64,000 nucleotides of DNA from Pelagibius litoralis. Its GTDB lineage: Bacteria > Pseudomonadota > Alphaproteobacteria > Kiloniellales > DSM-21159. The DNA lies in the NCBI GenBank assembly GCA_029287455.1, contig JARFRB010000092.1:1-64000 (forward strand). The letters are read 5' to 3'. Shown here piece by piece: positions 1 to 64,000 of this stretch (positions are counted from its first letter, which is position 1; each line of letters opens with the position of its first letter). The notes below the pieces were generated by a model. That model was given only the letters and a program-made list of their open reading frames with translations, was not told the origin of the DNA and did not search any database. The position numbers and the translations under genes were made by a program.

Positions 1-2
1 AC

Positions 3-1034
3 AACACGGCCGACCTTGGTGAATGGCCGGAGCTGTTGCCCCCGAGCGAGGAGACCAGCCACGACGTAGACTCCTGGGCCGCGTGGCCTGCTCTTGCTCC
101 CCTGCTGGACCGCCGCCTCGCTCTGGGCTGCGTGCGCCACGGCCATGGCGATTTGCACCTCGCCAACGTCGTTTTGTGGAAGGGGCGTCCGACGCCCTTC
201 GATTGCATCGAATTCGATTTGCGCTTCGCCGCTGGTGACGTGGCCTACGACTTGGCATTTCTGCTGATGGATCTGGATTCACGGGGCCTGCGGGGCTTCG
301 CCAACCTGGCCATGAGCCGTTTCTTCGGGCGGGCTGGCGGGGTGGAGATTTTGGCGGCCTTGCCCTTGATGCTGGCGCTGCGCGCGGCGATCCGGGCGAA
401 AGTCGCGGCACCGGCGATCGGCACTCAATCCTCGCCGGAGGAGGCCGAGAAGCTGCGGCGAAGCGCCCTGGCCTTCTTCGCGGCGGCGCGAGGCTATCTG
501 AAGCCGGTGCCGTCCCGCCTGATAGCGGTCGGCGGCTTGTCGGGCAGCGGAAAATCCACTCTTGGGCGCGCCTTGGCGCCTGGCCTGGGGCGGGCGCCGG
601 GCGCTCTGCACCTGCGCAGCGACGTTTTGCGCAAGCGCCTGTTCGCGGTCCCGCCCGAGACCCCGCTGCCGCCCGAAGCCTATCGGGCGGATGTCTCCGC
701 GCGGGTCTACGCCCTGATGGGGGAGGAGGCGGAGACAGCTCTAGCGGCCGGTCAAGCGGTGATCGTGGACGCGGTCTTCGCGCGAGAGGAGGAGCGCGAG
801 GCGGTCGCGAAGCTCGCCGCCCGCCAAGGTGTCGCATTCACCGGCTTCTGGCTCGACGCACCGGCGGAGGTGCTGAAGCGGCGTGCTGGTGAGAGAACTG
901 GAGATGCGTCCGATGCCACACCCCAGGTCGTGGAGCGGCAACTCGGCTACGAAACCGGAAACATCGACTGGATTCGCTTGGACTCATCCGCCGGCGCCGA
1001 GGAAGTGGCAAGACAGGCGGAAGAGCGGCTCTAG
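3..1034 (+). CDS. Bifunctional aminoglycoside-phosphotransferase-like / P-loop kinase protein (5' truncated by window edge)
   Basis: The reading frame is open to the left edge, so the true start lies outside; 343 residues are visible. The first part carries the APH/choline-kinase catalytic loop H-G-D-L-H-x-x-N (about nt 139-165) followed by an FDCIEFD segment that fits the metal-binding Asp region. The second part begins near nt 520 with a Walker A loop (GLSGSGKST) and resembles small zeta-toxin/gluconate-kinase-type P-loop kinases. This two-domain arrangement is known as an 'AAA family ATPase / aminoglycoside phosphotransferase' fusion of about 500 residues. The substrate is unknown, and antibiotic resistance should not be assumed. 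It ends convergently, 1 base before the DUF2189 gene. Confidence 0.8.
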   Translation, partial: NTADLGEWPELLPPSEETSHDVDSWAAWPALAPLLDRRLALGCVRHGHGDLHLANVVLWKGRPTPFDCIEFDLRFAAGDVAYDLAFLLMDLDSRGLRGFANLAMSRFFGRAGGVEILAALPLMLALRAAIRAKVAAPAIGTQSSPEEAEKLRRSALAFFAAARGYLKPVPSRLIAVGGLSGSGKSTLGRALAPGLGRAPGALHLRSDVLRKRLFAVPPETPLPPEAYRADVSARVYALMGEEAETALAAGQAVIVDAVFAREEEREAVAKLAARQGVAFTGFWLDAPAEVLKRRAGERTGDASDATPQVVERQLGYETGNIDWIRLDSSAGAEEVARQAEERL

Positions 1035-1035
1035 A

Positions 1036-1833
1036 TTACTCTTGCGGAGGGGCCGCCGGCGCCACCAGGTCCCGGTAGGCATGCCAGGTCGCGTGCCCTA
1101 TGAGCGGAAGCGTGATGATCAAGCCGAAATAGAAGGTCGCAAGGCCTGCCGCCGTGAACAAGGCGATCAAAGCCGCCCAGACGAGCATGGGCCAGAGGTT
1201 ATGGCGCACGGCCTCCACGCTGGTCGCGATGGCGAGGATGACATTGACCTCCCGGTCCATCAGCATCGGCACCGAGATTGCGCTGATCGCGAAGGCCAGA
1301 ACCGACAAGAACGCTCCCACGATGGTTCCCGTCAAGAGGAAGGGGATCGAACTGGCCGAGAAGAAAACATCGTTCACGAAGGTTTCCGGGTTCGGCGGGT
1401 TGTCGGCGAAGAACAGCATGAAGATCAAAAAGGCAAGCCGCATCCAGGCGATGAACAACAGCAGCAAGGCAACGCCCATCAGCGTTATTTGGCCGAAGTT
1501 CCGGGTCCAGGCCGTGAGCGCCAGCCGCATGCTGACCGGTTCGCCTTCTTCCAGCCGTCGGCTCGTCTCATAAAGGCCGACCGCCAGCACCGGGGCCAGC
1601 AGCAGGAAACCGCCGGTGAGGGGCAGCACCGCGTAAAACGACTCGAACGACCAGATCACCGCCAGCAAGACGAAGCCGCAGATCGTGAAGATGGCCGCGT
1701 AGCCGATGCCCACGCTGGGCGCGGCGCGCAAATCGCTCCAGCCCTTGGCGAGCCAGACCCAGGGCCGGTCCGCCTTGATGCGATTGATTTGGGGCAGGGG
1801 CTCGCTAAAGACCGGAACCGTCTCGTCGCTCAT
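1036..1833 (-). CDS. DUF2189 integral membrane protein
   Basis: 265 residues with about six hydrophobic segments. A cytosolic-looking N-terminus (with an INRIKADRPWVWLAKGW segment) is followed by alternating membrane helices and short loops. The pattern and length match the DUF2189 family (recognised by eye), which has no assigned biochemical function. The ATG at 1833 is chosen over the upstream alternative at 1872 because a GGGAG motif sits at the right distance and the family starts near this point. It is transcribed divergently from ccoN across an intergenic region that contains an FNR/FixK box. Shared oxygen control with the cbb3 oxidase is therefore plausible, but that is an inference. 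Confidence 0.75.
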   Translation of the reverse strand: MSDETVPVFSEPLPQINRIKADRPWVWLAKGWSDLRAAPSVGIGYAAIFTICGFVLLAVIWSFESFYAVLPLTGGFLLLAPVLAVGLYETSRRLEEGEPVSMRLALTAWTRNFGQITLMGVALLLLFIAWMRLAFLIFMLFFADNPPNPETFVNDVFFSASSIPFLLTGTIVGAFLSVLAFAISAISVPMLMDREVNVILAIATSVEAVRHNLWPMLVWAALIALFTAAGLATFYFGLIITLPLIGHATWHAYRDLVAPAAPPQE

Positions 1834-2133
1834 CGTCGCTTCTCCCGCCCTCTTCGTGGCTCTGCAAGCCAAGTTGCTCAGACAAGTTTGCCCACACGCG
1901 AACCTGGGCGCAAGCGACGCCCACTGTCCGAGACTCTATGTCTGGACCCTACGACGCTTCGCGGCATTGATTCAGATCAATGAGAGATTCCGCCAGTTCG
2001 GGCTTTCTGTGTGTCGAAGTTGGAGTCGATCGCGAAGCGCGGGGCGCCCGGCCGCGAGCCGAGGCCTTAGCGCTCGCTTCGAGTGAGGGTCGGCTACCGA
2101 TCGCGCGAGGGACCGCAAGGGAAGGGGGCTTTC
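1834..2133. other. Intergenic region between DUF2189 and ccoN
   Basis: These 300 bases separate two divergent genes. They hold a perfect FNR/FixK-type dyad at 1967-1980 and, at the right end, the purine-rich ribosome-binding stretch of ccoN (about 2117-2128). I see no convincing small gene or structured RNA. Any ccoN start upstream of 2134 (for example the GTG at 2083) would add 17 residues not expected in CcoN. Confidence 0.6.
1967..1980. promoter_or_regulatory. FNR/FixK (anaerobox) binding site
   Basis: The sequence TTGATTCAGATCAA is an exact match to the TTGAT-N4-ATCAA consensus of FNR, FnrL and FixK proteins. Its centre is about 160 bases before the ccoN ATG and about 140 bases before the DUF2189 start. 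FNR/FixK activation of ccoNOQP under low oxygen is established in many alphaproteobacteria. Here it is inferred from the exact motif and position. The transcription start was not mapped; a class II promoter would place it about 41 bases downstream, near 2015. Confidence 0.85.
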
Positions 2134-3624
2134 ATGGCCGAGAGTCTGGCGGCGGGACGGGTCGATACGTCCGAAAGCTACGTCGAGCACACGGTGCGCC
2201 TGCTCGTGATAGCGACCATGTTCTGGGGCGTGATCGGCTTCTTGATCGGCGTGATCATCGCCTTCCAGCTGGCCTTTCCCGTGTTGAACTTTGCCGAATG
2301 GGCCACCTTCGGCCGCTTGCGCCCGGTCCATACCTCCGGCGTGATCTTCGGATTCGGCGGCAATGCCTTGATCGCCACATCGTTCTACGTGGTGCAGCGC
2401 ACCTGCCGGGCCCGGCTGTTCATGGGCGAGGAGGGGGCTTTCTTCGTCTTCTTGGGCTATCAGCTTTTCCTGGTGATGGCGGCCTGGGGTTATATCAACG
2501 GCATCAGCCAGGGCCGCGAGTACGCCGAGCCCGAGTGGTACGTGGACCTCTGGCTCACCATCGTTTGGGTCGTCTACTTGCTGGTCTTCCTTGGCACTCT
2601 GATGAAGCGCAAGGAACCGCACATCTACGTGGCGAATTGGTTCTATCTAGCCTTCATCGTCACCGTCGCCATGCTGCACATCGTAAACAATCTGGCGGTG
2701 CCCGTTTCCTTCCTGGGCACGAAGAGCTATTCGCTCTTCTCCGGCGTGCAGGATGCCTTGACGCAGTGGTGGTACGGCCACAACGCGGTGGGATTCTTTC
2801 TGACCGCCGGCTTCCTCGGCATCATGTACTATTTCATTCCCAAGCAAGCCGAGCGGCCGGTCTATTCCTACCGCCTGTCGATCATCCATTTCTGGGCGCT
2901 GATCTTTCTCTACATCTGGGCTGGGCCGCACCATCTGCACTACACGGCACTGCCGGATTGGGCGCAGACCCTGGGCATGACCTTCTCAATCATGCTGTGG
3001 ATGCCCTCCTGGGGCGGCATGATCAACGGTATCATGACCCTGTCGGGCGCTTGGGACAAACTGCGGGTGGACCCGGTGCTGCGCTTCCTGGTGGTCTCGG
3101 TCGCCTTCTATGGCATGAGCACGTTCGAGGGGCCGGTGATGTCGATCAAGCCGGTCAACGCGCTCAGCCACTACACCGACTGGACAATCGGCCATGTCCA
3201 CTCCGGCGCGTTAGGCTGGGTGGCCTTCATCTCCTTTGGCGCGGTCTACTTCCTGGTGCCGAAGCTGTGGGGTGCCCGCCGCCTCTATTCCCTGAAGCTG
3301 GTCAGCTATCACTTCTGGATCTCCACCATCGGCATCGTGCTCTACATCACGGCCATGTGGATCAGCGGTGTCATGCAAGGTCTGATGTGGCGGTCCTACG
3401 ATCAGCTCGGCTTCCTGCAGTATTCCTTCGTCGAGACTGTCGAGGCGATGCATCCTTTCTACGTGATCCGCGCACTGGGCGGGGTCCTCTTCCTGCTCGG
3501 CTCGCTGATCATGGTCTACAACCTGGTACGCACGGCGCGGCACGAGACCCGGGCGGAAAAGATACCCGTCCTGCGCACGCGCGTGCCGGCGCGGCCCTCC
3601 ACGGCCGGGCAACCGGCGGAATAG
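2134..3624 (+). CDS. ccoN: Cytochrome c oxidase, cbb3-type, subunit I
   Basis: CcoN is the catalytic subunit of the high-affinity cbb3 terminal oxidase in the inner membrane. It carries haem b and the haem b3-CuB centre that reduces oxygen to water while pumping protons. The 496-residue product has about 12-14 membrane helices and the expected His motifs: [26 protein letters not shown] and [14 protein letters not shown] at 2134 follows the strong ribosome-binding stretch AAGGGAAGGGGG. It is the first gene of ccoNOQP; ccoO follows after 31 bases. The FNR/FixK box upstream suggests induction at low oxygen. Family, length and gene order all agree. Confidence 0.97.
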
Positions 3625-3655
3625 GCGGAGATCGAGCTATGGACGGGAGCTGGCC

Positions 3656-4384
3656 ATGAACTGGAGTTGGCACGGCAGAATCGAGAAAAACAGCATCCTG
3701 ATGCTGGTTCTGGTGCTGATCACCGTCTCGATCGGCGGCTTGGTGGAGATCGTTCCGCTCTACACGATTGAGAGCACGATCGAGCGAGTAGAGGGTGTCA
3801 GGCCTTATTCTCCCTTGGAGCTGGCCGGCCGCAACATCTACATCCGCGAGGGCTGCTATACCTGCCACTCTCAGCAGATCCGGCCCTTCCGGGACGAGAT
3901 CGAGCGCTACGGCCATTACAGCCTGGCCGCTGAATCCATGTACGACCATCCCTTCCAATGGGGGTCGAAGCGAACGGGCCCCGACCTTGCGCGGGTCGGG
4001 GGCAAATACTCGAACGATTGGCACGTGGCCCACCTGGTCGAGCCCAAGGCCCTTGTGCCGGAGTCGATCATGCCGCCCTATCCGGCCTTGCTGGAGCGGA
4101 ACATCGGGAGCAACGACATGGTGGGCGATCTCTTGGCGAATCGTGCCGTCGGCGTTCCCTACACCGACGAGATGATCGAGAACGCCATGGCCGATCTGCG
4201 CGCCCAAGCCGACCCGGATGGTGACCACGAAGCGCTTCTGGCGCGCTACCCCAAGGCGGCGGTCGGCGATTTCGACGGTCAGCCGGGCCGGGTGACGGAG
4301 ATGGACGCGATGGTCGCCTATCTGCAGATCTTGGGGCGGATGGTGGATTTCGAGAAGGTCCAGCCCGCGGACTTGGTGCAATGA
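3656..4384 (+). CDS. ccoO: Cytochrome c oxidase, cbb3-type, subunit II (monohaem cytochrome c)
   Basis: CcoO is the membrane-anchored monohaem cytochrome c that passes electrons from CcoP to CcoN. The 242-residue protein has one N-terminal membrane helix (about residues 14-34), a single CYTCH haem site at 67-71 and a downstream ESIMPPYP segment with the likely Met ligand. The length is normal for the family. Start ATG at 3656 gives the standard [12 protein letters not shown]-type N-terminus. It lies between ccoN and ccoQ on the same strand. Confidence 0.97.
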
Positions 4385-4417
4385 GACCGCGGTCGGGATG
4401 ATGCGGGGAAGCGGGTG

Positions 4418-4627
4418 ATGGGGGAAATCTTCGAGAACCTCCGGGCCCTCTGGGTCGTTTGGTTGATGTTGCTGTTTGTCGGCATCGTCGTTTGGGTCTA
4501 CTGGCCCAGCCGGCGGCGCCGGGCGGAAATGCAAGACCGCGCGAATATTCCTTTCCGCGACGAGCAGCCGCGGGCCGAGGCGGGGTCGGACGACACCGGT
4601 TCGGCGGGCGACAAGAAGGACAGCTAG
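4418..4627 (+). CDS. ccoQ: Cbb3-type oxidase small subunit CcoQ
   Basis: CcoQ is a short single-helix subunit that helps stabilise the cbb3 complex. This product has 69 residues: one membrane helix (about residues 10-28), then a basic RRRR cluster and an acidic, Ser/Gly-rich cytoplasmic tail. The position between ccoO and ccoP is diagnostic. GTG at 4415 directly abuts ATG at 4418; I take the ATG, with GGGGAAG upstream. The gene ends 2 bases before ccoP, so the two are probably translated together. Confidence 0.9.
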   Translation: MGEIFENLRALWVVWLMLLFVGIVVWVYWPSRRRRAEMQDRANIPFRDEQPRAEAGSDDTGSAGDKKDS

Positions 4628-4629
4628 AG

Positions 4630-5505
4630 ATGCCCACGAAGATCGAGAAGGACAGCGTCACCGGAACCGAGACCACCGGCCACGAGTGGGACGGCATCAA
4701 GGAACTCAACAATCCCCTGCCGAAATGGTGGCTCTATACCTTCTACGCGACGATTGTCTGGTCGATCATTTACTTTGTGCTGTATCCCTCGGTGCCGCTG
4801 GTCACGACCTACATGCGCGGGGCGCTCGATTGGAGCAGCCGGGTTGAATTGACGGAGAAGATGACAGAGGCGGCCGGGCGTCAGGCCGTGTTTCTGCATG
4901 GAATTCGCGATTCCAGCTTGGAAGAGATCCTCGCTGATCCGCAGCTTTTGAGTTTCGCCCGTACGGGCGGGGCAGCTGCCTTTGCCACTAACTGCGCCTC
5001 TTGCCATGGCGCGGGCGGCGCCGGGTTGAGCGGCGGCTATCCAGTTCTGGCCGATGACGACTGGCTGTGGGGTGGGGCGGCGGAGGATATCTACGCCACC
5101 TTGCTCCACGGCATCCGTTGGGACGAGAGCGAGGATACGCGGTTTAGCGAGATGCCCGCTTTCGGCGACGGCATTCTGGAGCGCGAGCAGGTCGCGCAGG
5201 TCGCCGATTATGTGCTGTCGCTTTCCGGCGTCGAGGGCGGAGATCCCGACAGCATCACGGCCGGCGAAACGGTCTACGTGGAAAACTGCGCGGCCTGTCA
5301 TGGCGACTCCGGCGAGGGGATCATGGAAGGCGGGGCGCCGCGCCTCAACGACCAGATCTGGCTCTATGGCGGGGAGCGCGATCAGGTGATCGCCCAGATC
5401 GGCCGGCCCAAGCATGGCGTCATGCCGGCCTGGCTCGGGCGCCTCGACGACAACACCATAAAGATGCTCACCGTTTACGTGCACAGTCTGGGTGGCGGCC
5501 AGTAG
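4630..5505 (+). CDS. ccoP: Cytochrome c oxidase, cbb3-type, subunit III (dihaem cytochrome c)
   Basis: CcoP receives electrons from soluble cytochrome c or the bc1 complex and hands them to CcoO. The 291-residue product has a cytoplasmic N-terminus with the typical DGIKELNNPLPKWW segment, one membrane helix (about 33-55) and two cytochrome c domains. The haem sites are CASCH at 122-126 and CAACH at 220-224; likely axial Met residues lie in SEMPAFG and GVMPAW. It is the last gene of the operon. No ccoG, ccoH, ccoI or ccoS follows; the next gene is a sugar dehydrogenase. Confidence 0.97.
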   Translation: MPTKIEKDSVTGTETTGHEWDGIKELNNPLPKWWLYTFYATIVWSIIYFVLYPSVPLVTTYMRGALDWSSRVELTEKMTEAAGRQAVFLHGIRDSSLEEILADPQLLSFARTGGAAAFATNCASCHGAGGAGLSGGYPVLADDDWLWGGAAEDIYATLLHGIRWDESEDTRFSEMPAFGDGILEREQVAQVADYVLSLSGVEGGDPDSITAGETVYVENCAACHGDSGEGIMEGGAPRLNDQIWLYGGERDQVIAQIGRPKHGVMPAWLGRLDDNTIKMLTVYVHSLGGGQ

Positions 5506-5616
5506 CGCCTCCCTTCCAACACCGGCACGAACCTACGGTTTTCCGGCTTCGCCGGCCTTGGCTCACCGCGCGTCAGCCCTACCTACAAAAGGGTTCGAAG
5601 CGCGCGGGAGAGCGAT

Positions 5617-6741
5617 ATGATCAGGGCTGGAATAATCATGCTGCTTGGTCTCTGGGCCTCTGCTTGCGCCGCCTCGGCGGATAGCTATTCCAGCGAGCAC
5701 TACGAGCTGCGGCTGGTTCCCGTGGCGGAAGGCTTGGACACCCCCTGGGGCCTGGCCTTTCTGCCGGACGGGGCGATGCTCGTCACCGAGCGCGACGGGC
5801 CGATCCGCGTCGTCGGGGCGGATGGCGTCATCGGCGAGCCCCTGGCCGGAACCCCCGAAGTTTATGATTCCGGGCAGGGCGGCATGCTCGACGTTGCGGT
5901 GGATCCGAACTTCGCGGAAACCGGCCTGATCTATTTCTCCTACTCCGAGCCAGGCGGCGACGGCGCCGGCACGGCCGTGGCGCGTGCCAACTTGGACCGG
6001 GCCGGAAACCGCGTCGAAGACCTGGAGGTCATCTTCCGGCAAGCGCCCAAGAGCTCCGGCGGGCGCCATTTCGGCTCGCGTCTGGCCTTCGCCCCGGATG
6101 GCAGCCTGTTCATCACGCTCGGCGATAGGGGGCAGCGGGACCGGGTTCAGGATTTCAGCATCAACCGGGGCCAGGTGATCCGCCTTTGGCCGGATGGGTC
6201 CATCCCCGAGGACAATCCCTTCGTCGGCGTGGAGGGGCACCGGCCCGAGGTTTGGTCCCACGGCCACCGCAATCCGCAAGGCGCGGCCATTCACCCCGAG
6301 ACCGGGGCGCTTTGGATCCACGAGCACGGCGCGCGCGGCGGGGACGAGATCAACAAGCCGGAAGCGGGCTTGAACTATGGCTGGCCGGTAATCTCCTACG
6401 GGCGACACTACTCGGGCGACCGGATCGGCGCCGGCACCGAGAAGGAGGGCCTGGAACAGCCCCTTTACTACTGGGATCCCTCAATCGCGCCTTCGGGGAT
6501 GGCCTTCTACAACGGCGACCGCTACGAGGCCTGGCAGGGCGATCTTTTCGTCGGCGCGCTGAAGTATCGCTTGCTCGCCCGCTTGGAGCTGGATGGCGAG
6601 CGCGTCGTCAAGGAAGAGCGGCTTCTCGAGCGGTTCGACGAGCGCATCCGCGACGTCCGCCAGGGGCCGGACGGCTTCCTCTATATCGTCACGGATTCCG
6701 GTGACGGCGGGGTCTACCGCCTGGAGGTCGTGGGGCCCTGA
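5617..6741 (+). CDS. PQQ-dependent aldose sugar dehydrogenase-like protein (exported)
   Basis: 374 residues with an N-terminal signal peptide (about 1-21, ending near ASADS) and a six-bladed beta-propeller of the soluble glucose/aldose dehydrogenase (YliI/sGDH) family. Diagnostic segments are LDTPWGLAFLPDG, the His-bearing SSGGRHFGSRLAF, SHGHRNPQGAA with the likely catalytic His, EHGARGGDEIN and LNYGWP. Members bind PQQ with calcium and oxidise aldoses in the periplasm, although PQQ dependence varies and the substrate here is unknown. ATG at 5617 follows a 111-base gap after ccoP. No PQQ biosynthesis genes are in the window. Confidence 0.88.
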   Translation: MIRAGIIMLLGLWASACAASADSYSSEHYELRLVPVAEGLDTPWGLAFLPDGAMLVTERDGPIRVVGADGVIGEPLAGTPEVYDSGQGGMLDVAVDPNFAETGLIYFSYSEPGGDGAGTAVARANLDRAGNRVEDLEVIFRQAPKSSGGRHFGSRLAFAPDGSLFITLGDRGQRDRVQDFSINRGQVIRLWPDGSIPEDNPFVGVEGHRPEVWSHGHRNPQGAAIHPETGALWIHEHGARGGDEINKPEAGLNYGWPVISYGRHYSGDRIGAGTEKEGLEQPLYYWDPSIAPSGMAFYNGDRYEAWQGDLFVGALKYRLLARLELDGERVVKEERLLERFDERIRDVRQGPDGFLYIVTDSGDGGVYRLEVVGP

Positions 6742-6797
6742 AGGCCTGAAAGCCCAGGGAGACTCGCGGGATAACGGGGTGTTCTTCTCTTCGTCTA

Positions 6798-7763
6798 TTA
6801 CTTCGTAAATCGTGCCGCCGCGGAGGCGAGCAGCCGCTCCGCCTCGGCGCTGATGTCGGACATGATAGTTTCCGCCGGCTCCACCGACCGGATGAGATCG
6901 ACAGCCTCTCCAGCGATCAGAACACGGGTCGATAGGTCGTCCGGATCGGAGGCGTCGTAGGCCGCCCTGGCATCCTCCGCCCGGGCCTTTAGGCCCTCGA
7001 TATTGTCGTGCCATTGATCCAGCACCGTGTTGCGCACAACACGCCCCGTGTAGTGCCATGGCCAATCCACCCCGCGCAGAACATCGAAGACCTTCGAGCG
7101 AACGGTGTTGTCGCCCCGGGCCTCGACGATCGCGGACTTTGCGATTTCGGATCCTTGTGCTTCCGTGCAGGCCCAGAAGCGCGTGCCCAGCATGACACCA
7201 TCGGCTCCGAGCATCAGCGCCGCCGCGAGCCCGCGCCCGTCGGCGATACCGCCCGCGGCAAGGACGATGGCGTCGCCGCCAGCCAAATCCCGAACCGCGG
7301 GAAGAAGGCTCATCAGGCCGCGATCCATGCCGTGTCCGCCGCCTTCTTGTCCCTGAGCCACGATGACGTCCACACTGGCTTTCAAGGCTTGCTCGGCGTG
7401 CGCAAGCCGCTGCACTTGCCAAATCGTAGGAATTCCGCGTTCTTGCGCCGCCGAGATCAGGTCCTCGGCGTCCCCGAAGGAGACCATGAAGGCTGCGGGA
7501 TCATGCGCCAGAGCCCGTTCGACCGCGGCGGGATTGCGCTGAGCGCTCCATGTTATGAAGCCCACGCCGACCCGTTGATTGCCCGCGGCTTGAAACGCCC
7601 GCTCCACCCAATCCGGATCGCCGTATCCGCCGCCGATTACGCCCAAGCCGCCGGCCGCGGACACAGCCGCGGCGAGTTCTCCCCCGGCGACTTTATCCAT
7701 TGGGGCCAACATGATCGGATGTCGAAGGTCGAATGTGCGAGTGAACGCCGTTTCGATCGTCAT
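6798..7763 (-). CDS. Nitronate monooxygenase (2-nitropropane dioxygenase family)
   Basis: An FMN TIM-barrel enzyme of 321 residues that would oxidise alkyl nitronates to carbonyl compounds and nitrite. Visible motifs are the N-terminal HPIMLAPMDKVAGGELAAAV, the AQGQEGGGHG loop with the candidate catalytic His and the FMN-phosphate loop AAGGIADGRGLAAALMLGADG followed by GTRF. ATG at 7763 has the strong ribosome-binding site AAGGAGGG. It overlaps the stop of the upstream DMT transporter gene by ATGA, so the two are translationally coupled. An upstream in-frame extension to 8339 is a shadow of the transporter and pseudogene region. Confidence 0.9.
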   Translation of the reverse strand: MTIETAFTRTFDLRHPIMLAPMDKVAGGELAAAVSAAGGLGVIGGGYGDPDWVERAFQAAGNQRVGVGFITWSAQRNPAAVERALAHDPAAFMVSFGDAEDLISAAQERGIPTIWQVQRLAHAEQALKASVDVIVAQGQEGGGHGMDRGLMSLLPAVRDLAGGDAIVLAAGGIADGRGLAAALMLGADGVMLGTRFWACTEAQGSEIAKSAIVEARGDNTVRSKVFDVLRGVDWPWHYTGRVVRNTVLDQWHDNIEGLKARAEDARAAYDASDPDDLSTRVLIAGEAVDLIRSVEPAETIMSDISAEAERLLASAAARFTK

Positions 7764-8215
7764 AATTTTCCCTCCTTCGTTGCGAGGAAAACCCCGAACA
7801 GAATGACCCCGATACCGATGAGCCGCGTGATATCGATAGGTCGCCGCGGCACGCCGAACCACCCGAAGTGATCCAGAGCCGCAGCCGCGATCATTTGGCC
7901 GAGAAGGATGAAGAACACCGCGTTGCCAATACCAAAGCGTGGAACCAGCCAGGTGATCGAGAGGACGTAGGCCGCGATGAAGACGCCTCCGAAATAGAAA
8001 ACGCTCAGCGGCGGCAAAGTGAGGTTGGGGGCATTGCCCGCCCGACCGACGAGGAAGGCCGCGAGGGCAATTGCCGAACCTAATAGAAAGAGGGTGAGAC
8101 CAGCCGCGGCGGGCGACCCCATTCGCGCCGCAAGTCCCGCGTTCAGGGTCGCGCCGATCGGAATACCAAGCCCAACGACAAGCGCGATAGTCGCATTCAG
8201 GAGTGACGAGCTCAT
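7760..8215 (-). CDS. Small DMT-family transporter (YdcZ/DUF606 type)
   Basis: 151 residues, almost entirely hydrophobic, with five predicted membrane helices. The GLGIPIGATLNAGLAARMGSP start and the LGQMIAAAALDHFGWFG segment fit the half-size drug/metabolite transporters known as DUF606/YdcZ, which work as dimers. ATG at 8215 is preceded by AAGGGA. It is coupled by ATGA to the nitronate monooxygenase downstream and follows the decayed oxidase-like gene at 8245-8481. Export of a nitro compound or of its product is a guess from context only. Confidence 0.8.
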   Translation of the reverse strand: MSSSLLNATIALVVGLGIPIGATLNAGLAARMGSPAAAGLTLFLLGSAIALAAFLVGRAGNAPNLTLPPLSVFYFGGVFIAAYVLSITWLVPRFGIGNAVFFILLGQMIAAAALDHFGWFGVPRRPIDITRLIGIGVILFGVFLATKEGKL

Positions 8216-8244
8216 TATTCTGTTCCCTTGCACGTAAAGCGCGC

Positions 8245-8481
8245 TCAAGCTTCGCGATGCTGAATGTACGACCGTCCGTCCGGGGAGGCGGTGCCGAGAA
8301 AGGTGGAGCGCCGTCACCTAAGGAATTGGGTGAGGTCATCCATGATCGTCACACCCCAGCGACCGCTTTCGGAGAGGTGCCGCTTGCGCTCGCGCGACCC
8401 CAGTTGCTCCTGCATGGATTTAACGGAGCGGGCGAATGCGAGGTCCGTTGTGAGGCCCGTGTGTGTTTCCGGCTCGATCAT
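8245..8481 (-). pseudogene. Remnant of a pyridoxamine 5'-phosphate oxidase-like flavoprotein gene
   Basis: Reading from ATG at 8481 on the minus strand gives 55 residues starting MIEPETHTGLTTDLAFARSV, then an in-frame TGA at 8316-8314. The same frame continues with 22 residues including STFLGTASPDGRSYIQHR before a second TGA at 8247-8245. The two pieces match in order the N-terminal part of flavin-binding PPOX-family proteins of about 200 residues, which read LAF-x-x-x-VK-x-x-Q-x-x-x-GSR ... FYLATAS-x-DGQPYIQHRGG. The last two thirds are missing; the DMT transporter starts 29 bases downstream. I infer a decayed gene that once headed the DMT-nitronate monooxygenase operon. Confidence 0.78.
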
Positions 8482-8556
8482 GTCCACATACTAGCCGGGA
8501 ATGTGATTCGAAAAAAATGATTGTTCCAGGAATTTATAATCTCTAATAATGATGAA

Positions 8557-9444
8557 ATGAATTCCGGAACCCCAATCGATGTGACGCTCCTCCACACGTT
8601 CCGAGCGGTTGTCGAGGAAGGCAGTTTTTCGGCGGCCGGAGCTCGTTTGAACTGTGTTCAGTCCAATGTGACCGCGCGGATCAAACGGCTGGAGGGCCGG
8701 CTCGGGGCGCGGCTTCTCGAGCGTGGGCGCGGCGGCGCCAAAACGACACCCTTCGGGGCGCTGACCTATGACCGTGTTTCGGAAGCTCTGGATGGTCTGT
8801 CCAATATGGAAAACGACCTGCGGGAAGCAGCGGGAAGTTCAAGTGTCCTGAGGCTGGGCGCGATGGAGACAACCGCTGCGGCCCGCCTGCCGAAGGTTCT
8901 TGCCAGCCTTCGGCAACGATGCCCGAAAGCTCAAGTGTCCTTGAAGACAGCCCCGACCGGTCCGCTCCTTGATCTTGTGTGGCGGCACGAGCTCGACGCG
9001 GCCTTCGTCGCGGGCCCAATCGACAAGGATCGCTTCCACGGCGTTCGCGCGTTCAACGAAGAACTGGTCGCGCTTTGGCGATCCGAGACCGCGGGCGACG
9101 ACGGCGAGGTCTCGGATTTGCCCGAGTTGGGCCTGCCGCTGCTCGCTTTTCCGGAAGGGTGCAGCTATCGGGGCAGCGCTCAGGCCTGGCTGAGGTCGGC
9201 CGGGCGCGCCGATGTCTCCGTCACGGAAATGGGGTCTCTGGACGCGATCATTGGCTGCGCCGCCGCCGGGATGGGGCTTTCGGTCGTGCCCCGTGCCGCC
9301 GCGGACAGATCGCCGGAAGCCGCCCAAATGCAATCCTACGCGCTGCCAAAGGCGTTTGGGGACGTGAAGACTTTCCTTATCTGGAGATACGACCGCGAGC
9401 CGGGGCAGACGCTTTCTCGCCTCATCCAGATTCTGCGGTCGTAG
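8557..9444 (+). CDS. LysR-family transcriptional regulator
   Basis: 295 residues with an N-terminal winged helix-turn-helix (about residues 8-66; LLHTFRAVVEEGSFSAAG, then VQSNVTARIKRLEGRLG) and a C-terminal effector domain. A late GCAAAGMGLSVVPR segment is typical of the family. It is divergent from the DMT transporter/nitronate monooxygenase operon, so it is probably its regulator; the inducer is unknown. I chose ATG at 8557 because the protein then starts just before the helix-turn-helix. A TTG at 8521 would add 12 residues and is less likely. The ribosome-binding site is weak for either start. Confidence 0.9.
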   Translation: MNSGTPIDVTLLHTFRAVVEEGSFSAAGARLNCVQSNVTARIKRLEGRLGARLLERGRGGAKTTPFGALTYDRVSEALDGLSNMENDLREAAGSSSVLRLGAMETTAAARLPKVLASLRQRCPKAQVSLKTAPTGPLLDLVWRHELDAAFVAGPIDKDRFHGVRAFNEELVALWRSETAGDDGEVSDLPELGLPLLAFPEGCSYRGSAQAWLRSAGRADVSVTEMGSLDAIIGCAAAGMGLSVVPRAAADRSPEAAQMQSYALPKAFGDVKTFLIWRYDREPGQTLSRLIQILRS

Positions 9445-9529
9445 TTCACCATGGGCGGAGTTGCTTCCGCTGAAACGCTTCGCTGCAAAATCAGCCGTTA
9501 ACGAAGATTGCCTCGCGCCGCGGTTTCAA

Positions 9530-9547
9530 GCACACTCCATGGTGTGC
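9530..9547. repeat. Short inverted repeat upstream of the Cys-repeat protein
   Basis: GCACAC-TCCATG-GTGTGC: six-base perfect arms around a 6-base spacer, 77 bases before the ATG at 9624. It could be an operator or an mRNA hairpin. No T-run follows, so it is not a simple terminator. Confidence 0.3.
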
Positions 9548-9623
9548 GGCTTGCCCTGATCCGAGGCGCTGGGCCGTGCGTCTTACGGGCAGATACAAAA
9601 AAAGCGGAAGGGGAGCATCCACC

Positions 9624-10034
9624 ATGCGCAAGAGTCTTTTGACCTTGGTCGCCGTTTTCGTTCTCACGTTACCCAACCTGGCGCAGGCGCAAAGCATCAT
9701 CGAGCAAGTCACCAAGGCTTGCGAGAATGAGGTCCAGACATACTGCAGCCAGGTGACACCGGGTGAGGGACGTTTGCTGTCCTGTTTCTATGCCCATGAG
9801 GACAAGCTGTCGGTGCAGTGCATTAACGCGCTCTACGATGGCATGGCGGCCTTGGAGCGCGCCGTGGAAGCGATATCCTACGTGGCCAACCAATGCCGCG
9901 ATGACATCGATACGATCTGCGGCGAAACCGTTCCAGGCGAAGGACGCATCGCGACCTGCCTGCTGGACAACAAATCTAAAGTGAGCGCGCCCTGCAGCAT
10001 GGCCATCGACGAGGTTGGGCTGGCCAACAAGTAG
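9624..10034 (+). CDS. Secreted protein with two cysteine-rich (GLG1-like) repeats
   Basis: 136 residues: a signal peptide of about 22 residues (MRKSLLTLVAVFVLTLPNLAQAQ, cut near AQA-QS) followed by two repeats with the pattern C-x3-[VI]-x2-[YI]-C, a PGEGR box, then C-x13-17-C. The PGEGR box occurs twice, at the same place in each repeat. This matches the cysteine-rich repeat named for eukaryotic GLG1, which also occurs in small bacterial periplasmic proteins of unknown role. ATG at 9624 has GGAAGGGGAG upstream. The gene stands alone between the LysR regulator and the coiled-coil operon. Confidence 0.75.
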   Translation: MRKSLLTLVAVFVLTLPNLAQAQSIIEQVTKACENEVQTYCSQVTPGEGRLLSCFYAHEDKLSVQCINALYDGMAALERAVEAISYVANQCRDDIDTICGETVPGEGRIATCLLDNKSKVSAPCSMAIDEVGLANK

Positions 10035-10154
10035 CCCCAAGCGGAACTGCTGTAGCGTTTGAATAGTTTTGGGAGGCGGAGTTTAGCCCGGTGCCTGGGC
10101 TTTCCCGCCTTCCGTTCTCATCCGAAATCCAATATGAACGGGGAGACCGGACAG

Positions 10155-11333
10155 ATGAGCGACCTATCCGCCATGGCGCGGCCGATGCAGTATCTTGATA
10201 AAGCTCTCAATGGCTTACGGGACCTTGGTCTGGTCAAGGATGAAGCGGGGGAGGCCCCGATCACAGCCCTGCTCGATCAGATCGTCGGCCTGGACGAGAG
10301 CAAGGTGACGGTGATCGCCCGCACCCTTAGCCAGATGTCGGTCTTCAACGAAGTGGTGCGCGAGCAGATTGGCGCCATGGAGATCGGCGAACGCTACGAG
10401 GATATCGCGAACGCCTTCGATTCCATCCGCGACGACGCGCGCGGCATGGTCAAGCAGATGGACGATGGCAAGATCGACACCTTAGAGCGTTTGTCGAATG
10501 TATGGCAGAAGGTCACCCGTGGCGACATCGCCACGCGCTTCGACAAGATCAAGGACACCTACCTTGAGGTCTCGCGGGACACCAAGGATCAGATCGAGCG
10601 TGAGCAGGTGATCCTGGACGCCTACCGCGATTTCCGCGGCGCCCTCAAGGAGTCCGAGGTCATGGCTCTAGAGGTGCTCGAACTGGCCGAAGGCAAGCTC
10701 GCCGCCGCGAAGAAGAAGGTGGACGAGGCCGTCACGGCGGTGAACGCCGCGGCCGAGGCCGAACCGGTCGAACGGGCGCGCTTGGAAATGGCGCGCGATG
10801 AAGCGGTGCGCGCGCTCCAGGAGGAAGAGGGCCGCTACCAGATCGCCAAGGACCTCAGCGACAATTTGACCGTTGGCTACAACACCTCCGAGGTGATCAT
10901 GGCGCGGCTGATGCAGACCACGAACGCCAAAGAGCGGGTCTATCAGCAGTCGGTGAGCTTCTTCTCGACCAACGAATCCGTCCTGACCGCCTTGACCGCC
11001 TCATTCACCGGCATGCATGGGCTGCACGAAAGCACCCAGACTCTCAACCGCATGAAGGAGGGGATCAGCGAAAGCCTGGAGACCTTGTCCGAGGTTGGCG
11101 GAAAAATTCAAGAAGAGGCGCTAAAGGCCGGATATGGGCCGACAATTCGCGCTGATGCGGTGCGCAAGCTTGTGGATTCCGTGGTGAACTACCAGGAGCG
11201 CTCGCGAGGCATCATCGAGCAGATGCGCGAGGAGAGCACCCGCAATTCGCAAGAGATTCGCCAGGCCGTGGAAGATGGCAAGCAACGCATGGCGCGCTTG
11301 GTCGAGGACGGGAAGGCGCTCGTCAATGCCTGA
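10155..11333 (+). CDS. Coiled-coil protein, TelA/PspA-like in appearance (function unknown)
   Basis: 392 residues, very helical, with no membrane helix or signal peptide. A long Ala/Glu/Lys-rich coiled coil lies around residues 160-270 and is followed by a Gln/Ser/Thr-rich helical region (LMQTTNAKERVYQQSVSFFS). The general layout recalls TelA/KlaA toxic-anion-resistance proteins and PspA-like membrane-remodelling proteins, but I cannot assign a family with certainty. ATG at 10155 has GGGGAG upstream; the 32-residue extension to 10059 is rejected. It heads a three-gene operon: its stop lies inside the start of the next gene (8-base overlap), which points to translational coupling. Confidence 0.7.
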   Translation: MSDLSAMARPMQYLDKALNGLRDLGLVKDEAGEAPITALLDQIVGLDESKVTVIARTLSQMSVFNEVVREQIGAMEIGERYEDIANAFDSIRDDARGMVKQMDDGKIDTLERLSNVWQKVTRGDIATRFDKIKDTYLEVSRDTKDQIEREQVILDAYRDFRGALKESEVMALEVLELAEGKLAAAKKKVDEAVTAVNAAAEAEPVERARLEMARDEAVRALQEEEGRYQIAKDLSDNLTVGYNTSEVIMARLMQTTNAKERVYQQSVSFFSTNESVLTALTASFTGMHGLHESTQTLNRMKEGISESLETLSEVGGKIQEEALKAGYGPTIRADAVRKLVDSVVNYQERSRGIIEQMREESTRNSQEIRQAVEDGKQRMARLVEDGKALVNA

Positions 11334-12309
11334 GACGGCGGCGCCGTCGTCTGGGTCCGGACCTTCTGGATCCGATCCGGGCGGTGCGGGCAAGAAGCCA
11401 CCGCTTGACGATGTCATGCTCGCCATGGATGTCGTCGACACGCTGCGCTACGCGGACAGCTTGGTGGAGCGTGAACTCTCCTCGGACGAGCGGGACCGCC
11501 AGCTGAAGGAGCGGTTGAGGAAGATTTACGAGTCCCAAGGGCTCGAGGTCACGGACCGTATCCTCGACGAAGGTGTCGCGGCGCTTCGCGAGGATCGCTT
11601 TGTTTACGATCCGCCGAAGAGCGGCGGCGGGCGTTGGCTGGCCATGCTGTGGGTGCGGCGGGGAACCTGGGGCAAGGGGGCCCTCATCGCGCTAGCCATC
11701 CTCGCTGTGTGTGTGGGCGGGTACTATTTCGGCGTGAAGTTGCCGGAAGAGCGCCGGATCGCCGGGCAGGTGGAGGCGCTGACCGTCACCCTGCCCAAGC
11801 TCATCGAGGATGAAGTCAACAGGGTCAGGGCTGTCTCGCAGGTTCCCGAGGCCGTCTCCCGCGCCGAAGGTTTGGCGCGCGAAGGTTTGGCGGCCGCCGA
11901 AGCCGGCGACGCCGAGGCTGCGAGAGCCAAGGCGGAGGCACTTTCGGACCTGCGCAATCAATTGGAGCAGGCCTACACGATCCGGGTCGTTTCACGGCCG
12001 GGAGAGCCCAGCGGTGTCTACCGGATTCCTGACGCGAACCCGGACGCCCGCAATTACTATCTGATTGTCGAGGCAATTGGCCCTGAGGGCGGCGCTTTGA
12101 CCGTCCCGGTGGTCAGTGAGGAGACCGGCGCGACCCAGCTTGCCAATATCTGGGGCGTGCGTGTCGAGGAAGGTGTCTACAACGCGGTCGCGGCGGACAA
12201 GCAGGACGACGGGATCATTCAGCGTAACGTGCTGGGCGAGAAACAGCGTGGCCGGCTTGAGCCGGATTACGCAGTGCCCGTTCAAGGCGGCGCGATATTG
12301 GAGTGGTGA
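11326..12309 (+). CDS. Single-pass membrane protein, possibly DUF6384 (function unknown)
   Basis: 327 residues. A Pro/Ser/Gly-rich start is followed by a soluble helical domain (LDDVMLAMDVVDTLRYADSL, then ERLRKIYESQGLEV), one membrane helix near residues 118-138 (KGALIALAILAVCVGGYYF), a helical stretch and a C-terminal beta-rich domain of about 120 residues starting near TIRVVSRPGEPSG. It resembles proteins I know as DUF6384, from memory only. The C-terminal domain would face the periplasm if the N-terminus is inside. It overlaps the previous gene by 8 bases, and the next gene starts 7 bases after its stop. Confidence 0.65.
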   Translation: MPETAAPSSGSGPSGSDPGGAGKKPPLDDVMLAMDVVDTLRYADSLVERELSSDERDRQLKERLRKIYESQGLEVTDRILDEGVAALREDRFVYDPPKSGGGRWLAMLWVRRGTWGKGALIALAILAVCVGGYYFGVKLPEERRIAGQVEALTVTLPKLIEDEVNRVRAVSQVPEAVSRAEGLAREGLAAAEAGDAEAARAKAEALSDLRNQLEQAYTIRVVSRPGEPSGVYRIPDANPDARNYYLIVEAIGPEGGALTVPVVSEETGATQLANIWGVRVEEGVYNAVAADKQDDGIIQRNVLGEKQRGRLEPDYAVPVQGGAILEW

Positions 12310-12316
12310 GCGGACC

Positions 12317-13735
12317 ATGCTAAGCGGGCTTGAAGTCCTGGGCTCATTCGACGAATTAGCCAGGCAATCGGCTGGGGAGAGCGAAGCAGTCGACCGGGAG
12401 CTTTCGGACCTGACCCGCCGCTTGGTGGAATTGCGGGAAAGCGAAGCAGGCGTTTACCGGACGCTTGCGCGCCTCAGGGTTGGCGATATCGCCGATGGTG
12501 CCCTGTCGCGCGAACTGGACGCGGCGGAGCGGCAAGCCCGGAGCCTCCTCTCAGAGCGTTCTGACGCGACGCGCGAGCTCGACGGGCGGCTCAACGATGC
12601 CGAGGCCGATCGTGTGAACCTTCTGGCCGAGCGGCGCGCGCTGGATGCCAAGGAGGACGAATCCGCCGAGGCGGCGGAAGCGGCGGAGGCCGCGGCGATG
12701 CAGGTCCTGGCGGAAACCCAGGAGTATAAGGATGCAGCCGCCGCCGCGGAGAAGGCAGAGAAAGTGGCCCGCCACGCCGAAGAGAAGGCCGAGTTCGCGC
12801 GGCGCGACCGCGAGACAAAGGGCAAGCCCTACGAGGACGATCCACTTTTCATGTATCTATGGAAGCGCGGCTATGGAACGTCCGACTATGACGCGGGCTT
12901 CATAGCGCGCTTTTTTGACCGGCGCGTGGCGCGTTTGATCGATTACGAGACGGCTCGGCGAAACTACGCCATGCTGTTGGAGATCCCAAAACGGCTGAGT
13001 GAGCACGCCGAGCGGCAGCGCGTGCTTGCCGACGAAGCGGCCGAGCGGGTGGAAGAGATGCAGCAGGCGGCGGCCGATGCCGGGGATGCCGGTGAAAAGC
13101 GCGCTCTGCTCGATAGCTTGCGTGAGAAGATCGCCGACCTGGACTCGAAACTCGAGGCGCTTGAGGCTAGGCGCGATGCGCTTCTGGAAGAAAGGGATGA
13201 GCAAACCCGCGGCGAGGATCCTCACACGCGCGAGGCGCTGAGCTTGATTGAAGCGGCCCTAAAGCGCAAAGACCTCGGGGACCTCAGGGAAAGCGCGCTG
13301 CGTACGCCCTTGCCGGAAGACGACACCCTGGTGGACAAGCTGCGCGATATCGAGCGGGAAGAGAGCGAGATCCGCGAAGAGGTGGAAAAGCAAAAGAAAT
13401 TGCAAGCCGAGCAGCGGAAGCGCCAGCGTGAACTCGAAGGCTTGCGGCGCGAGTACCGTCAGCGCGGCTATGCCAATCAGCCGCTCGATTTTGGAAACAT
13501 GGGAATGCTGAGCATCCTGCTTGGTGAAGTCTTGAACGGCCGCATGTCTCGCGACGGGCTCTGGGATCAACTCGAGCGCCGCCGCAGGGTTCGCGTTCCG
13601 GGAAGCTTAGGAGGCGGCCGCCCCAGACGGTCAGGCGGCATGCGCATGCCCCGAATGCCGCGCGGAGGCTTTGGAGGCGGCTTTGGCTCCCGCCGCTCTG
13701 GCGGCGGCGGGTTCCGGACCGGCGGAAGCTTCTAG
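12317..13735 (+). CDS. Long coiled-coil protein with Gly/Arg/Phe-rich tail (function unknown)
   Basis: 472 residues. Residues 10 to about 180 and 225-390 are strongly predicted coiled coil (Glu/Ala/Arg-rich heptads). A middle segment holds DDPLFMYLWKRGYGTSDYDAGFIARFFDR, likely a small folded unit. The last 50 or so residues are a low-complexity basic tail of RR, GG and GF units (such as RGGFGGGFGSRRSGGGGF), like the flexible tails of TPM-domain membrane proteins. No membrane helix is seen. ATG at 12317 overlaps nothing but follows the previous stop by 7 bases. It closes the operon, ahead of a convergent TerB-like gene. Confidence 0.7.
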   Translation: MLSGLEVLGSFDELARQSAGESEAVDRELSDLTRRLVELRESEAGVYRTLARLRVGDIADGALSRELDAAERQARSLLSERSDATRELDGRLNDAEADRVNLLAERRALDAKEDESAEAAEAAEAAAMQVLAETQEYKDAAAAAEKAEKVARHAEEKAEFARRDRETKGKPYEDDPLFMYLWKRGYGTSDYDAGFIARFFDRRVARLIDYETARRNYAMLLEIPKRLSEHAERQRVLADEAAERVEEMQQAAADAGDAGEKRALLDSLREKIADLDSKLEALEARRDALLEERDEQTRGEDPHTREALSLIEAALKRKDLGDLRESALRTPLPEDDTLVDKLRDIEREESEIREEVEKQKKLQAEQRKRQRELEGLRREYRQRGYANQPLDFGNMGMLSILLGEVLNGRMSRDGLWDQLERRRRVRVPGSLGGGRPRRSGGMRMPRMPRGGFGGGFGSRRSGGGGFRTGGSF

Positions 13736-13813
13736 GTCCGCAGGCGGAACCGCGCGGCCCGGCGGGTGGCGGCTATTTCCGGGCCATTGCGCGCAGTTAG
13801 CCGAGCCGAGCCG

Positions 13814-14641
13814 TCACACGGCCACCGTCGCCGTAACGCCGAGCCGCCGGTGGATCTCCGCGACCATATCGCTGGTGAGGCCTAGCCCTCGGGCAAGTGC
13901 CCTGAGGTAGGTCTTCTCCGCATCGGTATCCACTTCAATCGCCAGAAGCGAGGCGGCGTAGGCTTGCACGCCCGTATCCTTGTCCGGCACGGCCCGGATC
14001 AAGCCATCCAGATCTATGGGGCGGCGGAGCTGGTCGAGGATGTAGTCGCGCGCCTCTTGGTCGGCGCCGACTTCGTTTAGGCGTTGACTGAGGCGGCTCA
14101 ATTCCTCGCCGTCCACGACCCCGTCGGCCTTCATAGCATTGACGATCGCAAGCAGCAGAACGTCCGCGCGGTCTTGCAGGATCTTCTCCTCGCGGGTGTC
14201 TTCCGGCTCGCGCAGGCCAAGCGGTAGGTCCCTGGCGGCCGGCGCCGCTCCTTGCGGGTTCTGGTCCTTCGTCATGACGGAGTAGGCGAGACTGCCGAGC
14301 AGCGCCAGGGCACCGCCGCCCAGCGCACCTTTCATGGCGCCACTGCCGCCGCCGAGGAAGGCGCCGGCAAGCGCGGCGAGACCGCCAATGGCAAGGGGAT
14401 TTCCCTGCTTCACCGACCGCGTGGCGCCGCCCAGCATCTCCTGTGCCTTACCCCCGAGACCGCTGAGGCCGAGGTTGCCGAGAATGCTGCCGCCGCTCCC
14501 CGCACCGCCGAGCAATTGCCCAAGGATGTCGTTGGCACCGCCCAAGCCTTCTTCGCTCATCGCGTGACGAACGCGGGTCTCGCCGGAGCGAGTTGCTCCT
14601 GCCTGCAACAAGCTGCCCAATAGATCTTGCGTATTGATCAT
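13814..14641 (-). CDS. TerB-like / DUF533 (YebE family) membrane protein
   Basis: 275 residues. The N-terminal half is Gly/Leu-rich (GGANDILGQLLGGAGSGG) with hydrophobic stretches around residues 90-125, likely one or two membrane segments. The C-terminal half is an all-helical TerB-like fold beginning near DRADVLLLAIVNAMKADGVVDGEE, the acidic metal-binding-like helix pair typical of TerB/DUF533. YebE in E. coli belongs to this family and responds to envelope stress; TerB proteins are linked to tellurite and phage stress. ATG at 14641 is preceded by GGGAGAAAGAG. It lies end to end with the coiled-coil operon and downstream of the LysM gene. Confidence 0.82.
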   Translation of the reverse strand: MINTQDLLGSLLQAGATRSGETRVRHAMSEEGLGGANDILGQLLGGAGSGGSILGNLGLSGLGGKAQEMLGGATRSVKQGNPLAIGGLAALAGAFLGGGSGAMKGALGGGALALLGSLAYSVMTKDQNPQGAAPAARDLPLGLREPEDTREEKILQDRADVLLLAIVNAMKADGVVDGEELSRLSQRLNEVGADQEARDYILDQLRRPIDLDGLIRAVPDKDTGVQAYAASLLAIEVDTDAEKTYLRALARGLGLTSDMVAEIHRRLGVTATVAV

Positions 14642-14700
14642 TGTCTCTTTCTCCCGCATGTAGTGCCCTGATCGGTCTCGCGCCGCGGGCGGAGGGAAAA

Positions 14701-15141
14701 TTAAGTGAGGCGGGGGATGCGCAGCACCTGACCCGGATAGATCTTGTCAGGGTCTTTCAGCATCGGCTTATTGGCTTCGAAGATTCTTGTGTACTTGCTG
14801 CCGTCCCCGTAGTTGGTCTCGGCGATCTTCCAAAGTGTGTCGCCGGAGGCCACGGTGTGAAAGATTGCTTCTGGCTCGGGGTTCGTGACCTCTATGCTCT
14901 CCTCGACCTCGGAGACCCCAGCCACGTTGCCCACCGCCAAGACGATCTTTTCCTTGGTCTCCTGGTCGGCTGCCGTCCCGGAAACGCGGACCTTCTCCCC
15001 TTCGACGGAGACTTCAAGGTCTTCGCTATCGAGGCCCAAGTCGGCGACCTGCTGCTTCAGGGCTTCGGACTCGGACTCCTTCTCGCCGCCACCGATCCCC
15101 AGCATCTCGCCCGCCGATTTCACGAAACTGAACAGACCCAT
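14701..15141 (-). CDS. BON-LysM protein (Kbp/YgaU-like)
   Basis: 146 residues with no signal peptide. After a short amphipathic start (MGLFSFVKSAGEMLG), a BON domain spans about residues 28-86 and a LysM domain about 92-143 (HTVASGDTLWKIAETNYGDG through YPGQVLRIPRL). This BON+LysM arrangement and the 146-residue size match E. coli Kbp (YgaU), a potassium-binding protein. ATG at 15141 has the strong site GAGGAGGTGGG. It probably forms a unit with the TerB-like gene 59 bases downstream. Confidence 0.88.
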   Translation of the reverse strand: MGLFSFVKSAGEMLGIGGGEKESESEALKQQVADLGLDSEDLEVSVEGEKVRVSGTAADQETKEKIVLAVGNVAGVSEVEESIEVTNPEPEAIFHTVASGDTLWKIAETNYGDGSKYTRIFEANKPMLKDPDKIYPGQVLRIPRLT

Positions 15142-15261
15142 ACCCACCTCCTCGGTTCTCCAAATGCAGAAAATCTTGGCCGCTTGTTTGCCAAACAGCG
15201 TTCGGCGCGGCCAAGCCGCACCAACCAATAGGATACTGATGTAGGTCGTTTTTCGACTTGA

Positions 15262-16764
15262 TCAAAGTGAAGAGTCAATGACTCGCGCCCGATCGCGCGC
15301 GCTTGCCATGGAGAGGAAGGCGGCGTGGCTCCACGCTAAGTCCTTGGCGGAGGTCTGCTGGCCCGTCGCGGGGTCGAATTGTTCGGAAAGCTGGCCCTCG
15401 GTACCAACGGTCTTTCTCGCGAACGCCAGGATCGCGTCGCCTTTAGCGAAGGCCCGGCCCCAGACCCGCCGTCTTCCTTCGGCGGCGAGGGCGCCGGTCT
15501 CGTCGAAAAGAACGCCGGTTTCCGCGCCCAATAGTTCATCGAGGAAGTCGCGGTTTTCGCTCACCCTGCGCAAAGCCCCGCCGGCGGCAGTGAGTTCCGC
15601 CAGCTTGTAGTGAAACTCCGCGGCCGCGAAAGTCGTGATGTACCAGGCGCCACCGCCGGCATAGACATCGCCCGGATAGCGCCCGGCGGCGAATCCGGCG
15701 CTGTCGGGCGGGATCGCGAAGGCTTGGCGATAATGCGCTTCAAGTCGCCCGACGGTCGCTTGCACGCGAGGGTCCAGCACACTGTGAGGACCCCCCGGAA
15801 ACTCCACGTGTAGGACTGCCAGAATCGCCGCCATGTCGAGATCGTTTCCTCGCCCGTGGGCGGGATTGTCGTTGGACTGCCCGATGCCGTGAGCGAGGTA
15901 GTGGCCGTCCTGCGCCGACCAAAGGCCGCCCAGTTCCTCCAAAAGAGCCGTTGCCTCCGCCGCGCAGGCTTGGCCGAATTCGCTCAGCCCCTCCGCTTCG
16001 GCGAGCCCCTGCCCAAGACGCAAGGCCGCGCATTGGACAAGACAGGTGTCATAGTGGCGGCCAAGGCGCTCTTCCCAAAGGTCGTAGCCTTGGGCTCGGG
16101 CCTGTGCCAAGACGGACCTCACGTCGTGCCAAAGAAGCCGTTGCATGGCCTGTTCGGCGAGGGACCCGTGGGGGCGGGGCCGAAGGTGATGGATTTGGCG
16201 CAGGTGGCGATCCACGGCAAGCGCGCGCAGGGCCGGGCCGTCGTGCTGCGGGCGTGCCCAAAGTTGCCGGTCCAAGGTGCCGTCCGGGTTGAAGCGGACC
16301 TCGCCATCGACAGCCGCCCCATGAACTTTGGCCAAATCCTCGGGCGGGCGCAGGAACTTGCGAACCTTCGGCGCGACCGCCGAGTCGTCCCAGGTGCTTG
16401 CTGCCTTGCGCCCGTCGAGCCGGGTCAGGTCCAGGCTGAAGCGCACGAAATTCTCGAAGCGCCGGACCCAGGGTGTGGCGGCACCACGTTCCACCACAAG
16501 CGCGGTCGCCGCACCCATAATCAAGGCCGAGTCCCTCAGCCAATGGAAGAAATAGTCCGGCTCCGGATCCCAGTTCGCCAGGCGGGTCGAGGCCACGACC
16601 GAGCCGGGGCGGGGGACGACGCGTTGCCCGAAATCCGGGCGGTGCTTCACGATGTTCGTCGCCGAGACCGCCCGGCCCATCTCCTTGGCCGAAACCACGC
16701 GCTGCCGCGCGATCCAGGTCTCGAGGCCCAATTCGCCGCCGGGGTCAGACGAGGGCCGGCTCAT
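15262..16764 (-). CDS. Glycoside hydrolase family 15 (glucoamylase/glucodextranase-like)
   Basis: 500 residues, no signal peptide. GH15 landmarks are present in order: DYFFHWLRDSALIM near residue 70, YDLWEERLGRHYDT with the likely catalytic acid Glu, RGNDLDMAAILAVLHVE, RYPGDVYAGGGAWYITT, and near the end LSEQFDPATGQQTSAKDLAWSHAAFL with the second catalytic Glu. GH15 enzymes release glucose from alpha-glucans (some act on trehalose or dextran) by inversion. Lack of a signal peptide puts it in the cytoplasm. Its ATG at 16764 overlaps the end of the GH144-like gene by 20 bases. Partner genes on beta-glucan make its real substrate an open question. Confidence 0.9.
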   Translation of the reverse strand: MSRPSSDPGGELGLETWIARQRVVSAKEMGRAVSATNIVKHRPDFGQRVVPRPGSVVASTRLANWDPEPDYFFHWLRDSALIMGAATALVVERGAATPWVRRFENFVRFSLDLTRLDGRKAASTWDDSAVAPKVRKFLRPPEDLAKVHGAAVDGEVRFNPDGTLDRQLWARPQHDGPALRALAVDRHLRQIHHLRPRPHGSLAEQAMQRLLWHDVRSVLAQARAQGYDLWEERLGRHYDTCLVQCAALRLGQGLAEAEGLSEFGQACAAEATALLEELGGLWSAQDGHYLAHGIGQSNDNPAHGRGNDLDMAAILAVLHVEFPGGPHSVLDPRVQATVGRLEAHYRQAFAIPPDSAGFAAGRYPGDVYAGGGAWYITTFAAAEFHYKLAELTAAGGALRRVSENRDFLDELLGAETGVLFDETGALAAEGRRRVWGRAFAKGDAILAFARKTVGTEGQLSEQFDPATGQQTSAKDLAWSHAAFLSMASARDRARVIDSSL

Positions 16765-18001
16765 GGAACTCCAGCTTGCGAAGACCTTCACGGATTTCGG
16801 GGGCGGTCATGAAATGCTTCCAAAGCAATCCGCTGCGGAAGTTTTCGACCATCACAACAATAGGTCCTTGATCGATGGCAAGATGGGTGGGGGCGTACCA
16901 ATCGTGGGTCTCGCTGAAGGCATCGATCAATCCGAAACGGCCCCAAAGCCGCGGGTCCGCGGAGAAGCGGCGTAGTGCCGCGAGTGACTGCTCGGGCAGA
17001 TAGGGAACGCTCGCCACCGCCGCCGTGGGGGAGATCACACCCTTATCGCGGTCCGGCGCGTGGGCCGTGTAGCCGTCGACGGTGTCGCTCGCGGTCAGGC
17101 CCCAGCAATCGGGGCCATAGCCCAAGTACCCGTTCGGATTTTCCTGGCAATGCCTGTAGTTGATGAGGGCGTGCGCCTGGTTCTGCTGCCAGTAATTGGC
17201 ATAGCGGTCCTCCAGGCCGCGGGGGTCGAGGCCCATGAAGGAATAATGGGTAAAGAACAGCGGCCCGCCGTACTCGGGCCCTAGGGGCAGCGTAACCCCA
17301 TAGTAATCCTTACCATTGAGGAACTCGTGCCCGGTTGCCCAGCCGGTGTGGTAGGCCTCGGGCGGAATCGCGTGACGGGGTGCGGCCACGGCCAGAAGAT
17401 AGGTGATCAGGCATTCGTTCCAGCCGCGCACCAGGAAGTTCATCTTCCATTCATGGCGTGGGCTCCAATGCCAATAGAGCTGGGTCGTGCCGCCACGCAG
17501 GAACCAATCCCATTCCACCTCGTGCCAGAGTTTATCGATGGCGGCCCGCAGCTCCGTCTCGGCCCGGTGCGTGCCGTCGAAGTACTGGCGGGCGGCCAGC
17601 AGGCCCTGGATCAGAAGCGACGTCTCGACCAGGTCCGCCCCGTCGTCGAGCTCGCCGAAGGCAATGGCCTTACCGGTCTTGCCATCCATGAAATGGGGGA
17701 AGGCCCCGTGGAAGCGTTCGGCGTTCGCTAGGAAGTCGAGGCTGTTGGCGATGTGGGAAACCGCGTCGCCGCGTCCGATCCAACCGCGTTCGATCGCCAC
17801 CAGCATGGCCATCACCCCGAAGCCGGAGCCGCCGATCGCCATGGTGTCGTCGCCCGGGTCGTCCGGCCCCCGGCTGCGGTCACGGGCGAGGCCCGAGACC
17901 GGATGGGCGAAATCCCAGAAATAGCGGAAGCACTCGCGCTGCGCCCGTTCCAGCAGGGCCTCGTCGTCCGGGTGGAGTTCGCTCACGGCGCTCGCGGTCA
18001 T
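16745..18001 (-). CDS. Glucoamylase-family protein, GH144-like (endo-beta-1,2-glucanase candidate)
   Basis: 418 residues, no signal peptide. The pattern from ECFRYFWDFAHPVSGLARDRS through MAIGGSGFGVMAM to the C-terminal HLAIDQGPIVVMVENFRSGLLW is that of the 'Glycoamylase' domain PF10091. The domain is found in cyclic beta-1,2-glucan synthases and in GH144 endo-beta-1,2-glucanases, so beta-1,2-glucan is the most likely substrate. Older 'glucoamylase' labels are misleading. It is coupled to the ABC transporter by an ATGA overlap and to the GH15 gene by a 20-base overlap. A cytoplasmic location implies prior import of oligosaccharides. Confidence 0.87.
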   Translation of the reverse strand: MTASAVSELHPDDEALLERAQRECFRYFWDFAHPVSGLARDRSRGPDDPGDDTMAIGGSGFGVMAMLVAIERGWIGRGDAVSHIANSLDFLANAERFHGAFPHFMDGKTGKAIAFGELDDGADLVETSLLIQGLLAARQYFDGTHRAETELRAAIDKLWHEVEWDWFLRGGTTQLYWHWSPRHEWKMNFLVRGWNECLITYLLAVAAPRHAIPPEAYHTGWATGHEFLNGKDYYGVTLPLGPEYGGPLFFTHYSFMGLDPRGLEDRYANYWQQNQAHALINYRHCQENPNGYLGYGPDCWGLTASDTVDGYTAHAPDRDKGVISPTAAVASVPYLPEQSLAALRRFSADPRLWGRFGLIDAFSETHDWYAPTHLAIDQGPIVVMVENFRSGLLWKHFMTAPEIREGLRKLEFHEPALV

Positions 18002-19785
18002 TTTTGGACCTCCTCCAATGTGGGTTTGTCATGATCCGATTTCATAATTTCTGTACCGATCCCATTGGGAACGCGGGTTAAATGAAGATTGCGAATGCGC
18101 TGTCCCTCTTCGGAGGCCCAGGCCCGCCGGGCAACGCTCAGCACGGTGGTATCCTTCAGTTCGTCCTCAAAGATCGACCAGACGACTTCACGCTGATCCT
18201 CTTCCAAGGCGCTGGCCGCGTCGTCGACGAAGACCCATTGTGGTGCGTGCAGCAGAAGCCGGGCGAAGGCGATGCGCTGCTGCTGGTCCAAGGAAAGCTC
18301 GCGGTCCCAGCGCCGGTCCTCGTCCAAGGCCGGAACCAAATTCGGCAAGCCCACGCGCTCCAAGCAAAATGCCTCCCGCGTTTCGTCGAAGACCTCCGGC
18401 GAGGCGGGGTAGGAGAGGGCGGCGCGCAAGCTTCCCGGCGGTACGTAGGGGCGCTGCGGCATGAACATCATCTGATTGGCAGGCGGCAGCCAGATGGTGC
18501 CCTCGCCGGACGCCCAGAGCCCCGCCATGGCGCGCAGCAGCGTGGATTTGCCCGCGCCCGCCTCGCCATGGACAACCACGTGCTCGCCATGGCCGATCTC
18601 TATCACCTTCTCGTCCAAGGTGGCCTCTCCGTTGGGAAGCAGGATCTTCAAGTTGTCGAACTTGAGCAGGCCGTCGGGATGTTCCACCACGCGAATGCGT
18701 TTGCGTCCCTCCTCGATGGTCTCCAGCGACAGCAGGGTCTCGCGCAGGTTCTCCACGCGCAGCAAGGTTGCGCGCCATTCGGCGATGCGCTGGAAGTTGT
18801 CCACGAACCAGCGCAAGGCTTGCTGCACCTGGTTGAAGCCGCCCACCACCATCATGAGCTGGCCGAGCGACAGGTCACCCCCGAAGTAGCCGGGGGCCGC
18901 CACCAAGATGGGCACGACGATCGCAAGCCATCCGTACCCGGAGGTGACCCAGGTCAGGCGCGCCAGGCCGGAGACGATCCGGCGCAAGCTGGTGACAAGC
19001 ACGCCGAGGGTATTAACGAGCCGGCGCTTTTCATCCGATTCCCCCGCGTAGAACGAGATGGCCTCGATGCTCTCGTTGACGCGGACCAGGGAGAAGCGCA
19101 GATCGGCCTCGCGGCTGTACCGGTCGTTGTTTAGAGCGATCAGCGGGCGACCGACCTTCCAAGTCAGCCATGATCCCGCCAAGGCGTAGGTCAACGCGCA
19201 CCAAACCATGTAGCCGGGAATGTGAAGGCTCGACTCCCCGAAATGCAGCGTGACATCGCGCGACAGGACCCAAAGCACGCCGATAAAGCTGCCGAGCAGC
19301 AGGGTCGCCTGCGCCAGGCCGACGCCCAGCTCGGCGGTAAGCTCGGTCAAATGGCGCGTGTCTTCCTGGATCCGCTGATCCGGATTGACGCCGATCTCCC
19401 CGGCGAAGGCCAGGCGGTAAGCGCGCTTCGGGTTGAGCCAGATGCCAAGCAGGTCACGCGTCAGCCACTCGCGCAGCTGCACCTTCAAGGTTTCCCCTAG
19501 CCAGGTCTGGGCAACAACCAAGGTCAAGAGCACGCCGACAATCGCCAGGAAGACCACAATCTGCCAGCCAAAGGCGCCAAGGTCGCGCTGGGCGATCGCG
19601 TCGTAGAAATCGCCGTGCCAGTAGTTCAGGCGAATTTGGCCGACCGCGTTCGCGATCACCACCGCCAGCACTGCAAGCGCAAGCAGCAGCACCCGGCGCC
19701 AGGAATCGGACGCACGAAGCGCGCGCGCAAGCCTCAGGAACTGCGCGAGGGCGGGACTATGGCCACCGGCCGCGGAAGCGGGCAT
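17998..19785 (-). CDS. ABC transporter, fused permease/ATPase (SbmA/BacA-YddA type)
   Basis: 595 residues: an SbmA/BacA-like membrane domain of six helices (about 30-330) fused to an ATPase domain. Landmarks are LNYWHGDFYDAIAQRDL, with the W-H-x-x-F-Y-D signature of this group, and PDQRIQEDTRHLTE. ATPase motifs are Walker A GEAGAGKST near 407, an unusual signature LSLDQQQR near 491-504 in place of LSGGQQQR-like forms, and Walker B WVFVDDAASALEE near 517. Relatives move peptides, antibiotics or very-long-chain acyl groups. Operon partners are glycoside hydrolases, so a glucan or glycoconjugate cargo is possible. It is first in the operon; ATG at 19785. Confidence 0.85.
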   Translation of the reverse strand: MPASAAGGHSPALAQFLRLARALRASDSWRRVLLLALAVLAVVIANAVGQIRLNYWHGDFYDAIAQRDLGAFGWQIVVFLAIVGVLLTLVVAQTWLGETLKVQLREWLTRDLLGIWLNPKRAYRLAFAGEIGVNPDQRIQEDTRHLTELTAELGVGLAQATLLLGSFIGVLWVLSRDVTLHFGESSLHIPGYMVWCALTYALAGSWLTWKVGRPLIALNNDRYSREADLRFSLVRVNESIEAISFYAGESDEKRRLVNTLGVLVTSLRRIVSGLARLTWVTSGYGWLAIVVPILVAAPGYFGGDLSLGQLMMVVGGFNQVQQALRWFVDNFQRIAEWRATLLRVENLRETLLSLETIEEGRKRIRVVEHPDGLLKFDNLKILLPNGEATLDEKVIEIGHGEHVVVHGEAGAGKSTLLRAMAGLWASGEGTIWLPPANQMMFMPQRPYVPPGSLRAALSYPASPEVFDETREAFCLERVGLPNLVPALDEDRRWDRELSLDQQQRIAFARLLLHAPQWVFVDDAASALEEDQREVVWSIFEDELKDTTVLSVARRAWASEEGQRIRNLHLTRVPNGIGTEIMKSDHDKPTLEEVQK

Positions 19786-19856
19786 TCATGGTCTCCGATC
19801 GAGCGACCACATTTTTGTGACGACGGCTCGGAGCCATCGACAAGATGCACCGGAAT

Positions 19857-19886
19857 TAGGGTAAGTTTGCCATGCGGTAAACCCTA
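19857..19886. promoter_or_regulatory. Candidate operator between the ABC-glucanase operon and the GH3 gene
   Basis: Two overlapping inverted repeats lie in the 117-base divergent intergenic region: TAGGGT...ACCCTA (six-base arms, 18-base spacer) and inside it GTTTGCC-ATGC-GGTAAAC (six of seven arm bases pair). The block ends 17 bases before the GH3 ATG. Such a site could let one regulator control both sides; no regulator gene is adjacent. Confidence 0.4.
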
Positions 19887-19902
19887 CGATGATGTGGAAA
19901 AG

Positions 19903-22044
19903 ATGAGCCCAAACTCTTCTCCATCCGATGATCCCGTCCTGAAATTGCTCTCTCGCATGACCTTGGCTGAGAAGGTTGGGCAGCTGAACATGGTCACCGC
20001 GCACATGGCCGACACGGGGCCGGGGATGGCGCCGCTCGATCTCGACGCGGTGCGGCGCGGTGAGGTGGGCAGCGTCTTCAATCTCTGGGGAGCGGAGAAC
20101 ACGGCGCGGGTTCAGCGGGTCGCCGTGGAAGAAACGCGCCTTGGAATTCCGCTGTTCTTTGGCTTCGACGTCGTGCACGGGCATCGAACCTTGTTTCCCG
20201 TGCCGATCGCCGAGGCCTGTGCCTTCGACCCTGATCTTTGGCAGAGGACGGCGGTTCATGCGGCGCGGGAAACCTCGGCGGACGGGGTGGATTTGACCTT
20301 CGCGCCGATGCTGGACGTGTCACGCGATCCGCGCTGGGGGCGCATGGTCGAAAGCCCGGGCGAGGACGCTTGGCTGGGTATGCGCTTTGCCGAGGCCAAG
20401 GTCAGGGGCTTTCAAGGCGATGACATTGCCTCGCCACACGCGGTGGCGGCCACGGCCAAGCACTTCGCCGGCTACGCGGCATCCATCGCCGGCCGCGACT
20501 ACGCGACGGTCGAACTTTCAGAGCGAACCTTCCGGGAAATTCACCTTCCGCCCTTCCAATCCGCGCTGGCCGCCGGGGTCGCCGCCATCATGCCCGCCTT
20601 CACGGACTATTCCGCCGTACCCCTGACCGGCAACGCAGCGATTTTGGGGGATCTGCTACGCCAGTCTTGGGGGTTCGACGGTGTGATTCTGAGCGATTAC
20701 GGGGCGATTGCGGAGTTGGTACCCCATGGTGTTGCCGCTGACTTGCAAGACGCCGCGACCGTCGCCCTGCACGCCGGCGTCGATATCGACATGATGGGTA
20801 ACGCCTATCTCTCCGGCCTCGAGGCAGCGGTCGAGCACGGGAAGGTTTCCATTGATCTCGTGGACACGGCCGTGGTGCGGGTGCTGCGTTTGAAGCACGC
20901 CCTCGGCTTGCTCGACGATCCCTTCCGGCGCATGGGCGAGAACGGGACTTGGGAAGCCATCGCAAGCAAGGGGCGTGACCTCGCAAGGGACGCGGCCCGC
21001 CGCTCCGCCGTGTTGCTTACAAATCGGTCCGGCACTCTGCCGCTGGCATCAAGCGGGGGGCCGATTGTCGTGGCGGGGCCCTTGGCGAATGCGTGGCGGG
21101 AGATGGCGGGTCCTTGGGCCGGAGCGGTCGACTTGGAACAGAACGTCTCGCTCGCCTTCGGCTTGGAGCAAGCCTTGCCCGGCCGCGAGCTGCGGTTCCC
21201 GTCGGAGGACGAACACGGCGCGGCCATGGCGGATGCTGAAACCATCGTTCTGTGCCTTGGTGAAACCGCGGAAATGAGCGGCGAGGCGACGAGCCGCACA
21301 AAGCTTGATCTCGACGAGGATCAAAGGCGGCTATTCGACTTTGCCGCCGGGACCGGCCGGCCCCTTGTGGTCGTGCTATTTTGCGGGCGCCCCTTGACTG
21401 TGCCCTGGATATTCGAGCGCGCCGACGCGGTGGTCGCCGCCTGGTTTCTCGGCAGCGAGGCGGGGAACGCTCTGGCCGATGTCTTGACCGGCGCCTGGAA
21501 TCCCTCGGGCCGGCTATCCGTTTCCTGGCCGAGAGACGTCGGGCAGATCCCGATCTTCTATGGGCAGCGCCCGTCCGGGCGGCCGCTGGGCGTAGACCCG
21601 AAGTACAGCAGCCGCTACATCGATTCGCCGAACGACCCGCAGTTTGTCTTTGGTCACGGCTTGTCCTACACGGCCTTCGAGATGAGTGATCTCCGGCTTT
21701 CGGCTACAAACCTCAAGGTGGGCGAGAGCCTTGAAGTCAGCGTCGATCTCCGTAATTCCGGTGACCGGGCGGGCGAGCAAACTCTCATGGTTTTTCTGCG
21801 TGACCCGGTTGCCAGCGTCTCGCGGCCCTTGCTCGAACTCAGGGGCTTCGCCAGCGTCTTCCTGGAGCCGGGCGATTCCGAGAGCGTGAGCTGGACGCTT
21901 GGACCGGAAGCCTTCGAAGGCCTGGACGCCGGTATGCGGCGGACCATCGAGCCCGGTGTCTTCGAGGTTTTCGTAGGCCCCTGCGCCGACGTGGAGCAGC
22001 TGTTGAAAGTTTCGATCTCTATTGAGGAAAAAACAATAAACTAA
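19903..22044 (+). CDS. Glycoside hydrolase family 3 beta-glucosidase (cytoplasmic)
   Basis: 713 residues with no signal peptide. The GH3 N-terminal barrel begins at LLSRMTLAEKVGQLNM and has RWGRMVESPGEDAWL, AKHFAGYAA and the nucleophile loop GVILSDYGA (Asp265). The alpha/beta sandwich, with ETAEMSGEATSRTKLDL carrying the acid/base region, and a fibronectin-III-like C-terminal domain (from about 600) follow. Its likely job is removing terminal beta-glucosyl units from oligosaccharides such as sophorose. ATG at 19903 has GGAAAAG upstream; the longer frame to 19615 reads through the divergent ABC gene. A rho-independent terminator lies about 140 bases beyond its stop. Confidence 0.93.
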   Translation: MSPNSSPSDDPVLKLLSRMTLAEKVGQLNMVTAHMADTGPGMAPLDLDAVRRGEVGSVFNLWGAENTARVQRVAVEETRLGIPLFFGFDVVHGHRTLFPVPIAEACAFDPDLWQRTAVHAARETSADGVDLTFAPMLDVSRDPRWGRMVESPGEDAWLGMRFAEAKVRGFQGDDIASPHAVAATAKHFAGYAASIAGRDYATVELSERTFREIHLPPFQSALAAGVAAIMPAFTDYSAVPLTGNAAILGDLLRQSWGFDGVILSDYGAIAELVPHGVAADLQDAATVALHAGVDIDMMGNAYLSGLEAAVEHGKVSIDLVDTAVVRVLRLKHALGLLDDPFRRMGENGTWEAIASKGRDLARDAARRSAVLLTNRSGTLPLASSGGPIVVAGPLANAWREMAGPWAGAVDLEQNVSLAFGLEQALPGRELRFPSEDEHGAAMADAETIVLCLGETAEMSGEATSRTKLDLDEDQRRLFDFAAGTGRPLVVVLFCGRPLTVPWIFERADAVVAAWFLGSEAGNALADVLTGAWNPSGRLSVSWPRDVGQIPIFYGQRPSGRPLGVDPKYSSRYIDSPNDPQFVFGHGLSYTAFEMSDLRLSATNLKVGESLEVSVDLRNSGDRAGEQTLMVFLRDPVASVSRPLLELRGFASVFLEPGDSESVSWTLGPEAFEGLDAGMRRTIEPGVFEVFVGPCADVEQLLKVSISIEEKTIN

Positions 22045-22183
22045 TGAAAATCAATAAAACTCATATAAGTTAAGAGTCATTTGGCATCGCCGCTCACCCG
22101 AAGAGTTAGCTCGAAAATACCCTGGCCCCCTCGGCGCCAGTGGCTAGTCTCGGAGCATCAGCGCTGTTCATTCTCCGGGAAGG

Positions 22184-22218
22184 AACCGCCGCCCTGGGAC
22201 GCCGGGGGGCGGTTTTTT
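22184..22218 (+). terminator. Rho-independent terminator
   Basis: AACCGCC (22184-22190) pairs with GGCGGTT (22208-22214), GC-rich, and runs straight into six T residues (22213-22218). It is the best classical terminator in the window and probably ends the GH3 transcript. Confidence 0.75.
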
Positions 22219-22313
22219 CTTGGCCGAAACCCGGGTGGACAAATCGCCTATCGGCGGAGAAGATCCCCGCGACCCGCAGTTGACGGAATCTCCCTGGGGG
22301 AAGACGGCAAGAC

Positions 22314-22961
22314 ATGTATACGCTCCATTGGCATCCCATGGCCTCGTCATACGCCCCTATGGCCATGCTCGAGGAAATCGGTGAACCCTACGAAGCGCGA
22401 CGGGTCGATTACGAAGGCGGTGAGAACCAATCGCCCAGCTACTTGAGAGTCCAGCCCCTGGGATTGATTCCCGCGCTCGGTTTTGCCGATGGCGGATCCA
22501 TGTTCGAGTCGGCGGCGATCCTCCTCTTCCTTTGTGACCGTCACCGGCGGGCCGACCTAGCGCCGGGCGTTGAGGAGCCGGAGCGGGCGGCGTTCTTACA
22601 GTGGCTGTTCTTTCTCTCGGACACGCTCTATCCGGCCTACAACCACTACTACCGCCCTCAGAAATACACGACCGATCCGTCGGGAACGGCGGCGATTGGC
22701 GAGGCGGCGCGCGCGGCCTTTACCCACCACTGGGGCATCCTGGAAGATCGCTTGAGGGCCGAGGGGCCATGGCTGCTAGGCAAGCGGTTTTCCGCCTGCG
22801 ACATCTATATGCACATGATCTCTTCTTGGGACGACGACCCGGCAGCACTCTACGCGGCCTTTCCCAGGCTGCGCGACGTGGCGGCCGGTGTGATGCAGCG
22901 CCCGGCCTGTCGAAAGGCCTTCGACCGCCACAAGTACAAGAGTGGCCTGGAGCCAGCCTGA
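22314..22961 (+). CDS. Glutathione S-transferase family protein
   Basis: 215 residues: a thioredoxin-like N-terminal domain (MYTLHWHPMASSYAPMAMLEE, with the likely glutathione-activating Ser at 11-12; LGLIPALG cis-Pro loop; MFESAAILLFL) and an all-helical C-terminal domain. The length is typical for soluble bacterial GSTs. Substrate unknown. It is preceded by the GH3 terminator, so it has its own promoter, and faces the AsmA gene with 25 bases between the stops. Confidence 0.88.
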   Translation: MYTLHWHPMASSYAPMAMLEEIGEPYEARRVDYEGGENQSPSYLRVQPLGLIPALGFADGGSMFESAAILLFLCDRHRRADLAPGVEEPERAAFLQWLFFLSDTLYPAYNHYYRPQKYTTDPSGTAAIGEAARAAFTHHWGILEDRLRAEGPWLLGKRFSACDIYMHMISSWDDDPAALYAAFPRLRDVAAGVMQRPACRKAFDRHKYKSGLEPA

Positions 22962-22986
22962 CCGTTCGGCGTCGCCAAGCTTGGGA

Positions 22987-25900
22987 TCATGGATGTGGGT
23001 CGCCCCGGACCCGTTCCAGACAGGGATTGTCCTCGTCGCCGCTGGAACCACCAACAAAGGGTAATAGGGAGCCGAGGAAGTTGATCGGCGACACCAGCGT
23101 GTCGGACACCACGCGGCGGGCGGCACCTCCACCCACTTCGATATCCGGGCTCGAAAGCGGGCCGACGAGTGAGAACGAGGTGGTGGATTCGATCAAGCGG
23201 CGCCGTTTCGGCCTGGGCTCGAACTGCAGGTCGAGCATTTCTTTCTTGAGATCGATCGAGCCGGTTCCGGTCACCTGAACGTTGTCCGTATCGATGAGGA
23301 AGCTGTCGGTCTTGGCCACGCCCTGATCCAGAGTGAAGTGCGCGATCAGGCAATTCAGCCTGGAGTATCCGCGCCGGCGGGATTCGGACAGCATCCAAGA
23401 CCAGATGTTGACGCCGGTCAGATCGAGCAGACTGGTGAGGACGCGCCCATTGGCCACCGCGACGTCGAATTGCCCGGTCGCGCTGGAAGCCAGATCGCGC
23501 GCTGAGTTGCCGCTCGCGCTCAATGCGGTCTGAACATCGACCGTGCCGTTCAGAGGAGCATCCACCCGGGTTTGCGAAAGGAGCCTGTCGAGATTGATGT
23601 TATCGCCAAGGAAGTTCAAGCGGACCGTCGGCGTTTCCCGTGAGGCGTCGATGTGCAAGTCCGTGGAGGCATTTCCGCCCACGAAAAGGACCTCCATGGG
23701 GGTTACGTCGAGCACGCCTTGCTTCAAATTGATCGATCCCCGCACACGCTGGATGTCGATCTCCACGCCACGGATTTGGGCCAGCCTGATACGCAGGGCG
23801 AGATCGAATTCGCGCAATGCCTCCAGACCGAGCGGGGTGTCGGTGAATACGCGCTCATCAGCGTCTCTTTTTGTTTGGGCGAGTGCGGAGTAATCGGCTT
23901 CCTCCGGCTCCAGCCCAAGGTCGTCCAAGTAAAAAGCATCGGTGGAAAGATCGCCCGAGAGAATTGGTCGCTCGCCCTCGAGCCTACCGGAGAGCTTGCC
24001 GGTCAACTTTGACTTGCCGATGGTCATGTCGCCGTCGAAGTTGAAGTTCTCGTCGCGGCCATCCAGGGCGCCGACAAAACGTAAAGCCCGCGACGGGCCG
24101 CCTTCGCCGCCGAATTCTTCGACCACGAGGGAAACGTCGGGTACGCGAAGATCGAGATCGAAATCCAAGCCGTCGCGTTTCTGGATGTCGCTCATCACGC
24201 CCCTGACGGACAGCTCCAGAAGTTCCGTGTGCTTGAGCCCGCCTTCTAGCCTGTCGATCCCCAAGGCTCCGTCGTCGTCGGAAATATCGAAGCGGCCGTA
24301 GAGAGTGCCGAGCCGGTCGGACTCTGGCGCGTTCTTGATGATCTGGTGCGGCCTGCTTTCGAAAGTGCCTGATAATCGGACCATTTGAAGCGTGAACAGG
24401 TCGCCGACGCTTCCGGTAACGTCCAAGGCCTTGACCTCTCCCTGACCGATCGTTCCCCTGAGATCACGCAGGGCCAAGGCGCTTTCGTTGCCCGAGATCG
24501 TCGCCCGCGCGTCGATCGGGCCAAGCTCTTCGAATTCGAGGCCGGTCAGGTCGAAGAGAGGTGCGCTTTCCGGTGCGCTGACCGCGATGTCGAGAACAAT
24601 GCCCGAGATATCGGTTTTCGGAGCGAAGTCGAGCCGCGCGATGCCGCCGTCCGCCTTGACAGCAAGCTTAGCGGGTCCTTTGGCGGACAAGCTGGCGTCG
24701 GTCAGAGCGAGCGAGTTCTCGGTGCCGGTTACCCGGACGGGCCCGGAAATACCAGTCAGCTCGGGAAGCTCGTCGCTTAACAGAGGCTCGAAGATGCGCG
24801 ACGAAGGGATCGCCAGCCTTGCTTGGAGATCCAGGCTGGAAATCACCGGATCCGCGTCGGGGCGCAGAGCCCCTACGTTGCCTGAAGCGGTGAGGATTGG
24901 ACTCTCTTCCTGCCCGATCCTGAGATCGATATCGGCGACCGCCAGCGCGTCCAGCTTGCCCGAAAGGCGTCCGGATAGGCGGCCCGGCCCCAGGTTCGTC
25001 AGAACTTGGGCCACTTCGGCGCTGCGCTGGTCGTCCAGGCGCCGGCCGAGCTCGCGTTCGATCTCCCGCAAGAGCTCTTCGCTGGCCAAGCCACTGGTGG
25101 GCAGCTTGCGCGCGCGCTCGAAAGCCTCGATTGCCGCGTTGGTCCGGGGGCCGGTCAAGCCATCGATAGGGCCGGGGTCGTAGCCCAGGTCGCGAAGGCC
25201 CTCTTGCGTTTGCCGCACCAGGGTCCGGCGGTCCTTCGGCAGGGGGCGTTCGCTCTCCGGCGTTTTCGGGATGAAGAGGAGGATCCGTTCGGTCTGGTCA
25301 AGCTCGATCGTTACGTCGAGTTCCGGCGCCCAGGTCAGCGCAAAGTCTTCCAAATCGAAGTGGCCGAGATTGCCCTGGGCGGTGAGGCTGGACTTGGGGA
25401 GAAGCTCCGCCTCCACCTCGCCGTTGTCGATCTTCAGATCGCCATCCGCCGCTGCCACCGCCGCGCTGATTTGAAGCGCCCCCAAGGCGGGCAGTTCCGC
25501 ACCCAAGGCACGGTTCAAGAAAGCTTCGTCGGGCAGGTCCAGCTTGGCCTGAGCTGTTAGGCTTTCCAGCTTGTCCGTCTGGGGCTTGAAGTTGAGTTGT
25601 GCTTCGCCAGCGATTGTGATTCTCGCTCCCGAGTCCTCCTCCAGCGCCAAATTGACGTTCTTGAATTGGGGTGCCGTGAAGTCGCCTGAAATCTCGCCCG
25701 CGATTTCAAGATCGTCGATGCCCTCCAGCATCCAGGCCTCTTCCTCGGGCAGGTCCGCCAGGGCGCGGACCGCAGCGGGGCTCATCACCCCCTTGACGAC
25801 GATATCGAGTCCCCGGCCACTCTCCAGGCTCGCGATCCGCCCGGTGGCGCGCAGCGATTTGTTTGGCGGTGCCGCAATTTCGACCACGATGTTCTCGGCG

Positions 25901-26766
25901 GCTAATGCCCCAAGATTGCCGGTAAGCTTCGTGGAAGCTGTCGTGTGCCCCCTAGCCTGCGCGTCGATCTTGAGAACCTTGAAGACCTCCGCGATGTCCT
26001 GTGCTTCCGCGCTGACATCGATATCGAAGCCATCGCCCGCGGCTAGATCCCGGGCGGTACCTGCAGCCGATACCGTAAGCCAATCGCTCAAGAAGTCGAT
26101 GCGGAAGGGATAGGCGGTCTTGGCCGCAAGCGCGTCTTCCAAAGGATAGCCATAGCCTTCGATCCTGAAGGGCGTGCCATCCACGCGCCCACCCCCCTTA
26201 AGCGCGATATCCTGGTCGAGCGCGGCTTGGTCCTGCTCCAAGGTTTCGAGCACGATTTGCGTGAATTCGTCTTGCGCGCGGTCGTCGTAGGAGACCACCG
26301 CATCCGTGATAGAAAGGCTTTGGAAGATCGGCGCGAAGCCGAATTCGCCGGAGCGGGAGGGCTCGTCCCCGCTCGACAGAATATCCCAGTTTCGTCGTCC
26401 GTCCTCCGCGATTTCGAGATTGAGGTCGAAGTCGCTCACTACAAGCCGGTGCACGAAAACTGTCCCTGAAAGCAGGGGGCGCAAGGCGACGCTGATCTTG
26501 CCGTGCCCGATCCGCGCGAGGGCCTCGTTCTCCGCCCAGTCGGGGTTGGAAATCCACAGGTCCGTGATGGACAAGCGCAAGTTCGATCCAAATTCCAAGG
26601 ACACGTCGCCGTCGAAATGCACCTGCAGCTCGCCGTCGTCCTTGAGCGCGCGCTCCAAGGCCCAGCGCGCCAGCGAGTCCGAGAAGGCGAACAGCAAAAC
26701 CGCGCCGAGCAGCGGCACCAGCAAGATGATGCCAAGACCCCATAGAACGATCGAACGTGCCTTCAT
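22987..26766 (-). CDS. AsmA-family envelope protein with internal peptidoglycan-binding-like domain
   Basis: 1259 residues anchored by one N-terminal membrane helix (about 5-29), with the rest in the periplasm. The N-terminal AsmA domain (FDGDVSLEFGSNLRLSITDL, NWDIL) and the C-terminal AsmA-like half (VRGSINLKQGVLDVTPM, and RLNCLIAHFTLDQGVAKTD) fit the large beta-rich bridge proteins proposed to move phospholipid to the outer membrane. Around residues 513-577 is a compact peptidoglycan-binding-1-like segment (TQEGLRDLGYDPGPIDGLTG, then RTNAAIEAFERARKLP), unusual for AsmA. Start ATG at 26766. The gene stands alone on the minus strand. Confidence 0.88.
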   Translation of the reverse strand: MKARSIVLWGLGIILLVPLLGAVLLFAFSDSLARWALERALKDDGELQVHFDGDVSLEFGSNLRLSITDLWISNPDWAENEALARIGHGKISVALRPLLSGTVFVHRLVVSDFDLNLEIAEDGRRNWDILSSGDEPSRSGEFGFAPIFQSLSITDAVVSYDDRAQDEFTQIVLETLEQDQAALDQDIALKGGGRVDGTPFRIEGYGYPLEDALAAKTAYPFRIDFLSDWLTVSAAGTARDLAAGDGFDIDVSAEAQDIAEVFKVLKIDAQARGHTTASTKLTGNLGALAAENIVVEIAAPPNKSLRATGRIASLESGRGLDIVVKGVMSPAAVRALADLPEEEAWMLEGIDDLEIAGEISGDFTAPQFKNVNLALEEDSGARITIAGEAQLNFKPQTDKLESLTAQAKLDLPDEAFLNRALGAELPALGALQISAAVAAADGDLKIDNGEVEAELLPKSSLTAQGNLGHFDLEDFALTWAPELDVTIELDQTERILLFIPKTPESERPLPKDRRTLVRQTQEGLRDLGYDPGPIDGLTGPRTNAAIEAFERARKLPTSGLASEELLREIERELGRRLDDQRSAEVAQVLTNLGPGRLSGRLSGKLDALAVADIDLRIGQEESPILTASGNVGALRPDADPVISSLDLQARLAIPSSRIFEPLLSDELPELTGISGPVRVTGTENSLALTDASLSAKGPAKLAVKADGGIARLDFAPKTDISGIVLDIAVSAPESAPLFDLTGLEFEELGPIDARATISGNESALALRDLRGTIGQGEVKALDVTGSVGDLFTLQMVRLSGTFESRPHQIIKNAPESDRLGTLYGRFDISDDDGALGIDRLEGGLKHTELLELSVRGVMSDIQKRDGLDFDLDLRVPDVSLVVEEFGGEGGPSRALRFVGALDGRDENFNFDGDMTIGKSKLTGKLSGRLEGERPILSGDLSTDAFYLDDLGLEPEEADYSALAQTKRDADERVFTDTPLGLEALREFDLALRIRLAQIRGVEIDIQRVRGSINLKQGVLDVTPMEVLFVGGNASTDLHIDASRETPTVRLNFLGDNINLDRLLSQTRVDAPLNGTVDVQTALSASGNSARDLASSATGQFDVAVANGRVLTSLLDLTGVNIWSWMLSESRRRGYSRLNCLIAHFTLDQGVAKTDSFLIDTDNVQVTGTGSIDLKKEMLDLQFEPRPKRRRLIESTTSFSLVGPLSSPDIEVGGGAARRVVSDTLVSPINFLGSLLPFVGGSSGDEDNPCLERVRGDPHP

Positions 26767-26975
26767 CGCCTCCGCTCCGGGCGCCGTGATTTAGGGGCGC
26801 CGTCTTTATCCCATGGTATGCGCCTAGCCGGCCCGCGCGATAGCCTTAAACGCCTCGTGGGCGAAGGAACCAGTGGGCCCCTGCCGTGATTTGCCTAGGG
26901 CGAAACCTGCTACGGGGTCTTGATTTAGGTGCTAACCTTTGGCATTGGCGCGGGGGCAAGCGGAGATTTCGAAGT

Positions 26976-27875
26976 ATGTGCGGCATCGTTGGTTTCTTCA
27001 CGAAAACGCCTGTGTATCAGCCACGCCTTGGCGCCTGTCTTTCGGCGATGCTGATCGAGATGACTGACCGCGGGCCGGATAGTGCCGGCGTCGCGGTCTA
27101 TCGAAACCCCGGCCGGCGCGGCGGCACCAAGCTGTCGCTCTTCAGCCCTGTCGAGGGATATGACTGGTCGACGCTGGGGAGCGATCTGACGGTTCACGTC
27201 GGCCATGTATCCTCGCTTGAGGTGCGCGCTTCCCACGCGGTCCTGGATGTTGCCGCCGAGTTTTCCGCGGTGAAGGATTGGCTGGCCGCGCATCATCCGG
27301 AGGTGCGGGTCATGTCCGCCGGCACGCATATCGAAATCTTCAAGGAGAAGGGCTTGCCGGGCTTGGTCGCAGGCCGCTTTCGGTTCGATGAATTCGCCGG
27401 CACCCACGCTCTAGGCCACACGCGCATGGCAACGGAAAGCGCGGTGACCACCGAGCATTCCCATCCCTTCTCGACCGGCCTTGATCTTTGCCTCGTTCAT
27501 AACGGATCGCTCAGCAATCACAATCGGTTGCGCCGACGTCTTGAGCGCGAGAGTATAGAATTTCAGACGGACAACGACAGCGAAGTGGCATCGGGTTATC
27601 TCACCTGGCGGCTTTCCCAAGGGGCCAGCCTGGACGAAGCCTTGGAGGCGGCGATCGCGGATCTCGATGGGTTCTACACCTTCGCCGTGGGCACCAAAGA
27701 GGGCTTCGCCGTTCTGCGCGACCCCATTGCCTGCAAGCACGCGGTGCTTGCCGAAACCGACGACTGGGTCGCGATGGCGACCGAGTACCGCTCCATTGCC
27801 GTCTTGCCCGGCGCCGAAGACGCGCGGATCTGGGAGCCCGCGCCTGGCCGCATCTATAGCTGGGCGCACGCGTGA
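26976..27875 (+). CDS. glxB: Class II glutamine amidotransferase, GlxB/MgsA-like
   Basis: 299 residues starting MCGIVGFFT, the hallmark of an N-terminal-nucleophile (Cys2) glutaminase. Further glutaminase landmarks are RGPDSAG, GHTRMATES, HSHPFS and LVHNGSLSNHN. In the GlxBCD/MgsABC group this subunit supplies ammonia from glutamine. ATG at 26976 is the only start that puts Cys at position 2; the frame's earlier start at 26886 is rejected. Its stop overlaps the next gene by one base (TGATG), so GlxC is probably translationally coupled. Confidence 0.9.
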   Translation: MCGIVGFFTKTPVYQPRLGACLSAMLIEMTDRGPDSAGVAVYRNPGRRGGTKLSLFSPVEGYDWSTLGSDLTVHVGHVSSLEVRASHAVLDVAAEFSAVKDWLAAHHPEVRVMSAGTHIEIFKEKGLPGLVAGRFRFDEFAGTHALGHTRMATESAVTTEHSHPFSTGLDLCLVHNGSLSNHNRLRRRLERESIEFQTDNDSEVASGYLTWRLSQGASLDEALEAAIADLDGFYTFAVGTKEGFAVLRDPIACKHAVLAETDDWVAMATEYRSIAVLPGAEDARIWEPAPGRIYSWAHA

Positions 27876-28558
27876 TGATTGACTTGGACCTTTCGCAGTT
27901 GAACCTGCGCAGCGTGAACGAGCGCCTGCAGGCTACGCTGCCAGGCGCGAACGAACAGTCGTATCGGGTACTTCATCCCAACGGATGCCATGCGCTCGCG
28001 GTAGGACTCACCCAGCCCATCGAGGTCAAGGTCGAGGGGCATGTGGGCTTCTACTGCGCGGGCATGAATCAGGCCGCAAGCGTTGAGGTGGCTGGGCACG
28101 CAGGCCCCGGCCTCGCCGAGAACATGATGTCGGGGGAGGTGCGGATCAGCGGCAATGCGTCGCAGTCCGCCGGCGCGTCCGGCCATGGCGGGCTGTTGGT
28201 GGTCGAGGGCGACGCGGCTTCGCGCTGCGGCATCTCCATGAAGGGGATCGATATCGTCGTGGGCGGCTCGATCGGCCATTTTGGCGCCTTTATGGCGCAG
28301 TCGGGCCGTCTGGTGGTATGCGGTGATGCGGGCGCTGGGCTCGGGGACTCGATCTATGAAGCGACCGTTTTCGTGCGTGGAGAGGTCGAGGGTTTAGGCG
28401 CTGACTGCGTTGAGAAAGAGATGACGCCAGATCATCTCAAGGCGTTGGCGGCCTTGCTTGGCCAGGCCGGCATGGATGCCAAGGCGGCGTCCTTCCGCCG
28501 CTACGGGTCGGCGCGAAAGCTCTACAACTTCGACATCGATCACGCGGGAGCCTATTGA
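27875..28558 (+). CDS. glxC: Glutamate synthase GXGXG-domain protein, GlxC/MgsB-like
   Basis: 227 residues that form the right-handed beta-helix found at the C-terminus of glutamate synthase large subunits. Repeated G-x-G/G-x-x-G turns are visible (VEVAGHAGPGLAENMMSGEV, GHGGLLVVEGDAASRCG, VVCGDAGAGLGDSIYE). In N-methylglutamate synthase this is the middle subunit. ATG at 27875 overlaps the glxB stop; a GTG at 27872 is also possible. glxD starts 29 bases on. Confidence 0.9.
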   Translation: MIDLDLSQLNLRSVNERLQATLPGANEQSYRVLHPNGCHALAVGLTQPIEVKVEGHVGFYCAGMNQAASVEVAGHAGPGLAENMMSGEVRISGNASQSAGASGHGGLLVVEGDAASRCGISMKGIDIVVGGSIGHFGAFMAQSGRLVVCGDAGAGLGDSIYEATVFVRGEVEGLGADCVEKEMTPDHLKALAALLGQAGMDAKAASFRRYGSARKLYNFDIDHAGAY

Positions 28559-28587
28559 GATGAGAGGCGTAAGATGAGTGGCGGGAT

Positions 28588-29916
28588 ATGAGTGATGGGC
28601 GCCCCACGCCGCGGCCTTCGGCAACCTTTCCCCCGGCGGTGCTGGATGAGATCCATCGGGCCGCCGATCAGGGCATCTACGAAATCCGCGGGTTTGGGGC
28701 GAAGCGCCGCGTGCCGAGCTTCGACGATCTGATTCTGCTCGGCGCGTCGGTATCGCGCTATCCGCTGGAAGGCTATCGGGAGCGATGCGATACCGATGTG
28801 ACGCTCGGCACGCGCTACGCCAAACGCCCAATTTCCTTGAAGATCCCCATCACCATCGCTGGCATGTCCTTCGGTGCCTTGGGTGCGCATGCCAAGGAGG
28901 CGATCGGGCGGGCGGCCACCTTGATGGGCACCTCCACAACCACCGGGGACGGCGGGATGACACCGGAGGAACGGGAAAGCTCCGAGACGCTGGTCTACCA
29001 GGTCTTGCCCTCACGCTATGGCCTCAACCCGGACGACCTGCGCCGGGCGGACGCCATCGAAGTGGTAATCGGCCAGGGTGCCAAGCCAGGCGGCGGCGGC
29101 ATGCTGCTCGGGCAAAAGATCACGGAACGGGTGGCAGAAATGCGCGACCTGCCCGTCGGCATCGATCAGCGCAGCGCCTGCCGCCATCCCGATTGGACCG
29201 GGCCGGACGATCTCGCCATCAAGATCCTGGAGTTGCGCGAGATCACCGATTGGGAAAAGCCGATCTATGCCAAGGTCGGCGCCTCGCGGACGCGCTACGA
29301 CGTGGCGCTCGCGGTCAAGGCCGGGGCGGACGTGGTCGTGCTGGACGGCATGCAGGGCGGGACCGCCGCCACCCAGGACGTCTTTATCGAGCATGTCGGG
29401 ATTCCAACCTTGCCCGCTATCCGGCAAGCGGTCGAGGCCCTGATGGAACTGGATATGCATCGGAAGGTGCAGCTGATCGTTTCCGGTGGGATCCGCAGCG
29501 GGGCGGATGTGGCCAAGGCCTTGGCGCTCGGCGCTGACGCGGTCTCGATAGGCTCGGCCGCGATGGTGGCGCTGGGGTGCAACCAGAATGTCCATGCAGA
29601 GGACTACCACGCCATCGGCGCTGAGCCCGGAGCCTGTCACCACTGCCACACGGGCCGCTGCCCGGTCGGCATCACGACGCAGATTCCGGAGCTCGAGGCG
29701 CGGCTCGACCCGGAACAGGGCGCAAGGCGCTTGCGCAATTACCTGAATGTCATGACCATGGAAGTGCAGACCTTGGCGCGCGCCTGCGGCAAAAGCCATG
29801 TCTTGAATTTGGAGCCGGAGGACCTGGCCGCGATGACGGTCGAGGCCGCGGCCATGGCGAAGGTGCCGCTGGCTGGCACGGACTGGATTCCCGGCGGGTT
29901 CGGGGGCGATTACTGA
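28588..29916 (+). CDS. glxD: FMN-binding glutamate synthase-like subunit, GlxD/MgsC-like
   Basis: 442 residues equal to the FMN/iron-sulfur catalytic region of glutamate synthase. Landmarks: PITIAGMSFGALG, the loop GQGAKPGGGGMLLGQK, KVGASRTRYDVALA, VVVLDGMQGGTAATQ, GGIRSGADVAKALALGADAV and the cluster CHHCHTGRCPVGITTQ, with Cys residues that bind a 3Fe-4S cluster. In methylotrophs this set makes N-methylglutamate from methylamine; in rhizobia the same genes sit beside glnT and are less well defined. ATG at 28588. glnT follows 24 bases later. Confidence 0.92.
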   Translation: MSDGRPTPRPSATFPPAVLDEIHRAADQGIYEIRGFGAKRRVPSFDDLILLGASVSRYPLEGYRERCDTDVTLGTRYAKRPISLKIPITIAGMSFGALGAHAKEAIGRAATLMGTSTTTGDGGMTPEERESSETLVYQVLPSRYGLNPDDLRRADAIEVVIGQGAKPGGGGMLLGQKITERVAEMRDLPVGIDQRSACRHPDWTGPDDLAIKILELREITDWEKPIYAKVGASRTRYDVALAVKAGADVVVLDGMQGGTAATQDVFIEHVGIPTLPAIRQAVEALMELDMHRKVQLIVSGGIRSGADVAKALALGADAVSIGSAAMVALGCNQNVHAEDYHAIGAEPGACHHCHTGRCPVGITTQIPELEARLDPEQGARRLRNYLNVMTMEVQTLARACGKSHVLNLEPEDLAAMTVEAAAMAKVPLAGTDWIPGGFGGDY

Positions 29917-29940
29917 CAGAAGCAAAACGGGGGACGGGCA

Positions 29941-31248
29941 ATGGCCGAAAGTCTTGAGAAGGTCGCGAAGGAAAAGGGGATCAAGTACTTCCTCATCAGC
30001 TTCGTGGATCTGTTCGGCGTGCTGCGCGCCAAGCTGGTGCCGGCCGCGGCGATCGGGCAAATGCAAAAGGACGGGGCGGGCTTCGCGGGTTTCGCGACCT
30101 GGCTGGATATGACGCCGGCCCACCCGGACATGTTCGGCAAGCCCGACCCGGACAGCCTGATCGTGTTGCCGTGGAAGCCCGAGGTGGCTTGGCTTGCGAG
30201 CGATCTTTGGATGGACGATGTGCCGGTCGAAGCCAGCCCCCGCGTCGCCCTCAAGCGCCAAATCGAGAAGGCCGCCAAGCAAGGCTACCGGCTGAAGAGC
30301 GGGGTGGAGTGCGAGTACTTCCTGCTGACTCCGGACGGCGCCGCGATTTCCGATGCCCGCGATACGCAGGGCAAGCCGTGTTACGACCAGTCCGCGCTGA
30401 TGCGCCGCTACGACGTGATCTCCGAGATCTGCGATTCGATGCTGGCGCTCGGCTGGGGCGCCTATCAGAACGACCATGAGGACGCCAACGGCCAGTTCGA
30501 GATGAACTGGACCTATGACGATTGTCTGGTCACCGCAGACCGCCATGTTTTTTTCAAGTACATGGTGAAAGAAGTCGCGGAAAAGCATGGAATGCGGGCA
30601 ACTTTCATGCCGAAACCCTTCGCCGATCTCACGGGCAACGGCTGCCACGCGCATGTTTCGATTTGGGACAAGGCCGGCAAGAAGAACCTGTTCCACGATA
30701 AGAAGGGCGAGCTTGGCATGAGCACGCTGGCCTACAGCTTCCTGGGCGGGGTCCTACACAACGCGGACTCCTTGGCGGCGATCTTCAATCCCGCCGTGAA
30801 CAGCTACAAGCGCATCGATGCCACGGTGACGCTGTCGGGCGCCACCTGGTCGCCGAACGCCATCAGCTATACCGGCAACAACCGCACCCACATGGTGCGC
30901 ATCCCGGAGGCGGGGCGCTTCGAGGTGCGCCTGGCGGATGGGGCGGCCAATCCCTACTTGCTTCAAGCCGGCCTGCTTGCGGCTGGCCTCGATGGGATCG
31001 CGGAGTCGCGCGACCCCGGCCAGCGCCTCGACATCAACATGTACACGGACGGCCACAAGCTGAAGCGGGTGCGCAAGCTGCCGCTGAACCTCCTCGACGC
31101 CATCAGGCTCTTCGATAAGAGCAAGACGGCCAGAGCCGCGTTCGGCGACCAACTCGTCAATGCATACGTCAAGCTGAAGCTTCAGGATTGGCAGGCCTAC
31201 AGCACGGCCATCAGCGATTGGGAAAGATCGACCACGCTGGATTGCTAA
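29941..31248 (+). CDS. glnT: Type III glutamine synthetase-like / gamma-glutamylmethylamide synthetase-like
   Basis: 435 residues with the glutamine-synthetase fold: N-terminal beta-grasp (FVDLFGVLRAKLVPA), ECEYFLL with metal-binding Glu residues, the ATP-site segment NGCHAHVSIWD, a substrate loop NSYKRI and RIPEAGRFEVRLADG. Proteins of this size beside glxBCD are known as GlnT in rhizobia and as GmaS (gamma-glutamylmethylamide synthetase) in methylotrophic roseobacters. The sequence alone does not settle which amine is used. ATG at 29941. The operon ends here; the next gene is convergent. Confidence 0.9.
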   Translation: MAESLEKVAKEKGIKYFLISFVDLFGVLRAKLVPAAAIGQMQKDGAGFAGFATWLDMTPAHPDMFGKPDPDSLIVLPWKPEVAWLASDLWMDDVPVEASPRVALKRQIEKAAKQGYRLKSGVECEYFLLTPDGAAISDARDTQGKPCYDQSALMRRYDVISEICDSMLALGWGAYQNDHEDANGQFEMNWTYDDCLVTADRHVFFKYMVKEVAEKHGMRATFMPKPFADLTGNGCHAHVSIWDKAGKKNLFHDKKGELGMSTLAYSFLGGVLHNADSLAAIFNPAVNSYKRIDATVTLSGATWSPNAISYTGNNRTHMVRIPEAGRFEVRLADGAANPYLLQAGLLAAGLDGIAESRDPGQRLDINMYTDGHKLKRVRKLPLNLLDAIRLFDKSKTARAAFGDQLVNAYVKLKLQDWQAYSTAISDWERSTTLDC

Positions 31249-31252
31249 GGGG

Positions 31253-32071
31253 CTAGCGCGGAAACAGGAATGTGAACTGTAGGCGCAGGGACCAGTCGGC
31301 GCCGTTTTCCGGCGATTCCACATTGTAGAAGCTTTGCGCCTGCAGGTTCACCGCTTGCTCCCCGATCTTGAAGACTCGGCCTGCCCCGCCGCCCACCGGC
31401 ACGCTCCAGCGCTCGCTCGAATCCGCGTCCCAATTCGCCGTTATGATCGGCGAACCGACCAGATACCAGCCCTCGGGCAGGTTGTAGTTTACGAAGGGCT
31501 GGGCCAGGAATTGGTTCACGCTGTTTCGATCGTCGCTGCCGGTAAAGGACCAGAGTTGACGGACCAAGGCGCCGTAGACCCAAGGCGGGTCAATGGACAG
31601 CGCAACGGCACTTGGGCCGGCGCTCCATTTCTCGCTGCCCAGGCGATCGGACGTCGCCGATGCCGCCGTGAGCGATGGCCCCACATCCCAGGTGAGGGAT
31701 CCCGAGTCAGCCGGAGATAGAAAGGCTGTAAGATTGATGTCGCCCAAACCAAACTTGTCCCCTCGATCAATGTCATCCGTGGAGTTGGGCAAGGAATCCG
31801 CGACTGATGGGAGATAGACAATCGGAACGATCGTCCGGGTGATGAGGTTCCAGTCTCCGAGAGCAAAGGGCATGACAGGCTGAATGCTCAGCACATTCGC
31901 CGTGTCTTCGTCGGGCCCGACGCCGAAGTAGGTGTTGTTCTGAAAAGGCAGGCTGACCATGTCGGCAACCGGATTTTGCGCCGCGGTCGCCAGATCGTCA
32001 TTCGCGAGGCTAGGGCCCGCCAACGCGGACAGCATGCAGGCAATAACGCATCTCGCGCTTGCTGTTCTCAC
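31253..32071 (-). CDS. Outer-membrane beta-barrel-like protein (neuromedin U / MetA-pathway type)
   Basis: 272 residues with a signal peptide (about 1-23, ending LAGPSLA-ND). The rest is rich in alternating polar/aromatic beta strands with an aromatic C-terminus (LRLQFTFLFPR), as in small outer-membrane barrels. LPFQNNTYFGVGP and DWNLITRTIVPIVYLP resemble the group labelled neuromedin U or phenol-degradation MetA-like transporters. GTG at 32071 is chosen because it leaves a complete signal peptide; the ATG at 32035 would cut it short. Divergent from the membrane gene at 32222 across a palindrome. Cargo is unknown. Confidence 0.7.
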   Translation of the reverse strand: MRTASARCVIACMLSALAGPSLANDDLATAAQNPVADMVSLPFQNNTYFGVGPDEDTANVLSIQPVMPFALGDWNLITRTIVPIVYLPSVADSLPNSTDDIDRGDKFGLGDINLTAFLSPADSGSLTWDVGPSLTAASATSDRLGSEKWSAGPSAVALSIDPPWVYGALVRQLWSFTGSDDRNSVNQFLAQPFVNYNLPEGWYLVGSPIITANWDADSSERWSVPVGGGAGRVFKIGEQAVNLQAQSFYNVESPENGADWSLRLQFTFLFPR

Positions 32072-32143
32072 CCCGCACCCCCGAAGCTGCCGCCGCGCGG
32101 CCGAGACCTGACGAGCGACGGGATTCTGAGTGGATGCGAAAAT

Positions 32144-32159
32144 ATGTCAATATTGACAT
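32144..32159. promoter_or_regulatory. Perfect 16-bp palindrome (operator-like)
   Basis: ATGTCAATATTGACAT is a perfect inverted repeat in the 150-base divergent region between the barrel-like gene and the polytopic membrane protein gene. It begins 73 bases before the barrel gene's GTG and ends 62 bases before the ATG at 32222, where a dimeric repressor could act on both. It does not match the FNR consensus (TTGAT-N4-ATCAA). The binding protein is unknown. Confidence 0.6.
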
Positions 32160-32221
32160 GCTCAGATGGACAATGGGTGGGACCGCACCCGGCGGGAGGC
32201 TGCTGGCGTTAGGAGCCGCGA

Positions 32222-33439
32222 ATGAACGAAACAGCGGAGAAGACGACCGATACCGGGCGGTCTTTCTCGGACAGCTTTGGGGACTTCTTGATCTCCCGCG
32301 GCGGTCCTTTTTACGAGTTGCAGGAGCGCCTGGGGCTGCTGCGCGAAAAAGCTTTGAGGGCGCCGCGGCGCGCGGCGATTTTCGTGGTGGTCGCTTGGGG
32401 CGGCCCTTTGCTGCTGACGCTCTTCGCCGGGACCGCCTATGGCCCATGGGACAGCCATCCCTATTTGCTATCGCCCGACGCTTGGGCACGCTTCGTTATC
32501 GCTATTGGGCTGTTTTTGCTGATGGACCGAACAGTCGAGGAGCGTCTGCGCACCCAGCTTGGGCAATTCGCCGCGGCACCTCTGTTGGCCCCGTCGGCGG
32601 TGCCAAAGGCGGCCCAGGCAGTTGTCAAAGGGCTGCAGCGTTTGCAGTCTGGAACCGCTGAAGCCGTATGCCTGGTTCTGGCTTACGCGATCACCTTCGC
32701 GAATTTTATCCTGCTCCTCGACGATGGGCGCTCGTCCTGGATGATCGCGGCGGGGCCCGATGGCGGCAGCTTGACCTTGGCGGGGTGGTGGTGCGCGCTC
32801 ATCAGCAGCCCGCTCTTCTGGTTCCTTCTCCTCCGCTGGCTTTGGCGGCACGCCGTATGGGCTCTGTTGCTTCGCGATCTTGCGAAGCTGGAGCTGTGCT
32901 TGGTGGTCACTCACCCCGACCGCAACGCGGGCCTGGGCTTCCTGGGGCAATACCCGAACGCCTTCGTAACCTTCGTTTTGGCGCTCAGCGCGGTGGTTGG
33001 CGCCGCTCTCGCGCGGGCCTTCCTGGAAGGCAGCGTGTCGCCGACGACTCTCGGCCAGATCATGTCCATTTGGCTAGCGATAATGCTGGCGCTTTTCGCC
33101 ATTCCTCTCATGGCGTTTAGCGGGCCGTTGAAGCGGCTCAAGCAGGAGACATTGCTTGCAACTTCGGCTGCCGCGACCCGCCGCGAGCGGGCTTTGGAAA
33201 GAAGCTTGCTGGGCCGCAACATGATGGCCGGCGACGACGCGGACAAAACGGCTCTGGAGGATTTGCCGGATGCGAACAAGACCTTCGAGGCGGCCAAGAA
33301 GCTGTCGACCAGCTTGTTTTCGCGTTCGTCGCTGATACCGGTCTGCGCGGCGGCGCTCGTGCCGCTCGTCTTGGCTGGCGCGACGCAGCTTCCGTTCCGC
33401 GAGCTTCTGAAGATGGCTAAGGGGCTGCTCTTGCTGTAG
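32222..33439 (+). CDS. Polytopic membrane protein of unknown function
   Basis: 405 residues with about six hydrophobic segments: residues 51-69, 88-101, 147-163, 190-205, 238-260 and 280-300, plus a last one near 375-390. Basic loops (LKRLKQETLL, TRRERALERSLLGRN) separate the later segments. I do not recognise the family. ATG at 32222 has TTAGGAG upstream. It shares a divergent promoter region, with a perfect palindrome, with the outer-membrane-like gene at 31253-32071, so a joint envelope role is conceivable. Confidence 0.65.
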   Translation: MNETAEKTTDTGRSFSDSFGDFLISRGGPFYELQERLGLLREKALRAPRRAAIFVVVAWGGPLLLTLFAGTAYGPWDSHPYLLSPDAWARFVIAIGLFLLMDRTVEERLRTQLGQFAAAPLLAPSAVPKAAQAVVKGLQRLQSGTAEAVCLVLAYAITFANFILLLDDGRSSWMIAAGPDGGSLTLAGWWCALISSPLFWFLLLRWLWRHAVWALLLRDLAKLELCLVVTHPDRNAGLGFLGQYPNAFVTFVLALSAVVGAALARAFLEGSVSPTTLGQIMSIWLAIMLALFAIPLMAFSGPLKRLKQETLLATSAAATRRERALERSLLGRNMMAGDDADKTALEDLPDANKTFEAAKKLSTSLFSRSSLIPVCAAALVPLVLAGATQLPFRELLKMAKGLLLL

Positions 33440-33459
33440 GGCCGACGGCCTCGCCTGCC

Positions 33460-33870
33460 TTAGGGGTCGGCGTGATCGCGGCTGGCTTGCAGGAAGCCCG
33501 CCTGCGCTTCGATGAAGTTGCCCATGACCTCGACGCCGGTGCTTGGGCAGGTCTGTCCGTGCAGCGCGCGCTGCTCTGCGAGGCTGTTCATGCGGGCCAA
33601 GCGAAGGCGCTGGCGGTCGCGCGCGCCCCAGGAGGAAAGGACCGCGGGTACGAGGTTCGGAATCGGTTGGTCGAACTTGATGGCCTGACAAGCCTGCGCG
33701 AAGTAGTCCACCACTCCCAGCGCCGACATGAGACGCGTGGATTGCGTCCAGAGTTCAGGCGAAGTTTCCGGATGCAGCGGACGGTCGCCAGCCTGAGCCA
33801 CCCCCACGGCGAAGCCGAGGGCAGCCAGGACGACAATCGAACGGTTTCTAGCGGCCTTTAAGCAAATCAT
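33460..33870 (-). CDS. Small secreted protein of unknown function
   Basis: 136 residues with a clear signal peptide (MICLKAARNRSIVVLAALGF, cut near QA-GD). The mature part is helical with two Cys residues (one in YFAQACQAIKF, one near GQTCPST) that could form a disulfide. No family is recognised. ATG at 33870 is the only start that keeps the signal peptide. It is convergent with the membrane protein gene, with 20 bases between stops. Confidence 0.65.
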   Translation of the reverse strand: MICLKAARNRSIVVLAALGFAVGVAQAGDRPLHPETSPELWTQSTRLMSALGVVDYFAQACQAIKFDQPIPNLVPAVLSSWGARDRQRLRLARMNSLAEQRALHGQTCPSTGVEVMGNFIEAQAGFLQASRDHADP

Positions 33871-34196
33871 AGTTATATTTCAGTCTATTATCCTTAAAAT
33901 CGCGTTAAAGGCCGCAGTCCTTTCGGACCGCCAGTCGTCCAAGTGTTGCGTTCTCTAGGGAAATGGGCTGATGGCGCTGGGCTACTTGCCGTGTTGACCG
34001 CGTTGCCGCGGGCTGATTTTCTACATGCGATGATACTTATCCTGACACAATCCCCAAACTACATTAACCGTATTCGGGCGACCGGGACGCCGCAAGCGTA
34101 CCCCAGGAGGCCGGCCTCGGTTTTGTGAGAAAGTTCACATTCCCGCACGAAAAAGTTGCCGTGTCATCGCCGATAACAAAAGTAGGGAGGATCAAG
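33871..34196. other. Intergenic region between the small secreted protein and the sulfatase
   Basis: 326 bases between divergent genes. The left part is A/T-rich for this genome (TATATTTCAGTCTATTATCC), a likely promoter region for the minus-strand gene. The right end has GGGAGG as the sulfatase ribosome-binding site. A 61-codon frame at 33943 has no start-site signal or recognisable product. I see no structured RNA. Confidence 0.5.
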
Positions 34197-35792
34197 ATGC
34201 GAGATAGACACAGTATTGTTCCCGCCACGATTGTGGCGGGGTGTTTGGCTTTCGGGATTCATAGCGCCGCGGCGCCCGCGCAGGCGCAAGACCAGAAGCC
34301 AAACATCTTGGTTATTTGGGGCGACGATATCGGGCAATCCAACGTGAGCGCCTACACCAAGGGCGTGGTTGGCTACCGCACACCGAACATCGACCGCATC
34401 GCCTCGGAAGGCATGATCTTCACGGATTACTACGGCGAGCAAAGCTGCACGGCGGGGCGCTCCTCCTTTATCACCGGCCAAAGCGTCTTCCGCACAGGCC
34501 TATCCAAGGTCGGCCTGCCTGGCGCCGAGCTTGGCATGCGCACCGAGGATCCGACGATCGCGGCCTTGCTGAAGGCCGAAGGCTACGCGACCGGACAGTT
34601 CGGAAAGAACCATCTTGGGGACCGCGACGAGCATTTGCCGACCAATAACGGCTTCGACGTTTTCTACGGCAACCTTTATCACCTCAACGCCGAGGAAGAG
34701 CCGGAGAACGAAGACTATCCGGGCGACATGGTATTGGCGGACGGGCAGACCTTCCGTGAGAAGTTCGGGCCACGCGGTGTCATCAGCTCGCGCGCCACGG
34801 CCGATGGCGGACAGGAAATCGAGGACACCGGCCCGCTTACACGCAAGCGCATGGAGACCGTGGACGACGATACTTCGGACCGCGCCATCGCCTGGATACG
34901 CGAACAGCATGCCGCCGGCGTGCCCTGGTTTGTCTGGTGGAACGGAACGCGCATGCACTTCCGCACCCACGTTAAGGAGGAACTGCGCGGCATATCCGGC
35001 CAGGACGAGTACGCGGATGGCATGGTCGAGCACGACATGCACGTCGGCAAGTTCCTCGAGCTGCTGGATGAGCTTGGCATCGCTGATAACACGCTTGTCT
35101 TCTATTCCACCGACAACGGACCGCACATGAACACCTGGCCCGATGCGGCTTGGAGCCCCTTCCGCGGCGAGAAGAACTCGAACTGGGAAGGCGGCTGGCG
35201 GGTTCCGGCGGCAGTGCGCTGGCCCGGCAAGATCGAGCCCGGCAGCGTGAGCAATGAAATCGTCCACCACATGGATTGGTTCCCGACGATGCTGGCCGTG
35301 GCCGGCCGCTCCGACGTCAAGGATGAATTGCTCCAGGGTGGCGTGGAAGCCATCGGGCGCGAGTACAAGGTGCATCTCGACGGCTACAACATCCTGCCGC
35401 TTCTCACCGGCGAAACCGACAAGAGCCCGCGCCGAGAGATCTTCTACTTCTCGGACGACGGCGACCTCACGGCCCTGCGCTATGACGATTGGAAGCTGAT
35501 CTTCATGGAGCAGCGTGCGGCGGGGACATTGCTGGTCTGGCAGAATCCGTTTACGCCGCTGCGCATTCCCTACATCTTCCACCTGCGCCGCGATCCTTAC
35601 GAGCGGGCAACCATTACCTCCAATACCTACTACGACTGGCTTCTCGACCGGGCTTACTTGCTAGTTCCGGCTCAGGCCTACGTCGGCCAGTTCTTGGAGA
35701 CCTTCCAGGAGTTCCCGCCGCGCCAGAAAGCCGCGAGCTTCAGCCTGGATCAGGTCATGGATAAGCTCTCAAGCACGGTCGGCGCGAACTGA
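34197..35792 (+). CDS. Type I sulfatase (arylsulfatase family), exported
   Basis: 531 residues with an N-terminal signal peptide (about 1-30, ending APAQA-QD). The fold starts at KPNILVIWGDDIGQSN, where Asp43 and Asp44 are metal ligands. The active-site motif CTAGRSS at 84-90 carries Cys84, which becomes formylglycine; the variant C-x-A-G-R replaces C-x-P-S-R, as in a known subgroup. Later motifs are GKNHLGD, VFYSTDNGPHMNTWP and MDWFPTMLA. It would hydrolyse a sulfate ester in the periplasm; substrate unknown. ATG at 34197 has GGGAGG upstream. A formylglycine-generating enzyme is not in the window. Confidence 0.92.
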   Translation: MRDRHSIVPATIVAGCLAFGIHSAAAPAQAQDQKPNILVIWGDDIGQSNVSAYTKGVVGYRTPNIDRIASEGMIFTDYYGEQSCTAGRSSFITGQSVFRTGLSKVGLPGAELGMRTEDPTIAALLKAEGYATGQFGKNHLGDRDEHLPTNNGFDVFYGNLYHLNAEEEPENEDYPGDMVLADGQTFREKFGPRGVISSRATADGGQEIEDTGPLTRKRMETVDDDTSDRAIAWIREQHAAGVPWFVWWNGTRMHFRTHVKEELRGISGQDEYADGMVEHDMHVGKFLELLDELGIADNTLVFYSTDNGPHMNTWPDAAWSPFRGEKNSNWEGGWRVPAAVRWPGKIEPGSVSNEIVHHMDWFPTMLAVAGRSDVKDELLQGGVEAIGREYKVHLDGYNILPLLTGETDKSPRREIFYFSDDGDLTALRYDDWKLIFMEQRAAGTLLVWQNPFTPLRIPYIFHLRRDPYERATITSNTYYDWLLDRAYLLVPAQAYVGQFLETFQEFPPRQKAASFSLDQVMDKLSSTVGAN

Positions 35793-35810
35793 CCCGAATG
35801 TCTGTGCCGA

Positions 35811-35838
35811 CAGCCCCTCTTCCGCGGGAGAGGGGCTG
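35811..35838 (+). terminator. Strong stem-loop between sulfatase and HAD genes
   Basis: CAGCCCCTC pairs perfectly with GAGGGGCTG around a 10-base loop. It is followed only by GTTTG, so it may act as a partial terminator or an mRNA-stability element that lowers expression of the downstream HAD-octaheme genes relative to the sulfatase. Confidence 0.5.
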
Positions 35839-35859
35839 TTTGCCGCTTTGGAGGATGGG

Positions 35860-36837
35860 ATGTTTCTTCGCGGTCTTGTAATTCTCGCCTGCGCCTTTGC
35901 CGCGTTTCCTGCCTTGGCCGATCCCTTGCCGTCATGGAATGACGGGCCGGCGAAGCGCGCGATTTTGGAGTTTGTACTGGATGTCACCACCGAGGGCCGG
36001 CCGACCTATGTTCCGCCGTCCGATCGGATCGCTGTTTTCGACAACGACGGCACGCTGTGGAGCGAGCAACCCCTCTACGTGCAGCTCGCCTTCGCCCTCG
36101 ACCGGGTCAAGGCGCTGGCGCCCGAGCACCCGGAATGGCGGGACCAGGAGCCCTTCAAGTCGGTCCTCGCCGGCGATATCGAGGGCGTCAAGGCCAGCGG
36201 CATGGACGGGGTCGTCAAGATCATCGGCGCCACCCACGCCGGGAACACCACCGAGGAGTTCGAGGAGACCGTTGTCGAGTGGCTGGAAACCGTGCGCCAT
36301 CCGGTTTACGACCGGCCCTACACCGACCTGGTCTATCAGCCGATGCTGGAACTCCTGGAGTACCTGCGCGCCCAGGAGTTCAAGACTTTCATCGTGTCAG
36401 GGGGCGGGATCGCCTTCATGCGGCCCTGGACGGAGGCGGTGTATGGGATTCCGCCCGAGCAGGTGATCGGCTCGCGCATCAAAATGCAATACGAAGTTAG
36501 GGACGGCGTGCCTGTCATCGTCCGTTTGCCCGAAATCGACTTCGTCGACGACAAGGAGGGCAAGCCGATCGGCATCGAGAAGATGATCGGCCGACGGCCC
36601 ATCGCCGCGTTCGGAAACTCCGACGGCGACTTCGCGATGCTCGAGTGGACCACGGCGGGCGAGGGGAGGCGGCTTGGAGTTTTGATCCACCATGACGATG
36701 CGGAGCGGGAAAGCGCCTACGATCGCAACTCGCCAATCGGGCGACTCGACCGTGGCTTGGACGAAGCCCCCGAGCGCGGTTGGATCGTAACGAGCATGAA
36801 GAACGATTGGGCTGAAATTTTCCCACCGGCCCAGTGA
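35860..36837 (+). CDS. Exported HAD-superfamily phosphatase-like hydrolase
   Basis: 325 residues with a signal peptide (MFLRGLVILACAFAAFPALA, cut before DP). HAD motif I is VFDNDGTLW with nucleophile Asp61 and Asp63, motif II is the FIVSGGG segment and motif IV is FGNSDGDFAML. The family resembles periplasmic or lipoprotein HADs of the phosphoserine-phosphatase type; the substrate is unknown. ATG at 35860 has TTGGAGGATGGG directly upstream; the TTG at 35848 is rejected. Its TGA overlaps the GTG of the octaheme gene (GTGA), so the two are coupled. It follows the sulfatase on the same strand. Confidence 0.85.
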   Translation: MFLRGLVILACAFAAFPALADPLPSWNDGPAKRAILEFVLDVTTEGRPTYVPPSDRIAVFDNDGTLWSEQPLYVQLAFALDRVKALAPEHPEWRDQEPFKSVLAGDIEGVKASGMDGVVKIIGATHAGNTTEEFEETVVEWLETVRHPVYDRPYTDLVYQPMLELLEYLRAQEFKTFIVSGGGIAFMRPWTEAVYGIPPEQVIGSRIKMQYEVRDGVPVIVRLPEIDFVDDKEGKPIGIEKMIGRRPIAAFGNSDGDFAMLEWTTAGEGRRLGVLIHHDDAERESAYDRNSPIGRLDRGLDEAPERGWIVTSMKNDWAEIFPPAQ

Positions 36838-39107
36838 CGTTCCCGCTGGAATCGCCCTCGATTCTGGCGGCTCTCGCCGGCGCGAGCTTGGCATTGCTGG
36901 GTGCCGTGGCGGCGGAAGCACCTGCCGCGCTAGGCGCGGAGACAGAGGAAACACTCGCCGCGCCGGAGCATTCTCTGGTGAGCGAAGACTGCACCTCCTG
37001 CCACGCCGAACAAGCGGCGGCATGGGAGGCGTCACACCACTACCGCTCCATGCTTCCGGCGAGCGAGGGCTCTGTGCTCGGCGATTTCGACGAGCGCGTG
37101 GTGGAGCAGGATGGCCGCCCTGTGCGGTTCTTCCGGGAGAACGGCGGGTACTTCGTCGAGACTGAGGGCGAGGACGGCGCGGTGGGCGTCTTCGAGATTG
37201 CCTACACCTTCGGCTACGCCCCCCTGCAGCAGTACTTGATCGCGTTGCCCGACGGCCGCCTTCAGGCCCTGACCCTAGCGTGGGACAAGCACGCGGGCGC
37301 GTGGTTCGATCTCTATCCGGACCAGGAGTTCGCGCCGGGCGACGATCTGCACTGGACCGGGCAGCAAATGACTTGGAACTACATCTGTGCCGATTGTCAC
37401 TCGACGAACCTGCGCCGGAATTTCATGCCTGAGACCGCCAGCTACGAGACGACCTTCACCGAGGTGAATGTCGGCTGCCTGGCTTGTCACGGCGACAGTG
37501 TGGCTCACGTTGCCTGGGCGCAGGGCGACCGGGCCGGCGCGGCCCCGCCCATGCTGCTCGCGCAACCCGACCCGGACGCGGAGTTGCGCGTTTGCGGGCC
37601 TTGTCATGCCCGGCGTCAGAGCTTGTCGGACAGTTGGACGGCCGGCGCGCCGATCTTCGATCACTACGTGCCGGAAATACTGCGCGAGGCCTTGTATTAC
37701 CCGGATGGACAGATCGAGGAAGAAGTCTTCGTCTATGGTTCCTTCCTGCAAAGCCGCATGCACCGGGCGGGTGTGACCTGCTCCGATTGTCACGAGCCGC
37801 ACACCGGTGCCTTGCGCGCGACGGGAAACGCCGTCTGCACCCAATGCCACAGCGAGGCGCCCCCGGAGCGGTTTCCGGGGATCCTGCCCTTGGCCTACGA
37901 TTCACCGGCCCACCATTTTCATGAGCCGGGGAGCGAGGGCGCGCTTTGCGTCTCCTGCCACATGCCCGAGCGCACCTACATGCTCGTTGACCCTCGGCGC
38001 GATCACAGCTTCCGGGTCCCGCGGCCCGATCTCTCCGATGCCCTGGGCACGCCGAATGCCTGCATTCAATGCCACGCGGATCGAAGCAATGCTTGGGCCG
38101 CGGAAACGGTGCTGGAGTGGTACGGGCCGGACCGGCGGGACTCGCCACACTTCGGCGAAGCGATCCATCTTGGGCGGACCGGGGCTCCCGGTGCCGCCGA
38201 AGCTCTGGAAGCTCTTGCGCAAGACGAAACGCAGCCCGCCATCGCGCGGGCGACTGCGTTCAATCTCCTCGGGCGCTACCTAAACCCAGCGCGGTTTGCG
38301 GTGATGCGAGACGGGGTGCGCGATCCCGACCCCTTGATCCGCGTCTGGACCCTGCGGGGGCTGGACGCCTTACCTATCGAGGATCGGCCCCAGATGGCCG
38401 GCGACTTGCTGACGGACCCCACCTTGGCGGTTCGGGCCGAAGCCGCTCTTTTCTTGGCGCCGGTCCCGGACGAGCTTTTGACGGCCGAGCAGCGAGAGGC
38501 TTATGGCGCCGCGGCGCGCGATTTCCTCGCTGTGCAAGCGGCATCCGCCGAACGCGCCGAGGCGCAGCATTCGCTCGGTGTTTTCCACGATGCGCGCGGC
38601 GAGGGCAAGCAGGCCGAGGCGGCCTACCGCAAGGCCCTTGAGCGGGATCCGGGCTTCGTTCCCGCCTACGCCAATCTGGCCGAGCGTTATCGTCAACTTG
38701 GTGACGTGGGCCGGGAGGGAGCGCTGCTGCGCCGGGCGGTCCAATCGGCTCCAGAGGAAGCGGCCGCTCATTTCGCATTGGGTCTCTATCAAGTCCGGGC
38801 ACGCGACTATCAAGCCGCACTCGCTAGCCTGGAGCGCGCCAGGGAACTGGATCCAGACTCAGCGCGTTTCGCCTATGTGCACGCAGTGGCTCTTGATTCT
38901 CTCGGGCAGCGGCCCTTCGCCATCGAGAATTTGACCCAGGCCCTGGAGCGGCACCCCTGGGATCCTGACCTTCTGCGCACTCTAGCGATCCTTCTGGCGG
39001 AGTCCGGCGATGTCGAGAAAGCTCGGCCCTACGCGCAAAGACTTGTCGAGTTGGATCCTTTCGACCCCGACTCGCGTGGCCTGCTGCTCCAGCTCAAGGG
39101 CAATTAA
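36834..39107 (+). CDS. Octaheme c-type cytochrome with TPR repeats
   Basis: 757 residues starting with GTG at 36834 and a signal peptide of about 35 residues. Eight C-x-x-C-H haem sites lie at 53-57, 185-189, 215-219, 254-258, 316-320, 335-339, 372-376 and 410-414. After the haem domain come HEAT-like helices (about 430-560) and TPR repeats from about 575 to 750 (YRKALERDPGFVPAYANLAE, YQAALASLERARELDPDSA). A segment FGYAPLQQYLIALPDGRLQA between haems 1 and 2 is typical of cytochrome-TPR proteins related to cytochrome c554. It would be a periplasmic multi-electron carrier or reductase; the electron partner is unknown. It is translationally coupled to the HAD gene. Confidence 0.9.
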   Translation: MTFPLESPSILAALAGASLALLGAVAAEAPAALGAETEETLAAPEHSLVSEDCTSCHAEQAAAWEASHHYRSMLPASEGSVLGDFDERVVEQDGRPVRFFRENGGYFVETEGEDGAVGVFEIAYTFGYAPLQQYLIALPDGRLQALTLAWDKHAGAWFDLYPDQEFAPGDDLHWTGQQMTWNYICADCHSTNLRRNFMPETASYETTFTEVNVGCLACHGDSVAHVAWAQGDRAGAAPPMLLAQPDPDAELRVCGPCHARRQSLSDSWTAGAPIFDHYVPEILREALYYPDGQIEEEVFVYGSFLQSRMHRAGVTCSDCHEPHTGALRATGNAVCTQCHSEAPPERFPGILPLAYDSPAHHFHEPGSEGALCVSCHMPERTYMLVDPRRDHSFRVPRPDLSDALGTPNACIQCHADRSNAWAAETVLEWYGPDRRDSPHFGEAIHLGRTGAPGAAEALEALAQDETQPAIARATAFNLLGRYLNPARFAVMRDGVRDPDPLIRVWTLRGLDALPIEDRPQMAGDLLTDPTLAVRAEAALFLAPVPDELLTAEQREAYGAAARDFLAVQAASAERAEAQHSLGVFHDARGEGKQAEAAYRKALERDPGFVPAYANLAERYRQLGDVGREGALLRRAVQSAPEEAAAHFALGLYQVRARDYQAALASLERARELDPDSARFAYVHAVALDSLGQRPFAIENLTQALERHPWDPDLLRTLAILLAESGDVEKARPYAQRLVELDPFDPDSRGLLLQLKGN

Positions 39108-39109
39108 TC

Positions 39110-39123
39110 CATACTTTAGTATG
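39110..39123. repeat. Short inverted repeat after the octaheme gene
   Basis: CATAC-TTTA-GTATG, five-base perfect arms, starts 3 bases after the octaheme stop and lies 66 bases before the porin gene. It is not GC-rich and has no T-run, so it is a possible operator for the porin gene rather than a terminator. Confidence 0.3.
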
Positions 39124-39188
39124 CTTTAGGGCGAGTCTCCGGTAAGATCGCGGCCAGGGACTTCTCGGGGGTATTGGACGAGGCTGGG

Positions 39189-40487
39189 ATGATGAAGCGA
39201 TCCGGTGTTTGGGCCGCTTGGCGATTTGGAGTCGGTGCGGCCTACCTTGTGGCGTTGGCTTCGCTCGGTGGTGAGGCACGAGCCGGTGCGCTTTGGGCCT
39301 ACGAGGACGGTGGTCCCTCGGTGGGCACCGCCTCGGCCGGGCAAGCTGCCATGGCGCTGGATGCCTCCACGGTGCGCGGCAATCCCGCGGGCATGACGCG
39401 CTTGGAGGGCAACCAGATCCTGGTGGGAATCCAGCCTTTGATTCTGGACGCGCGCTTCGATCGGGACCGGGATTCGCCCTTTGGCGGCGGCAATGGCGGC
39501 CAGGCTGGCGCGGTCTTCCCAAGCGGCGGGCTGTACTATTCCCACAGCATCACCGAGGACTTCAAGGCGGGCTTGCTCTTCGGCTCCTATCTCGGGCTGG
39601 GGGTGGACTACGACAACGATTGGGCGGGCCGCTACTACTCTCAGGAAGCGACCTTGGGGACGATCAGCATCATCCCGGCGGCGGCCTACCGCTTCACGCC
39701 CTGGCTTTCCCTGGGCGGTGGTGTCGGCATGCAGTACGCCACCTTGGATCAGAGGGCGGCGATCAACAATCAGCCGACCGACGGAGCCGGCTTCCCGGAC
39801 GGCCAATTGAGACTGGACGACGACAGCTGGGCACCTGTCGGCTACGTCGGCGTTCTCTTGGAGCCAAGCGCCGACACCCGCTTCGGAGTCACCTACTTCA
39901 GCGAAGCCGATCACGAATTCAACGACGCCGTCGAATTGCGCGGCGTCGGCCCGAATTTGCAGCAATCGCTCGGGCGGCTGAACGGGGCGAGCGCCGACTT
40001 GGACATCACCATTCCTCAGAGCCTGATGGTGAGCGCCTTTCATCAACTCACCCCCAAGCTTGCCTTGATGGGAAATGTGACCTGGCAGGATTGGAGCCGC
40101 TTTGGGGAGACGAACGTCACCGTTGATTCGGCGAATACGACAAGCTTTACCCAAGACCGCAACTTCAACGACACCTGGCAGCTGGCCCTCGGCGCCATGT
40201 ACCGCATCGACCAGAACTGGCTGGTGTCCAGCGGCATCGCCTACGACACCTCTCCGGTGAAGAACAAGGACCGCACGCCGGATCTGCCGGTCGATCGCCA
40301 GATACGGCTTTCGGCGGGGGTTCAGTACTTCTTCACCGAGACCAACAAGATCGGCCTCGCCTATACCTACATGGACGCGGGCGACGCGGACATTCGCCAG
40401 TCCGGCCCGGTCAGGGGCACGGTGGAGGGTAACTACAGCTCCAACAGCCTGCACGCGATCGCCTTGTACACGAACTGGAAATTCTAG
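39189..40487 (+). CDS. OmpP1/FadL-type outer-membrane channel
   Basis: 432 residues with a signal peptide ending near GGEARAGA. The N-terminal hatch has the FadL landmark GTASAGQAAMALDASTVRGN, followed by PAGMTRLEGNQILVG; the rest is a barrel of about 14 strands ending in an aromatic Phe (ALYTNWKF). FadL proteins take up hydrophobic compounds such as fatty acids or aromatics. ATG at 39189 or the adjacent 39192 both work, with GAGGCTGGG upstream. It follows the octaheme gene on the same strand with an 81-base gap, which suggests the cluster deals with a hydrophobic, perhaps sulfated, substrate. Confidence 0.9.
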   Translation: MMKRSGVWAAWRFGVGAAYLVALASLGGEARAGALWAYEDGGPSVGTASAGQAAMALDASTVRGNPAGMTRLEGNQILVGIQPLILDARFDRDRDSPFGGGNGGQAGAVFPSGGLYYSHSITEDFKAGLLFGSYLGLGVDYDNDWAGRYYSQEATLGTISIIPAAAYRFTPWLSLGGGVGMQYATLDQRAAINNQPTDGAGFPDGQLRLDDDSWAPVGYVGVLLEPSADTRFGVTYFSEADHEFNDAVELRGVGPNLQQSLGRLNGASADLDITIPQSLMVSAFHQLTPKLALMGNVTWQDWSRFGETNVTVDSANTTSFTQDRNFNDTWQLALGAMYRIDQNWLVSSGIAYDTSPVKNKDRTPDLPVDRQIRLSAGVQYFFTETNKIGLAYTYMDAGDADIRQSGPVRGTVEGNYSSNSLHAIALYTNWKF

Positions 40488-40552
40488 ACGGCGCGTTACC
40501 CGACTCGCAGGAAGGTTTCGCCCAGATCACGAAACCCGCTAGTCTTCCGGCC

Positions 40553-41887
40553 ATGAGTTTCACGCCCTTCGAATCGACATTGTTCTCCGGCATCTTCAGC
40601 GACCCGGAGCTGGCGCGCATCCTCTCCGATCGATCCGCCGTCGAAAAGATGGTCAGGTTCGAGCGGGCGCTGGCGCTTGCCGAGGGTGCGGCCGGGGTCA
40701 TTCCGGCCGAAGCGGCGGCGGGGATCGATTCCGCCTTGCTGGATTACCTGCCCGATCCAAAAGCCTTGGCCGAGGGCACGGAGCGGGCGGGGGTCCCCGT
40801 TCCGGCATTGGTGGAGGCCCTGCGCGCCCGGGTTGGGGGCACGGCCGCCGGGTTCCTGCACTGGGGTGCCACCTCGCAGGATGTGATGGACACGGCACTC
40901 GTTCTGCAGCTTGGCGAGGCCCTGCGGATTTTCGAGGCGCGCTTGGACCGTGTGATCTCCGCACTTTGCGCCCTGGCGGAGGGGCACCGCCAAACCTTCA
41001 TGGTCGGGCGGACCCGCGGGCAGCAAGCCGCGCCCACGTGCTTTGGCCTCAAAGCCGCTAACTGGCTTTTGCCGTTGGTGCGCCACCGGCGGCGGTTGTC
41101 CGAATTGCGGCCGCGAGTCCTGGTGCTGTCCTTTGGCGGCGCCGTCGGGAACCTTTCGGTTTTGGGGGAGCAGGCGGCGTCCGTCGCGGACACGCTGGCC
41201 CGGACACTTAACTTGCGGGCCCCGCCGATCCCGTGGCATGCGCAGCGAGACGGCCTGATCGAATGTGCCTTCTGGTGCGCCCTCGTCACCGGCTCCTTGG
41301 GCAAGATCGCGCAAGACGTGCTGCTCATGTCTCAAAGCGAAATCGGCGAGCTGAAGGAGGGTGGGCAAGGCCGGGGCGGGTCGTCGACAATGCCGCAGAA
41401 GGCCAATCCCGTGCGCTCGGAGACGATCTTGGCGCTCACGCGCCACACGGTCGGATTGTCGGGCCAAATGGCGCAGACCGCGGTTCATGCCATGGAACGG
41501 GACGGCGCGGCCTGGCAAGGCGAATGGCTTGCGTTCGGCCAGATCCTGGGTGGCTGCGGGGCGGCCTTGATTCAGGCGGAAGCCTTGGTGTGGGATTTGC
41601 CAGTGGATCGCGGGCGTATGGCCGAGAATCTTGCCAATGCGAAGGGCTTGCCTTTCGCGGAGGCAGCAAGCTTTGCCCTGTCCGCCCATATGCCGCGCGC
41701 CGAAGCGCAAGCCTTGGTCAAGAAGGCCTGTATCGAAGTCGGACAATCGGGCCGCGACCTCATGGAGGTACTCGCCGAGATGAGCGAGATCAAGCTTGAT
41801 TGGGAGGCGCTCCGCGACCCGGAGACGCATCTGGGGACCAGCGGTGCCTTCATCGACCGCGCCCTTGGGGAAGCGCGGCGTCTTTAG
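40553..41887 (+). CDS. Fumarase/adenylosuccinate-lyase superfamily enzyme, PcaB-like
   Basis: 444 residues. The superfamily signature is GSSTMPQKANPVR at about 278-290; LHWGATSQDVMDTA and RTRGQQAAPTCFG are the other two active-site blocks. In length and motif spelling it is nearest to 3-carboxy-cis,cis-muconate cycloisomerase (PcaB), an enzyme of the protocatechuate branch of the beta-ketoadipate pathway. Adenylosuccinate lyase and argininosuccinate lyase fit less well. No other pca gene is nearby, so the role is uncertain. ATG at 40553; convergent with the CoxL-like gene. Confidence 0.8.
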   Translation: MSFTPFESTLFSGIFSDPELARILSDRSAVEKMVRFERALALAEGAAGVIPAEAAAGIDSALLDYLPDPKALAEGTERAGVPVPALVEALRARVGGTAAGFLHWGATSQDVMDTALVLQLGEALRIFEARLDRVISALCALAEGHRQTFMVGRTRGQQAAPTCFGLKAANWLLPLVRHRRRLSELRPRVLVLSFGGAVGNLSVLGEQAASVADTLARTLNLRAPPIPWHAQRDGLIECAFWCALVTGSLGKIAQDVLLMSQSEIGELKEGGQGRGGSSTMPQKANPVRSETILALTRHTVGLSGQMAQTAVHAMERDGAAWQGEWLAFGQILGGCGAALIQAEALVWDLPVDRGRMAENLANAKGLPFAEAASFALSAHMPRAEAQALVKKACIEVGQSGRDLMEVLAEMSEIKLDWEALRDPETHLGTSGAFIDRALGEARRL

Positions 41888-41911
41888 GCTCTTCGCCCGT
41901 CCGGCCGTGGC

Positions 41912-44236
41912 TCACACCTTGCCGCGCGCTTGCGCAATCGCCCGCCAGACCCGTTGAGGTGTTGCTGGCATGTCGATGTGTCCGACCCCAAGTGGGCGCA
42001 GGGCATCGTGCAGCGCGTTCATGACCGATGGCAGGGAGCCTGCGCAGCCGGCCTCTCCGCATCCCTTGGCGCCCAGGCTATTGGTGGTGGCGGGCACCGG
42101 ATGGCTGGCGAAGGCAAAGGCTGGCAGGTCGGCCGCGCGTGGCAGCGCGTAGTCCATGAAGGAGCCAGTCAAGAGCTGACCCTCTTCGTCGAAGACCACC
42201 TCCTCCATCGTCGCCTGGCCGATGCCCTGCACCACGCCGCCGTGGGCTTGGCCCTCGACCAGCAACGGGTTCACGATGGTGCCGAAGTCGTTGACCATGC
42301 GGTAGCGAACCACTTCCACCACGCCGGTTTCCGGGTCCACCTCCACCTCGGCGACGTGACAGCCGTTGGGGAAGGCCGAGGGTGTGGGGTCTTGCACCAG
42401 CGACACATCCAGCGTCGCCGGGATGCCTTCCGGCGGCGTGAGCCCTTGGCGCAGCTGCTCGGCGAGGTCCAGGATGTCGATGCTTCGGTCGGTGCCCGCC
42501 ACCACGAAGGATCCGGCGTGGAATTCGATATCCTCCACGGCGGTTTCCATGGCCTGGGCGGCGATCTCCTTGCCACGCTCGATGACGGCCTTGCTGGCGG
42601 TCACGATGGCGCCGCCGCTTGTCATGATCGAGCGCGAGCCCCCGGTACCGCCGCCGGCGATGAGTTCGTCGCTGTCGCCCTGCAGCAAGCGGATGCGGTC
42701 GAAGGGAATCCCTAGGTTCTCGTGCAAGACCTGGGCAAACGGTGTTGCGTGGCCCTGACCGTAGTCCAGGGTGCCTGTGATGATGGTCACCGTGCCGTCC
42801 GCCTCGAACCGCAAGCCGCCCATTTCCGGCCCCGGGGGTGCCGTGACCTCCAAGTAGCTGGTGATGCCAAGGCCGCGCAGCTTGCCTGCGACAGCGCTTT
42901 TCTCGCGCCGGTCCGGGAAGCCCGGCAGGTCGGCGAGCGCTACCGCCTCTTCCAGAATACCCGGGAAGTCACCGCTGTCGTAGACCATGCCGGAGGCGGC
43001 GGAATATGGGATCTCGCTGGGCTGCACAAGATTGCGGCGGCGCAGCTCGATGCGGTCTATCCCCATCTCCCCGGCGGCGACGTCGATCAAGCGCTCCATG
43101 TAGTAGTTGCCCTCGGGCCGGCCCGCGCCGCGATAGGCGGTGACCGGCGGCGTGTTGGTGAAGACGCAGCGCGAGGACACCTCGATCAGCGGTGTGCGGT
43201 AGACGCTGACCGTGTTCTTGACGATGTTGAGGCTCGGCATAAGCGGCGCTACGGGGGAAAGATAGGCCCCCATGTTGCCGAAGCCTGTGATCCGGACCGC
43301 GAGAAAGCGGCCCTCTTGGTCCAGCGCCAACTCGGCTTCGACTTCGTGGTCGCGGCCTTGGTGATCGGACAGGAAGCTCAAGGACCGCTCATCGGTCCAC
43401 TTGACCGGCCGGCCAAGCGCGCGGGCGGCGAAGAGGATCGCCACGTATTCCGGATAGACCGAGGCCTTCATGCCGAAGGAGCCACCGACGTTTCCGGTCA
43501 AGACCCGAAGCCGGTCCTTTTCGACGCCCAGGATCTCCGCCAACTGGTTGCGCATGGGAAACACGCCCTGGCAGCCGACGTGCAAGGTCCAGTGGTCTTG
43601 GGCGGCATCGTAGTCGGCAATTCCGGCACGTGGCTCCAGCGCGTTGACCACCACGCGGTTGTTCCGAAGCTTCAGGCGGGTGACATGCGCTGCCTCGGCG
43701 AAAGCTTCAGCGACCGCGTCCGCATCGCCGTAATGGTAGTCGAGCGCCACATTTCCGGGCGCATCCTCGTAGAGTTGTGGGGCCTTGGCCCCAACGGCCT
43801 CGGCCGCTTCGGTCACGCAAGGCAGGGGCTCGATGTCCTGAATGACGGCTTCCGCCGCATCCTTGGCCTGTTCCGGCGTTTCGGCCACGACAAGCGCCAG
43901 CGGGTCGCCGACATAGCGAACCCGCTCGCCTGCGAAGGCCCCGCGCCGGGGCTTGCGCAGATCGCTGCCGTCACGGTTCTTCAGGGGAATCAGGCATTTC
44001 AGGGAGCCATAGCCGGCCGCGTCGAGATCCGCGGCAGTGAAAATGCCAAGCACGCCAGGCATTTCCAGCGCGTCCGAGAGATCGAGATCGCGAATCCTAC
44101 CATGGGCGTAGTGGCTGCGAACGACGAAACCATGGGCTTGGCCCGGCAGGTTCACATCGTCCGTGTAGCGGCCTTCGCCGCGCAGGAGTTTCGGGTCCTC
44201 GCTGCGTGGCACGGATTGACCGACACCAAATTTCAT
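41912..44236 (-). CDS. Xanthine dehydrogenase/CoxL-family molybdopterin-binding subunit (orphan)
   Basis: 774 residues. Landmarks of the molybdenum hydroxylase large subunit are EDPKLLRGEGRYTDDV at the start, GSFGMKASVYPEY, the active-site loop AYRGAGRPEG and near the end GAKGCGEAGC with the catalytic Glu. AYRGAGRPE is the form II type, unlike the AYRCSFR loop of true CO dehydrogenase, so an aldehyde or heterocycle substrate is more likely. The partner iron-sulfur and FAD subunits (CoxS, CoxM type) are absent on both sides. I take ATG at 44236; ATG at 44272 would add 12 residues. Confidence 0.88.
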   Translation of the reverse strand: MKFGVGQSVPRSEDPKLLRGEGRYTDDVNLPGQAHGFVVRSHYAHGRIRDLDLSDALEMPGVLGIFTAADLDAAGYGSLKCLIPLKNRDGSDLRKPRRGAFAGERVRYVGDPLALVVAETPEQAKDAAEAVIQDIEPLPCVTEAAEAVGAKAPQLYEDAPGNVALDYHYGDADAVAEAFAEAAHVTRLKLRNNRVVVNALEPRAGIADYDAAQDHWTLHVGCQGVFPMRNQLAEILGVEKDRLRVLTGNVGGSFGMKASVYPEYVAILFAARALGRPVKWTDERSLSFLSDHQGRDHEVEAELALDQEGRFLAVRITGFGNMGAYLSPVAPLMPSLNIVKNTVSVYRTPLIEVSSRCVFTNTPPVTAYRGAGRPEGNYYMERLIDVAAGEMGIDRIELRRRNLVQPSEIPYSAASGMVYDSGDFPGILEEAVALADLPGFPDRREKSAVAGKLRGLGITSYLEVTAPPGPEMGGLRFEADGTVTIITGTLDYGQGHATPFAQVLHENLGIPFDRIRLLQGDSDELIAGGGTGGSRSIMTSGGAIVTASKAVIERGKEIAAQAMETAVEDIEFHAGSFVVAGTDRSIDILDLAEQLRQGLTPPEGIPATLDVSLVQDPTPSAFPNGCHVAEVEVDPETGVVEVVRYRMVNDFGTIVNPLLVEGQAHGGVVQGIGQATMEEVVFDEEGQLLTGSFMDYALPRAADLPAFAFASHPVPATTNSLGAKGCGEAGCAGSLPSVMNALHDALRPLGVGHIDMPATPQRVWRAIAQARGKV

Positions 44237-44428
44237 AGTCGCCAATTGGTTGGCGGTAAGCTGATCGTGCATGAAGCCCCCGAACCTTTCCATGGAAGCC
44301 CGGCTGGGTGAAGGGTCCGCCATGGCGCACCCCGACCCTCGAGTCCTAGGGGTGGAATAGGCGGCTGTCAAAGGTGACGATAGGAGACGCAGGCAACGGG
44401 GCAAGCTAGCTTTCGCTGTTCTTTGCGC

Positions 44429-45544
44429 TCAGCTTCCCGTCTCGGCGACGCGCAGCGCCTGATCCATGATCTCGGCTGGCGTGCCTGGCACGAACTCCGG
44501 GAAGTTCGCGCAGAGATGCGTTACCGCCTGCTTGAAGAACGAATCCGGTTCGATCGGCTGGTGCGCGGCACGGGTTTCGCGCAAGAGCTCAAGCACGCTT
44601 TGGATGGGCCGCATGAGGCCCATTGGCATGCCGGCGCGCAAGAGAAGGGCACGCTGCTGCGACACGTCGCCCTCCTCCAAAATCTCATCGACGTGTTCCA
44701 CGTCTTTTTCCGCCAAGAGGGCGATAGCCTTGACGAAGAAGGCATGCTCTCCCAACAACAAGCCGCGGAAGATTAAGGTGGGAGTGAGGCGCCGGGTCTT
44801 GCGGAGCTCATCGGTTAAATGGTCGAGTTCGTTGGGCGCCATCTTGGCACGCAGACGGTCGGACAAGAGCTTTTCGCGGCCCAAGAGGGCGATGCGGCTC
44901 ACCAATTGAATCGGGAGATCGTGGCGTTTGGTGATCTCATGGAGCAGGTCGTCCGTGGCAAGGTCGATCAGCCGCTCCAGGGCCCCCAGGGGAAGTTGCG
45001 GCCGTTGCACCATGAGCTTTTGCAAGGACACATTGCTCTCGAAACGCTTCAGCACCCTCAGGAAGCCCGACTCCGGAATGGGCGCGCTGAGGTTGGCGAA
45101 GAGTGCTTGGAGAACCGGCTCCTCTTGCCGGTCGCAGATCGCGTCGCAAACCTCCTCGGTCAAATTCTCGCGGCGGGCGATCGCGATGGCTTGCCGGCAC
45201 GACCCCTCCGCTAGGACCGAAAGCAGGTCCTCCGGAAGCAGCGCCTGGCAATACTCCAGGATCGGAAGCGAAACGCTCTCCACATCGCGGGCGAGTCTCC
45301 CAGCGAGATCGTGGGGCAGCCAGTGGCATGCCTTGATCTGCTCGGCAATCGCCACGCGGACGTTCTCGGCCGCGTCTCTCACGAGGATGCCTAGGATATC
45401 CTGAGCGATCATCTGCTCACGCGCCGGCAAGCGCCCGGACGCGAAGTTCTGGGCGACCCAAGTCGCTAGATTCACACGCGCGCCAGCATTCGGATCGTTG
45501 ATCATGTGCTGGAGCAATGCCAGATCTTGACGCTCGTCGGCCAT
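44429..45544 (-). CDS. DUF2336 helical-repeat protein
   Basis: 371 residues, all helical, soluble. The helical HEAT-like pattern (NDPNAGARVNLATWVAQNFA, EDLLSVLAEGSCRQAIAIAR) and the size match DUF2336 proteins, common in alphaproteobacteria and of unknown function. ATG at 45544. It is transcribed toward the CoxL-like gene, 176 bases past the stop of DUF2336 at 44429 to the next upstream gene start at 44253. There is no clear operon partner. Confidence 0.8.
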   Translation of the reverse strand: MADERQDLALLQHMINDPNAGARVNLATWVAQNFASGRLPAREQMIAQDILGILVRDAAENVRVAIAEQIKACHWLPHDLAGRLARDVESVSLPILEYCQALLPEDLLSVLAEGSCRQAIAIARRENLTEEVCDAICDRQEEPVLQALFANLSAPIPESGFLRVLKRFESNVSLQKLMVQRPQLPLGALERLIDLATDDLLHEITKRHDLPIQLVSRIALLGREKLLSDRLRAKMAPNELDHLTDELRKTRRLTPTLIFRGLLLGEHAFFVKAIALLAEKDVEHVDEILEEGDVSQQRALLLRAGMPMGLMRPIQSVLELLRETRAAHQPIEPDSFFKQAVTHLCANFPEFVPGTPAEIMDQALRVAETGS

Positions 45545-45726
45545 CCCGCGCCCTCACTACGTGTGAACTGCCCCGCCGCCGCACCTCGACATCCTGTCGC
45601 TTCTCGAACGGGTAGGTTGGAGAGTATAAGAGGTAGCCTGTGAAATGTATGCGCCAACCGAGGCAATCCGTAGGTTCATCAGGAATATGCCCTTCGATGT
45701 AAATTTATTTGAAACAAAGGGTTAGT

Positions 45727-46191
45727 CTAAAATACTCCAGCGTCGAGCCCGGCGGCCATGAAAAGGCCTAGGTCCTGGCAGTCCGCGGCGAAGCTCTGCT
45801 CGAAAGGGCCTTTGCAAATCAGGGGCGGCCGCACTGCGCGCCATCTCAGCCCTGTGACGATCGTCTCGACGCCGCGCCGCGTGCCCGTGCCGTCGTGCCC
45901 GGCCCGGATGTAAAGTGCGTAAGGCAGCCCTTGCGTATGGTCCAAGCAGGGATAATAGCAGCGGTCGAAGATGTCCTTTAGCGCGCCGCTCATGTAGCCC
46001 AGGTTCTCGGTGGTCCCTAAGATCACGGCGCTTGCCGCCAAGACATCGTCTGGCCCGGCCTGGAAAGGAGACAGGCAAACGGCTTCCACGGCGCCCGCTT
46101 CTGGATCGCGTGCACCCTCCAGGACCGAGTCGCGCAGGCGCGCGGTGTTCTCCGAAGGTGCGTGGGCGACGATCAATAGACGCTTGGCCAA
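45727..46191 (-). CDS. Flavodoxin-family protein
   Basis: 154 residues beginning with TTG at 46191 (MAKRLLIVAHAPSENTARL), with GGAAGAG about 9 bases upstream. The first strand and phosphate loop (LLIVAHAPSENT) and a second loop (ILGTTENLGYMSGALKDIFDRC) fit the FMN-binding flavodoxin/NADPH-dependent FMN reductase fold. Cys residues occur around RCYYPCLD. The substrate is unknown. The frame continues upstream to 46545 only as non-coding shadow. It ends in A/T-rich DNA near 45720. Confidence 0.75.
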   Translation of the reverse strand: MAKRLLIVAHAPSENTARLRDSVLEGARDPEAGAVEAVCLSPFQAGPDDVLAASAVILGTTENLGYMSGALKDIFDRCYYPCLDHTQGLPYALYIRAGHDGTGTRRGVETIVTGLRWRAVRPPLICKGPFEQSFAADCQDLGLFMAAGLDAGVF

Positions 46192-46253
46192 GATGCAAGA
46201 CTCTTCCCGACGCTGAGGCGGACAATTTTTGCCGCCGCCCAAGGCCTGGCGAT

Positions 46254-46517
46254 TTATCCCCCGAAGCGTTTCAACAGGGCCTCGAGCCGCTCCTCGAGGG
46301 CTTCCCGATGGCGAAGCTGACGGTACTCGAAGTCTTCCATGCGGTCGCCTAGGATTTCTTCGACAACGTTCCGGATTTCTCCCTCGCGCTGCTTTTTGCT
46401 CCCCGCCGTGGTGCGCTGGGTATATTGCCTGAAGGTCACCAGGAGCGCGAAAAGCAAAGCGACCGCAAGGACACCCAGGCACAGCGAAATGACCCAAAGG
46501 GCGGTTTCGAGTGGCAT
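46254..46517 (-). CDS. Small single-helix membrane protein with coiled-coil tail
   Basis: 87 residues: a membrane helix at about 5-29 (ALWVISLCLGVLAVALLFAL) followed by a charged helical tail with coiled-coil character (VVEEILGDRMEDFEYRQLRH). ATG at 46517 has GGGGAA upstream. It is immediately upstream of the flavodoxin gene (62 bases), so the two may share a transcript. No family is recognised. A longer frame from 46580 lacks a start signal. Confidence 0.55.
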   Translation of the reverse strand: MPLETALWVISLCLGVLAVALLFALLVTFRQYTQRTTAGSKKQREGEIRNVVEEILGDRMEDFEYRQLRHREALEERLEALLKRFGG

Positions 46518-46873
46518 TGTGGCATTCCCCCCGCCTTGCCGACAATTTTTTGTGGCCTTGCCCCGCCGCCCGCCGGGCAATGCAAGGGCTCTAGGCCGGT
46601 GTCACAACCTCAAGCATTTCTACTCGCGGTACGCGCTCCCTGCCTGAAAAATACACAGGCACACGATTTCTGGGTATAGAAAATGACTCCGAAGGATAGC
46701 GGGCAGCGATGACACACGCTCAAGCGGCTTTATTGTTTGGTGCAATATTCAAAAAGTTGTGGTAGCAGCACATTGCTGGACCGCTGGCGTAGATTTGCCG
46801 CGGCGCTGAGGGAAACCTTCGGGGTTCAATCTCTCTTGGGCAAGAAATTGACCGGGTACGGCACCAGGAACCG
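46518..46873. other. Intergenic region without a recognised gene
   Basis: 356 bases. An 82-codon minus-strand frame (46720-46965) is Ser/Arg/Pro-rich, has no good ribosome-binding site and overlaps the end of the gene at 46874-47131, so I reject it. The stretch around 46720-46765 is A/T-rich (TTTATTGTTTGGTGC, AATATTCAAAAAGTT), possibly a promoter. Nothing else is seen. Confidence 0.45.
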
Positions 46874-47131
46874 TTAGCCATCCCGGCGGCGGATCCGCTC
46901 GTGGCGTGTTTCGGGCCCGCGCTCCGATCGCTGGTCCTCGACGGAGGGGCGGCGCGCGATTTCAAGCTCCAGGTCGAGCAGGCGCTTCTCCATGGACTGG
47001 CGCAGAATTGGCGACGCCTGCGGCTTTAGGGCGGCCAGCGCGAGGCGGAGCTCGGCCAGCTGCTTTTTCTTCTGCTCGAGATTTCTTTGGATCGGTTTGT
47101 TGTCCGACCTCTGTCCTTCGAAAGAACGCAT
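46874..47131 (-). CDS. Small helical/coiled-coil protein (hypothetical)
   Basis: 85 residues: a coiled-coil segment (NLEQKKKQLAELRLALAALK, then EKRLLDLELEIARR) and a disordered, charged C-terminal tail. The ATG at 47131 has GGAG 8 bases upstream; a TTG at 47170 would add 13 residues. No family is recognised. Moderate codon bias and a plausible start argue for a real gene. It is divergent from the MFS transporter. Confidence 0.45.
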   Translation of the reverse strand: MRSFEGQRSDNKPIQRNLEQKKKQLAELRLALAALKPQASPILRQSMEKRLLDLELEIARRPSVEDQRSERGPETRHERIRRRDG

Positions 47132-47356
47132 CCACGACTCCGGTTCGAGAATCCACACGCACACATTCAATGCAACCTCGTCTCGGGATCGTCAACGGTC
47201 GATACAGGGGCATTCGCTGGATATTCGACGTGGAGCCAGTCATAACTCCACCGGGAAGGAGATTCTCGAGATGGGGATCCGGGTTCAAGCGGCGTCTATA
47301 CCCTCGATGGGCAGTCGCGATACGACGACAGACCAGCCATACGGCGACGGCCGCCA

Positions 47357-48604
47357 ATGACCCGCCTCTTGCCGCTTTCGCCGCTCTTGATAGCTGCCGG
47401 GATTCTTCTCGCTGCCAACGGGCTGCAAGGCACATTGATTGCTTTGCGGGCGGATGCGGAAGGTTTCTCCACCAGCACCATCGGCTTCATTAGCGCCGCC
47501 TATTTCTTGGGATTCATGTCGGCGGCGTGGTTGGCTCCGCGTCTGATCGCGCGGGTTGGCCACATCCGGGTTTTCGCTGGCCTGGCCGCGAGCGCCGCCG
47601 TCGGCACGCTCATCCTTGTGCTCGTGATTGATCCCTACGTTTGGGCGCCGGTACGCACGCTCATGGGGTTTTGCTTCTCCGGTTTGCTGACCACGGTGGA
47701 GAGCTGGATCAATGCACGCACGCCAAATAGCGACCGCGGCAGGGTGCTGAGCATCTACCGGCTCATCGATCTTGCTGGCGTCACGGGGGGACAGTTCCTT
47801 TTGCCGCTCTTCGCGGTCCAGGGCTTCGCGATCTTCGCCATCACGGCCATTCTCTTTTGCCTGTCCCTGGTCCCGATTTGCCTCGCCGATCGAAGCCGGC
47901 CGAAAGCCCCGGCCGAGTACCGCTTCAATATCCCCGCGATTTGGCGGCTTTCGCCGTTGGCTTGTATCGGCTGCGTGGCGATTGGCCTGACCAATAGCGC
48001 GGTGCGCCTGATCGGTCCCCTCTATGCCAAGGAGATTGGCTTGGACACGGCGGGGGTGGCACTCTTCGTTAGCGCCGGAGTGATTGGTGGCGCGGCCTTG
48101 CAGTTCCCCTTCGGCTGGTTGTCCGACCGCTACGGACGGCGCTCCTCGATCATGCTGGCGACAGGCGGTGCCGTGCTGGCCGGGCTGTTTCTCAGCCTCT
48201 ACGCGCGGAGCCCGATGGAGGTCTACATTGGCGCTTTCGCTTTCGGGGCCTTCGCGCTTCCGCTCTATTCCCTATCGGCGGCCCACGCCAACGACCGCGC
48301 GGACGACGATAGCTACGTCATTGTTGCCGCCGGCTTGACGTTCTTCTTCTCGCTCGGGGCGGTTATCGGCCCGCTGGTTGCCTCGGTGGTGATCGAGCAC
48401 TTTGGCCCGCCCGCCTTCTTCACATATACCAGCCTGGTGCACGGTTCGCTCATTCTCATTACGCTTTACCGCATCACCCGGCGGCCCGCGGTGCCTCGCG
48501 AAAGCCGGCGCCCATTCGTTTCGCTGCTGCGCACATCGCCGGCATTCTTCCGGCTGGCGCGGGTTGTCAAACCGAAGCGGGCGAAACGGGCGAAACGGAA
48601 GTAG
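47357..48604 (+). CDS. Major facilitator superfamily transporter
   Basis: 415 residues with 12 predicted membrane helices in two six-helix halves. MFS loop motifs are AAWLAPRLIARVGHIR after helix 2 and GWLSDRYGRRSSIMLA after helix 8, the second very close to the consensus G-x-L-a-D-r-x-G-r-r/k. It resembles the YcaD-like group. The C-terminal tail is very basic (KPKRAKRAKRK). The substrate is unknown. ATG at 47357 with a weak ribosome-binding site. Confidence 0.88.
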   Translation: MTRLLPLSPLLIAAGILLAANGLQGTLIALRADAEGFSTSTIGFISAAYFLGFMSAAWLAPRLIARVGHIRVFAGLAASAAVGTLILVLVIDPYVWAPVRTLMGFCFSGLLTTVESWINARTPNSDRGRVLSIYRLIDLAGVTGGQFLLPLFAVQGFAIFAITAILFCLSLVPICLADRSRPKAPAEYRFNIPAIWRLSPLACIGCVAIGLTNSAVRLIGPLYAKEIGLDTAGVALFVSAGVIGGAALQFPFGWLSDRYGRRSSIMLATGGAVLAGLFLSLYARSPMEVYIGAFAFGAFALPLYSLSAAHANDRADDDSYVIVAAGLTFFFSLGAVIGPLVASVVIEHFGPPAFFTYTSLVHGSLILITLYRITRRPAVPRESRRPFVSLLRTSPAFFRLARVVKPKRAKRAKRK

Positions 48605-48684
48605 CCGCTGGGCCATGGTGCCACTGTCCCTGGATTTTGGAGAAAAATACGGCAGACTAGGGTGGCTGGAGGGGAACGGTCTGA

Positions 48685-49941
48685 ATGCAGGGGTCTGAAG
48701 GGGGTGAGATCGCGGTAATCGGCGCCGGCATTGTCGGCGTGGCCACTGCGCTTACCCTGAAGTTGGAGGGCTGGCCGGTCACTCTCTACGACCCGCGCGA
48801 TCCGGGCAGCGGGACCTCTTTCGGCAATGCCGGCTCCATATCCGCGGCCGGTGTGGTCCCGGTGGCGGTTCCCGGTCTCTGGAAGCGGGTGCCGGGCATG
48901 CTGCTCGACCCCAGGAGCCCATTGTCCATCCGCTGGCGCCACTTGCCCCGGCTGACCCCCTGGCTTGTGCGTTTTTTGCGGGCCGGCGGCGCGGAAAACG
49001 CGAAGCGGATCGCCGGAGAGCTGGCTCCGCTCGCCCATATCGCGGTCGATTCCCACCGCGAACTTTTGCGCCAAACCGGCGGTATGGAGATCGTCAAGCC
49101 AGTTGGCTGGCTGAAGATCTACCGGGACGGCACGGATTATGCCGCGACCGCTTTCGAGCGCGAGCTATCGGACATGGCTGGCATCCGCTACGAGGCTTTG
49201 GGCGCGGATGAACTGCGGCAGTTGGAGCCTGGCTTGTCCCGTGAGTTCACCCGGGCGCTGTTCTACCCCGACACCGCTCTCGCCTCGACTCCTTTCGCCC
49301 TCACGCGCACCTACCTAGAAGCCTTTCTAGCTCGCGGAGGGCGGCTCGTGCGGGAGGAGGTCCGAGGCTTCGAAATGGGGCCGCGGGGGCCAAGCCAAAT
49401 GGTGACCGATCAGGGCCGCCACATGTGCAAAAGGGTGGTGCTGGCGGCCGGCGCCTTCTCCGGGCCCTTGGCCCGACAGCTTGGCGCCCCGGTGCCTTTG
49501 GACACGGAGCGCGGCTATCATCTCAATTTCCAGTGGGACGGCCAAACCCCGACCCTGCAGCGCCCAACCTTGGTGAGCGGGCCGCAGTTCGTGCTCTGCC
49601 CGATGTCCGACGGTCTGCGCCTGACTGGCGGCGTGGAGCTTGGCGGCCTGGAGGCGCCGCCGGATTTTCGGCGCATCCGTCGCCTGGCGGCGGTAGCGCG
49701 CCAGGTCCTGCCCGGGCTTACCGGCGAGATCGATCGCGAATGGATGGGATACCGGCCGTCGCTTCCGGACTCCAAGCCGGTGATCGGCCGCTCGGAGCGC
49801 CATCCCAACGTTTGGTTCGGCTTCGGCCACGGGCATCTGGGTTTGACCTATTCAGCCGCCACCGGGCGGCTAATCGCCGACGGGATGGCCGGCCGGGCCG
49901 AAAGCGTGCCGCTCGCGCCGTTCCGCGCCGAACGGTTTTAG
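48685..49941 (+). CDS. FAD-dependent oxidoreductase, D-amino-acid dehydrogenase-like
   Basis: 418 residues. The N-terminal Rossmann motif GAGIVGVATALTL (about residues 13-25) and GTSFGNAGSISAAGV identify the DadA branch of the DAO family, in which the FAD enzyme deaminates D-amino acids to oxo-acids. A late IGRSERHPNVWFGFGHGHLGLT is typical of the group. ATG at 48685 has GGAGGGGAACGG upstream. It precedes the DOPA-dioxygenase-like gene by 60 bases, which hold an inverted repeat. Confidence 0.9.
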   Translation: MQGSEGGEIAVIGAGIVGVATALTLKLEGWPVTLYDPRDPGSGTSFGNAGSISAAGVVPVAVPGLWKRVPGMLLDPRSPLSIRWRHLPRLTPWLVRFLRAGGAENAKRIAGELAPLAHIAVDSHRELLRQTGGMEIVKPVGWLKIYRDGTDYAATAFERELSDMAGIRYEALGADELRQLEPGLSREFTRALFYPDTALASTPFALTRTYLEAFLARGGRLVREEVRGFEMGPRGPSQMVTDQGRHMCKRVVLAAGAFSGPLARQLGAPVPLDTERGYHLNFQWDGQTPTLQRPTLVSGPQFVLCPMSDGLRLTGGVELGGLEAPPDFRRIRRLAAVARQVLPGLTGEIDREWMGYRPSLPDSKPVIGRSERHPNVWFGFGHGHLGLTYSAATGRLIADGMAGRAESVPLAPFRAERF

Positions 49942-49944
49942 AGG

Positions 49945-49963
49945 GGTTGCACCGGTTGCAACC
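49945..49963. repeat. Inverted repeat between the DadA-like and dioxygenase-like genes
   Basis: GGTTGCA-CCGGT-TGCAACC, seven-base perfect arms with a 5-base loop, begins 3 bases after the DadA-like stop. It may be a stem-loop in the joint mRNA or a LacI-type operator. A T-run is missing. Confidence 0.4.
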
Positions 49964-50001
49964 ACGCAACAAAGACCTCAAGGAAAATAAGGACTGACCT
50001 C

Positions 50002-50343
50002 ATGGACCCGTCGCAAATCCAAGACTTCCATGCCCATGTGTACTTCGGTGCCGATACCGTGGATCGGGCGCGCGCCGTCTGCGAAGCGGCGCGAGACCGT
50101 TTCGGGCTGCCCATGGGGCGCATGCACGAGCGGCCCGTAGGGCCACATCCGCGTTGGAGCTGTCAGCTAACGGTGCGGCCGGAGCAGTTCGGCGATGTGA
50201 TGGCCTGGCTGGCGCTCAACCGCGACGGGCTGACGATCTTCGTGCATCCGCAGACCGGGGACGATCTCACCGACCACAGCGTCCACGCGATCTGGATGGG
50301 CGAGTTGCTGCCCCTGGACTTGTCCATATTCAAAGAGGGGTAG
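50002..50343 (+). CDS. DOPA 4,5-dioxygenase-family protein
   Basis: 113 residues. His-bearing blocks FHAHVYFG, RPVGPHPRWSCQ and IFVHPQTGDDLTDHSVHAIWMG match the small DOPA-dioxygenase domain, in which His residues bind iron. Bacterial members are mostly uncharacterised; ring cleavage of catechol compounds is known only for plant and fungal DOPA dioxygenases. ATG at 50002 has AAGGAAAATAAGG upstream. It follows the DadA-like gene and is convergent with the antiporter. Confidence 0.85.
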   Translation: MDPSQIQDFHAHVYFGADTVDRARAVCEAARDRFGLPMGRMHERPVGPHPRWSCQLTVRPEQFGDVMAWLALNRDGLTIFVHPQTGDDLTDHSVHAIWMGELLPLDLSIFKEG

Positions 50344-50354
50344 CGGCGCGGGAG

Positions 50355-52883
50355 TCAAGCTGCCGGGCGCGGCTCATCGCCGCCTTCGGCCCTGCGGACC
50401 GCGGATTCCTCGTTTTCCTTGAGGCGCTGGCTCGCCACGTTCTCAATGGTCTCCTTGAGCGCCGGGTCCCGCCTAAGAAGGCGGCGCAGATCGCGCCCGT
50501 CCAGCGAAAGAAGGTGCGTGTAGCCAACCGAAACCACGTCCGCGCGCCTGGGCTGTCGCGTCAGCAACGCCAGTTCCCCGAAGAAGTCCCCCGGCCCAAG
50601 CGACAGGCGGCGGTCCTCTAGCACGACCTCGACCTTGCCCGAGGCGATAAAGTACATGGCGCGGCCCTTGTCGCCGGTGCGCATGATGGTTTCGCCGGGA
50701 TAGGCGAGGCGAGCCCGCAATAGGCGCGCGAGGTCCATCAGTCGCTCCGGGTCCAGCGACTTGAACAGCGGGACGCCACGGATCATCTCCGCTAACCGCA
50801 GGCCGAGATCAAGGGGCGGGCGCTTGCCCGCCGCCTCGCGCCGGACACCCAGGTCGCGCTGGAGATCCGTGAAAACCTCTCGGCTGATCAAGGATTCGTC
50901 GAATTGCTTGCGGTAGGCCGCGTCCTCCATGCGCAAGGCGGCGCGCGCGAGATACTGCCGCCGCAAGGCCATGGCGAAGCCGGTGTATTGCAGGTCGATC
51001 GCGGTCATCGCATCCTCGACCCGCGACAGGCGTTGGCGCAGCAGGCGCTCCATCGAGCCGGTGGCCTCGGACCCCACCAAGGGCGCGAGCGACCGCTTGT
51101 TGAAGCTCAGCAGCTCCCGGATCACCATCTGCATGATCATCAAGAGCTCGAAGCGGTCCGCCAGTTCGCGGGCCAGCAACCATGTGGAACCGGTTTTGCG
51201 TTGCACCAGGACAGCGAAGCGCAAGGCGCTGGTTAGCCGTACCAGACGGTCGCCGGTTGTCTCGTAGCCGGCGGCGCCCTCGGCGCGCACCGCGTCGAGC
51301 AGTCGGTCGCTGGTCGCCGCCAGGGGGCCGACCAGGCGCGAGGAGATGCTCTGAGCTTGGAAATGCTCGAGATAGAGTTCCTTTTCGCGATTGGCGAGCG
51401 CTAAGAGGCCGACCCGCTCGCGCTGTTCCAGGGAGAGGGCCTCCGGCTCCTCGGCGACCTGCACGCCTTCCGTCAAGCCCTCGGCCAATCCAGGATCGAA
51501 ACCATAGTCGCGCGCCGTGGTCTGAACCTGCCGGTGGATCTGGTCGCGTGAGAGGGCGATCACACGGTTTCGCAAGGCCTGTTCGGTGGCGCTGAGGCGG
51601 TCGAGGTGGAGGAGGCGCAGAAGCGGCTGGAGAGTTGGCGCTTGGACGAAGAGCGTGAAGAAGACGAAGCCGGTGGCCAGAACCTCGACGAAGCGCCTGG
51701 CCTCAGCCGGGATTTCGGCGTTCTGGCTGATGGAAAGGGCCAGCACCAAGGTTACCGCCCCACGCAGACCGCCCCAGAGGATGAATAGCTTGGCCCGCTG
51801 GTTGATCGGATGCGCCAGGCGCCCCAGCGAAAGCATGGGTAGAAGCCCGAAGAGCACCAAGCCGCGGGCAAGCAGGGCGGCCGCTACGAGCGCGAGCAGC
51901 AGGGCAAGATCGGTCCAGGTCGCCTGCGGCAGCGCGCGCACCGCTAGCATGGAGGCCAGAACAAAAATCAGCGAGGTCGCCCAAAAATCGAACTGGTCCC
52001 AAGCCCGCTGCATCGCCGACCAAATCTCCGGCGCCAGGCGTGTCGGCCCAATCACCGAGAGGGTGAGGGCGGCGCAGACAACCGCGACCACGCCGGAAAC
52101 CTCGAAGTAGACCTCTCCCAGCAGGTAGGAAAGGTAGGCCAGGGCCACCGCTAGGGTCACGGCCGCGGCGCGGGAGGCCCTAAGGTAGACCAAGGCCACC
52201 CCGGCGATGCGCGCCAGCACGACGCCAAGCACCGCGCCGCCCACCAGGGAGACCACCAGGGCAAGGGCATCTTCGCCAACGTTCAGGGTGCCGCGGTCGG
52301 TCAGAATGTCCACGAGCACAACGAAGAGCGCGATGGCGGCCGCGTCGTTGAACAGGCTCTCCCCGGCGATCAAGGTCGACAAGCGGCGTGGCGCCCCCAA
52401 ATCACGGAAGGTCGCCAGCACGGCGGCCGGGTCGGTTGTGGCGACGATCGACCCTAGCAGCAGGCAGACAACGAGGCTTGTCTGGCTAATCGCCGCCAGG
52501 CCAAGGCCGATGACGCCGGTACAGATCAACACGGCCACCACAGCCAGAACCAGAACGGCGGCGAACTCGTCCAGCAGTAGCCGCAGGTCCACCCCCAGCC
52601 CGGCCGTGAACAGCAGCGGGGGCAGGAACAGCAGCAAGAAAGCATCGGCGGTCAGGCCAATCTCGCTCAACCCCAAAAGGAAGTCGCGGGCAAAGGCCGT
52701 GCTCTCCGGGATCATGCGCTCGACAAGATGCTCGGCGCCAACCGCGCCAAGCCCAAGCACGATGCCGAGCAAGGCTAGAAGAAGCGTGAAGGGGAGCGAC
52801 AGACGATCGGCAAGCGGCAGCAGCAAGCTGCAAAAGACCAGCAGCCCGGCCAGAGCGAGAATAACCGGTGCAATCTCAATCAT
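50355..52883 (-). CDS. NhaP-type Na+(K+)/H+ antiporter with C-terminal cyclic-nucleotide-binding domain
   Basis: 842 residues. About 12 membrane helices occupy residues 1-400; the antiporter core has GESLFNDAAAIALFVV, with the conserved ND and Asp of the CPA1 family. A long cytoplasmic helical region (400-690) precedes a cyclic-nucleotide-binding domain at about 700-815: VPLFKSLDPERLMDLARLL, GRAMYFIASGKVEVVL and FGELALLTRQPRRADVVS. In the last block Asp replaces the usual Thr/Ser after the Arg that binds the phosphate, so ligand binding may be altered. ATG at 52883. Likely function: pH or cation homeostasis. Confidence 0.92.
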   Translation of the reverse strand: MIEIAPVILALAGLLVFCSLLLPLADRLSLPFTLLLALLGIVLGLGAVGAEHLVERMIPESTAFARDFLLGLSEIGLTADAFLLLFLPPLLFTAGLGVDLRLLLDEFAAVLVLAVVAVLICTGVIGLGLAAISQTSLVVCLLLGSIVATTDPAAVLATFRDLGAPRRLSTLIAGESLFNDAAAIALFVVLVDILTDRGTLNVGEDALALVVSLVGGAVLGVVLARIAGVALVYLRASRAAAVTLAVALAYLSYLLGEVYFEVSGVVAVVCAALTLSVIGPTRLAPEIWSAMQRAWDQFDFWATSLIFVLASMLAVRALPQATWTDLALLLALVAAALLARGLVLFGLLPMLSLGRLAHPINQRAKLFILWGGLRGAVTLVLALSISQNAEIPAEARRFVEVLATGFVFFTLFVQAPTLQPLLRLLHLDRLSATEQALRNRVIALSRDQIHRQVQTTARDYGFDPGLAEGLTEGVQVAEEPEALSLEQRERVGLLALANREKELYLEHFQAQSISSRLVGPLAATSDRLLDAVRAEGAAGYETTGDRLVRLTSALRFAVLVQRKTGSTWLLARELADRFELLMIMQMVIRELLSFNKRSLAPLVGSEATGSMERLLRQRLSRVEDAMTAIDLQYTGFAMALRRQYLARAALRMEDAAYRKQFDESLISREVFTDLQRDLGVRREAAGKRPPLDLGLRLAEMIRGVPLFKSLDPERLMDLARLLRARLAYPGETIMRTGDKGRAMYFIASGKVEVVLEDRRLSLGPGDFFGELALLTRQPRRADVVSVGYTHLLSLDGRDLRRLLRRDPALKETIENVASQRLKENEESAVRRAEGGDEPRPAA

Positions 52884-53047
52884 TATGGGTGGGAGTTTGC
52901 CCCATAGGAATTTGGCACGCCATAGTGGATTAAACCCGGTGCCGTGGGGCCTCTTTCCATTTGGCGGCTTGCGCCGTTGTGCGCGGCGGCTGGCGTGCTA
53001 CAAACTCCAGCGGTTGAACCCGCCAGCGTGAGAGGAGGGACAAAGGT

Positions 53048-54457
53048 ATGTCCGAAGGAGTGACGCCACGTATTGAAAGCGATTCCATGGGGGAGATCGA
53101 GGTCCCGGGGGATAGCTATTGGGGTGCGCAGACTCAGCGCTCGCTTCAAAACTTCCGCATCGGCGGCGAGACCATGCCGCCGGCGTTGGTGCGGGCTCTT
53201 GGCATCCAGAAGCTGGCGGCGGCGCGGACCAACATGGCGCTCGGTGTGCTCGACCCCAAGCTCGGTGCCGCGATTTGCCAGGCCGCAGAAGAGGTCGCGG
53301 CGGGCGATATGATGGACCAGTTCCCGCTGGTGGTTTGGCAAACCGGCTCGGGCACGCAGTCCAATATGAATGCCAACGAGGTAATCGCCGGCCGGGCCAA
53401 CGAGATTCTGACCGGCACCCGCGGCGGGAAAAGCCCGGCGCACCCGAACGATCACTGCAACATGGGGCAGTCCTCGAACGACACCTTCCCGACGGCCATG
53501 CACATTGCGGCGATCCAGCAAATCCTCGACGACACCCTGCCGAAGCTGCGGCGGCTGCATGCCGGATTGTCGGACAAAGCGGAATTGTTTTCGGAAATCA
53601 TCAAGATAGGGCGCACCCACCTGATGGATGCAACGCCGCTGACCCTCGGGCAGGAGTTTTCCGGCTACGCCCGGCAGATGGAAAACGGCATCGCACGGGT
53701 GGAGGCCAGCGTGCCGCGCCTCTTGGAACTGGCCCAGGGCGGGACGGCTGTGGGCACCGGGTTGAACGCTATCGAAGGTTTTGCCGAGAGCTTCGCCGCG
53801 GAGGTCGCGGGCCTGACGAAGCACCCCTTCGTCACGGCCCCCAACAAGTTCGAGGCCTTGGCGGCCCACGACGCCATCGTTGAGGCCTCGGGCGCCTTGA
53901 ACGTGCTCGCCTGCTCCCTCATGAAGATCGCCAATGATATCCGGCTGCTGGGCTCGGGCCCGCGCTGCGGCCTGGGCGAGCTGCGGCTGCCGGCGAATGA
54001 GCCTGGCTCCTCAATCATGCCGGGGAAGGTCAATCCCACTCAGGCGGAGGCCATGACCATGGTCTGCGCGCAAGTCATGGGCAACCACACCGCGATCACC
54101 GTGGCGGGCTCCAACGGGCACTTCGAGCTCAACGTGTTCAAGCCGGTCCTGATCTATAACCTTCTGCAGTCAGCGAAACTGCTTGGGGACGCCTCTGAGT
54201 CCTTCCTGGACAACTGCGTGGCGGGGATCGAGGCCAACCTTGACCGGATCGCCCAGCTCTTAAACGAATCGCTGATGCTGGTCACCGCCTTGAACCCCCA
54301 TATCGGCTATGACAACGCCGCCAAGGTCGCCAAGCGCGCCTACGCGGAAAACTCGACCTTGAAGGAGGCGGCGGTCGCCCTGGGGCTCTTGGAAGCCGAG
54401 GAATTCGATGCGCGGGTGCGCCCGGAGGAGATGATCGGCCCGCGCAAGAAACCGTGA
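53048..54457 (+). CDS. fumC: Fumarate hydratase class II
   Basis: 469 residues, the normal length. Class II fumarase motifs: [67 protein letters not shown] and the signature [13 protein letters not shown]. The enzyme interconverts fumarate and malate in the citric acid cycle without an iron-sulfur cluster, which suits oxygen exposure. ATG at 53048 has GAGAGGAGGGACAAAGG upstream. Its TGA overlaps the GTG of the next gene (GTGA), so a ribbon-helix-helix protein is made in step with it. Confidence 0.97.
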
Positions 54458-54708
54458 CCGGGACAAAGCTCGATACCGCCCGCCCGGTGAAGCGTTCTGT
54501 TTCGATTGCCGGGCACCGGACCAGCCTGTCGATCGAGCCGATTTTCTGGGATCAGCTAAAGGCCTTCGCCCGGCAAGACGACAGGTCGCTGGCGGCGCTC
54601 ATCGGGGAACTCGACGCCCAGCGGACCGAAGGTCAGGCAAATCCGGCGAACCTCTCCTGCACCTTGCGAGTTTATGTCGTCGAGCGCCTGCTGGCTCGCG
54701 ACGGCTGA
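54454..54708 (+). CDS. Ribbon-helix-helix domain protein
   Basis: 84 residues. A basic strand ([19 protein letters not shown]) followed by two helices ([19 protein letters not shown], and a C-terminal helix) fits the ribbon-helix-helix fold used by small DNA-binding repressors and antitoxins. The GTG start lies in the GTGA overlap with the fumC stop. This fumC-ribbon-helix-helix pairing is seen in alphaproteobacteria, but the function is unknown. No toxin gene is adjacent. Confidence 0.8.
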
Positions 54709-54719
54709 ATCCTAGAAAC

Positions 54720-55691
54720 CTAGTTCTCTCCGGCGAGCGGGTCCTCGGGCAGCGGCGCGGTTTGGCCGTCTTGGAAGAAGCCTTCCGCGTTCCTGACATC
54801 GGACTCTCGGATTTGCCTGTAGAGCGACCGGACGCGGGCGTAGGGGTCGACCGAGTCCTTCCGAATTTCCTCGAAGGTTTCGATATTGCGCGAGTAGAAG
54901 TCGATGCCGTCCAGGGCCGCGCGCGGGATGCCGTAGCGGTCCTCCCATGGATAGGTGAGGGGGTCGGCCAGCCAGTCTACCAGCCGGCCCGTGGCGTCGC
55001 GTGCGTTGGATGGGCCCAAGATTGGCAAGACCAGATAGAAACCTTCGCCCACGCCGTAGGAAGCCAAGGTTTGGCCGAAATCTTCGTCGTGGAAGGGCAG
55101 GCCCGCTTCGGCGGCGATATCGGCCACGCCAAGGCTAAGGCTGGTGTTGATCAGGAAGCGCGCGAAGGTGGTTTCCGCCCGTTCCCACTCGCCCTGCAGC
55201 AGGTCGTTCATCAGGATAACGGGAGTCGCCAGGTTCCGCAGAAAAGCCCGGATGGAATCCTTGATCGGCGGTGGAACCCAATCCCGATATGTCACGGCGA
55301 TCGGGCGAATGATCACCACATCCAACATTTCGTTGAAGGCGAAAGTGAAGCGGTTGAGGGTTTCCAAGGGGTCGTTAATATCCTCCTCGGCCGCCGCGTC
55401 ACCGTAGATATCGGAAAATTCGTCATCGCCATAGAGGTCGGAAAGATCGTCCTCGGAGGCGTCGTCCGCGATGCCCTCGGGAGCGGCTTGCGCGAATGAG
55501 GGCCCCAGGCGCGGTTCCTGGGGCAAAGGCATGCGAAGGTCCGGGTCGGAGGAACCCACAAGCGTCGCGCGTCGCCCCTCGCCCTCGGGCGCGCCCGCGC
55601 AGGCCGATAAGCTCATGGCGATGGCGGCGAAGGCCAAAGTTGTGGCGAGGCCAGCGAGATTCCTTGGGCGGCCTTCCGATTGTCCCTGCAA
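54720..55691 (-). CDS. mlaA: MlaA-family lipoprotein (VacJ-like, outer-membrane lipid asymmetry)
   Basis: 323 residues. TTG at 55691, with GGGGGAGAG upstream, gives a lipoprotein signal peptide that ends in the lipobox LSAC near residue 31. An Asp/Glu-rich linker with two YGD-type units (SDLYGDDEFSDIYGD) follows, then the MlaA domain: DPLETLNRFTFAFNEMLD, TPVILMNDLLQGEWERA, SLSLGVADIA and FGQTLASYGVGEGFYLVLP. MlaA extracts mislocalised phospholipid from the outer leaflet and passes it to MlaC. No other mla genes are nearby. ATG-based starts further upstream would destroy the signal peptide. Confidence 0.88.
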   Translation of the reverse strand: MQGQSEGRPRNLAGLATTLAFAAIAMSLSACAGAPEGEGRRATLVGSSDPDLRMPLPQEPRLGPSFAQAAPEGIADDASEDDLSDLYGDDEFSDIYGDAAAEEDINDPLETLNRFTFAFNEMLDVVIIRPIAVTYRDWVPPPIKDSIRAFLRNLATPVILMNDLLQGEWERAETTFARFLINTSLSLGVADIAAEAGLPFHDEDFGQTLASYGVGEGFYLVLPILGPSNARDATGRLVDWLADPLTYPWEDRYGIPRAALDGIDFYSRNIETFEEIRKDSVDPYARVRSLYRQIRESDVRNAEGFFQDGQTAPLPEDPLAGEN

Positions 55692-55813
55692 TACTCTCTC
55701 CCCCGACAACGAAGAACGGAGCGGACTTGCGTCGTCCCCGCCCTCGAGATGTTCCGGTAGCACAGGAAACCACACAACGCGAGTCGCGGATTTCATCAAA
55801 TTTGACGATCTTT

Positions 55814-55841
55814 ACGAGATTCAACATGAAATAGATCTCGT
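55814..55841. repeat. Inverted repeat between the symporter and mlaA
   Basis: ACGAGAT and ATCTCGT, seven-base perfect arms, 14 bases apart. It lies 123 bases upstream of the mlaA start and just after the symporter stop, both on the minus strand. It could be an operator or a weak terminator; there is no T-run. Confidence 0.35.
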
Positions 55842-55851
55842 TTAACGCTAA

Positions 55852-56799
55852 TCAATCCTTTGCGCCGCCGGGCTTTTGGCCCAAGAGGCGGCGATAAACT
55901 GGCGAGAGAATCGCCGGCAGCATGTACATGGGCAGCTGTGCGATGGCGAAGAACAGCACCACGCCGAAGTTTGTATCGGCGGGAAGCGCCGCCAGCAGCA
56001 GCCCCATGTTGCAATTTCCGCTCATAAGAGCAGCCGAAAGGGCCCGCCGGCGGCCCATCCAGAAGAACATCCCCCAACCGAGCAGTTGAAGCACAGGATT
56101 CGCGACGAAGGCCACGGCCAGCCAGAGCGCAACCATCCAGGGGTCCTCGAATATCGCGTCGGTCACACCATCCATGACGCTGATCGCGAAAATCAGCATG
56201 GTCAGCACCATCAGGCCGTCGAGCTGGGTGTTGTAGCTCCGCAGCTTCGCCAGCCCTATCAGCCTGCGCAGCAGCAGCGCGGCAAGGAAGGCGCCCAGGA
56301 CCAGCGCCGCCAGGCGGATCATGAGCTCCAGCACGCCCACCTCCAACTCCAGCCCTAGAAGCGCTAGGGCGAGCGGCGGCACGGTGAGGGGGGTTAGCAA
56401 GGTCGAAACAATCCCGATGACCACCACCAAGGCGCCGTCCAGCCCCAGCAGAATGGCGATCGCGGTGGCTCCCAGGATGGGCGGTGCGCAGGCCATGAGG
56501 ACAACCGAGATTTTCAAAGCTTCCGGCAGCGGCACCGGCCAGAGGGCCAGCCAAGTGACTACCGGCGATATCAGCATCATCCAGGCGACCAGAAGGCCGG
56601 AGCGTATCGGCTGGCGGATGTAGCCCGCCATGATGTGCCAATCGACCCTCAAGAGCGCGAAAACCAAGAGTATGGCCACCGCGTGAGGCAGGATTGGGCG
56701 CAGTAGGGAGGCGAGCGGCGGCACCGCGAGTCCGATAAACACGCCGATAAAGAGCGCGCGCGGCCCGTTTCCGCCAATGAATGCCAGTACGCGTCCCAT
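55852..56799 (-). CDS. Bile acid:sodium symporter family transporter
   Basis: 315 residues, about ten membrane helices. GLAVPPLASLLRP near the start and the central ACAPPILGATAIAILLGLDGAL, then a late GNCNMGLLLAALP, agree with the SBF/bile-acid symporter fold, which carries organic anions with sodium. ATG at 56799 has GGGGAGAT upstream. An extension to 57372 is antisense to the thioesterase gene and rejected. Substrate unknown. Confidence 0.85.
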   Translation of the reverse strand: MGRVLAFIGGNGPRALFIGVFIGLAVPPLASLLRPILPHAVAILLVFALLRVDWHIMAGYIRQPIRSGLLVAWMMLISPVVTWLALWPVPLPEALKISVVLMACAPPILGATAIAILLGLDGALVVVIGIVSTLLTPLTVPPLALALLGLELEVGVLELMIRLAALVLGAFLAALLLRRLIGLAKLRSYNTQLDGLMVLTMLIFAISVMDGVTDAIFEDPWMVALWLAVAFVANPVLQLLGWGMFFWMGRRRALSAALMSGNCNMGLLLAALPADTNFGVVLFFAIAQLPMYMLPAILSPVYRRLLGQKPGGAKD

Positions 56800-56928
56800 A
56801 TCTCCCCTGAATCTCCCCGGTGTCTCCCTCGCGGGCTCCTGGTTGAAATTGTCGCGGGAGACGCTATCCCTTTCGCCCCGGGACACCAATGCACTAAGCT
56901 CCCCAGCGATTAAACTAGGGAAGTCTCG

Positions 56929-57453
56929 ATGTCCGTGGAAGAAAGCGAAGCCGATCCGGCCCCTCTGGAACTGATTGAAGGCGAGGTTCAGCCGGAATGG
57001 ATCGACTACAACGGCCACATGAATGTGGCGTACTACGTGCTGGCGTTCGACCAGGCCTACGACGCCTTCTTGGACTGGCTTGGCATGGGGCAGGCCTTTC
57101 GCGAGCAAACCGGCGATTCGACCTTCTCGGCCGAGCTTCATATCCGCTACCTGCGCGAACTCACGCAAGGCGAGCCTTACCGGATTACAGGGCAGGTGCT
57201 TGGCAGCGATGCCAAGCGAATACATCTCTTCCTGCAAATGTATAGTCGGCGCAGTGGGGAGCTTGCGGCGACCTTGGAAGGGATGAACCTGTACGTGGAC
57301 CTTTCGGTTAGAAAAGTCGCCCCTATGCCGGACAACATCATGGCCGTGCTCGCTGAGCTTCAGGTCGCTCACGACAAGCTTCCCCGGCCGCCCGAAGCTG
57401 GCCGGGGTATCGCGATGCCGCCGCCGAAAGACCCCGCCGGAGGCGGCTCATGA
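56929..57453 (+). CDS. Hot-dog thioesterase family protein (4HBT-like)
   Basis: 174 residues. PEWIDYNGHMNVAYYVLAFD and FSAELHIRYLRELTQGE are the hallmark blocks of the acyl-CoA thioesterase group that includes 4-hydroxybenzoyl-CoA and carnitinyl/betainyl-CoA thioesterases. It would release CoA from a short acyl thioester in the cytosol; substrate unknown. ATG at 56929. Its stop overlaps the ATG of the next gene (ATGA). Confidence 0.88.
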   Translation: MSVEESEADPAPLELIEGEVQPEWIDYNGHMNVAYYVLAFDQAYDAFLDWLGMGQAFREQTGDSTFSAELHIRYLRELTQGEPYRITGQVLGSDAKRIHLFLQMYSRRSGELAATLEGMNLYVDLSVRKVAPMPDNIMAVLAELQVAHDKLPRPPEAGRGIAMPPPKDPAGGGS

Positions 57454-57962
57454 GCCGTTTTGGAGGCGCCTTGCTGGGCGCGGGCTTGGCTGTTGGGATG
57501 TGGTGCATGACGCTGGGCTTGGCCGAGGCTGCCTGCACCGATCCGCCGGGTGAAGCGGTGAACTGGCAGCGCTGTTCCTTCGATGGCTTGGACCTCTCCG
57601 GCGTCGACCTCGCGAAGTCGCGGCTGCGGGATGGTAGCTTTCTGAGGGCAAATCTGGCTGGTGCGGATCTGACCGACGTCGAGGCCTTCCGCGCCAAGTT
57701 CATCAACGCCGACTTGAGTGGTGCCAAGCTTTCGAACGCCCGCTTGTTTCAGGCGGACATGACCAAGGCCAATCTAAACGGGGCAGACCTGTCCGGCGCC
57801 GACCTGCGCAGCGCGAAGCTCTACAGGGCCGATCTTAGGGGCGCGAACCTGTCGGGTGCGCGTTTGCAAGGGGCCGACCTTGCCTTCGCGGACCTGTCTG
57901 GTGCCACCTGGACGAACGGCGAGTATGTCTGCCGGGACGGTTCCATCGGGCGCTGCAACTGA
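57450..57962 (+). CDS. Secreted pentapeptide-repeat protein
   Basis: 170 residues with a signal peptide (about 1-28, ending AEA-AC). About 17 tandem A-[DN]-L-x-x repeats run from residue 45 to 145 (such as FLRANLAGADLTDVEAFRA and KANLNGADLSGADL). Four Cys residues, two before and two after the repeat block, suggest disulfides. Pentapeptide-repeat proteins form right-handed beta-helices; those with a signal peptide are periplasmic and mostly of unknown function. It is translationally coupled to the thioesterase gene. Confidence 0.88.
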   Translation: MSRFGGALLGAGLAVGMWCMTLGLAEAACTDPPGEAVNWQRCSFDGLDLSGVDLAKSRLRDGSFLRANLAGADLTDVEAFRAKFINADLSGAKLSNARLFQADMTKANLNGADLSGADLRSAKLYRADLRGANLSGARLQGADLAFADLSGATWTNGEYVCRDGSIGRCN

Positions 57963-57965
57963 TCT

Positions 57966-58466
57966 TCACTCATCGTCTGGCTGGGTGTGGGCGAGCCTTC
58001 GCAAGGCAGCTTCGCCGAAGCGGTATTGCAGCCAGCCGCCGAGCTCTTCGGCGCCAAGGGCTTCGTAAAATTTTCGCGCCGGGTTCCAATGCAGAGCGGA
58101 AAGGTCCATGCGCCCGCAATCGCGTTCGATCGCGATCTGGGCCATCCGTTCGATCAGGCGCCGACCCACACCAAGGCCCCGCGCGCTCTCGGCAACCACA
58201 AGGTCCTCCAGGTAAAGGCCCGCCCGGCCCGCAAAGGTCGAGTAAATAGTGAAGTATAGCGCTAGCCCGACGGCTTCCGGCCCCTCCGGCCCTGCGTTTT
58301 CCGCCAGCAGACACTCGAATTTCGGGTCCGCTCCAAAGCCGTCTCGCCGAAGCGTTTCCTCGGTGACGTGAACTGCCGAGAGCAGATTCTCGAAGCGCGC
58401 GAGATCGAGAATCAAGCCGTGTATCGTGGGGACATCGGACTCCACCGCCGGGCGAATCGTCACCAT
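57966..58466 (-). CDS. GNAT-family N-acetyltransferase
   Basis: 166 residues with the GNAT fold. The acetyl-CoA loop is ARGLGVGRRLIERMAQIA (the R-G-x-G-x-G-x-x-L motif A) and the preceding strand reads YLEDLVV. The group is close to diamine (spermidine/spermine-type) or small-molecule acetyltransferases; the substrate is not clear. ATG at 58466; the ribosome-binding site is weak. Convergent with the pentapeptide-repeat gene. Confidence 0.88.
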   Translation of the reverse strand: MVTIRPAVESDVPTIHGLILDLARFENLLSAVHVTEETLRRDGFGADPKFECLLAENAGPEGPEAVGLALYFTIYSTFAGRAGLYLEDLVVAESARGLGVGRRLIERMAQIAIERDCGRMDLSALHWNPARKFYEALGAEELGGWLQYRFGEAALRRLAHTQPDDE

Positions 58467-58562
58467 GCCGGGTTAACCATCAAATCGGCGCTGCGGAGTC
58501 TGGGTCACGGTCAGTGCTCGAGCCCTTCTTGGTGGCGGCGCAACCGCCGAAGCTAACGGATC

Positions 58563-60458
58563 ATGCACTGGGGGTTTAGAATCGGGCAAGTCTATCGTCT
58601 AATGGCTCCGCCGATGGCGTTTCAAGCCGACTTAGGGAAAGTCAGGACGCGAGTGCGCAGGTATTTCAACTCAGGCAAGCGAGCGCTTGTGGGGCTGCGG
58701 CGGTTCCGCCGCAACGACCAGTTGGTGCTCGGGCTGCTGTCCACCATTGTCGGGGCGATTGGGGGCCTGGCGGCCATCGCCTTCAGAACGGTCATCGACA
58801 CGATTCAGTTCTTCGGCTTCGGCTCCGCGCCTGACCAGATCGCTTCGGCGGCGGCCTCGCTGGAGTGGTGGCATGTCTTGGCGGTCCCGACCTTCGGGGG
58901 CTTGCTGGTCGGCCTTTTCGTTTACCGCTTCATGCCCGAAGGGCGGCCGCAAGGGGTTGCTCATGTCATCGAGGCAGCGGCTTTGAGAGGGGGCCAGATG
59001 TCCCTCATGGTGGGCGTCCGCGCCGCCCTGGTCTCGGCCGCCTCGATCGGTTTCGGCGCTTCGGTTGGGCGCGAAGGGCCGGTGGTGCATCTGGGCGCCA
59101 GCCTGGCGTCCTGGACGGCGCAGGTCCTGCACCTCGACAGGTCGCGCACCCGAACCTTGCTTGGCTGCGGCGTTGCGGCCGCGGTGGCGGCCTCGTTTAA
59201 CGCCCCCATCGCGGGGGTTTTCTTCGCGCTGGAAGTGGTGGTCGGCCACTACGCCTTGTCCGCCTTCGCGCCAATCGTGATCGCGGGCGTGTTCGGCACC
59301 TTGATCAGCCGCATGCACTACGGCGATTTCCCCGCCTTCGTCTTGCCGCAAGCTCATAGCATCGGGACGGTCTGGGAATTTCCGGCCTTCATGTTACTAG
59401 GATTGGTCTCGGCCCTGGCCGCCGTGTTGTTCATGCGCTCGATCATTTTTTCCGAGGGCGTCTTTAGGCGGTTCCCGGGACCGGTCTGGATCCGCCCGGC
59501 ACTGGGTGGATTGGCCGTGGGGCTGATGGCCTTGGTCTTCCCGCAAGTTCTGGGCGTGGGGTATGGCGCCACCGACGCGGCCTTGCAGGAACGCTATGGG
59601 CTCTGGCTGCTCTTGGCTTTGGTCGTGGCGAAGACGGCGGCTACCGGCATTTCCATCGGTTCGGGCTTTGGCGGCGGCGTATTTTCTCCCTCGCTTTTCG
59701 TCGGTGCGATGGTGGGCGGCGCTTACGGCATCATCGCGGGCTCGGCCTTCCCCGACCTGGCATCTAGCCACGGCGCATACACCATCATCGGGATGGCGGC
59801 GGTGGCCGGGGCCGTGCTGGGCGCGCCGATTTCCACCATCCTGATCGTCTTCGAGATGACCGGTGACTACGCCTTGACCATCGCACTGATGATTGCCACG
59901 GCCATCGCCAGCGTCACGGTTCAGCAGGTTGGGATCCCCTCGTTCTTCATCGGTCAGTTGCAGCGCCGGGGCGTGAAGCTGACCGAGGGCCACGAGACAC
60001 GCCTCTTGGCGGACATCAAGATTCGCAGCCTTCTGGACCGCAACTACGCGACAGTCCCGGCTGAGGCGCCCCTGGCCGAGGTGCGTAAGGCGCTCGTTCA
60101 GGCACCCTTCGCGGAGCTCATGGTGATTGATGGCCATGGCGCGTTGCTAGGGACTATCACCTTCGCGGACTTCACCGATAGCTTCTTCGATACCAGCAAG
60201 GACGAGAAGTTCACCGCGCGGGACGTTGCCCGTGTGAACCCCCCTCTGCTCCTCGCGGACGACAGCTTGGGGCGGGCGATCGAGGTGTTTCGCGAGTGCG
60301 GCGAGGCCCACATCCCCGTGGTGGATTCGAAAGACGATCGAAAGCTGCTGGGCCTCGCCCACGAACATGAAACCATGGCGGCCTACCACCGGACCCTGAT
60401 GGCCGCCCGGGCCGAGGAAAGGGGCGAAGCCGCGAGCCGCTTTCCCGAACGCCCCTGA
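58563..60458 (+). CDS. CLC-family chloride channel/antiporter with CBS domains
   Basis: 631 residues: a CLC membrane domain (about 60-460) and two CBS domains (about 485-605; IRSLLDRNYATVPAEAPLAE, then DVARVNPPLLLADDSLGRA). GASVGREGPVVHLGASL holds the gating Glu of GREGP, and GSGFGGGVFSPSLFVG matches the GxFxP motif. The first filter motif GSGIP is replaced by EGRPQGVAH; this replacement is seen in related alphaproteobacterial CLCs. The Glu suggests H+/Cl- exchange rather than a channel. ATG at 58563; ATGs at 58602 and 58614 are alternatives that trim only the soluble start. Confidence 0.9.
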   Translation: MHWGFRIGQVYRLMAPPMAFQADLGKVRTRVRRYFNSGKRALVGLRRFRRNDQLVLGLLSTIVGAIGGLAAIAFRTVIDTIQFFGFGSAPDQIASAAASLEWWHVLAVPTFGGLLVGLFVYRFMPEGRPQGVAHVIEAAALRGGQMSLMVGVRAALVSAASIGFGASVGREGPVVHLGASLASWTAQVLHLDRSRTRTLLGCGVAAAVAASFNAPIAGVFFALEVVVGHYALSAFAPIVIAGVFGTLISRMHYGDFPAFVLPQAHSIGTVWEFPAFMLLGLVSALAAVLFMRSIIFSEGVFRRFPGPVWIRPALGGLAVGLMALVFPQVLGVGYGATDAALQERYGLWLLLALVVAKTAATGISIGSGFGGGVFSPSLFVGAMVGGAYGIIAGSAFPDLASSHGAYTIIGMAAVAGAVLGAPISTILIVFEMTGDYALTIALMIATAIASVTVQQVGIPSFFIGQLQRRGVKLTEGHETRLLADIKIRSLLDRNYATVPAEAPLAEVRKALVQAPFAELMVIDGHGALLGTITFADFTDSFFDTSKDEKFTARDVARVNPPLLLADDSLGRAIEVFRECGEAHIPVVDSKDDRKLLGLAHEHETMAAYHRTLMAARAEERGEAASRFPERP

Positions 60459-60479
60459 CGAACTCGACGTCGAAGGGCG

Positions 60480-61619
60480 CTAGTCTTCCAGTAGATAGCC
60501 TGTGCGGTGGGGCAAGCTTTCCCGCCCCACAATCTTCGCGACGGTTTGTCCCGGCGTCACGAATTTGTGGCCCCGGCGCGAAAGGACCAGTCCGTCGGTG
60601 CCGGCGTGAATGGCGCGCCGGGCCGATGCGGGGTTCTCGGCCGCCGGATCCACCAGTTCGGCGATCAACTGGCCTTTCTCGACCTCCGCACCGAGCGGCA
60701 CGGTGTAGACCAGGATTCCGGCGGAAGCGGCCTTCACGCTGTCGGTTGCGTCGAGCATGGTGGCCTCGCACTGCAACGCTGGCAGAGGACCGGGGTCACC
60801 GGCGATGAAACCGCGCCTTTGCAGCACGCGGAATATGGCTTGGGCATCGCTTTCGGCCAAGGCGTTGGAAACGTCCGCGAAGCCCCGCAGCTCCACCGTG
60901 GCCGCGAGGCAGGCCGGCGGTATCGGGTTGTCCGGGAACATCCGAGCGAGTTTGAGCCAGGGACCGGAGAAGGCTTCGTCGAAGGAGGCGCCGCCGGAAT
61001 CCTCCGCCAGCATCACCGCCCGGCTGCCCAACTCCGCCGCAAGATCCTGAGCTTCCGGCCAGTGCTGTGGCAGTAAGAAAAGATGAGATAGGGCCTCGTC
61101 GTCGCAATGCAGGTCGAGGATCAGGTCGGCGTCGCAGGCCTCGCGGGCAAGAGTGAGACGCAGCTGATCCAGTGCCTTCGCGGCACGGGTCTCTGCCAAA
61201 CTTTCCCGCAAGGCGGCCCTTATCGCGGCGATATTCACCGCCGCGTCCTCGCCCAAGTGCCCCGACACCCGCTCGCCAATCAGGCTTGCAAGATCTGGCC
61301 AAGAGCGGTTGAAGTTCCCGCCGCCGGCGAGATCGTAGCGGCCAAGCTGGTAGCCGTTGACCGACTGCGACAAGCCGATCGGATTGGCGTAAGGCACGAC
61401 CACGATTTGGCCGCTCACTGCCCCTTGCGCCGCCGCGGCATCCAGCTTGCGCAGCAGGTGGTGAGCGACCAGCATCCCCGGCGTTTCATCCGCATGCAGC
61501 GAGGCCTGGATGTAGGCCTTGGGCTGGGCTTCCGCGGCCCCATAGCGGTGCACCAGGAGGTATCGATCCGTCCCGGCGGAGGGGCTCGGCAAGGAAATCC
61601 GTTGGGTTTGGCGCGTCAT
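60480..61619 (-). CDS. Succinylglutamate desuccinylase/aspartoacylase-family hydrolase
   Basis: 379 residues. Zinc-binding residues appear as SLHADETPGM (His42, Glu45) and LILDLHCDDE (His171), the H-x-x-E ... H pattern of the family. ATVELRGFADVSN holds the catalytic Glu. The C-terminal 80 residues form a barrel-sandwich-like domain (AGILVYTVPLGAEVEKGQLI). Members deacylate N-acyl amino acids; the substrate is unknown. ATG at 61619; the extension to 61757 is rejected as it reaches into the helicase gene's start. Divergent from the helicase gene. Confidence 0.88.
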   Translation of the reverse strand: MTRQTQRISLPSPSAGTDRYLLVHRYGAAEAQPKAYIQASLHADETPGMLVAHHLLRKLDAAAAQGAVSGQIVVVPYANPIGLSQSVNGYQLGRYDLAGGGNFNRSWPDLASLIGERVSGHLGEDAAVNIAAIRAALRESLAETRAAKALDQLRLTLAREACDADLILDLHCDDEALSHLFLLPQHWPEAQDLAAELGSRAVMLAEDSGGASFDEAFSGPWLKLARMFPDNPIPPACLAATVELRGFADVSNALAESDAQAIFRVLQRRGFIAGDPGPLPALQCEATMLDATDSVKAASAGILVYTVPLGAEVEKGQLIAELVDPAAENPASARRAIHAGTDGLVLSRRGHKFVTPGQTVAKIVGRESLPHRTGYLLED

Positions 61620-61755
61620 CCCTGGCCTCCATGCACCCGGTCGCGGGCGGCGATCTTGGCGATTGCGCTCCCGACGGTCAATGACGGGGGCCGATGTTCG
61701 GCTTTTCGCGCTCAGGCCCTCGGAGATTCTTTCAATTCGAGCTATATATTCAGGC

Positions 61756-64000
61756 ATGTCATCGGAGTCGCCGCCCGTTTCCGCCGCCCTGCGGCCGCCC
61801 TATCTCGAGGGCCTGAACGAGTCCCAAATGGCCGCGGTAGAGGCGGTGGATGGGCCGGTGCTGATGCTGGCCGGCGCAGGGACCGGCAAAACGCGCGCGC
61901 TGACTACCCGGCTCGCGCACCTGCTGATCACGGGCCGGGCGCACCCGGGCCAAATCCTGGCGGTGACCTTCACCAACAAGGCGGCGCGCGAGATGCGCGA
62001 ACGGGTGGCGCGGCTCTTGGCCGTGCCCAGCGTCGAGGGCTGGTGGCTCGGGACCTTCCACGCCCTTTCGGCCCGGATCCTGAGAAGCCACGCGGAGTTG
62101 GTGGGGCTAAAGCCGAACTTTACCATCCTGGATACGGACGACCAGTTGCGCCTCGTGAAGCAATTGATCGCGGCGGAAGGCATTGAAGACAAGAAGTGGC
62201 CCGCACGGCTGCTGCTGTCGATGATTGAGCGCTGGAAGGATCGGGGATACACTCCGGACAAGGTTCCGGGCGCGGAGGCCGGCGAGTTCGCGAACGGCCG
62301 CGCGTTGGAGCTCTACGCGGCTTATCAGTCCCGGCTTTTGGAACTCAACGCCTGCGATTTCGGGGACCTGCTGCTGCACTGCCTGACCCTGTTTCAAAGC
62401 CGTCCGGAGGTTTTGGAGAGCTACCAAGACCGCTTTCATTACATCCTGGTGGACGAGTATCAGGACACCAACGTCGCCCAGTATCTCTGGCTGCGGCTGC
62501 TTGCCCAGAAGCGCCGGAACCTCTGCTGCGTAGGGGACGACGACCAGTCGATCTACGGCTGGCGGGGGGCGGAGGTCGGGAATATCCTGCGTTTCGAGCA
62601 GGATTTTCCGGGTGCGAAGGTGGTGCGCTTGGAACGAAACTATCGCTCCACTCCGCACATCCTGGCCGCCGCTTCCGGCTTGATTGCGCAAAATCAGGGG
62701 CGGCTGGGCAAGACCCTTTGGACCGAGGGCCGCGAGGGCCCGAAGGTGCGGGTGCGGGGGCTGTGGGACGGGGAGGCCGAGGCTCGCTTCGTCGGGGAGG
62801 AGATCGAGGCTCTGCAGCGCGACCAGCACGGTTTGGACGAGATTGCCGTCCTGGTCCGCACCGGCGCCCAGACCCGCGAGTTCGAGGAGCGCTTCGTCAC
62901 CTTGGGGCTTCCCTACAGGGTGGTGGGCGGACCCCGTTTCTACGAGCGCCGGGAGATCCGGGACGCGCTGGCTTACCTCAGGGTGCTGCACTCGAACGAC
63001 GACGACCTCGCCTTCGAGCGCATCTTCAATCTGCCCAAGCGTGGCCTGGGCGATGCCTCTCTGCGCTTGTTGCAGGGGCTGCGGCGGGGGCGGAGCCTCT
63101 CGCTCTTCGAGGCAGCGCGGCAAGTCGCCGAAACCGACGAACTTCGGCCGCAAGCCAGGCGCGCGCTCGGCGATTTGGTCCGCGCTTTCGACGGCTGGCG
63201 GGAGCTTGCTGCGGACATGCCGCATCCCGAACTTGCGGAAGTGGTGCTTGACGAATCCGGCTACACCGACATGTGGCGCAACGACAAATCGATCGAAGCG
63301 CCCGGCCGGCTGGAGAATCTCAAGGAACTGATTGAGGCCCTGCGCGAGTTCGATACCCTCGCGGGCTTCCTGGAACATGTCAGCCTGGTGATGGAGAACC
63401 TGGAGGACTCCAGTCGCGAGCAGGTCACGATTATGACGCTGCACGCGGCCAAGGGCCTGGAGTTCGAGACCGTCTTCCTGCCGGGCTGGGAGGAGGGCCT
63501 GTTCCCCAACCAGCGTGCTCTCGACGAAACCGGCATGAAGGGTTTGGAGGAGGAGAGGCGGCTTGCCTATGTGGGCCTCACCCGCGCCAAGACCCGCGCG
63601 GTCGTTAGCTTCGCCGCGAACCGGCGCTTGCATGGCTCCTGGGCGGCCGCCATCCCCTCGCGCTTCGTGGACGAGCTGCCGGAAGATCATGTGGAGCAGG
63701 AAAGCGACCAGGGCCTATATGGCGCTTCCGCACAGACCTGGGGCGGCGGGTTCGGGGGCTTCCAGGACTGGGGCGATACGCGGAATTCGCCGGGCATGCT
63801 GCGGGCACGGGCGCGAGAGCGCACGGGCGCGCCCTTGATCGAAGGCAGCGCCATGCTGGTTCACGACCTTCCGGCCGACCGGTTCGGGATGGGCGGGCGC
63901 GTCTTTCATCAGAAGTTCGGCTATGGGACCGTATCCTTCGTGGAGGGCGAGCGCTTGACCATCGCCTTCGACAAAGCCGGCGAGAAGAAGGTGATGGCAT
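61756..64000 (+). CDS. UvrD/PcrA-type DNA helicase (3' truncated by window edge)
   Basis: 748 complete codons are visible, no stop before the right edge. ATG at 61756. SF1A helicase motifs: GLNESQMAAVEA (Q motif), Walker A LAGAGTGKT at 39-47, VTFTNKAAREM, GTFHAL, DEYQDTN at 233-239, GDDDQSIYGWRGA, RNYRST, TIMTLHAAKGLEFETV and EERRLAYVGLTRAK. The C-terminus carries the Gly-rich linker and the VFHQKFGYGTVSFVEG unit seen in UvrD/PcrA tails. It unwinds DNA in excision and mismatch repair and replication restart. uvrD versus pcrA cannot be decided; the last residues lie outside. Confidence 0.95.
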   Translation, partial: MSSESPPVSAALRPPYLEGLNESQMAAVEAVDGPVLMLAGAGTGKTRALTTRLAHLLITGRAHPGQILAVTFTNKAAREMRERVARLLAVPSVEGWWLGTFHALSARILRSHAELVGLKPNFTILDTDDQLRLVKQLIAAEGIEDKKWPARLLLSMIERWKDRGYTPDKVPGAEAGEFANGRALELYAAYQSRLLELNACDFGDLLLHCLTLFQSRPEVLESYQDRFHYILVDEYQDTNVAQYLWLRLLAQKRRNLCCVGDDDQSIYGWRGAEVGNILRFEQDFPGAKVVRLERNYRSTPHILAAASGLIAQNQGRLGKTLWTEGREGPKVRVRGLWDGEAEARFVGEEIEALQRDQHGLDEIAVLVRTGAQTREFEERFVTLGLPYRVVGGPRFYERREIRDALAYLRVLHSNDDDLAFERIFNLPKRGLGDASLRLLQGLRRGRSLSLFEAARQVAETDELRPQARRALGDLVRAFDGWRELAADMPHPELAEVVLDESGYTDMWRNDKSIEAPGRLENLKELIEALREFDTLAGFLEHVSLVMENLEDSSREQVTIMTLHAAKGLEFETVFLPGWEEGLFPNQRALDETGMKGLEEERRLAYVGLTRAKTRAVVSFAANRRLHGSWAAAIPSRFVDELPEDHVEQESDQGLYGASAQTWGGGFGGFQDWGDTRNSPGMLRARARERTGAPLIEGSAMLVHDLPADRFGMGGRVFHQKFGYGTVSFVEGERLTIAFDKAGEKKVMA

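Follow-up and report, generated by a model that had tools for sequence, protein, structure and literature searches.

The FGE route of sulfatase maturation uses copper and O2, and the anSME route uses radical SAM. The formylglycine-generating enzyme FGE (SUMF1, PF03781) and the anaerobic sulfatase-maturating enzyme anSME/AtsB (TIGR03942) are the two formylglycine (FGly)-forming systems described in the literature excerpts consulted. Suspicion of a third dates from 2007 (cited in PMC6189696; restated in PMC8379841; both as excerpted). A description of a multiheme sulfatase maturase was not found in the literature searched; the excerpts of PMC8528874, PMC5596340 and PMC5573963 mention sulfatases and multiheme proteins separately.

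The sulfatase locus of Pelagibius litoralis

We analyzed a 64,000-nt stretch of Pelagibius litoralis DNA (GCA_029287455.1, contig JARFRB010000092.1, positions 1 to 64,000; hereafter the window), which holds the following genes.

34197..35792, + strand: SULF, exported S1 sulfatase, Cys-type (CTAGR), 531 aa (PF00884, E 6.9e-47)
35848..36837 (probable start 35860), + strand: HAD, exported HAD-family hydrolase (PF12710; PDB 4ovy, E 1.5e-133)
36834..39107, + strand: OCTA, octaheme c-type cytochrome with C-terminal HEAT/TPR repeats, candidate sulfatase-maturation protein (8 CxxCH)
39174..40487, + strand: FadL/TodX-type outer-membrane transporter, accessory (PF03349, E 2.2e-67)
40553..41887, + strand: PcaB/adenylosuccinate-lyase superfamily lyase (TIGR02426, 359 bits; cut-off 355.75)

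A preliminary description had placed the first four genes in a row on one strand, as an exported sulfatase, an exported HAD, an octaheme protein and a hydrophobic-substrate porin, with the HAD and octaheme genes overlapping. The ORFs and Pfam matches bear this out: the intergenic gaps are 55, -4 and 66 bp, the 4-bp HAD/OCTA overlap reads GTGA, SULF and HAD both have signal-like N-termini, eight CxxCH motifs are counted in OCTA, and the porin matches PF03349 at 227.8 bits against 29.7. The fifth + strand gene, a 3-carboxymuconate cycloisomerase/adenylosuccinate-lyase-like ORF 65 bp past FadL, was absent from that set. A promoter and terminator scan of the locus found 0 against 1.1 expected.

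SULF starts with ATG, preceded by AGGGAGGATC, and exceeds the curated PF00884 cut-off (160.6 bits vs 25); no twin-Arg pattern was flagged at its N-terminus. Its closest PDB relative is 7aj0 'Arylsulfatase', and assignment as an NCBIfam arylsulfatase or choline-sulfatase was rejected, both models being far under cut-off. By translation and alignment, CTAGR (longer motif CTAGRSSFITG) matches the FGly site pattern C/S-x-P/A-x-R, and the active-site Cys is kept in all aligned relatives spanning the site. Given this Cys-type motif, SULF is expected to need FGly. HAD exceeds the PF12710 cut-off (47.2 bits vs 27) and carries its DxD motif as DNDGT.

The octaheme protein

The heme part of OCTA spans approximately residues 43-430, with the HEAT/TPR repeats C-terminal of it. 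The Cys and His residues of the eight motifs are invariant across an 80-row alignment, as are five His residues outside the CxxCH motifs; a sixth is present in 79 of the 80 sequences. The AF2 model has a pLDDT of 91. Because searches with the whole model were filled by TPR matches, the heme domain was modeled alone for the fold search, and absence of a family from the resulting lists is not exclusion. The modeled domain resembles multiheme oxidoreductases, chiefly OcwA (Z 19.4, 3.3 Å, 330 residues aligned; profile E 1.3e-25) and the undecaheme protein 6qvm (Z 12.7). A likeness in fold to MccA is possible (Z 8.5, 4.3 Å, 271 aligned), and NrfA scores Z about 5-6. Unlike OcwA, MccA and NrfA, OCTA combines eight plain CxxCH motifs with a HEAT/TPR half that the fold match does not cover and with linkage to sulfatases. 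The active-site heme motif of MccA is wide-spaced, CX15CH, and is absent from OCTA, in which all eight motifs are CxxCH.

OCTA likewise differs from FGE in being a multiheme cytochrome with no PF03781 domain among its Pfam matches at E <= 0.001, and it has no radical-SAM match in Pfam or NCBIfam. It falls under all NCBIfam equivalog and subfamily cut-offs (best decaheme models, 35-39 bits vs 192 and 325), passing only that of a generic doubled-CXXCH domain model. Annotated plasmid records name the family merely 'tetratricopeptide repeat protein'. It is widespread across many phyla and occurs, for example, in Desulfoluna, an anaerobe.

Genes beside the sulfatase

An OCTA ORF was called at nine related loci, and at six of them a SULF of 64-78% identity lies no more than about 4 kb from it. 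A seventh (G049) carries SULF, HAD, MoxR, DUF58, VWA, VWA, BatD and OCTA in a single row, and the sulfatases of the remaining two are more distant (29-33%). A Rhizobium leguminosarum plasmid has an annotated sulfatase-HAD-OCTA row in the same order as the window. Clustering of ORFs at 80 OCTA loci placed sulfatases near OCTA in 27, with the next families each in 8 or fewer; 47 lack a sulfatase in their flanks, which are often short. Where no sulfatase was seen near OCTA, 29 of 33 OCTA genomes encode an S1 sulfatase elsewhere (counts from OCTA genomes alone), Cys-type by motif in 28 with one fragment unread. At E <= 1e-10 the other four, each a MAG, yielded no S1 sulfatase.

We compared 52 SULF stretches (10-20 kb round SULF). 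FGE or anSME is present in 18, at 57-1560 bp from SULF, and OCTA in 22, at up to 10.9 kb from SULF, many OCTA-genome stretches having been drawn to include it; the two sets have no overlap (P 2e-6). The same holds for FGE alone (14) against OCTA (22; P 8e-5), and the exclusion persists when OCTA is restricted to within 5 kb of SULF (16 stretches; P 2e-4). Family f63 includes six genomes (G142, G239, G284, G353, G373, G467) in which anSME lies beyond the stretch, 12-22 kb from the OCTA-neighbor SULF; with these scored as both, the overlap rises from 0 to 6, where 10.2 would be expected (P 0.02). The exclusion between OCTA and FGE/anSME thus depends on distance. Near the 80 named OCTA loci there is no canonical FGE or anSME; one locus (L132) has a weak FGE-like match about 10 kb from OCTA.

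The sulfatase motif also follows the neighbor. All 28 SULF motifs read in the 22 OCTA stretches are Cys-type, as are 16 of 18 in FGE stretches, whereas SULF is Ser-type in all four anSME stretches. anSME lies beside SULF in Klebsiella, Pantoea, Paraburkholderia, G249, G288, G367 and G347, with MoxR at all of these but Paraburkholderia and G347; the neighbor is again Ser-type in Klebsiella and Pantoea, and Cys-type in Paraburkholderia. FGE, like OCTA, adjoins the same SULF clade together with HAD and MoxR, its neighbors nearly all Cys-type. A few SULF-adjacent FGEs look exported (G382, G282), and the majority look cytosolic. On the SULF tree, with loci having neither treated as a separate label, the OCTA label requires 11 changes (10 forced by starred branches) and the FGE label 9 (8 forced). 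OCTA occupies the place of FGE or anSME beside like sulfatases, which points to sulfatase maturation and away from a role in the redox chemistry of product breakdown.

HAD is found in 9/18 FGE/anSME stretches and 10/22 OCTA stretches, and MoxR in 8/18 and 15/22. HAD and the MoxR-VWA genes are companions of the sulfatase with FGE, anSME or OCTA alike. The MoxR-DUF58-DUF4381-VWA-VWA-BatD module, known from the Bat/MoxR 'aerotolerance' operon, adjoins SULF in many relatives and is absent from the window's cluster; the best MoxR match in this genome (41%) is on a different contig. We rejected MoxR-VWA as the maturase, as it is missing from the window's cluster and also accompanies FGE and anSME.

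The preliminary description had proposed a linked functional set and a neighborhood survey of its four families. In that survey, the sulfatase/HAD/octaheme part recurs elsewhere and connects heme redox chemistry in the periplasm with an exported sulfatase; FadL drops out as a conserved member. A FadL-like gene occurs in 2/52 SULF stretches (G134, 38%; G347, 28%) and at 1/80 OCTA loci, and the PcaB-like lyase in 0/52 stretches, so both were rejected as core members. The conserved core is SULF, HAD and OCTA, with FadL an occasional companion. These counts bear on the original reading, uptake and desulfation or dephosphorylation of a hydrophobic sulfated compound linked to periplasmic electron transfer, taken here as a catabolic operon in which OCTA would carry electrons from oxidation of a released hydrophobic alcohol or phenol imported by FadL. 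FadL and the lyase do follow on the same strand, and a FadL-like gene also adjoins the sulfatase in Pantoea (33%) and SULF in the G134 cluster. Both genes are nevertheless rare or absent beside SULF elsewhere, and a carrier serving catabolism should not avoid FGE, yet FGE and OCTA never overlap in the stretches. We regard this reading as very unlikely.

Genome profile and proposed role

SULF was called at E <= 1e-110 in 53 of 397 genomes sampled from the phylum, including the window's genome; the other 52 were used for the profile. Among these, OCTA is present in 32, FGE in 22 and anSME in 12, and no genome lacks all three. All 20 OCTA-negative genomes have FGE (16) or anSME (4), and 18 of the 32 OCTA-positive genomes have neither, the other 14 holding one or the other (Fisher P 1.3e-5; 2.5e-5 counted by genus). 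Global permutation predicts 6.9 genomes lacking all three against the 0 seen. Permutation confined to families predicts 0.94, from which the observed 0 does not differ significantly (P 0.30), so part of the exclusion signal is lineage. OCTA was found in 0 of 20 SULF-negative genomes. Among 28 SULF+OCTA genomes chosen by linkage, canonical FGE occurs in 2 and anSME over cut-off in 2. The single-contig, 100% complete genome G272 has no FGE, anSME or FGE-like candidate, and its OCTA lies 195 bp from SULF. Five of the 18 'neither' genomes (G390, G138, G215, G235, G339) have OCTA on a separate contig or at a long distance from all SULF genes listed. Radical-SAM proteins that score below the anSME cut-off are present in many genomes.

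The exclusion might instead be mostly lineage, with the SULF of 'neither' genomes working unmodified or through a divergent FGE-like or radical-SAM protein. Consistent with this are the within-family permutation, the wide-range co-location of anSME in f63, the common occurrence of Cys-less PF03781 proteins, and the low multiple-turnover activity kept by an unmodified choline sulfatase (PMC6189696, as excerpted). Against it, the SULF tree forces 10 changes of the OCTA label, states differ inside families f9, f19 and f63, the Ser/Cys residue of SULF tracks the neighboring gene, G063 and G075 have no PF03781 match, and G389, like G272, has no FGE-like candidate. We consider this explanation quite improbable.

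The window's genome (assembly 96% complete) has no canonical FGE at E <= 1e-20, its sole PF03781 protein lacks the Cys pair, and anSME (TIGR03942) gave 0 matches at E <= 0.001. It also encodes two Cys-type sulfatases, L003 (CGPSR) and L004 (CAPSR), that have no obvious signal peptide and are apparently cytosolic. These would be out of reach of a periplasmic OCTA and could reflect a further route, a missed FGE or unmodified enzymes. The pair, with no recognized maturase, fits the idea that OCTA is needed merely as an electron acceptor or chaperone and that another gene encodes the FGly catalyst, perhaps the suspected third system of E. coli, discussed in the excerpts of PMC6189696 and PMC8379841. 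The electron-carrier build and TPR repeats of OCTA would suit such a helper. Beside SULF, however, OCTA takes the place of catalysts, and no family other than sulfatases is constant around it, which leaves this alternative unlikely in our judgment.

On comparative evidence, we lean toward the view that the cluster encodes a periplasmic sulfatase and its own dedicated maturation protein, OCTA. The best reading is that OCTA represents a third, heme-based sulfatase-maturation system, or is essential to one. More tentatively, the octaheme-TPR protein may itself be the catalyst of a third FGly-generating class, one using periplasmic heme chemistry, no SAM and perhaps no O2, and found in many phyla including anaerobes. 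We hypothesize that export of SULF precedes any modification of its active-site Cys and that the TPR/HEAT half of OCTA engages the sulfatase in its nascent or unfolded state. The octaheme half would then draw two electrons from the CTAGR Cys, giving a thioaldehyde whose hydrolysis would yield FGly and H2S, and the electrons would pass from OCTA to the respiratory chain. OCTA would thereby do the job of FGE or anSME, and HAD and the MoxR-DUF58-VWA-BatD module would serve the sulfatase pathway or assembly irrespective of the maturase. MauG, a diheme enzyme that makes TTQ in methylamine dehydrogenase, offers a likeness, as a periplasmic heme enzyme that oxidizes residues of another protein into a cofactor.

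OCTA is a named candidate that makes the third-system question directly testable. If the proposal is true, it would explain how sulfated compounds are used by bacteria that have sulfatases and neither FGE nor anSME. It would likewise make heme chemistry one of the routes by which a protein-derived aldehyde forms, and would assign a function to the widespread OCTA family.

Gene layout and maturation enzymes

We examined the proposal that the octaheme cytochrome of the cluster (OCTA) is a third, heme-based sulfatase-maturation system, or is essential to one, beside the two known formylglycine-forming enzymes, FGE (PF03781) and the radical SAM enzyme anSME. The genes lie in C113:1-64000 of a 3.63-Mb assembly in 141 contigs (G000, 96.3% complete):

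29941-31248, +, glutamate-ammonia ligase of type III (TIGR03105, 671 bits), convergent with the next gene
31253-32071, -, putative outer-membrane protein without a Pfam match
34197-35792, +, sulfatase (SULF)
35848-36837, +, HAD hydrolase
36834-39107, +, octaheme cytochrome with HEAT/TPR repeats (OCTA)
39174-40487, +, FadL
40553-41887, +, PcaB/adenylosuccinate-lyase-like gene, separated from FadL by 65 bp
41912-44404, -, large subunit of a molybdopterin hydroxylase (CO/aldehyde dehydrogenase-like), convergent with the lyase gene

The single-strand row of four genes in the preliminary description was recovered in full, with gaps of 55, -4 and 66 bp, the second being the HAD/octaheme overlap it had reported; it had overlooked the lyase gene, which was not found in 52 stretches fetched round SULF in other genomes. 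Relatives of the outer-membrane protein occur in 4 of these 52, somewhat more commonly than FadL, and are found near SULF or OCTA at L050, L076, L081, L106 and L322. SULF and HAD carry signal-like N-terminal stretches, and OCTA must reside in the periplasm, where heme c attachment takes place.

The SULF motif, CTAGR, is Cys-type, so the enzyme should need formylglycine. No anSME was found in G000, nor any FGE at E <= 1e-20, in an assembly 96.3% complete. Its sole PF03781 protein lacks the Cys pair, which we take from known enzymes to mark canonical FGE and then observed in fetched FGE matches. Two further Cys-type sulfatases of G000 (L003 and L004), without an obvious signal peptide and apparently cytosolic, cannot be explained by OCTA. 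Among 28 genomes with SULF and OCTA (27 picked by linkage plus G000; FGE checked by PF03781 alone in 20 of the 27), canonical FGE was present in two (G045, G061) and anSME over the cut-off in two (G076, G077); neither was found in 24, although many are MAGs and weaker radical-SAM matches exist.

Distribution across genomes

For a sample drawn by SULF alone, 397 genomes of the phylum (presumably Pseudomonadota), at least 90% complete, were searched, and 53, including G000, held SULF at E <= 1e-110. The other three proteins were sought in the remaining 52 and in 20 SULF-negative genomes: OCTA was found in 32/52 versus 0/20, anSME in 12/52 versus 0/20 and FGE in 22/52 versus 3/20. The Cys pair was present in 29 of 30 fetched FGE loci, with at least one locus for each of the 22 FGE genomes; L195 (G049), without the pair, was not counted as FGE.

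All 20 SULF genomes without OCTA carry FGE (16) or anSME (4), and the 32 with OCTA comprise six with FGE, eight with anSME and 18 with neither (Fisher P 1.3e-5 for exclusion; 2.5e-5 by genus). None of the 52 lacks all three, against 6.9 expected by global permutation. Within families this absence is not significant (P 0.30), because only 0.94 such genomes are expected.

Neighborhoods of SULF and OCTA

For each genome, a 10-20 kb stretch around a single SULF was fetched. Of the 52 stretches, 18 contain FGE or anSME, 22 contain OCTA, 12 contain neither and none contains both (no-overlap P 2e-6, with many OCTA-genome stretches drawn to include OCTA). Exclusion persists when OCTA is counted within 5 kb only (16 stretches, P 2e-4) and for FGE alone (P 8e-5). 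The distance to SULF is 57-1560 bp for FGE/anSME and 174 bp to 10.9 kb for OCTA. HAD accompanies 9/18 FGE/anSME and 10/22 OCTA stretches, and MoxR 8/18 and 15/22. However, in six genomes of family f63 (G142, G239, G284, G353, G373, G467) an anSME lies on the same contig 12-22 kb from an OCTA-neighbor SULF, just beyond the stretch. Counting these as both gives an overlap of 6 versus 10.2 expected (P 0.02); exclusion is weaker for anSME, and both routes may coexist in these genomes. A SULF tree of these loci, omitting G347 (no ORF) and adding six relatives and the window, contains repeated changes of neighbor.

Full-length OCTA homologs are present in related genomes. Among nine related loci in which an OCTA ORF was called, SULF (64-78% identity) is near OCTA in six and HAD (57-63%) occurs in four; MoxR, DUF58, VWA, VWA-TPR and BatD-like genes are frequent, and in G049 all eight genes form a single row. 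The linkage of four families proposed in the preliminary description held in part across 80 named OCTA loci spread over many phyla, many on short contigs: a sulfatase flanks 33 (19 at >= 45% identity to SULF) and was not seen nearby in 47, HAD and MoxR flank eight each, but FadL only one. SULF-linked members are scattered over the OCTA tree (20 changes, at least 10 forced). A Rhizobium leguminosarum plasmid encodes an arylsulfatase, HAD and a "tetratricopeptide repeat protein" (OCTA) in the same order as the window, its sulfatase only 34% identical to SULF. This trio, with a different sulfatase subfamily (CTPGR), is seen at L322 and L323, on plasmids of R. leguminosarum and Sinorhizobium medicae (pSymA).

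A role of OCTA in serving sulfatases would predict that genomes with OCTA hold them. Of the 46 named OCTA loci that have no sulfatase nearby, 33 were taken; 29 of their genomes have an S1 sulfatase (E <= 1e-10; OCTA genomes alone were counted), whereas none was found in four, all MAGs. A Cys-type motif was read in 28 of these 29 sulfatases, the other being a fragment.

A MoxR-DUF58-DUF4381-VWA-VWA-BatD ("aerotolerance") module occurs near SULF at L201, L212-L216, L218, L219, many of L225-L251, L325, L327, L328 and L330. It accompanies SULF whether the neighbor is FGE, anSME or OCTA, which suggests that it helps to assemble or export sulfatases.

Possible role of the octaheme protein

SULF is Ser-type (STAGR) in all four anSME stretches. 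Motifs in the 22 OCTA stretches read CTAGR (27) and CVPGR (1), and 16 of 18 in FGE stretches are Cys-type, the other two being STASR matches untraced to a gene. The STAGR motif is also found in the Klebsiella and Pantoea sulfatases that neighbor anSME and MoxR, but a Paraburkholderia sulfatase beside anSME is CTAGR. The pattern fits an OCTA route acting on a thiol, like FGE.

The predicted models of OCTA (pLDDT 91) and of its heme domain alone (pLDDT 91.6) are confident. The heme-domain model resembles OcwA (Z 19.4, 330 residues, 3.3 A) more than the undecaheme 6qvm (Z 12.7), the octaheme sulfite reductase MccA (Z 8.5) or NrfA (Z about 5-6), all of them multiheme proteins that transfer electrons or act as catalysts. 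The non-CxxCH histidines 69, 323, 360, 363 and 391 do not vary in an alignment of 80 OCTA sequences, nor do Met 309 and Met 383, and H225 is kept in 79; given this set, some of the eight hemes may lack a distal His ligand. We hypothesize that the TPR half would hold the unfolded sulfatase while a heme would draw two electrons from its Cys. OCTA could instead be an electron acceptor or chaperone rather than the catalyst.

At L179 (G382), L194 (G282), L136 (G061), L175, L177 and L181, canonical FGEs start with a signal-peptide, lipoprotein or anchor-like N-terminus, suggesting that exported FGEs exist in bacteria; beside SULF, two look exported (G382, G282) and most look cytosolic.

In the open-access journal papers searched, no multiheme cytochrome was found to be connected with the maturation of sulfatases. 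Suspicion of a third maturation system dates back to 2007 (reference in PMC6189696; PMC8379841).

Desulfoluna is an anaerobe. Its locus L115 holds SULF, OCTA and MoxR together, no canonical FGE or anSME was found, and this gene set would suit O2-independent chemistry.
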